Source: Nitrospira sp. (lineage in GTDB: Bacteria; Nitrospirota; Nitrospiria; Nitrospirales; Nitrospiraceae). From it: 39,441 bases of DNA. Each line of letters opens with the position of its first letter. Position 1 is the stretch's first letter. Under the pieces are notes generated by a model that was not told where the DNA came from, made no database searches, and worked only from the letters and a program-made list of their open reading frames with translations. Location: NCBI GenBank assembly GCA_005116835.1, contig SWDM01000016.1, positions 553,564 through 593,004 of the forward strand, written 5' to 3'. Shown one piece after another: positions 1 to 39,441 of this stretch. The position numbers and the translations under genes were made by a program.

Positions 1-252
1 GCTTTCTGCAGTCACCTGCGGGGCCTTCTCCCATACCAGCCCCGTCTCTCTGTCCAAGACCGCCGCGCTGCTCCAGTCCGTCAATTCAATAAAACGCGTC
101 GCCACCGGGAGCTTCTGCGCCCAGGCCGGTTCCGCATAGTAGGGCCCATTTCCTGTCGCCGCCTGCGCCGGGCCCGACCCTATCGCGGCCGCCACAAATA
201 GGCTGAGGCCCATCAAACCCATGATCACTCCACTCCGTTGTCGCTGCTGCAT
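1..252 (-). CDS. DUF1566-type exported protein, N-terminal part (truncated by window edge)
   Basis: The minus strand reads 84 codons without a stop from an ATG at 252 to the window edge, so the C-terminus is missing. A strong ribosome binding site (AGGAGGTG) precedes the ATG. The product begins with a signal peptide: a hydrophobic stretch around residues 9-26 ending near AQA. It continues with a segment containing AAVLDRETGLVWEKAP, very like AVLDKETGLVWERSP in the gene at 1988-2545. The DKETGLVWER-type segment is characteristic of the DUF1566 (Lcl C-terminal) domain found in exported proteins of unknown function. The two genes are therefore paralogues about 1.7 kb apart on the same strand. 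No biochemical role can be assigned. Confidence 0.8.
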   Translation of the reverse strand, partial: MQQRQRSGVIMGLMGLSLFVAAAIGSGPAQAATGNGPYYAEPAWAQKLPVATRFIELTDWSSAAVLDRETGLVWEKAPQVTAES

Positions 253-347
253 GTGGCACCTCCTCATGATTGATAGTGATGGTTGACTGACGATGCTCCC
301 CTCGCGCTCGCGCCCATCGCGCCCGCTCCCCTTTGACGCGTCACGCT

Positions 348-926
348 TCACGGAGAGGCAGCGGGACAGGCACCGCCGCAGACGGCGGAGCCAGTCCCTT
401 CCCCTTTCATGAGCTGCTGTTCGAAGAGTTCCTGCGCCCGAGCTCGCACCGACTCGTCTTCATCCACGAGCGCTAAGGTTACGGGATCGAGCGCCTCCCC
501 CGGCTGCTGCGCCCACTGTTCTAGCGCCTGCAAGCGCACTGTCGCCTCCGGATGTTCGCGCATCTCGGCATACCAACGCTCCCGCGCCTCGCGTAGCGCC
601 TGGTCGGCGTTAGCCTTGTCTTCTGAGGATGGGGTAGAAGCTGCGGATTGTGCTGGAGCCTTGGGCGCTGGGCTAGTCGTGCGTGAACTGTCTGCGGTGA
701 GCCCACCAGGCTTGGGCACTGGTGGAGCGGAGAGTCCGGCGCCAGTGGCCTCGCCCGCAGGGGATGACAGAACCGTGCCTGCTGCTCCGATGCTGTGGCC
801 CGAGCCCGGAGCCTCCGGCGACGGACTGCCACAGGCGGTCAGCCCAAACAGCAGCAGGAGTACATTCCAGCTTGCCAGAATGGCTCGCCCTATCGTGAGA
901 TCGCGTTTCCTCTGTCCGCACTCCAT
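348..926 (-). CDS. Lipoprotein with HEAT-like C-terminal region
   Basis: This 192-residue protein has a basic N-terminus, a hydrophobic stretch and a lipobox LTAC, with the lipidated cysteine near residue 32. A Ser/Pro/Ala-rich linker (about 33-100) follows, then a helical part (about 105-170) resembling HEAT-type repeats (ATVRLQALEQW; LVDEDESVRARAQELFEQQ). It is probably anchored in a membrane facing the periplasm and may bind another protein; function is unknown. The start at 926 lies inside the 3' end of the PEP-CTERM gene (37-nt overlap), suggesting translational coupling. The last 16 or so residues (from GTGSAVCGG) are encoded by an inverted-repeat element at 363-398, so this C-terminus was probably acquired by repeat insertion. 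Confidence 0.7.
   Translation of the reverse strand: MECGQRKRDLTIGRAILASWNVLLLLFGLTACGSPSPEAPGSGHSIGAAGTVLSSPAGEATGAGLSAPPVPKPGGLTADSSRTTSPAPKAPAQSAASTPSSEDKANADQALREARERWYAEMREHPEATVRLQALEQWAQQPGEALDPVTLALVDEDESVRARAQELFEQQLMKGEGTGSAVCGGACPAASP
363..398. repeat. REP-like palindrome, copy 1
   Basis: A 36-nt imperfect palindrome with outer arms GGGACaGGC and GCCaGTCCC and inner arms ACCGCC and GGCGGA. A near-identical copy lies at 1905-1942. It falls inside the 3' end of the lipoprotein gene 348-926 and encodes its C-terminus. Such elements elsewhere are mobilised by REP-associated transposases, but none is in this window. Confidence 0.75.
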
Positions 927-1498
927 CGCGTCATCCCCCAGAACACCACTCCCGCAAGGCTCAGCAACCAGAGGCTGCTCGGTTCCGGCACGGCCCCGTC
1001 ACAGCCCGCTCCCCCGTTGGTCACGCAGACGGACCCGTTCGTCACGGTGAAGCCTGAGTCGGCGAAATTGAGGAACGTACTGGATAGGGTGAGTGGCGTG
1101 GTTCCGCTGGCGAGAGCCTTGAATTGAATCGTCGCCAGCACGCCGCTCCCGCTCGGCAACGGCGGAAGATCTGCAAACGCATTCGTCACCAGGCTGATCA
1201 GGCCCGTCGAATTGTTAATGATCCCGGCGGAAAACACCGTGGGGGGAAAGAGCGTGGTGCCGAAGGACGCGAGGAACGGACCCTCGGTTACCAGTTGCGC
1301 CTGCAGGAGGGTCGGATTGTACCCCAGGTCGAATTGCCAGGAGGTGAGGTCCGTGGCATCGGCCACACGCACGTCGATCGAAAATATGTTGTTGACGTTG
1401 ACGGTCGCGGAATCCACGGAGAACGACAGCGCCTGTCCCTGTTGCGGGAGCAGCAGCAGAGCGAAGCCCACGAGACAACTATAGAGCATCCTTTTCAT
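890..1498 (-). CDS. PEP-CTERM sorting-domain protein with cohesin-like fold
   Basis: The ATG at 1498 is preferred over the GTG at 1501 because it sits 6 nt after an AGGAGG site. The 202-residue product has a signal peptide (to about residue 24, ending GQA). A beta-rich region contains SVDVRVADATDLTSWQFDLGYNP-like sequence, here split as IDVRVADATDLTSWQF and DLGYNPTLLQA, typical of cohesin-type domains. The C-terminus carries the tripartite PEP-CTERM signal: VPEPSS, a hydrophobic helix (LWLLSLAGVVFW) and a basic tail. Known PEP-CTERM proteins are exported and processed by an exosortase, usually in bacteria making exopolysaccharide. This one is probably cell-surface or matrix associated. The exosortase gene is not in the window. 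It overlaps the downstream lipoprotein gene by 37 nt. Confidence 0.85.
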   Translation of the reverse strand: MKRMLYSCLVGFALLLLPQQGQALSFSVDSATVNVNNIFSIDVRVADATDLTSWQFDLGYNPTLLQAQLVTEGPFLASFGTTLFPPTVFSAGIINNSTGLISLVTNAFADLPPLPSGSGVLATIQFKALASGTTPLTLSSTFLNFADSGFTVTNGSVCVTNGGAGCDGAVPEPSSLWLLSLAGVVFWGMTRWSADRGNAISR

Positions 1499-1677
1499 CA
1501 CACACCTCCTGTATGCACGACCCGGTCAATGGAGACAGGTCGCAGTGGACACAGGCCTTCAGGCCTGTCACGTGACGGAATCGACTGTCGATTGAAAACG
1601 ATGAGCGAGGCGATACTGGAGAGGCGCGGCGATTTCAGGACAGGGGAAAAAGAAGCGGCCGTTAGCGCGATCGAGAC

Positions 1678-1712
1678 GTGAGTGAGTGAGTGAGTGAGTG
1701 AGTGAGTGAGTG
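1678..1712. repeat. GTGA tetranucleotide microsatellite
   Basis: About 8.75 perfect copies of GTGA in 35 nt, 180 nt upstream of the PEP-CTERM start codon. It is non-coding as read here. Perfect tetranucleotide tracts are prone to slippage, so copy number may vary between strains. Confidence 0.95.
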
Positions 1713-1904
1713 CAAACAGGGAGCCAGTGGTGCGGAGTTAGTCAACCTGTGCATGTCGGCGAGATCCATGTGGGCACTCTTGTGAAACGCAGCGGGCGGC
1801 CTAGACTACATCTGATGTCGCATTGCGTGGAGGGAGTCTATAGTAGCAGCCCTTTCCATTTCATCCCCTCTTCCGTAGGGGGGTGTGATTCCGTAGGAAT
1901 GATC

Positions 1905-1942
1905 GGGGACAGGCACCGCCACAGACGTCGGAGCCAGTCCCC
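1905..1942. repeat. REP-like palindrome, copy 2
   Basis: A 38-nt palindrome with GGGGACaGGC and GCCaGTCCCC arms, the same family as 363-398. It lies 46 nt beyond the stop codon of the DUF1566 gene at 1988-2545, where it could act as an RNA-stabilising or terminator-like hairpin. Confidence 0.8.
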
Positions 1943-1987
1943 TCCTGCCTTTCTCGCATGTCCCGCTAGTCGCGCTCGTCGCGCGCC

Positions 1988-2545
1988 CTAATGGGCGCCG
2001 TCACGAACACACCAGCTTGGGACGCTGTGGGCCCAATTGATGAAAGTTGTGCCGCCTCCCAATCCGAAATGCACGGCCCACGAGCCCTTGGCGTCCTCAT
2101 CGACCCTCGTCGCCGACCAGTAGACGGTCGGCTGGACTGTCAGAAACGGATGGCCCGGCGGAAGAGTCGGACCAGGTGGAGCGATGGAGGAATCCACCAG
2201 ACTGGTCAACTCTTCGAGCGATGGTAATCGCCAGCCTTTCTGCCCTCCCACATTCTTCTCAATGCAGGTACGGCGGGCCGTAATCCACCTGGCGCTCGTC
2301 GTCTGCGGTGACCTCTCCCAGACCAGACCTGTTTCTTTATCCAACACCGCCTCGTGGTTAAAGCCAGGCAGTACGACAAACCGTTGGGCTGCGGGCAAAG
2401 CCTTAACCTGATTCTGGATGGCGCTTGGCGAACCTCCTGATACCCGCGCGCCTTTTGGCGTATCCGCACTGCCATGACCTGCCATGAGCATCTCGCCAAG
2501 CACCAATGCGACGATCGTGAAGAAGAAAAATCGTCCTGTCTTCAT
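1988..2545 (-). CDS. DUF1566 (Lcl-type) exported protein
   Basis: The frame is open from 2905, but that extension lies over corA. The ATG at 2545 has a ribosome binding site (AGAGGTG) and begins a clear signal peptide (MKTGRFFFFTIVALVLGEML, cleavage near residue 26). The mature part (about residues 55-185) has the hallmarks of DUF1566: AVLDKETGLVWERSP, a WITARRTC segment, GWRLPSLEELTSLVD, YWSATR and a C-terminal SWCVRDG. This domain occurs in exported or surface proteins and its role is not known. The gene starts 20 nt after the corA stop codon on the same strand, so the two may be co-transcribed. It is a paralogue of the truncated gene at 1-252. Confidence 0.88.
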   Translation of the reverse strand: MKTGRFFFFTIVALVLGEMLMAGHGSADTPKGARVSGGSPSAIQNQVKALPAAQRFVVLPGFNHEAVLDKETGLVWERSPQTTSARWITARRTCIEKNVGGQKGWRLPSLEELTSLVDSSIAPPGPTLPPGHPFLTVQPTVYWSATRVDEDAKGSWAVHFGLGGGTTFINWAHSVPSWCVRDGAH

Positions 2546-2565
2546 CGTCACCTCTTTTAGCCCGA

Positions 2566-3621
2566 CTACATCCACTTCTTCCTTTTGAAGAAGCCCAGCA
2601 TGGCGATCGCGATCACCACCATCATCCCGATTACCAGCGGGTAGCCCCATTCCCACTTTAGCTCCGGCATGTGTTCGAAGTTCATCCCGTAGATGCCGAC
2701 GATGAAGGTCAGGGGCATAAAAATCGTCGTAATGATCGTCAACACCTTCATGACAGAGTTCGACCGATAGCTGATGCTCGAGAGATAAATATCGAGACCG
2801 GCTGAGACCATTTCGCGAAGCGTCTCGATCGTATCCACAATCTGAACCACATGATCGTACAGATCGCGGAAAAACACCTTCGTGGATTCGCGCAAAAATG
2901 GGCATTCCGACCGCGAGAGATTATTCGCCGCTTCACGGAGCGGCCACACGGCCCGCCGCAGAAACATCAACTGCCGTTTGAGGGCATGGATCCGGTGCAG
3001 CGTTTCCGGCTTCGGATCGCTGATCACCAAATCTTGCATCGCCTCGATCTTCTCGCCCAGCATCTCCAGCACGTCAAAATATTGATCGACAATGGCGTCG
3101 ACCAGCGCATGGAGCAGGTAGTCGGCCCCGGCCTGCCGCAACCGTCCCTTGCCCCCACGAAGTCTGTCTCGCACCGAGGTGAAGACGTCTGCACCATTCT
3201 CTTGAAAGGACAGGACGAAATTCGGTCCGAGGACCAGACTCACCTGTTCAACAACGATCTCCTGTCGGTCTGTGACCGAGAGCATCTTCATGACGAGGAA
3301 CAAACAGGTCTCATAATCGTCGAGCTTCGGTCGCTGATCGGTGTTGGCGATGTCTTCGAGGAGAAGGGGATGGAGCTGGAACTGCTTCCCGAACGATTCC
3401 AGAATCTCCATCTTGTGAACGCCCCCGACATCCACCCAAGTAATGGACTCATCCGTCGGTGGCGCAAGGGCTTCGAGCGGTAGATCGTTGCGTTCGTCGC
3501 AGCGGCCGGCTGCGTAATTGAAAGCCGTGATCGTGACCTTATCAGGTTTTTTCTCGCCGATATGGACAAGCGTACCGGGAGGGAGCCCCGTCTTTTTGGA
3601 TCGTTTCTGGACCAGCTTCAT
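2566..3621 (-). CDS. corA: CorA-family magnesium/cobalt transporter
   Basis: The 351-residue protein has the length and architecture of CorA: a large cytoplasmic N-terminal alpha/beta domain and long helix, then two C-terminal membrane helices (about 290-310 and 328-345). The signature YGMNF is at about 311-315, followed by the short acidic loop (EHMPE) that forms the outer mouth of the pentameric channel. A lysine-rich tail (FKRKKWM) follows the last helix. The family carries Mg2+ (and Co2+/Ni2+) into the cytoplasm. Conserved N-terminal motifs include HPLLLEDI and RPKLDDYE. A GAGG motif lies about 10 nt before the ATG. The gene is divergent from the inositol-monophosphatase gene and lies 20 nt upstream of the DUF1566 gene. 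Confidence 0.96.
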   Translation of the reverse strand: MKLVQKRSKKTGLPPGTLVHIGEKKPDKVTITAFNYAAGRCDERNDLPLEALAPPTDESITWVDVGGVHKMEILESFGKQFQLHPLLLEDIANTDQRPKLDDYETCLFLVMKMLSVTDRQEIVVEQVSLVLGPNFVLSFQENGADVFTSVRDRLRGGKGRLRQAGADYLLHALVDAIVDQYFDVLEMLGEKIEAMQDLVISDPKPETLHRIHALKRQLMFLRRAVWPLREAANNLSRSECPFLRESTKVFFRDLYDHVVQIVDTIETLREMVSAGLDIYLSSISYRSNSVMKVLTIITTIFMPLTFIVGIYGMNFEHMPELKWEWGYPLVIGMMVVIAIAMLGFFKRKKWM

Positions 3622-3773
3622 GGGTAGAGACCTCGCAAGATCCCCTGCTTGTACGCAGGTTCTCCACGATGGTCAAGTGGGCTATCGACACCGGCCGTTG
3701 TATGTCGTCTTTCCGCTTTGCCGATCCAGCGAGACCTGCTACTCTTCCTATTCAACTCTGCGAGGCATGCAAC

Positions 3774-4589
3774 ATGGAACGAGAACTGGCGGTGTTGGTC
3801 AAATCGATCCGGGACGCCGGCTTGAAGGTGTGTGAATTGGTCAAAACCGGATTCGAAGTGCAGACGAAACCGGACCGATCGCCAGTCACCACGGTGGATC
3901 ACGAGGTCAATCGCATCCTGCATAACATGCAGCGCCGAGAGTTTCCGCAGGATGGGTGGCTCTCGGAAGAGTCTCCGGATAATCCCGCTCGACTCACCAA
4001 CCGACGTGTCTGGATTGTTGACCCCATCGACGGCACAAAGGCCTTGGTGAATCGGATGCCGGAATTCTGCATCTCTGCCGCCTTGATCGATCAAGGCGTA
4101 CCGATTGTCGCCGCGATCCTCAATCCCTCAACCGATGAACTCTTCACGGCTGTACGAGGCGGCGGACTCTTCTTGAACGGCAAATGCGTCTCCTCCCCGC
4201 CCAATCATGACTTCAATCCCGTCATCATGGTCAGCGCCTGGGAGCTCCGGATCGGCCGATGGTCTACGTTGGCTGAGACGGCTCGATGCCGTCCCATGTA
4301 CTCCATTGCCAACGCACTGGCCCTGGTCGCAGCCGGTCGTGTCCAGTCCGCCTTGACCATTGAGCCGCAAAATGAATGGGATCTCGCGGCCGGGGTCTTG
4401 CTCATTGAAGAAAGCGGCGGTACCGTCAGCGACGCGGACGGAAATCCATTTGTCTTCAATCGACCGATACCAAGGCTCCGTGGCGTCATTGCTGTGGCTG
4501 CCATAACCGACAAACAACTGCGCGCCAACCTCAAGACCCACGCCGATCACGCCGCCTCGCAACCAGAGCAGAAGCAAACCGCTCAGTAA
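3774..4589 (+). CDS. Inositol monophosphatase-family phosphatase (CysQ/SuhB-like)
   Basis: The frame is open from 3669, but the ATG at 3774 has a GAGG site 8 nt upstream and gives a 271-residue protein of normal family length. Metal-binding motifs are in order: EES (about 65-67), DPIDGT (83-88) and WDLAAG (202-207). These bind Mg2+ ions that activate the attacking water. The family hydrolyses inositol-1-phosphate, 3'-phosphoadenosine-5'-phosphate or fructose bisphosphate. The GFEVQTKPDRSPVTTVD segment and the sequence around DPIDGTKALV resemble CysQ-type 3'(2'),5'-bisphosphate nucleotidases more than SuhB, but substrate cannot be settled from sequence alone. Neighbours give no pathway clue. 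Confidence 0.88.
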   Translation: MERELAVLVKSIRDAGLKVCELVKTGFEVQTKPDRSPVTTVDHEVNRILHNMQRREFPQDGWLSEESPDNPARLTNRRVWIVDPIDGTKALVNRMPEFCISAALIDQGVPIVAAILNPSTDELFTAVRGGGLFLNGKCVSSPPNHDFNPVIMVSAWELRIGRWSTLAETARCRPMYSIANALALVAAGRVQSALTIEPQNEWDLAAGVLLIEESGGTVSDADGNPFVFNRPIPRLRGVIAVAAITDKQLRANLKTHADHAASQPEQKQTAQ

Positions 4590-4633
4590 CCGTCGCCCTC
4601 TACACCCGCATGTTCATGACAGTACTCGCGAAG

Positions 4634-4717
4634 AAGTGCTGAGTGCTGAGTTTCGAAAACCTTGCACTCTCCCCCGTCGCAGAATTCTTATCCCCCTCTA
4701 CTCAGGACTCAGCACTT
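4634..4717. repeat. Inverted repeat of the AAGTGCTGAGT type
   Basis: Two 18-nt arms (4634-4651 and 4700-4717) are reverse complements with one mismatch and enclose 48 nt. A related longer structure with GAAGAAGTTCTGAGTT arms is at 11742-11849. Both are followed within about 40 nt by a similar sequence (TCTTGCTTGTCTCGCTCAC here; TCTTGCTCGTCTCTCTCAC there). This shows the two intergenic regions share a composite repeat. Function is unknown; the RNA would fold into a long hairpin after the phosphatase gene. Confidence 0.7.
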
Positions 4718-4836
4718 CCTGCCGCATATGTCTTGCTTGTCTCGCTCACATTTCCATAGCCGCGTCCCCCGTATATCTTTTACCGGCTCCATCGCATGAG
4801 AGGGTATGAAGGACTGCGTGTACTTTGTAAAATTCA

Positions 4837-4864
4837 TTGTGCATGAAAGAAATCCATTTATACT
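4837..4864 (+). promoter_or_regulatory. Candidate sigma70 promoter for pilB
   Basis: TTGTGC and TATACT separated by 16 nt, ending 75 nt before the pilB ATG. The -10 box is good and the -35 only partial. A short CAGCC/GGCTG hairpin at about 4881-4898 lies in the predicted leader. Prediction by eye only. Confidence 0.35.
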
Positions 4865-4939
4865 TGCTGGTGTGATGATCAGCCGACTAGAGGCTGGAAC
4901 ATCTACCGTGATCATTTTGAAACCCACGACATAGGAACG

Positions 4940-6691
4940 ATGCAGAAGTCGGCCCACAAGACCATCGAGCCACGCGCCTACGACCCCTTGATCCATGAGG
5001 GATTCATCCGGCAAGCGGACTTTGTCAAGGCCGTTCAGGAATCACTACAGGGGCCAACCGACTTGGAAGGCCTGCTGATCGAGAAATACCGAGTTCCGAA
5101 AGCGGTTCTCGGCAAGACACTGAGTCAGTTCTTCGACTGCCCCTATATTGCGTACGGGGATAGGACTCTCGCCGACCCCCACCTCCTCAATAACCTCAGT
5201 CACGATTATCTGCGCAGGCATCATTGGTTACCGCTGAAGCAACAAGGCGAAATCCTGGATGTCCTGATCGACAACCCCCATGATCTCGATAGAGGGCATG
5301 ATATCCAACGTGCCTTTCCCGGCTTGACGATACGGTATGCGCTGGCTCTGCGGTGTGACATCGAGCGGTTCCTCAATGACACGATCGGAGACACCGCCGG
5401 CGGCTCCATCGAGGACACGCTGGGCGAGCTCGTCAACGACGCTCACAATGAGCAGGCTTGCGACATCGACACCGACGGCATAGATGAGAACGACTCCGCC
5501 ATCGTGCGCCTCGCCAGTCAAATCATCATGGAAGCCTACCGGCACGAGGCATCCGACATCCATATCGAACCCTACTCGGATCGCAAGGAAACCGCGATCC
5601 GGTTCCGCGTGGATGGCAGCTGCTCCACCTATATGCGGATTCCCGCGATCTATCGCCGCGCCTTGGTCTCCCGCATCAAAATCATGGCCAACCTCGATAT
5701 TGCCGAACGCCGGAAACCACAGGACGGAAAGATCCGGTTCAAATTGAACCAGGACAGAGAGATCGAACTGCGGGTCGCGACCTTGCCGACCGCCGGTAAC
5801 AATGAAGATATCGTCATGCGCGTGCTCACGGCGAAGGAGCCCCTTCCTCTCGAAGCCATGGAGTTTGAACCGGCTATTCTTTCCAAGCTGCTGGAAATCG
5901 CGGAAAAACCGCACGGCATCATATTATGTGTGGGCCCAACCGGATCAGGAAAGACGACGACATTGCACTCCTTGCTTCGCCATCTCAACACAGACGAACG
6001 GAAGATCTGGACGGCGGAAGACCCCATCGAAATCACCCAGGAGGGCCTGCGGCAGGTGCAGGTTCACCCCAAAATAGGCTTCACCTTCGCCGCCGCCATG
6101 CGGTCGTTCTTGCGAGCCGACCCGGATGTCATCATGATCGGTGAAATGCGGGACAAAGAAACCGCCGATGTCGCCATTGAAGCTTCGCTGACTGGGCATA
6201 TGGTCTTGAGCACATTACACACAAATGGGGCGGTCGAGACTGTGGTCCGCCTGCTCGACTTAGGGTGCGATTCCTTCAATTTTGCCGATGCCATGCAAGG
6301 AGTGATCGCCAAACGCCTCTGCAAAAGGATCTGCGCCAATTGTAAAGAGCCATACCACCCACAGGAGCAGGAGTACGATAAATTAGCGAACGTGTACGGT
6401 AGACAGGCCTGGGATTCGCTTGGGATGGGCTATCGCGAGGACTTTCAGCTTTATCGAGGGAAGGGGTGTGACGCGTGTAATCGGACAGGCTTCAAGGGTC
6501 GGGTCGCATTGCACGAACTCCTGTGCGGATCGGATGAGCTGCGAAACCTGATCCAGAGCCGCGCCAAAACAACAGACATGCAGCGCTTGGCCGTCAGGGA
6601 AGGGATGGTGACGCTCGTGCAGGATGGAATTCTGAAGATACTCGCCGGCCTGACTACGTATGAACAGGTCCGGTCCGTCGCCATGAGATAG
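4940..6691 (+). CDS. pilB: Type IV pilus / type II secretion assembly ATPase (PilB/GspE family)
   Basis: This 583-residue cytoplasmic hexameric ATPase powers pilus or pseudopilus assembly. The N-terminal part (about 12-150) resembles the MshEN/GspE-N domain that binds cyclic di-GMP in related ATPases. The catalytic core has Walker A GPTGSGKT (332-339), Walker B DVIMIGEMRD (about 396-405) and a His box MVLSTLHTN (421-429). The tetracysteine zinc site has CxxC pairs at 465/468 and 510/513. An AGGA motif lies 7 nt before the ATG. No other pilus genes (pilC, pilT, pilM-Q, pilins) are in the window, so this is an orphan copy or its partners lie elsewhere. Two PilZ-domain genes nearby fit cyclic di-GMP control. 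PilB versus GspE cannot be settled without those partners. Confidence 0.92.
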   Translation: MQKSAHKTIEPRAYDPLIHEGFIRQADFVKAVQESLQGPTDLEGLLIEKYRVPKAVLGKTLSQFFDCPYIAYGDRTLADPHLLNNLSHDYLRRHHWLPLKQQGEILDVLIDNPHDLDRGHDIQRAFPGLTIRYALALRCDIERFLNDTIGDTAGGSIEDTLGELVNDAHNEQACDIDTDGIDENDSAIVRLASQIIMEAYRHEASDIHIEPYSDRKETAIRFRVDGSCSTYMRIPAIYRRALVSRIKIMANLDIAERRKPQDGKIRFKLNQDREIELRVATLPTAGNNEDIVMRVLTAKEPLPLEAMEFEPAILSKLLEIAEKPHGIILCVGPTGSGKTTTLHSLLRHLNTDERKIWTAEDPIEITQEGLRQVQVHPKIGFTFAAAMRSFLRADPDVIMIGEMRDKETADVAIEASLTGHMVLSTLHTNGAVETVVRLLDLGCDSFNFADAMQGVIAKRLCKRICANCKEPYHPQEQEYDKLANVYGRQAWDSLGMGYREDFQLYRGKGCDACNRTGFKGRVALHELLCGSDELRNLIQSRAKTTDMQRLAVREGMVTLVQDGILKILAGLTTYEQVRSVAMR

Positions 6692-6721
6692 CCGCTCGAA
6701 CTTGTGCGCAATCGCCCGCGC

Positions 6722-7036
6722 TCAGATTACCGCCCCCAACATCTTGACGAACTGCTTCAGCCTCTCCCCCTCTTCAGAACGAATTTTAATAAATTCGACG
6801 CCGAACCGCCTCGCAGAAACCCATCGGACAGCGGCCAGATCGATCTTGACCGGCCCCTCTTGCTCCCGAAGCTGCATGGACAATTGCAGATAGACTCCGG
6901 TGCCAGTGACAGCTTCCGACATAATGGCACATCCCTCCGACGACACATTCACAATCGTGCCTCCGTCGGAAAGCTGGTCTCCACTGAATGAGACGGGAAG
7001 CTGCACCGCGAAACGAGTATGCTTACGTCCTTCCAT
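6722..7036 (-). CDS. Single-domain PilZ protein (c-di-GMP receptor candidate)
   Basis: A 104-residue protein consisting of one PilZ domain. The N-terminal arginine motif is RKHTRF (residues 4-9), matching the RxxxR c-di-GMP-binding signature, and the second motif is NVSSEGCAI (about 30-38), matching D/NxSxxG. The C-terminus has the typical WVSARRFGVEFI strand. A strong ribosome binding site (GGAGGAG) precedes the ATG. The gene converges on pilB with 30 nt between the stop codons. It probably senses c-di-GMP in the cytoplasm and acts on a partner, possibly the adjacent pilus ATPase; the link is inferred from position only. Confidence 0.88.
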   Translation of the reverse strand: MEGRKHTRFAVQLPVSFSGDQLSDGGTIVNVSSEGCAIMSEAVTGTGVYLQLSMQLREQEGPVKIDLAAVRWVSARRFGVEFIKIRSEEGERLKQFVKMLGAVI

Positions 7037-7272
7037 CAGGCTCCTCCGCCTGTCATTGGCTATACCGTGAGAGGATTCTTACGGTATGAAGCGTATTCCT
7101 GTCATGCGTCAACATAGGTGTTTTGCCGGGATGAACCTCGTTGCAGGAGGTCTCGGACAATCCCTGCCACCGCGGCCACAACGGATAACCGATCTATCAT
7201 CGAAAGATACCCGCGACAGGCCGAGATGGCAATCATTTCCTCGCTCGCGCCTCACCCTCCGACCGCGCTTCA

Positions 7273-8430
7273 CTACCCAAGCAGCGCAAGCCTCCTGCAG
7301 GCATCATCAATATCGGCATCGATTTTCGCATAGCTGAATCGAATGAACCGCTGCCCGTCAGCCCCGGAGAAGAAGGCCTCACCCGGCACACCTGCAAGGC
7401 CGATCCTCTCAAGGAGAAACAACGCCTTCTCTTTTCCCGTCGCGCCAGGCAAGCGCGAGGCATCGGCCAATACATAGTACGCGCCCTGCGGAATCGACGG
7501 TGGCAAACCAGCCTGTGCCAAGGCTCGACAGAACCGATCGCGTTTCCGCTGATAGTCGCGCGCCAGGTCGCGATAGAACGAGTCAGGCAGCTCCTGGATG
7601 CCCAGCGCCACCCCCACCTGCAACGGAGTCGGGGCACAGACATAGAGCAAGTCGTTCACAGCTCCGATTGCCTGCGCCCATTGCGCGGACGCAACCGTGT
7701 AGCCGATGCGCCAGCCGGTGATACTAAACGTTTTGGAATACCCCCCGATAGTAATTGTACGGTCGGCCATGCCCGGCAAGGTTGCGAGGCTTATATGGGT
7801 GCGGTCGTCATAGAGGAAATACTCGTAGATTTCATCGGTAAACACGAACAGGTCGTGTTCTTGTGCGATCGACGCGACATTCTCCAGCTCCTGTCGACTG
7901 AACACTTTCCCGGATGGGTTACCGGGTGAATTGACGATGATCGCCTTGGTTCGAGGTGTGATCACCCGCTCAATATCGGCTACGGAATAGGTCCAATCAG
8001 GCGCCCGCATCTTCACCATAACCGGAACCGCCTCAACGGCAAGCAATGCGCTGACGTGGTACTGGTAATAGGGCTCAAAGAGGATGACTTCATCGCCGGG
8101 ATTGAGCAGGGCCAGGCAGGCGCAATGAAAGGATCCCGTGGCTCCCGCGCTGACCGTCACATCAGTTTCTGGATCGGCCGCGATGCCGTTGTACTGCGCG
8201 AGCTTCTTAGCGATGGACTGCCGAAGCTCAGGCAGTCCATCGAACCGTGAATAGACATTCTTCCCCTGTGCCATCGCTTGCGCCGCACCTCGAAGCACCA
8301 CCGGCGGAACCGGTGTGTCGCAGACCCCCTGCGCCATGTTAAGACCCTTCGCCTGAACACAGGCCTGGGTCATCGCCCGAATCTCTGAATGGGCCAATGT
8401 AGCCATTCGCCGATTGATATGCCGTTTCAT
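7273..8430 (-). CDS. Class I/II PLP-dependent aminotransferase
   Basis: The 385-residue protein matches fold-type I aminotransferases. The PLP lysine is K233 in GGYSKTFSITGWRIGY. Other conserved features are NSPGNPSG (Asn 171 region), the aspartate/tyrosine segment VFTDEIYEYF (about 196-205) and the N-terminal MAQGVCDTPVP substrate loop. It transfers an amino group between an amino acid and a 2-oxo acid in the cytoplasm. Closest relatives by motif are aspartate/aromatic/kynurenine-type transaminases, and substrate is not decidable here. GGGAG lies upstream of the ATG; an internal ATG at residue 9 is a less likely start. It is flanked by PilZ genes but shows no functional link to them. Confidence 0.93.
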   Translation of the reverse strand: MKRHINRRMATLAHSEIRAMTQACVQAKGLNMAQGVCDTPVPPVVLRGAAQAMAQGKNVYSRFDGLPELRQSIAKKLAQYNGIAADPETDVTVSAGATGSFHCACLALLNPGDEVILFEPYYQYHVSALLAVEAVPVMVKMRAPDWTYSVADIERVITPRTKAIIVNSPGNPSGKVFSRQELENVASIAQEHDLFVFTDEIYEYFLYDDRTHISLATLPGMADRTITIGGYSKTFSITGWRIGYTVASAQWAQAIGAVNDLLYVCAPTPLQVGVALGIQELPDSFYRDLARDYQRKRDRFCRALAQAGLPPSIPQGAYYVLADASRLPGATGKEKALFLLERIGLAGVPGEAFFSGADGQRFIRFSYAKIDADIDDACRRLALLG

Positions 8431-8685
8431 CGTGTGAACTCCCCTCCCTCATCTAAGATTCTCTTTTGTCGCAGAGAAAATCCAGATAGGTCAAGCCCTC
8501 TTTCTACCTAGGTCCTTGAAGAGATCGGTTCAGGCGCGAGAGCGGATTACGAGGATTTTGTTTCGTACATAATCTGATTGGCTATACTGTGATCAAGACC
8601 CGCCGAGAACAGATCCCATGCGGTGGTCGGTCGGTCAGTCTATTTCTTCTCCGGATGATTGCGGGAAAGGATGTGATCAGGGGCC

Positions 8686-9048
8686 ATGCAGAACCCAAAA
8701 TCCAGCCGAGCTTCAAATTCTGACCGCGAAACCTCGATGGCGGAACGTCGGGGCCGCCGACTCAAGCTGAGTTGCCGTCTCTTCTTCTTTGGAGAGGATG
8801 ACTTTGAGGGTGAGGCAACGCTTATCGATCTCTCCACGGGAGGCTGTCAGGCAACGTCTCTTATCCCGGTGCAGGCCGGCATGGTACTCCGCCTCTCCCT
8901 GTTTCTTCATGATCAGAAATGGCCGTTGCGAATCGATGAAGCTCTGGTGCGGTGGGTCGATGGCTCAAGTTTCGGTCTCGAGTTTACAGGGATTAGGCCG
9001 GTTCAACGAGAACGAGTTAGGGCCATCGTTATGAACGCCAAGTTCTAA
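8686..9048 (+). CDS. Single-domain PilZ protein, second copy
   Basis: A 120-residue protein with a PilZ domain from about residue 20. The arginine motif is ERRGRRLKL (about 19-27), the second motif is DLSTGGCQA (about 48-56), and the C-terminal strand is WVDGSSFGLEFTGI. It is clearly related to the PilZ protein at 6722-7036 (RWV.....FGVEF/FGLEF ending). The ATG at 8686 has only a weak ribosome site; an internal ATG at 8737 would still keep the domain whole. A TATACT box lies about 100 nt upstream. It probably binds c-di-GMP in the cytoplasm; its target is unknown. Confidence 0.85.
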   Translation: MQNPKSSRASNSDRETSMAERRGRRLKLSCRLFFFGEDDFEGEATLIDLSTGGCQATSLIPVQAGMVLRLSLFLHDQKWPLRIDEALVRWVDGSSFGLEFTGIRPVQRERVRAIVMNAKF

Positions 9049-9080
9049 CAGGGTGCAGGCAGGTATCCCTCACCCACGCT

Positions 9081-9641
9081 TCACTTCTTTTGATTTTTTG
9101 AAGAAGGCTGAGGGTGAGAACGAAACACCTCGTAATATCGCAGTACTCTCTTTACATAGGCGCGAGTCTCTCGTATGCGCGGAACTTTGTGGCCTTTGAC
9201 CCGATGGACCCCGGCGTTATAGGCAGCCAGGGCTAACGGGAGTTCGCCATTATAAAGGTTCAGCAGATGCCGCAGTTGCTTGGCGCCTCCACGGATATTT
9301 TGGATGGGGTCATAGACGTCGTTTACACGCAACGTGGCCGCAGTCGCCGGTGTCAGCTGCATCAATCCGACCGCGCCCTTGCGCGATATCGCATGTTGGC
9401 GAAAACCGGATTCGGTCTTGATGACAGCCCGCAAGAGGGCAGGATCGAGACGGTATTTCCCGGCATACCACTTGATAGCTCGATGGATTTCCTGCTGAGA
9501 ATAGCGAGGATAGACGCTATCGTAGTCAGGCCTAGTCGGTGTGGGGGTGGCGGCGATCAGCAGACACAAGATAACGAGCGCACTAGAAATGCGCAGGAGG
9601 CGCGAACAAGACCGTCCTTCCCTTATGCTCTCGGTAGCCAT
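9081..9641 (-). CDS. Lytic transglycosylase (SLT domain), exported
   Basis: This 186-residue protein has an N-terminal hydrophobic segment (about 15-32, LLRISSALVILCLLIAA) that is a signal peptide or anchor. A compact goose-lysozyme-like SLT domain follows (about 50-165). The catalytic glutamate is E77 in KTESGF, and GLMQLTP (92-98) and AYNAG (140-144) are the two further family motifs. Such enzymes cut the MurNAc-GlcNAc bond of peptidoglycan with formation of 1,6-anhydroMurNAc. They often open the wall for secretion systems or pili. Only the pilus ATPase and PilZ genes nearby hint at that; a general wall-recycling role is equally possible. Confidence 0.92.
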   Translation of the reverse strand: MATESIREGRSCSRLLRISSALVILCLLIAATPTPTRPDYDSVYPRYSQQEIHRAIKWYAGKYRLDPALLRAVIKTESGFRQHAISRKGAVGLMQLTPATAATLRVNDVYDPIQNIRGGAKQLRHLLNLYNGELPLALAAYNAGVHRVKGHKVPRIRETRAYVKRVLRYYEVFRSHPQPSSKNQKK

Positions 9642-9999
9642 AGTGTGCTGTTACATTCCTCTGCACAAGAATTCCTTCATAGAAGCCTGGAAAGCCTCAA
9701 GATCCGTGCCCAGATGGCCTTTCGCTAACCTGTGGATGGGACAGGAAAAACGACGGTTACGCCCCATGGCGTACCGTGGTGCGATCTGCACAGGGTGGAC
9801 GTTTGGGAACTGTTGCCCTTCCACCTGTGGCACAGTTCTTTCCAGAAAAACTGCAAGGGATGTTTCAATAGAGAGCCGGGAACAGCTGCGAGAGCACAGG
9901 AGAGGCTGGTTGGCAGGGTTAGCTGGTCTATCCGGTTAGGTTAGTTTAGTTCAACCAAATAAACCAGACAGACCAAATAGACAAAATAAATAAGAATGG
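9642..9999. other. Gene-free stretch with hairpins
   Basis: I see no credible gene. The stretch holds a hairpin at about 9751-9777 (ACGGTTACGCC and GGCGTACCGT around CCAT). At about 9922-9985 an imperfect inverted repeat pairs GGTCTATCCGGTTAGGTTAG with AACCAAATAAACCAGACAGA. The second structure is AT-rich, lies downstream of the TIGR00725 gene (minus strand), and may end its transcript. Confidence 0.5.
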
Positions 10000-10509
10000 C
10001 TAGAGCAGATCACTCATTAACTTGACGGCCTCTTCCGGCGTGGCTGCAGCATGGACGAGGTTGGGCGCGAGATTTTTGAACAGGCCCACTCCGGCCTTGT
10101 CTGCCCCAAGCAGGATCACCGTTTTCTTTGCCTTCAGCGCCAATGCAACTTCTGAAACCGTTCCCGTACCGCCGAGTCCGCAGGCTACAATGATATCGCT
10201 GGACATGACGTTCACGTTGTTACGCGCCTGACCGAGGTCTGTGACAATCGCTACATCCACATATCGGGATACCTGGACCTTGCCATCCGGCAGAATCCCG
10301 ATCGTCAAGCTGCCCGGCACCGACTTCGCCCCCTGGCTGGCTGCATCCATCACACCGCTCGCACGTCCTCCGGTCAAGACCACCCATCCTTGACGCGCGA
10401 TGAGTTCACCCAGGCTCTTGGCGTCAGCCAATTCTCGGATACCGGCCTTGGCTGGACCCATGACACCGATCACCGGTTTTCTGGTCGATTGTCTGATCGG
10501 ACGTTTCAC
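10000..10509 (-). CDS. TIGR00725-type / LOG-like nucleotide-binding protein
   Basis: A 169-residue Rossmann-like protein of the SLOG superfamily. Visible features are an N-terminal strand and glycine loop (VIGVMGPAKAG, about 13-23) and GGRASGVMDAASQGA (about 47-61), which corresponds to the GGR..G.M motif of lysine-decarboxylase-like and LOG proteins. Later motifs are the NNVNVMSSDIIVACGLGGTGTVSE region. Family members bind nucleotides or nucleotide derivatives; the TIGR00725 group has no established substrate. Translation appears to start at a GTG (10509) with GAGG 9 nt upstream. It stands alone between repeat-rich intergenic regions. Cytokinin-phosphoribohydrolase activity is not claimed because that motif set is incomplete. 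Confidence 0.82.
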   Translation of the reverse strand: MKRPIRQSTRKPVIGVMGPAKAGIRELADAKSLGELIARQGWVVLTGGRASGVMDAASQGAKSVPGSLTIGILPDGKVQVSRYVDVAIVTDLGQARNNVNVMSSDIIVACGLGGTGTVSEVALALKAKKTVILLGADKAGVGLFKNLAPNLVHAAATPEEAVKLMSDLL

Positions 10510-10693
10510 AGAACGAGACCTCAGTAAACAAGGAGCATCACAGGGTGCTGGGGCTAGAAATATACACCGGGGCGGAGGATTTGTCGCGTGACACTGACGA
10601 AGCGTCAGTATGCATTAGCGAGCGGCCTGGCTTCAGACTAGGAGTTTGCGGAAAAACTATTGTGGCACGGTGATAATTCGATGGCCCGCACGT

Positions 10694-10889
10694 CTAGCCC
10701 GCATTATTCATGACAGTTCGTCGTGAAATCGCTGAGCCGCGTCGCGAGAGCGGCGCGCGGAGCTCCGAGATCCCGAGGCGTACTCGTGCAGTACGTTGAG
10801 GGTTCGAGGGGCGAGCCCGCCGCCCGAAGGCTCGTCGTAGCAGCGGATCGGCGATTGCAGCAGAAGTGTTCATGAATAATGCGGGCTAG
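10694..10889. mobile_element. MITE-like element, 196 bp, perfect 20-bp terminal inverted repeats
   Basis: The ends CTAGCCCGCATTATTCATGA (10694-10713) and its exact reverse complement (10870-10889) enclose 156 nt with no coding capacity. The interior contains a palindromic core (GGCGTACT...AGTACGTTGAGG). Related copies are at 28805-28880 (shortened) and 21291-21563 (composite). No transposase is present, so it would be mobilised in trans. It lies between the TIGR00725 gene and msrA. Confidence 0.85.
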
Positions 10890-10908
10890 GACAACAGGAG
10901 AACCGGGC

Positions 10909-11036
10909 GCAGGCTGCTCAAAAAGTCCGTCCAGCAAGGCCGCAGCGAGCGAAGAGGCGAAGGCGTACGCTTCGGTACGTTGAGCTTCTGAGCGAAGTGA
11001 GAAGGCCGCTGGCGGGCTTTTTCAGCAGCCTGCTAG
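10909..11036. repeat. Long inverted repeat of the AGGCTGCTGAAAAAG family
   Basis: Left arm AGGCTGCTCAAAAAGTCCG and right arm CGGGCTTTTTCAGCAGCCT pair with few mismatches over about 30 nt. The interior core (GGCGTACGCTTCGGTACGTTGAG) matches the element at 37885-38005. The terminal CTAG at 11033-11036 contains the TAG stop codon of msrA, so the element begins at the gene's end. The transcript would fold into a strong hairpin and probably terminates msrA transcription. Confidence 0.8.
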
Positions 11037-11653
11037 GGTTTTCCCCATAATGCTTCAAGCCGTTGGGCGCGACCGCAATTATATTTGTAGAATTTGTAAC
11101 GGACCGGGTTCTTCTTATAGTAGTCCTGGTGATAATCCTCGGCGGGATAGAACTGCTGGGCCAGCGCAATCTGCGTGACGATCGGCTCTTTGAATCGTCT
11201 CGATTGCTCGATCGCCAGCTTGGAGCTGTCAGATGTACGTTTCTCTTCGTCAGTCTGAAAGAAAATGGCGGAGCGATACTGATTCCCGTGGTCACAGAAC
11301 TGCGCGTTCGGTGTGATTGGATCGACGTTGCGCCAAAAAGCATCCAGCAGCTTCTGGTAACTCACCTTATTTGGGTCATAGACCACTTCGACCGATTCCG
11401 CATGACCAGTTCGTCCAGCAGACACCTCTTCATAGGTTGGATTGGACACTGTCCCCCCCATATATCCCGAGGTCGCGGACAGCACCCCTTCAACCTTCTC
11501 GAAGGCTTCCTCCATGCACCAAAAACAGCCTCCCGCGAAGTAGGCCTTGCTGTAAGTCGTGTCTGCCGCAGCCTGACTAGTCCACTGGACGTTCCAAGCT
11601 CCGATGAGGAGAAGGGCTCCGGTCAGAACAGATAGAACGACGTTGCGTCTCAT
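11033..11653 (-). CDS. msrA: Peptide methionine sulfoxide reductase MsrA, exported
   Basis: The ATG at 11653 is chosen because AAGGAGG precedes it at good spacing; the frame is open seven codons further. The 206-residue product has a signal peptide (to about residue 30, SQAAA), so it acts outside the cytoplasm. The catalytic motif GCFWC is at 42-46 with the sulfenic-acid cysteine at 43. Other family signatures are SGYMGG, PTYEEVSAGRTGHAESVEV, YRSAIF and YHQDYY. It reduces methionine-S-sulfoxide in proteins, protecting envelope proteins from oxidants. The MsrB partner domain is absent. The stop codon TAG is part of the repeat element at 10909-11036. Confidence 0.96.
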   Translation of the reverse strand: MRRNVVLSVLTGALLLIGAWNVQWTSQAAADTTYSKAYFAGGCFWCMEEAFEKVEGVLSATSGYMGGTVSNPTYEEVSAGRTGHAESVEVVYDPNKVSYQKLLDAFWRNVDPITPNAQFCDHGNQYRSAIFFQTDEEKRTSDSSKLAIEQSRRFKEPIVTQIALAQQFYPAEDYHQDYYKKNPVRYKFYKYNCGRAQRLEALWGKP

Positions 11654-11741
11654 GAGTTGATCCTCCTTACCCATTCAGTCGAATAACTGTGCGATGTCTT
11701 ACACCTCACACAGCGAGACTTGCGAGAAAAGCGGGACGGGC

Positions 11742-11849
11742 GAAGAAGTTCTGAGTTCTAAGTTCTGAGTTTTGGGTTCTCGCTCAGAACTCAGAGCTTC
11801 CCGGTCAGCTTTTTCGGCCAACTCAAAACTCAGAACGCAGAACTTCTTC
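11742..11849. repeat. Inverted repeat of the GAAGAAGTTCTGAGTT type
   Basis: Arms GAAGAAGTTCTGAGTTCTAA (starting 11742) and the matching AACTCAGAAC...AGAACTTCTTC region (ending 11849) form a long imperfect hairpin, with a second internal AGAACTCAGAG copy. It is followed by CGTCGCGCCCGTCGCGTACG and TCTTGCTCGTCTCTCTCAC, the same flank as the repeat at 4634-4717. It lies downstream of the TPR gene at 11895. Confidence 0.7.
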
Positions 11850-11894
11850 ATCCGTCGCGCCCGTCGCGTACGTCTTGCTCGTCTCTCTCACGCT

Positions 11895-13532
11895 TTACAT
11901 TCGTGACGCAGTAGGAATGAAGTCGGCATGGGTCCAGGCCTTCTTGAAACGGTCGTCAGCCTCGACCGCCAGGTCTTCCTTTTGTTGAGCACGGAGGCTC
12001 TGGATCAATCCGGTCAACGCCCACCCATTGTCCGGGTGGCGCAGCAAATCCGCCTGATAGACCGCTTCCGCCTCAGCCGGACGCTCGGCCAGCAAGAGCA
12101 CGGCTCCGAGATGGTGCCGCACGGACAAGGGCCAGAGTGGTGGCTCCGAGTAGGGAAGCGCTTCTTCTATTTTGATCGCTTCCTCGAACAATCTGATCGC
12201 GTCGTCGTACTGCTGGCGGCGGGCTGCGATTTCTCCAGAGAGAACTTTCTCCGCAATCTTGAGCAGCGCCTTCTCAGTCTTCTCTTCCGTTGAACGATCC
12301 CGACGGATCTGCCTCGTTAGCCCCGACAGGACCACATGTTCACCCTCAGCCCCGGGAAGACGGCCAGTCCGAACATGGGCAAGCCCTCGTCCCAATCGCC
12401 ACATCCCTTCCATTAAGCGTAACCCCTTGCGCGGTGGAGGCTCCCTAAGCAGCTCGTCCCACCGGCCGAACCGAATCATCGAAAAAATCGGCGTCGGGAG
12501 GTAGAGTTCCTTTGAGCGATCTTTACTGGCTTCCTCCGGAGTAATGGTCGCCGTCAAGTCGCGAGCCGCTTTCATCGCTTCGACATTACGGCCCTCCATC
12601 GCCAACGATGCCCAGAGAAAGTGGAGGTTATGCGCATAATAGCCGGCAGCGTACTCCCCAGTTGGATGTCGATCGGTCATGTACTGTTCATCGACATGGG
12701 CTGCCTCCTGATTCCGTTCCACCGCCTCATGGTACATCCCAACCCGCATATAAATATGAGCCGGCATATGGACAAGATGGCCGGCGCCTGGCATCAGCCC
12801 TGGAAGTCGTTCAGAACAAGGCAAGGCCCGTTCCGGCTGCAATGACGCTTCCACCGCATGCAGGTAGTAGTGGCAAGCCCCTGGGTGATCGGGATTTTTT
12901 GCGAGCACAGATTCCAGCGTGGCGACGATCTCGTCTGTGCCGGGCTGCGGTTGCCCATCCGGTTTCCAAAAATCCCAGGGCCGCAGATCCATCAGTGCTT
13001 CCGCAAACAGCGTGGCTGCATCGGTATCTTCTGGGAACCGCTGCGCCACCGATCGCATAGCCTTCGCATAGGCCTCATCGAATCCTTTGCGATTGAGCCC
13101 CTTCCGACTCACGTACCGTGCGACCATTGCCTCGATATAGGCTTGTTCTACCGGAGTGGTGTGCTCTGCCAGTCCCCGAGCCTTCTGAACCATCTCGATG
13201 GCGCGCCGTTCGTCCTTCTTCCCCATCGCCATGTTGATGTTGGGACCGAGCGCCAGCGCAATACCCCAATAGGGCATGGCAGCCTGCGGGTCGAGATGCG
13301 CCGCAGCTTCAAACGATCTGATGGCTTCTTCATCGTTAAAGGCGTAGACGAGTCGGAGCCCCTGATCGAAATACTGTTGAGCCTGTTCCGATGTGGTGGT
13401 GATGGGATGGTGAAGGGAGCCCAGATTGTCGAAGAGCGGCGGAGCAACAGCCTGGTCGGCAGCCACAACCTCTAGCGGTGAGAGCCACGCAAGCCAACAA
13501 GTCATACCCATAATCAAGAATGGAGCGAACAT
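11895..13532 (-). CDS. Large exported TPR-repeat protein
   Basis: A 545-residue protein with a signal peptide (about 1-25, ending VVAA) and tetratricopeptide-type helical repeats. The clearest are residues about 50-90 (QQYFDQGLRLVYAFNDEEAI.SFEAAAHLDPQAAMPYWGIA) and a C-terminal block (about 420-530: DDAIRLFEEAIKIEEAL; AEAEAVYQADLLRHPDNGWAL). The middle contains ACHYYLHAVEAS and GHLVHMPAHIYMRVGMY, histidine-rich segments characteristic of a conserved bacterial TPR group with no known activity. The His-rich part could bind metal, which is untested. GGGAGG lies before the ATG. It stands alone, with repeat DNA on both sides, and probably acts as a periplasmic scaffold. Confidence 0.85.
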   Translation of the reverse strand: MFAPFLIMGMTCWLAWLSPLEVVAADQAVAPPLFDNLGSLHHPITTTSEQAQQYFDQGLRLVYAFNDEEAIRSFEAAAHLDPQAAMPYWGIALALGPNINMAMGKKDERRAIEMVQKARGLAEHTTPVEQAYIEAMVARYVSRKGLNRKGFDEAYAKAMRSVAQRFPEDTDAATLFAEALMDLRPWDFWKPDGQPQPGTDEIVATLESVLAKNPDHPGACHYYLHAVEASLQPERALPCSERLPGLMPGAGHLVHMPAHIYMRVGMYHEAVERNQEAAHVDEQYMTDRHPTGEYAAGYYAHNLHFLWASLAMEGRNVEAMKAARDLTATITPEEASKDRSKELYLPTPIFSMIRFGRWDELLREPPPRKGLRLMEGMWRLGRGLAHVRTGRLPGAEGEHVVLSGLTRQIRRDRSTEEKTEKALLKIAEKVLSGEIAARRQQYDDAIRLFEEAIKIEEALPYSEPPLWPLSVRHHLGAVLLLAERPAEAEAVYQADLLRHPDNGWALTGLIQSLRAQQKEDLAVEADDRFKKAWTHADFIPTASRM

Positions 13533-13547
13533 CGATCCTCCCTTAAG

Positions 13548-13625
13548 GCCCGCGTGAGACGTGAAACGTCAATCGTGAAATGTCTCTGAAAAATAGCGCA
13601 CCATAGTCCTACGTTTCACGTTTTT
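13548..13625. repeat. GTGAAACGT / ACGTTTCAC inverted repeat
   Basis: GACGTGAAACGT with a second GTGAAATGT nearby faces ACGTTTCACGTTTTT about 45 nt later. The pair forms a hairpin followed by a T-run. Related TTCACG-based repeats are at 16952-16980, 18525-18545 and 18594-18620. It lies between the lipoprotein stop at 13657 and the TPR gene start. Confidence 0.6.
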
Positions 13626-13656
13626 CGAGAGCGACTATTTCAGCATCCTGCCAGGT

Positions 13657-14037
13657 CTACTGCGATCGTTCGTTGTGGTCAATGTTCCGAATAAGGACTG
13701 CGCGGCCCCTGTCATCCACGAAGGCTTCGATCCGATCTCCGACATGGGCCGGTCGATCGATTCGAGTATTTTCGTCATGCGCTATGCGATGTTCAACACC
13801 CCTGACGTCCTGAAGCACGTAGGCCCCACCCTCGACCGCCGTCACCTGGCCTGGCAGAGAAAAGACATTGGCCGGCACAGCGAACTGCATCTCGCCTGTC
13901 CATTGAGCTCCTAGCGTCCCCCGCACGATCCCCTGTCCAAGATCCTCTTGTTTCGAAGTTCCCGCGATGTTGCAGCCGGCGCCCAACAGGCCCGCTCCCA
14001 GCACTGCCATCTGACAGCACCTGATCATCCACACCAT
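13657..14037 (-). CDS. Small lipoprotein with OB-fold-like domain
   Basis: The ATG at 14037 is preferred over the GTG at 14043 because of spacing to AGGAAAGG. The 126-residue product has a lipobox LGAGC with the lipidated cysteine near residue 22. The C-terminal half (GQVTAVEGGAYVLQDVRGVE and VGDRIEAFVDDRGRAVLIRNI) looks like a small beta-barrel similar to those in envelope-stress or OB-fold lipoproteins. It lies 38 nt downstream of tldE on the same strand and may be co-transcribed with tldD-tldE. Its function is unknown, and the OB-fold reading is an impression from strand pattern. Confidence 0.7.
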   Translation of the reverse strand: MVWMIRCCQMAVLGAGLLGAGCNIAGTSKQEDLGQGIVRGTLGAQWTGEMQFAVPANVFSLPGQVTAVEGGAYVLQDVRGVEHRIAHDENTRIDRPAHVGDRIEAFVDDRGRAVLIRNIDHNERSQ

Positions 14038-14075
14038 GCTCACCGCCTTTCCTATTTGCTCACAGCGGGCAAACC

Positions 14076-15419
14076 TCAGAATCGGGTGACGCTCGAAAAG
14101 TTGAAGTCGCGGAGCGTCATTGCCGGCACGAGCAGCTTGCCGGTTTCGGACGTGATCGCTTCAGTTGGACTGGTGAAGGCCTCGATCCGGTTGAAGACTC
14201 GCAGAGGGCTCTCGTGAAACCGAAAGTTCTTCACTGCCGACACGATCGCGCCATTCTCGACAAGAAATGTACCGTCTCTCGTCATACCGGTCAGGGTGAG
14301 ATCCGTCGGATTGACCGTCCGAATGTACCAGAAATTCGTCACAAGGATGGCTCGCTCCGTATGCTTGATCAACTCCTGGATCGTCGTCAGGGACGGTCCT
14401 GCCCCTGAGAGACAGGGGGCGTCGAGCGTGGGAATCTTGTCGATCCCTCGTTCCTTCGCGGTGAACCGGTCGTACACAAGCTGTGTCAGCACCCCCTCCG
14501 TAATCCAGTCCGCTGCCATCGTCGGCAGCCCCTCAGATGTGAATCCAATGCCCAAGAGATCCTCGTGCGCCGGCAGATTACGGAGCGTCAATCGTTTGTC
14601 GACGATCACCTGGCCTAACTGTCCCGAAAAGGCGCTCGTGCCCTTCTCGTAGGACTTTGCATCGAGTGCCCAGAGGAACGAGGACCACAGTCCCGCGACG
14701 GCAGCAGGCTCAAGAATGACGGTATAGCGCCCAGGCGGAAGCTCGCGCACTTCAAGGCCCCGCTTGGCCTTATTGATCGCGGTGAGTGTGCGCTCCTGGA
14801 CCCTCAAATGATCGATGGATCGGTGGGCCGCAGCAGCCCAGCCAGTGGCCTCGCCGGCCTGAACCGTGAGGCTAAATCGCGCATCGGTCCGTTCTTCATG
14901 GGCGAAGAGTCCGGTACTCGCAGCCACCCCAACCGTCGCAACCGACGAAGACACAATCCCGGCTGCGCCTAGATTTTCCATCCGGCATTGCCCGATCGCC
15001 TCGTTCGTATATTCCAGCCGACGAGCCGGCCCGGCTGCGGCAGTTTCTAGTCGCGATGTCGGAGACGCCACATATTCCTGCGGCGCCACCGGCGGGAGAA
15101 ATTCCGGATCGTCCGGCGACAGATGCGCGATCTGCGCGGCCCTGGTTACTGTTTCTTGCAGCGCTCCTGCGGTAAAATCCGTCGTGTCGGCGGTCCCGTG
15201 ACACCGCCCGAACGCCACGGTCACGCTCACAGACCCGCGCCTGGTATCGACATTTTGGATAATCTGATTATTGGCGAACCTCGTGGTCCCGCTCTGCTGA
15301 TCCTGCAACGACACCAGCGTATGATCGCCGGTCGAATGTTTCAGGACCAGGTCCGCGAGAAACCGAAACTCCTCCCGACTCGTCAGCTTCGGCCAGTGTT
15401 TGTGACCGATCGAGCTCAT
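14076..15419 (-). CDS. tldE: TldE/PmbA-family protease subunit
   Basis: The ATG at 15419 overlaps the tldD stop codon (ATGA), which fixes the start; the longer open frame runs into tldD. The 447-residue protein matches the PmbA/TldE family in its C-terminal region (LPPGRYTVILEPAAVAGLWSSF, FTSEGLP, LVENGAIVSAVKNFRFHESPLRVFNRIEA). TldE lacks the HExxxH metal site and acts as the partner of TldD in a heterodimeric metalloprotease. That protease degrades unfolded peptides and in some bacteria matures peptides such as microcin B17. The organisation tldD-tldE in overlapping genes is typical of many phyla. Confidence 0.93.
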   Translation of the reverse strand: MSSIGHKHWPKLTSREEFRFLADLVLKHSTGDHTLVSLQDQQSGTTRFANNQIIQNVDTRRGSVSVTVAFGRCHGTADTTDFTAGALQETVTRAAQIAHLSPDDPEFLPPVAPQEYVASPTSRLETAAAGPARRLEYTNEAIGQCRMENLGAAGIVSSSVATVGVAASTGLFAHEERTDARFSLTVQAGEATGWAAAAHRSIDHLRVQERTLTAINKAKRGLEVRELPPGRYTVILEPAAVAGLWSSFLWALDAKSYEKGTSAFSGQLGQVIVDKRLTLRNLPAHEDLLGIGFTSEGLPTMAADWITEGVLTQLVYDRFTAKERGIDKIPTLDAPCLSGAGPSLTTIQELIKHTERAILVTNFWYIRTVNPTDLTLTGMTRDGTFLVENGAIVSAVKNFRFHESPLRVFNRIEAFTSPTEAITSETGKLLVPAMTLRDFNFSSVTRF

Positions 15420-16882
15420 GATCCTGCCTGCCCTCCGATGACGCTCACGTGACGGAACCGCGCATGGGACGCAGCATGGGTCATCCAGCCTGACTGGCCC
15501 GGCTGGCCCTTGCCGCACGTAATGAACCCATACCGCCGCCGGTGCGACCGATCTGCGACCGCGTCGCAGCTATTCCAAAATTCCGGCGTGATGCCATGGT
15601 AGATGACATCGCGGACCATGTGGGTCCGTTTGCCGTTCTCGATCAGCCAAAATGCATCGCCGCCGAACTGGAAGTTATACCGCCGTTGATCGATGCTGTA
15701 CGATCCATGGCCTTCGATGTAGATACCCCGTTTTACATCGGCCAGCAGCTCATCGAGAGTGGCAGTGCCCGGCTCCAGACCGATGTTGGCAATGCGGACG
15801 ATCGGGACGCTCCCCCAACCATCCGCTCGATTGGATCCGCGCGAACGGGTCTCCCCGATCTTCGTTGCCACTTCGCGGTTTGTGCAATAGCCGACGAAGA
15901 TTCCGCTACGTACGATATCCCATTGCTGACAAGCTACTCCATCGTCGTCGTAACCGGTTGCAGCGAGGGTCTCCGGTTCGCAGTTATCGGCCACGAGATT
16001 CACATGCGGAGAACCGTATCGAAAGGCTCCTCGTTTGTCGGTCGTGAGAAAGCTGGTCCCAGCATAGTTGGCTTCGTACCCGAGCGCGCGATCGAGCTCG
16101 CTCGGATGGCCACAAGATTCATGCATGGTCAGAGACAGATGTTCCGGATCGAGAACGAGATCGTACAGGCCAGGCTCAGTCGTAGGCGCCTTCACTTTCT
16201 CCACGGCCTGAGACGCAATGCGCGGGGCTTCGGCTAGAAAGTTCGCTTCCTCGATCAGTTCGTAGCCCATCCGAAGACACGGCGTATTAAAGCTCCGCGA
16301 GGCAAACCGCCCGTCATAGACCGCCGTGGCGTCGAAATCCCCGCTTAGGGCCAGAAGGTCGAATTCCAGACGCGACCCTTCGGTCGACACAAAGAGTTTC
16401 CGGTCCTGACGAGCCCACAGGCTCGCGCTGCTCCGCACGATGCCGGGCTGGCGATGGACATATTCCATCGTGTCCAGGAGCAGCGATGTTTTCTGTTCGA
16501 TTGCAACAGCAAAGGGATCGATCCTCCGCTCCGTGACCACCCGGTCTCGATGGACCGGCTCATCGGCGAGTTTCACCCTTTCGCTCGCGATGGAAGCAGA
16601 GCCCTTCGCGATCTCGATCGCCAATTCAGCCACACGCGGGACTTCTTCAGGCGAAAGCACCGAGCTGGCCGCAAAGCCCCAAGCTCCGTGGTAGAGGACG
16701 CGGATCCCAAACCCCCTGTCCTGCGTTTCTCGAATGGAATCGATGCGACGGTCTTCACCGCGGATGGTCTGGCTCATGCTGTCGAGGAGACGGATATCCC
16801 CGTACTCAGCCCCAGAAGCCATCACGCGTTTCAACGCGAGTTCGGCGAGTTCATCCTGATCTGGATTCCGATGAGCATGCAT
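15416..16882 (-). CDS. tldD: TldD-family metalloprotease
   Basis: The 488-residue protein carries the zinc motif HESCGH (HExxxH) at 254-259. The third expected ligand, a cysteine in FITCGKGQPGQ near residue 456, corresponds to the C-terminal ligand described for E. coli TldD. The N-terminal part (GAEYGDIRL...GFGIRVLYHGAWGFA) is the usual substrate-sheet region. With TldE it forms a cytoplasmic protease that threads and cleaves unstructured peptides. The gene overlaps tldE by 4 nt, so the subunits are translationally coupled. No peptide-precursor gene was recognised nearby, so general peptide turnover is the default assumption. Confidence 0.95.
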   Translation of the reverse strand: MHAHRNPDQDELAELALKRVMASGAEYGDIRLLDSMSQTIRGEDRRIDSIRETQDRGFGIRVLYHGAWGFAASSVLSPEEVPRVAELAIEIAKGSASIASERVKLADEPVHRDRVVTERRIDPFAVAIEQKTSLLLDTMEYVHRQPGIVRSSASLWARQDRKLFVSTEGSRLEFDLLALSGDFDATAVYDGRFASRSFNTPCLRMGYELIEEANFLAEAPRIASQAVEKVKAPTTEPGLYDLVLDPEHLSLTMHESCGHPSELDRALGYEANYAGTSFLTTDKRGAFRYGSPHVNLVADNCEPETLAATGYDDDGVACQQWDIVRSGIFVGYCTNREVATKIGETRSRGSNRADGWGSVPIVRIANIGLEPGTATLDELLADVKRGIYIEGHGSYSIDQRRYNFQFGGDAFWLIENGKRTHMVRDVIYHGITPEFWNSCDAVADRSHRRRYGFITCGKGQPGQSGWMTHAASHARFRHVSVIGGQAGS

Positions 16883-16951
16883 GGTCTCTGTATCCTGACA
16901 GAGGCACCGACGCCGTTCAACTCAGTTCAACCCAGCTCGCTACGCTGGCAT

Positions 16952-16980
16952 GTGAAGCGTCGTTCGTGAAGCGTGAAGCG
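16952..16980. repeat. TTCACG-type palindromic repeat
   Basis: GTGAAGCGTCGTTCGTGAAG followed by a further GTGAAGCG unit, between tldD and the HTH regulator gene. The same unit occurs twice in opposite orientation at 18525-18545 and 18594-18620. Confidence 0.7.
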
Positions 16981-17038
16981 CAGAATGGAATGAGGTTGAG
17001 CTTGGTTTTCCCCGCGCGATGTCCTACGATGTCTCGTC

Positions 17039-17380
17039 ATGTTGACTCCCGAACGGACGCCTCGTCAACGAATCATCGACTTGATGACAGGAACCAGGTT
17101 ATCGTCTTATCAGTTGGCGCAGATGCTGGGCATCTGCGAGCGGCAGGTCGAGGAGCACCTGACCCACGTCGTACAGACCCTGGCGCGCGCCAGGACAAAA
17201 AAGTTCATCCTGGACCCAGCATTCTGCCACGACTGCGACTTTGTTTTTCGTGACCGCAGACGTCTCACGAGCCCAAGCCGCTGCCCGCACTGTCGAAGCG
17301 AATCCATCGCGGCGCCGCGCTATGGCATCGATTCGGTTGGATCAGGGACGAGCCGGGTGGACAGCAATGCAAGCCGCTAG
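17039..17380 (+). CDS. HTH / zinc-ribbon predicted transcriptional regulator
   Basis: A 113-residue protein with an N-terminal helix-turn-helix (about 8-50; SSYQLAQMLGICERQVEEHL is the turn and recognition helix). A zinc ribbon follows with two CxxC pairs (CHDCDFVF near 63-66 and CPHCRSE near 83-86). This matches the group described as HTH domain fused to a Zn-ribbon (COG3357). It probably binds DNA in the cytoplasm; the target is unknown. No clear ribosome binding site precedes the ATG and a slightly earlier start is possible. A small lipoprotein gene begins 22 nt after its stop, so the two may form an operon. Confidence 0.85.
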   Translation: MLTPERTPRQRIIDLMTGTRLSSYQLAQMLGICERQVEEHLTHVVQTLARARTKKFILDPAFCHDCDFVFRDRRRLTSPSRCPHCRSESIAAPRYGIDSVGSGTSRVDSNASR

Positions 17381-17402
17381 GGTGCCCCTGGAAAGGACAA
17401 TC

Positions 17403-17627
17403 ATGAAGGCAACAGGGCTCATACTCTGCGCACTGTGCTGCATGCTGCTGCTGAGCTGTTCCGGCGACAAGGCCAAGGAACTGCTGGAGACCGCCCAATT
17501 CGAAGAGCGCCAGATGAACCTGCCTCACGCGAAGCAATTGTACGAAGATGTGGTCCGTCTCTATCCCACCAGCAAAGAAGCAGCCACGGCCCAGGGACGC
17601 CTCGCTTCTCTCAAACAGACCCCCTAA
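17403..17627 (+). CDS. Small lipoprotein with one TPR-like helical pair
   Basis: The ATG at 17403 has GGAAAGGA upstream and opens a classic lipoprotein signal (MKATGLILCALCCMLLLSCS, lipidated Cys near 19). The mature part of about 55 residues (KELLETAQFEERQMNLPHAK and QLYEDVVRLYPTSKEA) is a single TPR-like hairpin, resembling the repeat units of BamD/YbgF-type proteins but far shorter. It probably sits in the periplasmic leaflet of a membrane. Function is unknown. Its stop is 8 nt from the convergent stop of the RmlD-like gene. Confidence 0.82.
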   Translation: MKATGLILCALCCMLLLSCSGDKAKELLETAQFEERQMNLPHAKQLYEDVVRLYPTSKEAATAQGRLASLKQTP

Positions 17628-17635
17628 CCTTCGAT

Positions 17636-18568
17636 TCACGTACTTCCGTCGAGATAGTCCCACAAGTCCGCATCGCGACGTGAACGTCCGGCAAGCCATT
17701 CGCAAAATCCCGGAATGGGGAAGGACAGGAGGCGCTGGATCTTGTCACAACGGAGCGAGAGGTCGGCAGGCCGAGGGCTCCCGACGTGGTTCCGCGCAGA
17801 GCCTTTCACCAGGCGGCCCTTCAACTCCGGATACCACGGCAGCAAGGTTTCACCGATTTCCCAGCGCGAGAGCCGCTCGCTCCCCCCCAGGTGATAGAGA
17901 CCTGGCTGCTTGCGATTGACGAGTTCCCAGATGGCTCGGGCAATCACACCCGCAGGAAGCGGGCAGCGAAACTCATCGGCATAGAGCGTTATGTCTTTGC
18001 CTGACGTGGCGACTCGGCACATATCTTCGACAAAACTCCTGTCGCCCATCGCCGATGTCCCAGCCGTCAGCACGATCCGAACGACGGTGTGTCCAGGATT
18101 CTGCAAAACAGCCCGCTCGGCTTCCAGCTTCGTCTGGCCATAGACGTTGATGGGGTTCGGATTGTCCGCTTCGCTGTACCAGCCGGTCTTTCCGTCGAAG
18201 ACTTCTCCGCTGGACAGGAAGACGAAGGGAATATCGTGCGAAAGCTGCGCGAGATGGGCAGTGACGTCAACATTGACGCGGTGGGCTTGCTCGGGATCCT
18301 GCTCGCAGGCCTTGGTTCGGCTGAGAGCGGCACAATGGATGAGGAGGTTTGGCTTCAGCGCACGAAACCGCGCGTCTAGATTCAGCCTGTCGGTCAGCTC
18401 AAGCTCTGTGCGGGACAGCCCCTGCACATCCCAGCCGGGAGCCCATCGGAAAGCGGTCTTCACGAGGTACTGCCCGATCAATCCCGCCGCTCCGGTGATG
18501 ATCGCGCGAGGTGCCTCCGATGCGTGAAACGTCGTTCGTGAAGCGTATTTCGTTCCGGAGTCGGACAT
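17636..18568 (-). CDS. RmlD-like NAD(P)-dependent sugar reductase (extended SDR)
   Basis: An extended short-chain dehydrogenase/reductase of about 310 residues. Features are the dinucleotide loop ITGAAGLIGQYL, the strand LLIHCAAL, a serine region FLSSGEVFDG and the catalytic YGQTK. The pattern resembles dTDP-4-dehydrorhamnose reductase (RmlD), which makes dTDP-L-rhamnose for cell-surface polysaccharide. No rmlA/B/C genes are nearby, so the substrate is open. The start is uncertain: the frame is open to 18628, and the first 20-40 residues are encoded by TTCACG-type repeats (ASRTTFHAS comes from the copy at 18525-18545). The ATG at 18568 is a compromise. The original start codon may have been replaced by repeat insertion. 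Confidence 0.85.
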   Translation of the reverse strand: MSDSGTKYASRTTFHASEAPRAIITGAAGLIGQYLVKTAFRWAPGWDVQGLSRTELELTDRLNLDARFRALKPNLLIHCAALSRTKACEQDPEQAHRVNVDVTAHLAQLSHDIPFVFLSSGEVFDGKTGWYSEADNPNPINVYGQTKLEAERAVLQNPGHTVVRIVLTAGTSAMGDRSFVEDMCRVATSGKDITLYADEFRCPLPAGVIARAIWELVNRKQPGLYHLGGSERLSRWEIGETLLPWYPELKGRLVKGSARNHVGSPRPADLSLRCDKIQRLLSFPIPGFCEWLAGRSRRDADLWDYLDGST

Positions 18569-18620
18569 TTCATGTTTCGCGCCTGCTTCCAGCGCTTCAC
18601 GCTTCACGAACGACGCTTCA
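18525..18620. repeat. Facing pair of TTCACG-type repeats
   Basis: Copies at 18525-18545 (CGTGAAACGTCGTTCGTGAA) and 18594-18620 (reverse orientation, TTCACGAACGACGCTTCACG) form an inverted pair around about 48 nt. They cover the 5' end of the RmlD-like gene and the gap to ettA, and would give a hairpin in the mRNA around the proposed start codon. Confidence 0.75.
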
Positions 18621-18636
18621 CGGCGCATGAATCGGA

Positions 18637-20319
18637 CTAGCGCGTCAGCTTTCGGTAGCGAATCCGGTGCGGCTGATCGGCTTCCTTGCCCAAGCGCCTC
18701 TTCCGATCTGCGTCGTATTCGCTGTAGTTCCCCTCAAACCAGACCACCTTGCTGTCGCCTTCGAAGGCCATGATGTGGGTCGCGATCCGGTCCAGAAACC
18801 AGCGGTCGTGACTGCTGATGACGGCGCAGCCGGCGAAACGTTCCAATCCTTCTTCTAGGGCGCGCAAGGTGTTGATGTCGAGATCGTTGGTCGGCTCGTC
18901 GAGGATGATGAGGTTCGCCCCCTCCTTCAACATTCGGGCTAGGTGCACCCGGTTGCGTTCACCACCTGAAATATCCTTCACCTTCTTCTGTTGATCGGAA
19001 CCAGCGAAGTTGAACCGGGCGCAGTAGGCCCTGGCGTTGACTTCGGTCTTACCGAGCATGATGGTCTCGTGGCCCTCGGAGATAATGTCGTAGACGGATT
19101 TGTTCGGGTCCAGGCTGCGATCCTGGTCCACGTAGCCCAGCGTGACCGTTTCGCCGATCTTGATCGTTCCCGCATCCGGCTTTTCTTTTCCGATGATCAT
19201 GCGGAACATCGTCGTCTTGCCGGCGCCGTTCGGACCGATCACGCCAACAATGCCGCCCTTCGGGAGGCTGAAGTTCACATTCTCGTAGAGAACCTTGTCC
19301 CCATAGGCTTTGCTGACGCCATTGCATTCGACGACCACATCGCCCAGCCGCGGGCCAGGTGGAATGTAGATCTCCAAATCTGCGGCCTGCTCGTCCTGTT
19401 GTTGATTGACCAGTTCTTCGTAGCGGTTGAGCCGCGCCTTACCCTTCGACTGACGGGCTTTCGGCGACATGCGGATCCATTCCAACTCATGCTCCAACGA
19501 CTTGCGGCGTTTCGACTCGGCCTTTTCTTCTTTCTCTAGCCGCACCTGCTTCTGCTCCAGCCAGGAGGTGTAGTTCCCCTGGAACGGAATGCCATGGCCG
19601 CGATCGAGTTCGAGAATCCACCCGGCCACATTGTCGAGGAAGTAACGGTCGTGCGTGACAGCAATGACCGTGCCTTTGTATTGCTGGAGATGCTGCTCCA
19701 GCCATTGCACGGACTCGGCGTCCAGATGGTTCGTCGGCTCGTCGAGCAAGAGGATGTCCGGCTCCTGGATCATGAGGCGGCAGAGGGCCACCCGGCGCTT
19801 CTCGCCGCCCGAGAGCACCCCGATTTTCGCATCCGGCGGCGGACAACGGAGCGCGTCCATGGCGAGATCGAGCACGTTTTCCAACTCCCACCCGTTCGCG
19901 GCTTCGATCTTCTCTTGCAGTTGCGCCTGCTTTTCGAGAAGTTTTTCCAATTCATCGGGGCTTGCCTCGCCCATCTTGTTGCTCACCGCGTCATACTCGT
20001 GCAGCATGGCCACGAGTTCTTTCTTGCCTTCTTCGACGATTTCCTTCACCGTCTTGTCCGGATCGAGCTGCGGTTCCTGTTCCAGCAGGCCCACGCTGTA
20101 GCCCTTCGAGCGTGTGATCTCCCCCGTGTAGTTCGGATCGGTCCCGGCAATGATCCTGAGCAGCGAACTCTTGCCAGATCCGTTGAGGCCCAACACGCCG
20201 ATCTTCGCGCCGAAGTAGAACCCGAGATAGATCTCGCGCAACACCTGTTTCTTCGGCGGATAGACCTTCCCGACATTGACGAGTGAGAAAATGACTTGCT
20301 TATCGTTTGTAGTAGCCAT
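18637..20319 (-). CDS. ettA: Energy-dependent translational throttle protein EttA (ABC-F)
   Basis: The 560-residue protein has two ABC ATPase domains and no membrane segment. Walker A motifs are GLNGSGKS (44-51) and GPNGAGKT (362-369); signatures are [11 protein letters not shown] (from 169) and [11 protein letters not shown]; Walker B is [11 protein letters not shown] (about 190-200). The inter-domain linker (about 245-300, rich in Lys/Arg/Glu, with [19 protein letters not shown]) is the P-site-tRNA interaction motif typical of EttA. The protein binds the ribosomal E site and gates translation by the ATP/ADP ratio. A GGGGAA site precedes the ATG. The RmlD-like gene follows on the same strand. 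Confidence 0.95.
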
Positions 20320-20401
20320 GCATTCCCCTACCTAGTGATGATCTGGTGAATTGAAAAGAACAATTTTTCGGGATGTTCACAGGAACCTGTGCGCGCACCT
20401 A

Positions 20402-21208
20402 CTACAATGAATGCAGAACTTGAAGCCCCGCGTTCGCCTGAGCGGCCAAACCGGCAAGGCCAGCTCTGGCATCCGACTCGTTGCGTACGGGATTGGCAAA
20501 GGCCACCCGCCCGCCCTGCATTCGGCCCGGCGTGGTGAGCCGAAGGTGAAAGCCCAAGCGATCCAATGCCGTCACTGTCGCCTGCTGCGCCTCTGCATTG
20601 CCGAACACACGGGCAAGCAGCAACAACGTGTCCGCCTGCTCTGTATTGAATTCACGGATGAGGTTCGAGGCCTCATCCGCGAGCGGGTCCACGGCCGCCC
20701 CTGCGTAGTCATCCGGCACGACCCAACCCATCGACCCGAACCCCCCGACAAAATAGATCTCCGTCAGGGCCATGCGGAAAAAACCAAAGTCCTGGAAGTC
20801 CACCCAATAGGCGGCATTGGCATGGCGTGCCAGGTAGCGTTCGCGAACCTCGACGGCTTCCTCCTCCGGCACCTTGGTCACTGACCCCATCAACGTCACC
20901 CTGGCCGCACCCAGAGGATCGCTGCGGCTCTCAGGCGGTGTCACGAGTAAGCTGGCCCGTGGATCGCCCAGAAGGTTTTGCGTATGCATCGCCATCGTGC
21001 TGATCAGAAAAACCGGTTGCCCCTCGTCGTCCAACCCGTAGGGCATCACCGACCCGAAGGGCCAGCCAGGCTGCTTGCGCGAGAGCGTCGAGAGACCACC
21101 AGTTGACTGTAAATACACAAGCGTCTTGGCCCGCTCGGCATGGGACGGTTCAGGAACGTCAGGACCATCTGAATCCGGCCCGCTGTTATGTTGTCGTGAT
21201 GATGACAT
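20402..21208 (-). CDS. HugZ-like FMN/heme-utilisation family protein
   Basis: The ATG at 21208 is chosen because the upstream extension has no similarity to the family. The 268-residue protein has a split-barrel FMN-binding domain of the pyridoxamine-phosphate-oxidase type (about 25-165: LSTLSRKQPGWPFGSVMPYG, FLISTMAMHTQNLLGDPRASLLV, RVTLMGSV). A C-terminal DUF2470-like domain follows (EFNTEQADTLLLLARVFG...ALDRLGFHL). This two-domain layout is that of HugZ/HutZ proteins, which bind or degrade heme, and of chloroplast relatives. Heme degradation activity is not demonstrated here. The C-terminal extension ends in an Ala-rich stretch. The upstream region carries the composite repeat at 21291-21563. 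Confidence 0.85.
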   Translation of the reverse strand: MSSSRQHNSGPDSDGPDVPEPSHAERAKTLVYLQSTGGLSTLSRKQPGWPFGSVMPYGLDDEGQPVFLISTMAMHTQNLLGDPRASLLVTPPESRSDPLGAARVTLMGSVTKVPEEEAVEVRERYLARHANAAYWVDFQDFGFFRMALTEIYFVGGFGSMGWVVPDDYAGAAVDPLADEASNLIREFNTEQADTLLLLARVFGNAEAQQATVTALDRLGFHLRLTTPGRMQGGRVAFANPVRNESDARAGLAGLAAQANAGLQVLHSL

Positions 21209-21290
21209 GTCTGATCTCTTATCTGTGCAATGGACTGGGTGACACCTTACCCTGGATCTGTCGAACATTTCCACTGAGGACGGAGTCGTA

Positions 21291-21563
21291 CTAGCCCGCA
21301 TTATTCACGAAGACTTCTACTGCTACCTCCGATACGCCGCTACGACAAGCCTGACGGCGGGCGGGCTCGCCGTTCAGTCAGTCAACATACTGTTTCAAGT
21401 ATGCTTCCTTCCCTCACGGCTCCACGCGCCCGTCTCGCGTGACGTCTCGTCGGTTTCGTCACGAACTCTCGTGAATAATGCAGGTTAGAGGGTTCAGTTG
21501 AAGGCTCGTCGTAGCAGCAGATCGGCGATTGCAGCAGAAGCGTTCATAAATCATGCGGGCTAG
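21291..21563. mobile_element. Composite MITE-like element
   Basis: A 198-bp unit (21291-21488) has imperfect ends CTAGCCCGCATTATTCACGA and TCGTGAATAATGCAGGTTAG. It is joined directly to a 75-bp segment (21489-21563) that matches the right-hand half of the element at 10694-10889 (GAAGGCTCGTCGTAGCAGC, GATCGGCGATTGCAGCAGAA, ending ATGCGGGCTAG). The simplest reading is an older element interrupted or replaced by a second family member. No coding capacity. Confidence 0.75.
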
Positions 21564-21576
21564 AGCGCGTGGCTCG

Positions 21577-21744
21577 TCACATACCCAATTCCTCGGAGAG
21601 TCGAACTTCCGATTCGTCGTCAATTTCCTCAAGGCAGTTGAAGCAGATGAATGGAAACCGGTCGATAGGGATGGCGCAGACTTCGCCGACTGATGAATCG
21701 TCGATTGCCGGCCCCCCGCATTCTCTATGAATTAAGACAAGCAT
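21577..21744 (-). CDS. 55-residue protein with two cysteine motifs
   Basis: An ATG at 21744, 6 nt after GGAGGA, opens 55 codons ending in TGA at 21577-21579. The product starts MLVLIHRECGGPAID and contains CAIPIDRFPFICFNCLEEID, so cysteines occur as a single Cys (CGG), a lone Cys, and CxxC. The HRECGG...CFNCLEE arrangement resembles a small zinc ribbon in which one ligand pair is HxxC and the other CxxC. Function is unknown. It stands alone between the composite repeat and the hydrolase gene and is acidic at the C-terminus. Good start signals and the cysteine pattern argue that it is real. Confidence 0.65.
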   Translation of the reverse strand: MLVLIHRECGGPAIDDSSVGEVCAIPIDRFPFICFNCLEEIDDESEVRLSEELGM

Positions 21745-21772
21745 GTCGTCCTCCTATCATCGGCGCGAACGT

Positions 21773-21881
21773 GCGGGAAAGGCGGGACTGGCGCGACCGG
21801 AAGCGCCAAGTTCCGAACCCTTCAGCCATCAGTCCGTCTCACCTGTCGCGCTTTTCACGCTAGTCTCGCCTTTCTCGCGCA
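21773..21881. repeat. GCGGGAAAGGCGGGAC-type inverted repeat
   Basis: GCGGGAAAGGCGGGACTGGC (from 21773) pairs imperfectly with GTCGCG...TAGTCTCGCCTTTCTCGC (to 21881). The right arm covers the 3' end of the hydrolase gene 21860-22627 and encodes its final residues RERRD and the TAG stop. Related sequences occur at about 1945-1987 and 11868-11895. Confidence 0.6.
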
Positions 21882-22627
21882 TCGAGCACCAGCCGCCGAA
21901 ATGTGTCCAGATGTTCCGGGCCGCTGAGTCGATGGTCGCCCGTTTTCAAAATAAGTTCGACGGGATACTCTGGGTCGTGGCCTAACAATTCGTCCACAAA
22001 TTGCCAGCTCACACGAGGATGGATGGTCCGGTCTTGAAGGCCATGCAACAGGGTGGTCTGTACGCGACGCAGCCCCGCAAACCGCTTCGACCAATAGGCT
22101 TCGCTTTCCTCGACCCATTTCCACGAGAGGGGCCAATCCTTGTGGAGTGGGTCATCGTCCCAGGGCATCCAGCCTGTCTCACGCCATCTGGTTCGCCGCT
22201 CGGCCGGAATTTCCTTGGCTCTGACTCCGATCGCGTCGAAAGCCGGGGCGATGAGCAGAAGCTTGTCCACTGCCACGAATTCCTGAGCCATCATCCAGGC
22301 AATCCACCCACCGAATGAATTGCCGACGATCGTCACCGGCGGACCTTCTTGCAGCATCTTCAGCACGAGCCGCGCATCGGCGATCCAGTCGGACAATGTG
22401 TAGTCGGTAAACGTCCCCTCTGAATCGCCGAACCCTCGCACATCGTAGCAACAGAACCCCCAGCCTTTCTCTTCGCACCACTGTGCGAGCGCCTTGCTCT
22501 TGTTCCCCCAGCGCTTCGAGAGAAAGCCGGTGATAAAGAGAATTTGTCGTGCCTTCCCTTCGGTTCGATCCCCGCGGATCAGTTTGCCGTCGGCTGCTGC
22601 GAGTTCGAACTGGTGAAGATTGCTCAT
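21860..22627 (-). CDS. Alpha/beta-hydrolase
   Basis: A 255-residue alpha/beta-hydrolase. The nucleophile elbow is GNSFGG (Ser near 103), the oxyanion region is FITGFLSKRWGNKSKALAQW, and the catalytic histidine is probably in TGDHRLSGPEHLD near the C-terminus. The arrangement (YDVRGFGDSEG after strand 4; LLLIAPAFDAIG) is that of small serine esterases/acyl hydrolases similar to BAAT/YqiA/abhydrolase-10-like proteins. No membrane segment is seen. Its ATG overlaps the upstream esterase stop codon by 4 nt, so both are made from one transcript. Substrate is unknown. The last residues are encoded by a repeat arm, suggesting the original stop lay elsewhere. Confidence 0.9.
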   Translation of the reverse strand: MSNLHQFELAAADGKLIRGDRTEGKARQILFITGFLSKRWGNKSKALAQWCEEKGWGFCCYDVRGFGDSEGTFTDYTLSDWIADARLVLKMLQEGPPVTIVGNSFGGWIAWMMAQEFVAVDKLLLIAPAFDAIGVRAKEIPAERRTRWRETGWMPWDDDPLHKDWPLSWKWVEESEAYWSKRFAGLRRVQTTLLHGLQDRTIHPRVSWQFVDELLGHDPEYPVELILKTGDHRLSGPEHLDTFRRLVLDARERRD

Positions 22628-23343
22628 GTTTTAGTGACCACCTTGGTGATGAACGGCCCCAGCCGCTGCAGGACCGATCGTGGAATCTCATGGCCGCCAC
22701 GAAAACTGTGCCATTCGACCGGCAGTCCTGCGTGAATAAGGGTGTCGCGCAGCCGTTCCGCTCCCTCGTGGGGTAGAAGCTCATCCTGCTTCCCGTGGCT
22801 TTGAAACACCGGCAGCCCTTTTCGTTTCTGGAGCAGCGGAACCCATTCCTGTGAGGCGAGGAGCGTACCGGACAGCTGAATCAATCCGGCATAGGGACGA
22901 TCAGTGTGAAGCAGGGCGTCACACGACAGCATGGCGCCTTGGGAAAATCCTCCGATCAGAGTCTTGCGGGGATCCGCGCCGAGTTTCTGTTCGACTTCTT
23001 TGAGGAACGCCAGCATGGTCTCGCGTATTGGAGCGAGTCCTCTGGGCATCTCGTTCGAGAGGTCACGCGCCCGACCTGCCGCTCGATCCGCTGCAACGCG
23101 CGCCATGTCGATGAGCCACCAGGCTCGCGCAGCGCTTGGCCCGAAACTTAACGAGAGGGGGCCTTCCGGAAAAACAAACCTGGTTCCGGCCGGCACGGTC
23201 AAGGCATCGGCCAGCGAGACAAGATCGTCCCCCGACGCGCCAAAGCCGTGCAAGAGAATGACGAGCGGGTCGCGCCCTCCACCCTTGCCATCGGTCCCGC
23301 CTAGGATCCGTGTCCGCAGCCCGCCTATCTGTTCGTCACGCAT
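22624..23343 (-). CDS. Phospholipase/carboxylesterase-family hydrolase
   Basis: A 239-residue alpha/beta-hydrolase of the phospholipase/carboxylesterase (Abhydrolase_2) family. It has VILLHGFGASGDD (about 27-39), nucleophile elbow GGFSQGAMLS (Ser near 145), an aspartate in SHGKQDELLP (about 187-196) and a histidine in FRGGHEIP (about 219-226). The residues form a complete Ser-Asp-His triad. Such enzymes hydrolyse short acyl esters or lysophospholipids in the cytoplasm. The gene begins 10 nt after the stop of the 1092-residue protein and overlaps the next hydrolase gene by 4 nt. The three appear to be one operon. Confidence 0.92.
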   Translation of the reverse strand: MRDEQIGGLRTRILGGTDGKGGGRDPLVILLHGFGASGDDLVSLADALTVPAGTRFVFPEGPLSLSFGPSAARAWWLIDMARVAADRAAGRARDLSNEMPRGLAPIRETMLAFLKEVEQKLGADPRKTLIGGFSQGAMLSCDALLHTDRPYAGLIQLSGTLLASQEWVPLLQKRKGLPVFQSHGKQDELLPHEGAERLRDTLIHAGLPVEWHSFRGGHEIPRSVLQRLGPFITKVVTKT

Positions 23344-23353
23344 GAGTGGTCCA

Positions 23354-26300
23354 TTATCTCATATACAGATACTGTAGTAATGCGACAACGCCGTAGAGCG
23401 AGGATTCAACGACCGGTTGTTGGTAGAAGGGCACAAACGCGCCTTTCTGGTTGGCCTCGACCTGGTCGATGATGTATTGGACTTGCTTCGCGCGAACTTC
23501 GTGGTCTTTGCCGAGACCGAGAGCTTGGATCATTTGCTTGCTCAGCCCAGCCAAAACCCCCTGCTTCGCCCGGTCGGCAGATCGATAGAGCAACAGGGCT
23601 CCGCTCAGCGCCAAGACGACATTCAACGCCCAAGCCAGCAGCAGTAACAGCGGGTAATTCCAAATATCGAAGTAGTCGTTGCGCGCAGCGATCATGATCA
23701 GTAAGGCGATGAAGGGGTACCGGATGAGGCGATTGACCGCTTCCGTCCGCCGGCTGATCAGGTCGATGCCGGCCAGGTACTTCAGCTTTTCAAACTCGGC
23801 CTTGTGGCTCTGGCTCAGTCCATACTCACGTAGGTACTCCTCCTGCACCTGCTCCGACCAGCCCCCGGTCGAGGCGCTCACCCAGCCCACCCACCGGCGG
23901 CACAACATCACCTCGTCGAACACCGCCAAATTCAATAACACCACGAGGCTCATGCTGATCAGCGTCATGACCACGTCCACTCGGCAGCTCAGCCATCCCC
24001 GACAGGGAATAATCATCTCTTCGTCAACGACCCAATGATCCAGGGAAATCATGATCGCGCCATACAATAGGAACAGGATCAGGACGCGAGCCGTTCGCTG
24101 CAGCGGGCCTGCTGCGTCGAGGTACCAGGACCAGGCTTGATCGACCGTCGTAGCAACTCTGGTGGCAACCGGATGGTAAACCCGCTGCACATTGGTCCAA
24201 CATGTCCTCAGGGTGAATCGGGAGCGAGGGCCCTGATCGATGCGGAATAAGAAATCTTCAGTGAGGTGGTCGCTGTTCTTCGTCAGATCGCGGGATCCTT
24301 TGACCAGGAAGACGAGGCACAACATCGCCACGAGAAGCCTGAGCCACTCACCGGGCCAAATGCTCACGCCAGCAGTCCATGAAAAGGGTTCGCCTTCATC
24401 ATGATGGGCCATGAGGGCTGTCCCGCCACCCATGCTCCAAAAGACTGCCGTTCCGAGCAAAATGATAAGACCGGCCACGGCGAACAGGCGCCAGGAGCGC
24501 GAGACCCACAGCCAGAGTCGCTGATTGGTCCATGCGAACGCCATTCCGACGAACAGCCCCATCCCGACCAGCGCCATTACGGTTGCATTGCCGGGGCTGG
24601 TGCCCTGCTTCAGCTGACCCTGATTGTCCGAATGCTCAAGGTCTGCGCGCAAAGGATGGATCGTTCTCACGCCTTCAACATCGACGACGCTTAAGTCCAC
24701 CGCGCCCTCTCGCCCCACTTCGAAGATCCGAGGATGTTCAGCTGCATCGTAGATCCGATCTTCCGGGGTCAGCGCCACGTGATATCCCGCGGAGCAGGGC
24801 GCTGCCGATGTCTGCCGATCTCCCGACGCGCGGCAGGCCACATGATTCACCGCCCGGAGCACAGCGAAGTAGGTGGCCGTTTGATAGCTGCTCCGAAACG
24901 GCGGGACATCGCGTTGCAATCCTCCCTCCAACTGCAATCCAAACGGCGAGGCCACAACCATGTTCCTGGTCCACTTGTACTCGCTGGCGTGGAGATGGCG
25001 CGCATCGAGATCGACGGTGAAGAACACTGCGTGCGGAAAAGCCGGCCGGAGCGCTTTGAGAATGAGCAACGCATCGTAGGGATCCGTGCCCAGGATGCCG
25101 ATCGCTTTAGCCCCTTCTCCTTCGTCTTGGATCCTCGAGGCCAAGGCGCGCACATAATCGAGTTGACTCGTGCCTTCGGGACGTTCCTTCAGGCCTCCGG
25201 CCAGAATGTCCTTCGCTGTCTCATTGGTTTTGGGTTTCTCGCCTCGCCCCGTTTGCACCCTGTCGTCGCCCGGCACTTCGCCATCGAGACCGCTGAGATA
25301 GCTGTACCGGAAGATGTTCAAGGTCAGGGACTCATAGTCCGCCGATCGTTGGATCTGTAAGTCGATTGCGCGCGGGACGGTGGGACACCAGGCCTTGATC
25401 GTCGCCGGCACCTGAATCTGCTTCAGCTCAGTATCCGTAAATGTCGCCACTTTCGCGCAAGCAGCCGCGCGGAACTCGATGGGCAATGCCCGGCCATAGA
25501 AGGAATCCCACTCCCCAATAAGAATCACCGCATCCCAACCGAGCCGAACTTGGCGGCGCTCTAATTCCTCGATCAGCGTATCGAATAGCCGGTCGTCGGA
25601 TCCAATCCCATAGACGAGCCGTATATTTGCAGCAGCCAGACGATGGAAAAACTCTTGCTCGCAAGCTTCATAGATCTGGCACGCAGAACCCTTCCCCCCT
25701 CCTTGCTTCAGCCCATAGGCCAAGATCCCTTTCATCGCGCTGGCCCATGGCGAATAGAGCTCGATGGTCCCGTCCCTATTCGGCCAGACCCCCACCCCTT
25801 CATGGGGCTCAGCGTATAAAGTTCCGGCCTCATCCAGGAGATGACGCAGGGCGGAGGAACTGCGTGGCCCCACCAGCTTGAACGTAACGGCCTGTTGCAA
25901 TGCCGGATTCAGACGGACCAGTTTGCGCCGGTCGTCGGTCAGGAGACATTCGCTTTTCTGTTTCGATTCTTCGCACACCAGGGTCTGTGACAACGAGGTC
26001 AGGGTGGCCAAGAGACCTCGGCTGAGAGCGTCATCGGGAATCCAGATCACCAGGGTGTTCTGAGCGCGACCCTGTCCTTTGCCACAGACTCTCGTCTTGC
26101 GGAGCTGATACCACTCATACGGCAACACATGACCGGCGCCCTGACCGTCTCCTTCGATGAACGAAAGGTGCCCCTCGTCCTCCGGAACATAGCAGGCTAC
26201 GCCCAGCGCGGTGCCGACCGCATAGCGATCTCGAAGGCGGGATTCCGTACTCTCCGCATAGGGATCGCCGCTCATGGTCACCAGCAAAACTGTAATCTGC

Positions 26301-26632
26301 TCACCCTTCTTGACTCGGTCGGTCAACGCGAGCCTCAAGGGTCTCAGACGCTGCGTGAGGGAGGATTCAGCTGACTGGCTGGACGAGGACTTGGGCAACC
26401 CGAGTGCCGGAGGCGGAGCTTCTTTCTTGCCCCGCTGTACTGCTGCCACAGGATCTTCCCACAGCCGCGCGCGAACCGATTGCTCACCAGTGGTCTGTTT
26501 CACATCCAACCCGCCCCCGACCGGCCGCGAACTACGCAACGGCTCTTTCACTAACAGCACGCCGGCGAGCGCAACCGCGAGGGTGACCACCCCCACGAGT
26601 GCGAGCTTCGATTCTCCGCTTCCTTTTGCCAT
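23354..26632 (-). CDS. 1092-residue membrane protein, family not recognised
   Basis: I do not recognise this protein as a named family. It starts with a membrane anchor (about 10-28) and has a large extracytoplasmic region (about 30-680). That region alternates strands and helices in a way that recalls periplasmic type 1 ligand-binding folds (VRLGWDAVILIGEW; GAKAIGILGTDPYDALLILKALRPAFPHAVFFTVDL). Then come about eight hydrophobic segments: 683-701, 715-735, 763-778, 847-865, 884-906, 972-983, 990-1015 and 1078-1090. Loops are rich in Arg and Trp. Several cysteines in the exported part (about 147, 183, 220, 229, 318, 324) could form disulfides. It heads an operon with two hydrolases (10-nt gap). 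A receptor or transporter role is only a possibility. Confidence 0.8.
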   Translation of the reverse strand: MAKGSGESKLALVGVVTLAVALAGVLLVKEPLRSSRPVGGGLDVKQTTGEQSVRARLWEDPVAAVQRGKKEAPPPALGLPKSSSSQSAESSLTQRLRPLRLALTDRVKKGEQITVLLVTMSGDPYAESTESRLRDRYAVGTALGVACYVPEDEGHLSFIEGDGQGAGHVLPYEWYQLRKTRVCGKGQGRAQNTLVIWIPDDALSRGLLATLTSLSQTLVCEESKQKSECLLTDDRRKLVRLNPALQQAVTFKLVGPRSSSALRHLLDEAGTLYAEPHEGVGVWPNRDGTIELYSPWASAMKGILAYGLKQGGGKGSACQIYEACEQEFFHRLAAANIRLVYGIGSDDRLFDTLIEELERRQVRLGWDAVILIGEWDSFYGRALPIEFRAAACAKVATFTDTELKQIQVPATIKAWCPTVPRAIDLQIQRSADYESLTLNIFRYSYLSGLDGEVPGDDRVQTGRGEKPKTNETAKDILAGGLKERPEGTSQLDYVRALASRIQDEGEGAKAIGILGTDPYDALLILKALRPAFPHAVFFTVDLDARHLHASEYKWTRNMVVASPFGLQLEGGLQRDVPPFRSSYQTATYFAVLRAVNHVACRASGDRQTSAAPCSAGYHVALTPEDRIYDAAEHPRIFEVGREGAVDLSVVDVEGVRTIHPLRADLEHSDNQGQLKQGTSPGNATVMALVGMGLFVGMAFAWTNQRLWLWVSRSWRLFAVAGLIILLGTAVFWSMGGGTALMAHHDEGEPFSWTAGVSIWPGEWLRLLVAMLCLVFLVKGSRDLTKNSDHLTEDFLFRIDQGPRSRFTLRTCWTNVQRVYHPVATRVATTVDQAWSWYLDAAGPLQRTARVLILFLLYGAIMISLDHWVVDEEMIIPCRGWLSCRVDVVMTLISMSLVVLLNLAVFDEVMLCRRWVGWVSASTGGWSEQVQEEYLREYGLSQSHKAEFEKLKYLAGIDLISRRTEAVNRLIRYPFIALLIMIAARNDYFDIWNYPLLLLLAWALNVVLALSGALLLYRSADRAKQGVLAGLSKQMIQALGLGKDHEVRAKQVQYIIDQVEANQKGAFVPFYQQPVVESSLYGVVALLQYLYMR

Positions 26633-26747
26633 CGTACGATCCGCTGTCTGTGATTAGCCGCGGGAAATAGCCGCCGTTCCGATTCCCCTGAGACCGGTAC
26701 GGCCACTGTACAACAGACAGTGAGGGGCACTGCAAGGCGGGAATGGG

Positions 26748-28223
26748 CTAGGAACTACAACTGACCGAGAGGTGTTTCCCCCAGTTGGGGGGCGGAGCAG
26801 CATAGGCGTCCATACCTGGCTGATCGCTGTAGGGATTTTGCAGCAGGGTGAGCAACCGATCGATCTCTGAAAAGTCCTTCTTCTGCGCCTTCTCGATGGC
26901 AGTCTGTGCCAAATAGTTCCGAAGCACGTATTTGGGATTGACGCGGTGCATGTGGACCATGCGGTCCTCGTCTCGGCTGCCCTCTTGGCGCAACCGATCC
27001 TTGTATCGTAGAGCCCACTGGTCAAATGCGCCACGATCCAGAAAGAAGTCGCGGAGCGGTTCGTTCAGCGATTCAGTCCCGGCTTGAAACAGTCCCAAGG
27101 TTCGAAAGAAATTCGTGTAATCGACATGGTGCAGCTGCATGAGCGCCAAAAGGTCTTGGATGAGCGACGCATCCTCCTCCTTCGTCTCAATGAGTCCATA
27201 CTTGGCTCTCATTAACTCCATGTACCGTCCTTCGCAGATAGGGGTGTAACGGTCGAGCGCAGCTTTCAGGTCTTCTTTTTCGGCCAAAGGGAGCAGCGCC
27301 TGCGCAAGACAGCTGAGATTCCAGAGACCGATATAGGGCTGTTGATTGAAGGCATAGCGGCCATTGTGATCTGAGTGGTTGCAGATGAAACCGGGATCGT
27401 AGTCATCGATGAACCCAAATGGACCGTAATCGAGCGTGATGCCAAGGATCGACATGTTGTCGGTGTTCATCACGCCGTGCGCCCAGCCGACAGCCTGCCA
27501 TTGCGCGATCAGCCTTGCGGTACGCTCGACGACCTCGGAAAAGAATTTGAGGTACTTGTCCGGCACATTGACGAGATGAGGATAGTGTTGCGCGATCACG
27601 TAGTCGGCCAGCACCTTGAGCTGTTCATGCTGCTTCCGATAGTAGAGGATCTCGAAGGAGCCAAACCGCACATGAGACGGCGCCATCCGCACGAGCATTG
27701 CGCCAGTCTCGATCTGCTCGCGATAGACTTGGTGATCGCTGCCGACGATGCAGAGCGCCCTCGTCGTGGGAATGCCGAGACCGTGCATCGCTTCGCTACA
27801 GAGATACTCCCGGATGGTCGAACGCAGCACCGCACGGCCATCTCCCTCTCGCGAAAACGGCGTAAGCCCCGCCCCTTTTAGATGCAGATCCCACTTCTCG
27901 CCCCGCTCGTTTCGTACCTCTCCAAGGAGAATGGCGCGCCCATCTCCTAACTGCGGGACGTAGACCCCAAACTGGTGGCCGGAGTAGAGCATCGCCAGCG
28001 GATCCATCCCTGGGGCGAGCATGCTCCCGCCGAACACCGCGGCAAACTCCGGTCGCTTCGCTTGCTCCGGATCCAGATCAATCAGTTCGGCTGCGGCGGG
28101 ATTGAAGCTAATGAGATGAGGCGGTTCGGTAAACGGGGTCGGCAGGAGCTTCGCATAGAGCGATTCGGGCAGGCGGGCATAGGTATTGTCGAAGGTAAGG
28201 GTTTCCAGATGGCGCTTGGTCAT
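26748..28223 (-). CDS. selO: Protein adenylyltransferase SelO (YdiU)
   Basis: A 491-residue pseudokinase-fold enzyme that transfers AMP from ATP to Ser/Thr/Tyr of target proteins, known to act in redox stress. Conserved segments are YSGHQFGVYVPQLGDGRA (from about 80), HLKGAGLTPFSREGDGRAVL (Lys 116), WAHGVMNTDNMSILG (about 247-261) and DYGPFGFIDDYDP. The C-terminus ends SVSCSS, the position where the animal protein has selenocysteine, so this is the cysteine form. The gene is co-directional with DUF2294 upstream (39-nt gap) and the 1092-residue membrane protein gene downstream (115-nt gap). Whether all are one transcript is open. The window also holds a Fic AMP-transferase at its far end. Confidence 0.95.
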   Translation of the reverse strand: MTKRHLETLTFDNTYARLPESLYAKLLPTPFTEPPHLISFNPAAAELIDLDPEQAKRPEFAAVFGGSMLAPGMDPLAMLYSGHQFGVYVPQLGDGRAILLGEVRNERGEKWDLHLKGAGLTPFSREGDGRAVLRSTIREYLCSEAMHGLGIPTTRALCIVGSDHQVYREQIETGAMLVRMAPSHVRFGSFEILYYRKQHEQLKVLADYVIAQHYPHLVNVPDKYLKFFSEVVERTARLIAQWQAVGWAHGVMNTDNMSILGITLDYGPFGFIDDYDPGFICNHSDHNGRYAFNQQPYIGLWNLSCLAQALLPLAEKEDLKAALDRYTPICEGRYMELMRAKYGLIETKEEDASLIQDLLALMQLHHVDYTNFFRTLGLFQAGTESLNEPLRDFFLDRGAFDQWALRYKDRLRQEGSRDEDRMVHMHRVNPKYVLRNYLAQTAIEKAQKKDFSEIDRLLTLLQNPYSDQPGMDAYAAPPPNWGKHLSVSCSS

Positions 28224-28262
28224 GGGTGTAACGTACCGGGCTTGGCAGGCTACCGGCCTGTT

Positions 28263-28607
28263 CTATCGAGTCACGACATGGATATCGCGATCGACCGTGA
28301 AGACGAACACCCGTTCGCCGATTTGCACATCGATATCGGTAAAGAGCGCGAGTGTTTTGGCGCCGGTGATTTCGCTCACTTGCTCGCAGAGTTTGTCCCG
28401 GCCCAGGGCGATCAAGTTCTGCCGCAACCGCTTCACCATATCGACGCCTTCCACCGTTTTAGCCAGCTGACGTTCGGCCGGGGTCAGCACCCCCTTGAGC
28501 CGGACCACGACGAGATCCCGTACGATAAATGCTCGTACTTCATCTGGTCCTCGGCCCATGAATTCCTGTTCAAACTTGATGATGGCATTGCGGATAGCGT
28601 TTTCCAT
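28263..28607 (-). CDS. DUF2294 (YbcI-like) protein
   Basis: A 114-residue protein matching DUF2294: FEQEFMGRGPDEVRAFIVRD near the N-terminus (about 13-32), LVVVRLKGVLTPAE, and a C-terminal half with the DVQIGERVFVFTVD pattern. The family is small, soluble and without known biochemical activity. In Bacillus subtilis the family member YbcI is encoded in the same cluster as the DabA homologue YbcC (from memory of that locus). Here too the gene sits beside a dab locus, divergently, with 574 nt between the start codons. A role with inorganic carbon uptake is therefore an inference from repeated neighbourhood. An ATG at 28607 opens the frame. Confidence 0.85.
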   Translation of the reverse strand: MENAIRNAIIKFEQEFMGRGPDEVRAFIVRDLVVVRLKGVLTPAERQLAKTVEGVDMVKRLRQNLIALGRDKLCEQVSEITGAKTLALFTDIDVQIGERVFVFTVDRDIHVVTR

Positions 28608-28804
28608 GTGTTGTCCTAATCTGATTACGACCGATATCTCATGTTCCGTAGTCCAAGCCGCTGACTGAGGAAAACCTCAGTTACGCGCAAGCCCCACGAC
28701 GATCTTGACATGGTGATGGTGCAAGAATGAATTTCGCATTATAAGGGGCGCTGGCTTCCCTGAACAAGAGCTGCAAGTTCTTTGTATCCGATCGATCTCG
28801 CAGC

Positions 28805-28880
28805 CTAGCCCGCATGATTCATGGCGGTTCGTGGCGAAATCGCGATTGCAGCAGAAGCGCTCATGAATCATGCGGGCTAG
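28805..28880. mobile_element. Short MITE-like element, 76 bp
   Basis: Perfect 19-bp terminal inverted repeats CTAGCCCGCATGATTCATG, extended by one C/G pair outside. Only 38 nt lie between them, and these match the two inner ends of the 196-bp element at 10694-10889. It is a centre-deleted derivative inserted between DUF2294 and dabB. Confidence 0.85.
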
Positions 28881-28931
28881 GGCTTTAGGACCATTGTTTG
28901 ATGGCTGAGAGAACCATTTTTTTCTCAGCGC

Positions 28932-28958
28932 TTGACGGCGGTCTACAGAACGTATTAT
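28932..28958 (+). promoter_or_regulatory. Possible promoter for the dab operon
   Basis: TTGACG and TATTAT on the plus strand, separated by only 15 nt. Both boxes are good but the spacing is short of the usual 16-18. It lies about 220 nt before the dabB start. Prediction by eye. Confidence 0.3.
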
Positions 28959-29089
28959 TGATGTCGCTAGATTTCATCGTACGTCGGTTTCTCCTGTCTC
29001 GGGAATTTTCGATCACAGGGGGCCACCGACTCCGACTGTCACAGGCCGTAGGGTGACCGGCGATTCGCTAGAATGGCCGGTTGTAGTAC

Positions 29090-29150
29090 AAGCCAACTCG
29101 AGTAACCTCGACTAGCTATCGGGGACCTCGGTTGGCTTTTGTGTTTTCTA
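29090..29150 (+). terminator. Terminator-like or attenuator hairpin in the dabB leader
   Basis: AGCCAACTCGAG (29091-29102) pairs with CTCGGTTGGCT (29127-29137) with one bulged base, around a loop of about 24 nt. TTTTGTGTTTT follows directly. The shape is that of an intrinsic terminator. It lies upstream of dabB with no plus-strand gene before it, so it could attenuate the dab transcript instead of ending another gene. Confidence 0.5.
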
Positions 29151-29181
29151 GCAACCGACACGCGAATGTGATGAGGTACCG

Positions 29182-31009
29182 TTGTCTCCTGTTGTCCTAG
29201 TTCCGTTGCTCCCGCTCCTTGCGTCGCTCATCGTGCTGGTGGGCGATGAGGGATCGAGGAATCTGCGAGCCAAGATCGCGGCCTTTCCCATCTACGCTAC
29301 CTTTCTCGGCGCCATCGCGACCCTGTGGCTTGTGGCGACGGAGGGCCCTATCACCATTCGTTTCTACGACCCAGCTTCTCTCGCGACTCTGGCCTTTCCT
29401 ATCGGCTTCTACATCGACCGACTGAGCGCGGTCATGATGGTGCTGATCGCCGGTGTCGGCACCGTCATCTTCACCTATTCCATCGGCCACATGTATCAGG
29501 ATCTCCATGATCGCCGGTTTCTGGCGCTCATCGGCCTCACGATCTCTGTTCTGCTCTGCATGGTGTCCAGTGTCAACCTCATGATGCTGTTCCTGGTCTG
29601 GCAAGTCATCAGCTGTCTGCTCTATCTGCTCGCCCACAATCATTCCCACGAGGCGACGCGCAAGGGCGCCGTCAGAACCTTTACACTCTTGAGAGTCGGC
29701 GATGTGGCCTTTCTGTCCGGTATCGTGCTCGCCTATCAGCTCTACGGCACGTTGGAATTCCAGCCGCTATTCGCCAAAGCAGCCGAATCGCCCGTCATGC
29801 TCTCGCCTTGGCCTGGTATCGAGATCGGCGGGACGACGGGAATCGCGCTGCTCCTCTTCATTGGAGCTATGAGTAAGTCGGCCCAGTTCCCTCTGTTTAT
29901 CTGGCTCCCCGGCTATCTCTATGCGCCAACCCCTGCGACGGCCCTGCTGCATGCGGGGATCATCAATGCCGGCGGATTTCTCATCAACCGCCTGGCCCCG
30001 CTCTTCGGTTTGAGCCCGACTACGCTGCATGTGGCGCTGGTGGTCGGGGCACTCACGGCGATCCTCGGCGCGACCATGATGCTAGTTCAGAACGATATCA
30101 AGAACACCCTCGGTTTTTCGACGATCGGGCAGATGGGCTATATGATCATGGAGTGCGGGTTGGGCGCCTTCTCGCTGGCTGTCTTCCATCTCATCGCCCA
30201 CGGACTGTTCAAGGCCACGATGTTCCTGAATTCCGGGAACGTGATCCACAAGGCCCGCCAGGAACCGGCATTCCCCCATGCGGACCCCCACGCGGAAGAA
30301 CAGGAATTCTCACGCCTGACTTGGTTTACGGGATTCGCGACCACGCTGCTGATTCCACTGCTGATTCTCCTCGTGACCCACGGCGTGCTGCACATCCCCC
30401 TGCTGGAATCGCAAGGGACCGTGATCTTCCTGTTTTTTATCTGGGTCACGTCCTCTCAAGCCATCTTGACCCTTATCCGCCTCCCTGCTGATTCTCCTCG
30501 TGACCCACGGCGTGCTGCACATCCCCCTGCTGGAATCGCAAGGGACCGTGATCTTCCTGTTTTTTATCTGGGTCACGTCCTCTCAAGCCATCTTGACCCT
30601 TATCCGCCTCCGCGCCGTCGCGTCCTGGAAGGTCTCCGTGGCGATGTTGCTGATCCTGCTCTTCGTCGTGTTTGTCTATCTGTTCGCCGTCGAGTCCTTC
30701 ACCGCCTTCCTCTATCCGAATCCGGGGGAGGTGGCGGCCTATTTCCACGCGGCGGCGCTCCCCAATTGGCTCTTTGATGGTCTCATCGGCGGCACGGCCC
30801 TGGTGATCATTTCCGGGTGGTTCTATATCTATGCCCAAGCCCATGGCCAGACAATGTGGGTGCCAAGCTTGGCGGAAGGCCTCCGTCTCCGTCTGTATGT
30901 ATTGTTCATGAACCGGCTCTATGCCGATGAGTGTTATCAAACACTCGGTCGAGCAGTCATGCGTGTCGCCTATCGAATCGACAAACGCGTTGCACGGTGG
31001 TCGGAATGA
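29182..31009 (+). pseudogene. dabB: dabB (NuoL-like proton channel of DAB), broken by tandem duplication
   Basis: A TTG start at 29182 follows GATGAGG at 5-nt spacing. Residues 1-434 read as a NuoL/MrpA-type proton channel of the DabB group: VWQVISCLLYLLAHN, SKSAQFPLFIWLPGYLYAPT, ALLHAGIINAGGFL, NDIKNTLGFSTIGQMGYM and FHLIAHGLFKATMFL. A 127-bp exact tandem duplication (30358-30484, 30485-30611) then shifts the frame. The first frame runs on to a stop at 30777 with an unrelated tail, and the native C-terminus continues in the other frame to the TGA at 31009. With one copy removed the protein would be 566 residues, normal for DabB. It normally couples ion flow to DabA. Its stop overlaps the next ATG (ATGA). 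An assembly error is possible. Confidence 0.9.
30358..30611 (+). repeat. Exact 127-bp tandem duplication inside dabB
   Basis: Two copies, 30358-30484 and 30485-30611, with no mismatch seen by eye. The unit starts CTGCTGATTCTCCTCGTGAC and ends CTTATCCGCCTCC. 127 is not a multiple of three, so the reading frame changes by one after the first copy. Removing either copy restores a single open frame. Confidence 0.97.
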
Positions 31010-32316
31010 CGGACATCGTCCTAACTCCGTTGCTGCTGGCTGCGATTCCCCTTATCGGAGCGATACTGGGCTTCGCCGTCTGGTCTCAACCCCTCAAGCT
31101 GAAGATCTGGTCGATTGTTGTGACCGGGCTGAGCCTCCTGGCTGTCATCGGAATGTCCTGGCATCGCACCGAAACGGCTGAGGGACAACTTTTCCTCTAT
31201 CTCCTCCCACTGGCCGCCGGCATCTCTCTCTTGGGAGGGCCTGTTCACCTGCAACATCGGCTCTCCTGGATCTTGACCCTGCTGTTTCTGGGGTTAGGAT
31301 TGGGCATCCTCACGAGCCAACAGGTTGTGGGCCAGATCGTGCTGGTTCTACTCCTTGGTCTCATTACCTTCCTCCTCTACTGGCATCACAATCCGTTTTG
31401 GCCTAGATCCTGGTGGGGGATCGGCGCCTATGGTCTTGGGACCCTCTGTGCCGGACTCGCTGTGATCGCAAGCCCTCCTGTCTCCACACTGGCTTCCCTA
31501 CTAACCTGCGCCATCCTGCTGCCACTCGTGCCGCTCCATCAAGGGTACGTGAGCGCGCTCACACGATTGCCGGGCAGTTTGCCGTCGTTCATTGTGCTGC
31601 TGCTCCCTGCCATAGGATTCCATTGTCTCGCCACGATCATCCCGATGGTACCGGATGTCGCGATTTCAACGGTGACGGTGTTGGCCTTGGTGGGTGCCCT
31701 CTACGGTTCGGTCAAGGCGCTGGCGCAATCGCGCGTCAGATTGCTCCTCGCCTATGGCAGCCTCTCGTTCTTTTCCATACTCTGGTGGTTTATGGTCGTA
31801 TCGCGAACTGTCATGCCTCAGGCTGTGGTCTTTCTGGGCGCCGTGGCACTCGTGACGAGCGGCCTGTTACTGTCTTGGCAAGTCGTCCGTACGCGCTACG
31901 GGGACGATGTGGATCCGCAGGCCATCAGCGGGCTTGTCAGGAGAATGCCGCAATTCGCCGTCCTGTTCTCACTCCTGGCGCTGGCGGCTATGGGCCTGCC
32001 CCCATTCGGTGTCTTTGCCGGCTTCATCGGGATGCTTCTTACCGCCTCTCTCACATCGTCTGTCGCCCTGCTTGTCCTCATGGTTGCCTGGCTGGCAGCA
32101 TCCTGGTACATCCTTGACATGGTGCAACAGTTACTGTTTGGCCGGGAACGATCGGACCTCCGGTATGAAGATCTTCGCCGCTCGGAACTCGCGTCTCTTC
32201 TGTTAGTCGTGCTGATTGTCATCGCGCTAGGTGTTGCGCCGGCCAGCCTATTCGGTATCGCGCAACCATCGCCGAGCGGTGGAGCCGTCAAGGAATCCGT
32301 CTCATGGAATCGCTAG
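31006..32316 (+). CDS. Second NuoM/NuoL-like membrane subunit of the dab operon, degenerate
   Basis: The ATG at 31006 overlaps the dabB stop (ATGA), which fixes the start. The 436-residue product has about a dozen hydrophobic helices. Recognisable antiporter-family segments are PLVPLHQGYVSALTRLPGSL (where relatives have a W-L-P-x-A-h segment), ALAQSRVRLLLAYGSLSFFS (relatives: D-I-K-x-L-L-A-Y-S-S) and MGLPPFGVFAGFIGML. The lysine expected in the helix after the PLH motif is absent (VLLLPAIGFH), as is the acidic residue in GLPPFGVFAGF. Such residues carry protons in NuoL/M/N, so this subunit may be structural. It overlaps dabA by 13 nt. I know no standard name; the two-subunit DabA-DabB system lacks it. 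Confidence 0.82.
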   Translation: MTDIVLTPLLLAAIPLIGAILGFAVWSQPLKLKIWSIVVTGLSLLAVIGMSWHRTETAEGQLFLYLLPLAAGISLLGGPVHLQHRLSWILTLLFLGLGLGILTSQQVVGQIVLVLLLGLITFLLYWHHNPFWPRSWWGIGAYGLGTLCAGLAVIASPPVSTLASLLTCAILLPLVPLHQGYVSALTRLPGSLPSFIVLLLPAIGFHCLATIIPMVPDVAISTVTVLALVGALYGSVKALAQSRVRLLLAYGSLSFFSILWWFMVVSRTVMPQAVVFLGAVALVTSGLLLSWQVVRTRYGDDVDPQAISGLVRRMPQFAVLFSLLALAAMGLPPFGVFAGFIGMLLTASLTSSVALLVLMVAWLAASWYILDMVQQLLFGRERSDLRYEDLRRSELASLLLVVLIVIALGVAPASLFGIAQPSPSGGAVKESVSWNR

Positions 32317-35300
32317 ACCGTACGATCGACATTGAAACCAGGCGCATGGAGCTCCGGGGTGTGATCCGCCTGGCGGGCGAGGTCATTGCTCAATATTGGC
32401 CGATGCGGACCTTCGTGCATCATAATCCGCTCCATAGCCTTGAGTATCTGCCTTTTGAAGAAACGGTCAAGCGCGGCAAACAGTTCTTAGGAGGAAACGG
32501 ATATCTTCCCAGCCATCTCTATCGCGAGTACCTCCGCTCAGGCAGGATCCAACTCCGGCACCTCGATGCCGCCCTCATGCCGCTGGCGCAGGACAAATAT
32601 ATAACCCTCGGATCCCGCACAGTCGCTCACGGCGAAGTCCTCTGCGCGTGCCTGGTCGAAGGTCTCTGCACGCCGACGGAAGAACCACTCGAGGCTCATT
32701 GGGATCATGATCCCCATCACCAGTTGGTCGAGTCACTGACCGACCGCCTCGCCTCCGTCCTCACCTTTCCGGACTTACGCGAGAAGATACAGACCGTGGC
32801 ACAGGGGGATCAGGCGGCACTGGGTCGCTGGATCACGCTTTCTCACTGGTGCGACCAGACTCTCGGCACGCAGATCGTGAACCAAATCAACAGCGAGTTG
32901 ATCAAGTGGTGCGAGGCCTTTCTGGACGAGGGTCATGCTACCTGGCCCATGCCGGGCCGGGAAAAAGGATTGTACGGAGCCTGGAAATCCCTCGCGGCAC
33001 TGGAATGGTCACCCTGCGGGATTGCAGACAGCCGAAGGAAAATCTCGTTGCTGCCAGACCACCCGGAAGATGCATTGCTGGATAGCCTCGACGCCCTTGC
33101 GATTCCCACAGAACTCCGGCAGGACTATCTGTCTCTCCAGCTGACGGCGCTGCCGGGCTGGGCCGGATTCATCAAGTGGCGCGCCGAGGAACGAGACTAT
33201 GCGTGGCAGCGGGCCTACCCGGTCGGTTTGGTGAAGTATCTCGCGATTCGTCTCTGGTATGCGAAGGAGTTAGTGCAAAAGGCCTGCAAGGAGGAGCTGG
33301 GCATCGATGGACAATACCAAGCAGTGACAGATTATATGCAAGGCAATACCAGCGAGTACTTCCTGAGAAGGGAGCGGGTTGCCGGCCGTCTTCCAGCAGC
33401 CTATGCGGAGGAAGTCGATCGTCTCGGTCATCAAAAGAAACACGGCTGGGAGGGGCTATTCAACCGCTACAGAACTGACGTCGTGCCCCGCCAGGAACGA
33501 GTCGCTCAGCGGGGCGCAGCCAAACAGTTGTGCGCCCTGGCCCTGGCCCTGCATCTCGATCCAGCCGCACTGTTGGACAACTCGCCGGCCGATCTCAGGC
33601 AGCTTGTGGATTGGATGAAAGATTTCCCGGAATCGGACCATGGCCCTGTCTGGCTCAAGGCCTTCGAAGCAGGGTATCAGGAGCAACTACTCGGAACCCT
33701 CGCTCGGGCGCAGGCCGCGTCTACGTCAGCCGCACGGAGACTCTCCGAGCATCAGGCGGAACGGCCACTCTCTCAATCAGTTTTCTGCATCGACGTACGC
33801 TCTGAACCGTTCCGGCGCCATCTCGAATCCACCGGCGCACACGAAACCTATGGATTTGCCGGCTTCTTCGCCGCTTTTATCCGTTATCGAGCCTGGGGCA
33901 AGGAGCATGACACGGAGCAATTCCCGGTGATCATGCGCGCAAAGAACGAGATCCGAGAAATTCCCCGCAGCTATCTGGATCACGCGCTGTCGAAACACGA
34001 GTCTCGCACCAGGATGGTCCATGCAGGCCATACCCTTCTACACGACTTAAAAGAAAACGTCGTCACGCCCTATGTCATGGTGGAGTCGTTGGGATGGTTT
34101 TACGGCCTCCCGATCTTTGGGAAAACCTTACTGCCCTTATTGTACCGTCGCTGGACCGCCTGGTTGCGGCGAATCTTGGTCCCGTCGCTCGCGACAACAC
34201 TCACCGTCGACAAGCTCCCGCCGGCCGAAACGGCAGACGTGTTGGCGGCGGAGCAGCAGGCGACCGTGCGACGGGCGTTACAAGAACGAACCGGCTTACG
34301 CAGCTCGCGGATCACGCTGGAGTTGGTCGAGGCCCTGCGGCAGCGGGCCTTAAGCGGGGAAAGCGACCCGGAACCTCCGTTGACTGCCGCAGCGACAGAA
34401 GCGGGGCTCTCGTCTGACGTCCTGACGTCATTCGTCGCGGCGTTACGACAACAGTACGGCATCAATCAGCGCGCCTCTTCCAGACAGAAGGAACGGATTA
34501 CGCGGACCGGCTTCACGCTTGAAGAGCAGGCCGTGACTGTCGAGACGGCGTTACGCATGATGGGACTGACGAAACATCTGGCCCGGCTTGTCCTCATTTG
34601 CGGCCACGGAAGTACCTCGGACAATAATCCGTTCGAATCCGCATTGGATTGCGGGGCTTGCGGAGGCAACGAAGGTAATCCGAACGCCCGTGTGCTCGCC
34701 ATGATGGCCAACAATCGAATCGTAAGGGAACGGCTGGCAAAGAGCGGCATCGCGATTCCCTCAGACACCCACTTTCTCGCAGGCCAAGTCGATACCACGA
34801 CCGATGAAGTGCAGCTCTACGACCTTGAAGATGCGCCGCCGACCCATCGTGCCGATCTTGCCCGACTGGTCGAAGACCTGAAAAAAACGACCAGCCTGAC
34901 GAATCAAGAACGATGCACCCGTTTCCCCGATGTTACATCGACCCTGTCGGCGCAGGGAGCGGCGGCGCATGTGCGACGTCGAAGCGTAGATTGGAGCCAG
35001 ATACGACCTGAATGGGGCCTGTCGGGGAACACGGCCTTCATCATCGGCCATCGGGATCTCACCAAGACCCTTGATCTGACCGGACGCGTCTTCCTACATT
35101 CCTATGACTACCGAGAAGACCCGAGCAATCGGTTGCTCGAAGTGCTGTTGACCGGTCCTCAGGTGGTGGCACAATGGATCAACATGGAACATTATTTTTC
35201 GGCGGTGGACAACGAGGTCTATGGCGGCGGGAGTAAGATTTACCATAATGTGGTGGGACGCATCGGCATCATGTCCGGCCCTTGGAGCGATCTCCGTCTC

Positions 35301-35543
35301 GGACTGGCCCGGCAAACCGTCATGAACGGCGACGTGCCGTATCATGAACCGATGCGCCTGCTCACCGTCGTCGCGGCGCCGAGAGAACGGATCGAGAAGC
35401 TGATTGCGCGCCATGAGACATTGGAACATTACTATCGTAACGAATGGGTACACCTCGTCGCGCTAGAGCCGGAAGAAGGAATCTTCTATCGCTATCGACC
35501 GACGGGCGAATGGGTTAGAATCGATGAAACATTCGGCTCTTGA
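32304..35543 (+). CDS. dabA: DabA (DUF2309), zinc subunit of the inorganic carbon transporter
   Basis: The 1079-residue protein belongs to DUF2309/UPF0753, the DabA family. Conserved N-terminal motif: MRTFVHHNPLHSLE (about 34-47). The zinc site expected from DabA work is present: C495 and D497 in FCIDVRSE, H768 in ICGHGS, and C783 in LDCGACGG, with the same His-to-Cys spacing of 15 as in the studied protein. DabA resembles beta-carbonic anhydrases in its site and converts CO2 to bicarbonate in the cytoplasm when coupled to DabB. It is somewhat longer than many relatives. It is the third gene in the operon and overlaps the second membrane subunit by 13 nt. Active site residues appear intact, but function needs DabB. 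Confidence 0.95.
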   Translation: MESLDRTIDIETRRMELRGVIRLAGEVIAQYWPMRTFVHHNPLHSLEYLPFEETVKRGKQFLGGNGYLPSHLYREYLRSGRIQLRHLDAALMPLAQDKYITLGSRTVAHGEVLCACLVEGLCTPTEEPLEAHWDHDPHHQLVESLTDRLASVLTFPDLREKIQTVAQGDQAALGRWITLSHWCDQTLGTQIVNQINSELIKWCEAFLDEGHATWPMPGREKGLYGAWKSLAALEWSPCGIADSRRKISLLPDHPEDALLDSLDALAIPTELRQDYLSLQLTALPGWAGFIKWRAEERDYAWQRAYPVGLVKYLAIRLWYAKELVQKACKEELGIDGQYQAVTDYMQGNTSEYFLRRERVAGRLPAAYAEEVDRLGHQKKHGWEGLFNRYRTDVVPRQERVAQRGAAKQLCALALALHLDPAALLDNSPADLRQLVDWMKDFPESDHGPVWLKAFEAGYQEQLLGTLARAQAASTSAARRLSEHQAERPLSQSVFCIDVRSEPFRRHLESTGAHETYGFAGFFAAFIRYRAWGKEHDTEQFPVIMRAKNEIREIPRSYLDHALSKHESRTRMVHAGHTLLHDLKENVVTPYVMVESLGWFYGLPIFGKTLLPLLYRRWTAWLRRILVPSLATTLTVDKLPPAETADVLAAEQQATVRRALQERTGLRSSRITLELVEALRQRALSGESDPEPPLTAAATEAGLSSDVLTSFVAALRQQYGINQRASSRQKERITRTGFTLEEQAVTVETALRMMGLTKHLARLVLICGHGSTSDNNPFESALDCGACGGNEGNPNARVLAMMANNRIVRERLAKSGIAIPSDTHFLAGQVDTTTDEVQLYDLEDAPPTHRADLARLVEDLKKTTSLTNQERCTRFPDVTSTLSAQGAAAHVRRRSVDWSQIRPEWGLSGNTAFIIGHRDLTKTLDLTGRVFLHSYDYREDPSNRLLEVLLTGPQVVAQWINMEHYFSAVDNEVYGGGSKIYHNVVGRIGIMSGPWSDLRLGLARQTVMNGDVPYHEPMRLLTVVAAPRERIEKLIARHETLEHYYRNEWVHLVALEPEEGIFYRYRPTGEWVRIDETFGS

Positions 35544-35588
35544 TCGCAGAGCCATGATGGGACCACTCACCAAGGAAGGAGTTCAACT

Positions 35589-35930
35589 GTGGGCGCGTTG
35601 ACATTACATCCGATGAAGGAAATTCGGGTGATCGTGGCGGGGGAACACCAACCGTTTGTGACCGAGTTGCTAGACCAAGTCAAAGCGACCGGCTATACGA
35701 TCATCGGCAATGTGTCGGGCAAAGGCCATAGCGGCGTACGTGAAGCGCATTTCATGTTCAGCGAGCAGGAAAGTCTTGAGATGATCATGACGATCGTCCC
35801 GGAAGAAAAAGTGGAGCCCATTCTGGCCGGGCTTCGTCCCCTCTTTGAACGCCACTCCGGCATGATGCTCGTCACCGACGTGGCCGTAAGTCGGCAAGAG
35901 TATTTCGGCAAGAAAGAGAAAAGAGCCTGA
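35589..35930 (+). CDS. PII-like signalling protein of the dab operon
   Basis: A GTG start at 35589 follows AAGGAAGGAG at 8 nt. The 113-residue protein has the ferredoxin-like PII pattern: EIRVIVAGEHQPFVTELLDQ, KATGYTIIGNVSGKGHSG (loop region), MIMTIVPEEKVEPILAGLRP and a C-terminal GMMLVTDVAVSRQEYFGKK. PII-like proteins bind adenine nucleotides. A subgroup (CPII, SbtB) works with bicarbonate transport and responds to bicarbonate or cAMP/AMP. The gene is 46 nt after dabA on the same strand. It probably adjusts DAB activity to energy or carbon status, as inferred from position. A partial, frameshifted copy of its 3' end lies at 37299-37407. Confidence 0.8.
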   Translation: MGALTLHPMKEIRVIVAGEHQPFVTELLDQVKATGYTIIGNVSGKGHSGVREAHFMFSEQESLEMIMTIVPEEKVEPILAGLRPLFERHSGMMLVTDVAVSRQEYFGKKEKRA

Positions 35931-35985
35931 ATTTCCGTCGCCTATGACGGGCTCTCGTGCCCTTGTCTTTCACGATGGGAGTTGA

Positions 35986-36183
35986 CTAGCAGGATGCTGA
36001 AAAAGTCCGGCGGCGGCATTCTCGCATCGCTCCCAGGAAACGTGAGGGTGACAGACATGCCAGGGTTGGGCGGGTGAGAAGTCTGGCCTTTCTGAGCATC
36101 CTGAGGCGATTTTGACATCGACGCCATAGGGAAAATTCTTTCGGCATTTTGGGCATGAACCGAGTTTTTCCGCAGCCTGCTAG
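35986..36183. repeat. AGGCTGCTGAAAAAG-family inverted repeat, 198 bp
   Basis: Ends CTAGCAGGATGCTGAAAAAG and GAGTTTTTCCGCAGCCTGCTAG-type (last 20 nt GTTTTTCCGCAGCCTGCTAG) are inverted with three or four mismatches. The interior is unlike other copies and shows no gene. It separates the PII-like gene from tsaC/sua5 and could end the dab transcript. Confidence 0.7.
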
Positions 36184-36238
36184 AATGGCCCCCTCTTGAG
36201 CGATTCCAGGACGGAAGGATACGATGAAGGAGTGAATG

Positions 36239-37276
36239 ATGCGACAGGCGCAGGTGTTGCCCGCGTCAGCCCCCGAATCCATCTGGCTCGCGGCGGAGAT
36301 CATCCGCGGCGGCGGCCTCGTCGCCTTCCCGACCGAAACGGTCTATGGACTCGGCTGTGATGCGCTGAACCCCGATGCGGTGGCTCGTGTCTTCGAGGCC
36401 AAGCAACGGCCGTCCTTCGACCCCCTCATCGTGCACATCGCGACCGAGGCGTCTCTCGATGGAGTGGTGCTGGCGATCAGCCTTACCGAACGTCGATTGA
36501 TGAAGCGATTCTGGCCTGGTCCGCTGACGCTCATCCTGCCGAAGCATGCGCAGGTTCCCGATCTCGTGACGGCAGGGCTGCCCACGATCGCTATCCGGAT
36601 GCCGGCCCATCCGGTCGCGCAGGCGCTGATCCAGGAAGCCGGTGTCCCGATCGCCGCCCCAAGCGCCAATCCCTTCGGCTACGTGAGTCCGACCTGCGCG
36701 CAACATGTACTCGATGGGCTCGGCGATCGCGTGGATCTGATTCTCGACGGGGGCTCGTGCCCGATCGGCGTGGAATCCACCATTGTATGTATGGGTGGGG
36801 CCGGGCCGGAACTCCTGCGACCAGGTAGCATTACCCTCGCAGAGATCCAGGAAGTCGTTGGTCCGGTGGTGCAAGCGGCTGCCGACCACACGTTGGCCGC
36901 GCCAGGCCAACTCCCTCGCCACTATGCAACCAAGACACCGATGACCATTCTGGCCGCTCAAGGATCGAGAGCCGTTGCTCATGGAGACACGCGCATCGGG
37001 CTGCTGGTCTTGTCGGCGTCGGAGCAAGCGGATGAGAGATTCAGCGCGATCGAAGTGCTCTCGGCGTCAGGCGATCTGCGAGAGGCCGCACGGAATTTGT
37101 TTGCCGCGCTGCGCAGGCTTGACGCTCTGGGGCTCGATCGCCTGTACGCCGAGCCCTGCGATGAACAGGGTCTGGGGCTCGCGATCATGGATCGGCTCCG
37201 GCGCTGTGCGGTGCCCAATCAACCAAAGACCTCGGAGCCTTCCACAACAGCGCACCGGCCTGTCCGAGCAAATTAA
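36239..37276 (+). CDS. Threonylcarbamoyl-AMP synthase (Sua5/YwlC type)
   Basis: The ATG at 36239 is favoured over the ATG at 36236 because it lies 6 nt after GAAGGAG. The 345-residue protein has a YrdC domain (about 10-200) with the KxR/SxN-like sites: GGGLVAFPTETVYGLGCDA, KQRPSFDPLIVHI, WPGPLTLIL and APSANPFGYVSPT. A C-terminal Sua5 domain (about 230-330) follows. It makes threonylcarbamoyl-AMP from threonine, bicarbonate and ATP for the t6A37 tRNA modification. Because bicarbonate is a substrate, its position beside a carbon uptake operon is noteworthy but may be chance. The gene is flanked by a repeat element and a duplicated fragment of the PII-like gene. Confidence 0.93.
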   Translation: MRQAQVLPASAPESIWLAAEIIRGGGLVAFPTETVYGLGCDALNPDAVARVFEAKQRPSFDPLIVHIATEASLDGVVLAISLTERRLMKRFWPGPLTLILPKHAQVPDLVTAGLPTIAIRMPAHPVAQALIQEAGVPIAAPSANPFGYVSPTCAQHVLDGLGDRVDLILDGGSCPIGVESTIVCMGGAGPELLRPGSITLAEIQEVVGPVVQAAADHTLAAPGQLPRHYATKTPMTILAAQGSRAVAHGDTRIGLLVLSASEQADERFSAIEVLSASGDLREAARNLFAALRRLDALGLDRLYAEPCDEQGLGLAIMDRLRRCAVPNQPKTSEPSTTAHRPVRAN

Positions 37277-37298
37277 TGGATCGGTATCTTTTTCATCT

Positions 37299-37407
37299 GT
37301 GGAGCTCATCCTGGCGGGGCTTCGAACGCCACTCCGGCATGATGCTCGTCACCGACGTGGCTGTGAGCCGGCAAGAATATTTCGGCAAGAAAAAGAGCAG
37401 CTCCTGA
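37299..37407 (+). pseudogene. Fragment of the dab PII-like gene (3' end)
   Basis: This stretch matches 35811-35930 of the PII-like gene: GTGGAGCTCATCCTGGCGGG versus GTGGAGCCCATTCTGGCCGG, then GAACGCCACTCCGGCATGAT and CAAGAATATTTCGGCAAGAA. It lacks 11 nt after GGGCTTCG, so its frame is broken, and the N-terminal two thirds are absent. Similarity may continue past the stop to about 37448 (CCCTTGTCTTTCAC versus CCCTTGTCTTCAC). It is a decayed partial duplicate in the same orientation as the intact gene. Confidence 0.9.
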
Positions 37408-37613
37408 ACAAAAGCTCACAGAGCCCATCCCACCCTTGTCTTCACAGCTAGAACTTGTCTAGAATGAGCCCGCTTGCGGGGTGCGCAGAATGTCCAAAGG
37501 GTCGTTCGGTGAGACGTGAACTGTTTCGGCGAAGAGCATCCGGTCATCCGGCGTTTCACGGATTTTGAGAACGGAGCTGGCGGGGGTTTCAATAGCCTGC
37601 CGGAGAGGAGTCG

Positions 37614-37883
37614 GTGAAGGGTCTACGGTTCGAGCGCATCGGGAAAAACCGCTACTACAATGTGGTATTCCACATGGGGAGCAGCTACGTGCCGGTCAGC
37701 GATGAGACCTTGGAAGAACTCAAAGCCCAGAGTCTCCTTCCCGTCGAACGATTTCTCGAGCTCTTGATCGACCGCATCGGGTATTCCTCCTACCTCAAAG
37801 ATCAAATCCGCACAGAACTCAAAGCATCCGGCGATCCGGTGACGCAGATTACGGTGCTACAAGGCGCCATCCGCGACCTCTAA
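37614..37883 (+). CDS. 89-residue protein of unknown function
   Basis: The GTG at 37614 follows GGAGAGGAG. The product begins MKGLRFERIGKNRYYNVVFH, continues with MGSSYVPVSDETLEELKAQS, and ends in an acidic/basic helical stretch (FLELLIDRIGYSSYLKDQIR). It has no membrane segment, signal peptide or cysteine motif. I do not recognise a family. Start signal and even codon use support a real gene. It precedes a long inverted repeat at 37885-38005, which begins 1-2 nt after its stop codon. Confidence 0.65.
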   Translation: MKGLRFERIGKNRYYNVVFHMGSSYVPVSDETLEELKAQSLLPVERFLELLIDRIGYSSYLKDQIRTELKASGDPVTQITVLQGAIRDL

Positions 37884-37884
37884 T

Positions 37885-38005
37885 CGGTTGCTGAAACAGG
37901 CGCCCAACTTCGTTCTCGTCTCGAAAAATCCTCAACGTACCCCAGAGGGTACGCCTCCGGTATTTTCTTTCCTGCGGCCTCGCTGACCACCTGTTTGAGC
38001 AACCG
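37885..38005. repeat. GGTTGCTGAAACAGG inverted repeat, AGGCTGCTGAAAAAG superfamily
   Basis: Ends CGGTTGCTGAAACAGG and CCTGTTTGAGCAACCG are inverted. The interior (CTCAACGTACC...GGTACGCCTCCG, then CTGCGGCCTCGCTG) matches the reverse of the element at 10909-11036. It begins directly after the stop of the 89-residue gene and may terminate it. Confidence 0.75.
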
Positions 38006-38081
38006 CAAACGCTCTACTACTTCCTCTTGTGACCTTGCTGGATACAGTCTTCAACAGATTCGCCTGCACTTATTAATCAGG

Positions 38082-39422
38082 CTATGCGTTTGCGGCACTT
38101 CTCAGCCTGTCCATCATTTTGTCGGCTTGTACAAAGACAAATTCTTTCCCACGCTTTTCTTTCTTGAGAAATCCTTTCTCTGCTAACTCAAGCAGGTCAT
38201 TGCGAGAAGTCTGATATACAACCCCATGAGCAGTTCGGTGAGAATCGAATGTGTAAGTATCCTGAGGATGCTGAATGGCATGGGACAAAAGACTTCTCTG
38301 GCGCATATTTAATCCAGGATATTTCTTCAAGGCATGGTTCAATCCAGCCAGTTCTTTCTGCTTTCCTCGGATATAATTTTGTATATCTTCGCAGGCTAGT
38401 TTTATTGTTTTTAGGTTGTAGAAGAGGAAGTACGTGAGATCATTTTCGTCAGTTTCTGTATGAACATAGGCGCGAACGTATTGTCCAGGGGATCGTTGTA
38501 TATATCGTGATATTGCTAGGTATTCAAAAAGTAGATGCCCTCGAGATAGAAGATACCAATACATTAACGCTCTTGCGGTTCTTCCATTTCCGTCACTGAA
38601 CGGGTGGTCGTAGGCTAACCAGAAATGAAGCATCACTGCTTTTATGACAGGATGAATCCATTTGCGCTGACTATCTTCATTGGCAAATTGACAGAATGCC
38701 TGCAATCTTTCTGGCAGAAGCTTGAAGTCAGGAGGTATGTGGACGGTTTCTCCTTTGTATTCGACCACGATTTCATTGCTGGTCCTGAGACGACCTGAAT
38801 CTTCCGTTTGGTCCAACGTGTCTGCGGTAATTCTTTGATGGATTTCGATCACGAGCTCTTTCGAGAGACGTACCTTCCTATTCTCTCTGATGAACTGCAT
38901 GGTTTCCCAATTGTTCAGGATCATCTGCTCGCTTCTGTCTTTTGGTTTTCGTCCTGTTCGTAGAAGTTCCTTGGCTTTTTTGGTGGTGGTTGCGGCGCCT
39001 TCTAGCTGACTGGAAGCAATCGCCTCATCCATGAGCGATCTGATGATAAATTGCTCTTTTCCCGGCAATGGACCTGGATGCTCTGACACAATGTTGCCTC
39101 CAGCCCAGACATCAATATCGTGGAGGGACCTTTGAAGACCATCCGGTATCCAGTACCAAAACGGCGCTCTTGCTTTATCCGCGAACGGAGCTTGCTTGAA
39201 GTTTGCTCGTCTCCCAAGCTTTAATAGCGCCCATGCCTCCTCTTGAGTTAATCCATTTGGTATCGGGAGATATCTGAAATGATGCCAATCAGCATAGCGC
39301 TCGTTGGCTATTTGGATCATTTTTTGAAACCCTGGCTCAGTCCCCAGCTCAAAAAGCTTTCGCACACTCTCAGCGCTTTTGAGAGTTTCAGCATAATTGG
39401 GGGGAGCTGCGATGATTGCCAT
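38082..39422 (-). CDS. Fic-domain AMP-transferase with winged-helix C-terminus
   Basis: A protein of about 446 residues. The Fic core motif HPFSDGNGRTAR is at 273-284 and matches HxFxxGNGRxxR, which transfers AMP to proteins. An inhibitory helix motif SSQLEG (137-142) matches the (S/T)xxxE(G/N) switch of self-inhibited Fic proteins. A C-terminal winged-helix region (about 365-446) follows, as in DNA-binding Fic proteins. Start: ATG at 39422, or TTG at 39431. The base composition is visibly AT-richer than its neighbours, suggesting transfer. It could be a toxin-like or a regulatory enzyme; no small antitoxin gene is visible upstream because the window ends there. Confidence 0.92.
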   Translation of the reverse strand: MAIIAAPPNYAETLKSAESVRKLFELGTEPGFQKMIQIANERYADWHHFRYLPIPNGLTQEEAWALLKLGRRANFKQAPFADKARAPFWYWIPDGLQRSLHDIDVWAGGNIVSEHPGPLPGKEQFIIRSLMDEAIASSQLEGAATTTKKAKELLRTGRKPKDRSEQMILNNWETMQFIRENRKVRLSKELVIEIHQRITADTLDQTEDSGRLRTSNEIVVEYKGETVHIPPDFKLLPERLQAFCQFANEDSQRKWIHPVIKAVMLHFWLAYDHPFSDGNGRTARALMYWYLLSRGHLLFEYLAISRYIQRSPGQYVRAYVHTETDENDLTYFLFYNLKTIKLACEDIQNYIRGKQKELAGLNHALKKYPGLNMRQRSLLSHAIQHPQDTYTFDSHRTAHGVVYQTSRNDLLELAEKGFLKKEKRGKEFVFVQADKMMDRLRSAANA

Positions 39423-39441
39423 ATTTTCCAAATTCTAAAAT

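Follow-up and report, generated by a model that had tools for sequence, protein, structure and literature searches.

The exact 127-bp tandem duplication that breaks dabB in the Nitrospira sp. window (the whole stretch of DNA that was analysed, 39,441 nucleotides) is almost certainly an assembly artefact, and its second copy is in all likelihood absent from the organism. This reading is favoured because the length of the duplicated unit equals the length of contig-end overlaps in the same assembly, because a duplication of 127 bp recurs in an unrelated gene on contig C11, and because the relatives examined lack such a duplication. A first-pass annotation of the window had considered a recent mutation event, possibly a reversible on/off switch, or an artefact of assembly; the last of these options is strongly favoured by the overlaps, the recurrence on C11 and the single copy in relatives.

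The repeat and the dabB reading frame

Two copies of the 127-bp unit (30358-30484 and 30485-30611) lie directly adjacent to each other and are 100% identical, just as the first-pass annotation had described them, and the origin of such an exact repeat by chance is far too unlikely to be considered. The run of matches at period 127 is itself exactly 127 bases long and leaves no extra microhomology. The dabB open reading frame (start 29182) enters copy 1 at residue 393, in frame. Past copy 1 the frame shifts; the reading frame as assembled stops at 30777 after 531 aa, and the remaining C-terminal part lies in a different frame that ends at 31009. The annotated expectation that removal of one copy yields a 566-residue frame agrees with the arithmetic ((31009-29182+1-127)/3-1), and intact dabB products of relatives measure 562 aa and 566 aa. 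Aligned to these intact relatives, the pieces of the window dabB represent two halves of one protein that overlap by the 127-bp unit.

Table 1 Features of the dabB region and the downstream genes (window coordinates)
Feature	Position	Strand	Basis or remark
dabB 5' part, to end of copy 1	29182..30484	+	ORF list; PF00361 and PF00662 matches; 92% and 90% identity to best relatives
127-bp unit, copy 1	30358..30484	+	exact tandem repeat
127-bp unit, copy 2; probably untrimmed contig overlap	30485..30611	+	identical to copy 1; length equals contig-end overlaps of the assembly
dabB 3' part, other frame than 5' part as assembled	30485..31009	+	ORF 30500-31009; aligns with C-terminal part of intact relatives
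Antiporter-like membrane protein, intact, overlaps dabB stop codon	31006..32316	+	PF00361
dabA, intact	32304..35543	+	PF10070
P-II-like protein, intact	35589..35930	+	PF00543

The claim that the genes downstream of dabB are intact was confirmed, as the reading frames for the antiporter-like protein, DabA and the P-II-like protein are all whole. The window encodes DabA (PF10070) together with a PF00361 membrane subunit, the gene content of a predicted DAB pump operon. The DAB inorganic carbon pump is composed of DabA (PF10070) and DabB (PF00361), as in DAB2 of Halothiobacillus (PMC13144422). The window resembles this system in encoding a DabA-family protein with PF00361 membrane proteins, but it differs by an extra antiporter-like gene that separates dabB from dabA; two dabB genes, as found in several Nitrospira, are a further difference. 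The broken dabB of the window would be another difference, but the break is probably not real. Nothing in the present analysis points to a broken channel, and the proposal that this genome carries a DAB operon without a working channel was not sustained. Elsewhere in the window, at 1678-1712, the motif GTGA is repeated 8.8 times with no mismatch in an apparently intergenic position, where it may form a length-variable repeat.

Contig-end overlaps in the assembly

In a series of word lengths that is widely used with SPAdes, 127 is the highest value, and we therefore asked whether this number is special in this assembly. Comparison of contig ends within the assembly identified overlaps of exactly 127 bp, the length of the dabB unit, between contigs C17 and C7 and between both ends of C9; other end overlaps measured 117 and 125 bp. 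The ends of C9 cut the rpoC gene, and when the 127-bp ends were merged a single frame of 1392 aa resulted. Given these overlaps and the restoration of rpoC on the merged C9, 127 is very likely the overlap of the assembler. Its word length was thus probably 127, a value taken from the contig ends and not from a stated method. One survey of Nitrospira metagenome-assembled genomes (MAGs) used IDBA-UD with metaWRAP reassembly (PMC9714041) and the nine genomes of another report were assembled with Unicycler (PMC12342949); we found no tie of either to this genome.

Contig C9 (G000:C9:1-16499, L040), with its exact 127-bp direct ends, carries genes that we named by eye as tuf, rplA, rplJ/L, rpoB, rpoC and fusA, all of which are normally chromosomal. 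It is probably a segment of the chromosome that was closed into a false circle and cut out between two copies of tuf. Contig C19 breaks off inside a tuf gene that lies next to rpsJ-rplC (names again by eye), and from common bacterial gene order we infer two tuf genes in the true chromosome. Overlaps were also left in place at joins. On C8, the contig of the window itself, a 100-N scaffold gap stands between identical 124-bp ends (L077, G000:C8:500001-520000, at 9506-9853). This gap is probably not real, its flanking contigs overlapping instead, and it follows that overlaps were not always trimmed where contigs were joined.

Comparable traces have been described. In CheckV, repeats of k-mer length at the ends of circular contigs are treated as a trace of the assembler (PMC8116208); the likeness lies in an exact direct repeat as long as the assembler's word, and C9 is of the type described there, whereas in the window the repeat sits at a join inside a contig, not at the termini of a circular one. 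Mis-assembly has also been reported to create false duplications (PMC2864568, PMC9516828). They share with the present case a duplicated stretch in the assembly that has no counterpart in the genome, but those cases concern mainly diploid genomes and long segments, while here a single overlap length in a bacterial draft is involved.

Tandem duplications elsewhere in the genome

The window and 80 further stretches, together about 1.54 of the 3.94 Mb (~39% of the genome, so that the count is a lower bound), were scanned for tandem duplications that are exact over the full unit and 60 bp or longer; contig C2, which consists of N only, was ignored. Three such duplications were detected, two of them with a period of exactly 127 and a match run of exactly 127. 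Natural tandem duplications vary freely in length, and the sharing of one length by two of three is therefore not expected. The second 127-bp duplication (C11:9200-9453, L042) lies in an unrelated gene, again has no microhomology at its ends, and shifts the frame of a DnaJ-like gene (a label that rests on its N-terminus, named by eye), whose pieces appear as two reading frames, 218 and 329 aa long, that are out of register with each other. At this locus the frame stays open for about 300 aa in most relatives. The C11 duplication is very probably the same artefact as that in dabB. The third duplication, an exact 81-bp repeat at 10528-10689 of L089 (G000:C11:80001-100000), is probably located between genes and differs in length from the contig overlap; it counts against the artefact, as exact tandem duplications in this genome are not limited to 127 bp.

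The proposed mechanism is as follows. The assembly would have been built from a de Bruijn graph with a word length of 127, in which adjacent contigs would have exactly 127 bases in common. Two contigs of this kind would have been joined end to end at 30358-30611 with the common 127 bases kept twice, and the doubled overlap would have shifted the frame of a dabB that the organism itself would carry intact. The observed parts of this model are the 127-bp contig-end overlaps, the second 127-bp duplication in an unrelated gene and the gap between identical 124-bp ends; the program, its word length and the failing step enter it by inference.

Copy number of the unit in relatives

Among named genomes, Nitrospira MAGs come closest, some of them with isolate names RSF. 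When the two halves of the window dabB were placed on the loci of relatives, they overlapped by exactly 127 bases, the length of one copy, in 66 of the 75 loci, and the exceptions that were inspected (L115, L116, L123 and L125) were explained by incomplete matches or by matches to a second dabB copy. The relatives' loci, 640,737 bases in total, yielded no tandem duplication of 60 bp or longer that was exact over the full unit, and a search of a plasmid collection gave no match. A comparison of strains for one versus two copies had been suggested with the first-pass annotation; among the relatives examined only one-copy states were identified.

Alternative explanations

A larger artefact, compatible with that proposed above, deserves consideration, and we regard it as possible, if somewhat less probable than its opposite. 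The organism may possess a tandem pair of dabB genes with an identical stretch in common that begins at 30358; the assembly would then have run from the first gene into the end of the second and skipped the intervening loop of ~1.9 kb, the dabB of the window would be chimeric, and the untrimmed 127-bp overlap would mark the start of the stretch common to both genes. In each of the six untruncated loci in which the first dabB is the best match to the 5' part of the window gene (L112, L113, L115, L116, L126 and L127), a second dabB lies 1.8-1.9 kb downstream. The body of the window gene is of the first-copy type and its last ~100 bp are of the second-copy type; against L112, the informative sites agree with the first copy as far as ~30905 and with the second from there on, and the tail is also second-copy-like against L115 and L113, where the switch points are less sharp. 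The similarity between the two copies of L115 is highest from the start of the unit to about +400. The same assembly, moreover, placed rpoB-rpoC-fusA, next to tuf, on a separate closed circle (C9), and C19 stops in tuf by rpsJ. No second dabB was found in the bin, and a loop of ~2 kb could fall under the length limit of binning.

Other observations argue against a lost gene. Relatives with a single dabB exist (L117 and L119-L122), and L119 is a closer match to the genes downstream of dabB in the window than L112 or L115 is; a real, single, recombined dabB is therefore possible. In addition, the switch lies near 30905 against L112 but elsewhere against L115 and L113. A switch from first- to second-copy type exactly at the 127-bp unit was considered and not upheld, the change falling at ~30905 against L112, nearer 30238 against L115, and being weaker against L113. 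The dabB copies of L115 seem themselves to have been converted. In the six two-copy loci the tandem dabB genes show patches of raised similarity to each other, which look like the result of gene conversion.

A real and recent tandem duplication, produced by slippage or illegitimate recombination and inactivating dabB in the strain or in part of the population, is very unlikely. Tandem duplication mutations do occur in bacteria, and the exact copies and the shifted frame would suit such an event, but its length would have to coincide with the contig overlap of the assembly and to recur in an unrelated gene. Neither the dabB nor the C11 case has microhomology at its ends, and the duplication is absent from all relatives examined. 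The annotated interpretation as a recent mutation is thus not supported.

Slippage or recombination can cause exact tandem repeats to collapse, and altering the count by one unit does, by arithmetic, restore the dabB frame, but a reversible switch, by which gain and loss of the copies would turn the DAB carbon pump of a nitrifier off and on, would require the match to the assembler overlap to be coincidence; with the two-copy state present in no relative examined and every point against a real duplication counting here too, this part of the annotation can be set aside as exceedingly improbable.

Implications

The comparison of the length of an exact tandem duplication with the contig-end overlaps of the same assembly provides a simple check for draft genomes. 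This genome may carry either one dabB gene or two. For the biology of this Nitrospira, reading the repeat as an artefact guards against wrongly describing a broken carbon pump or a new switch.
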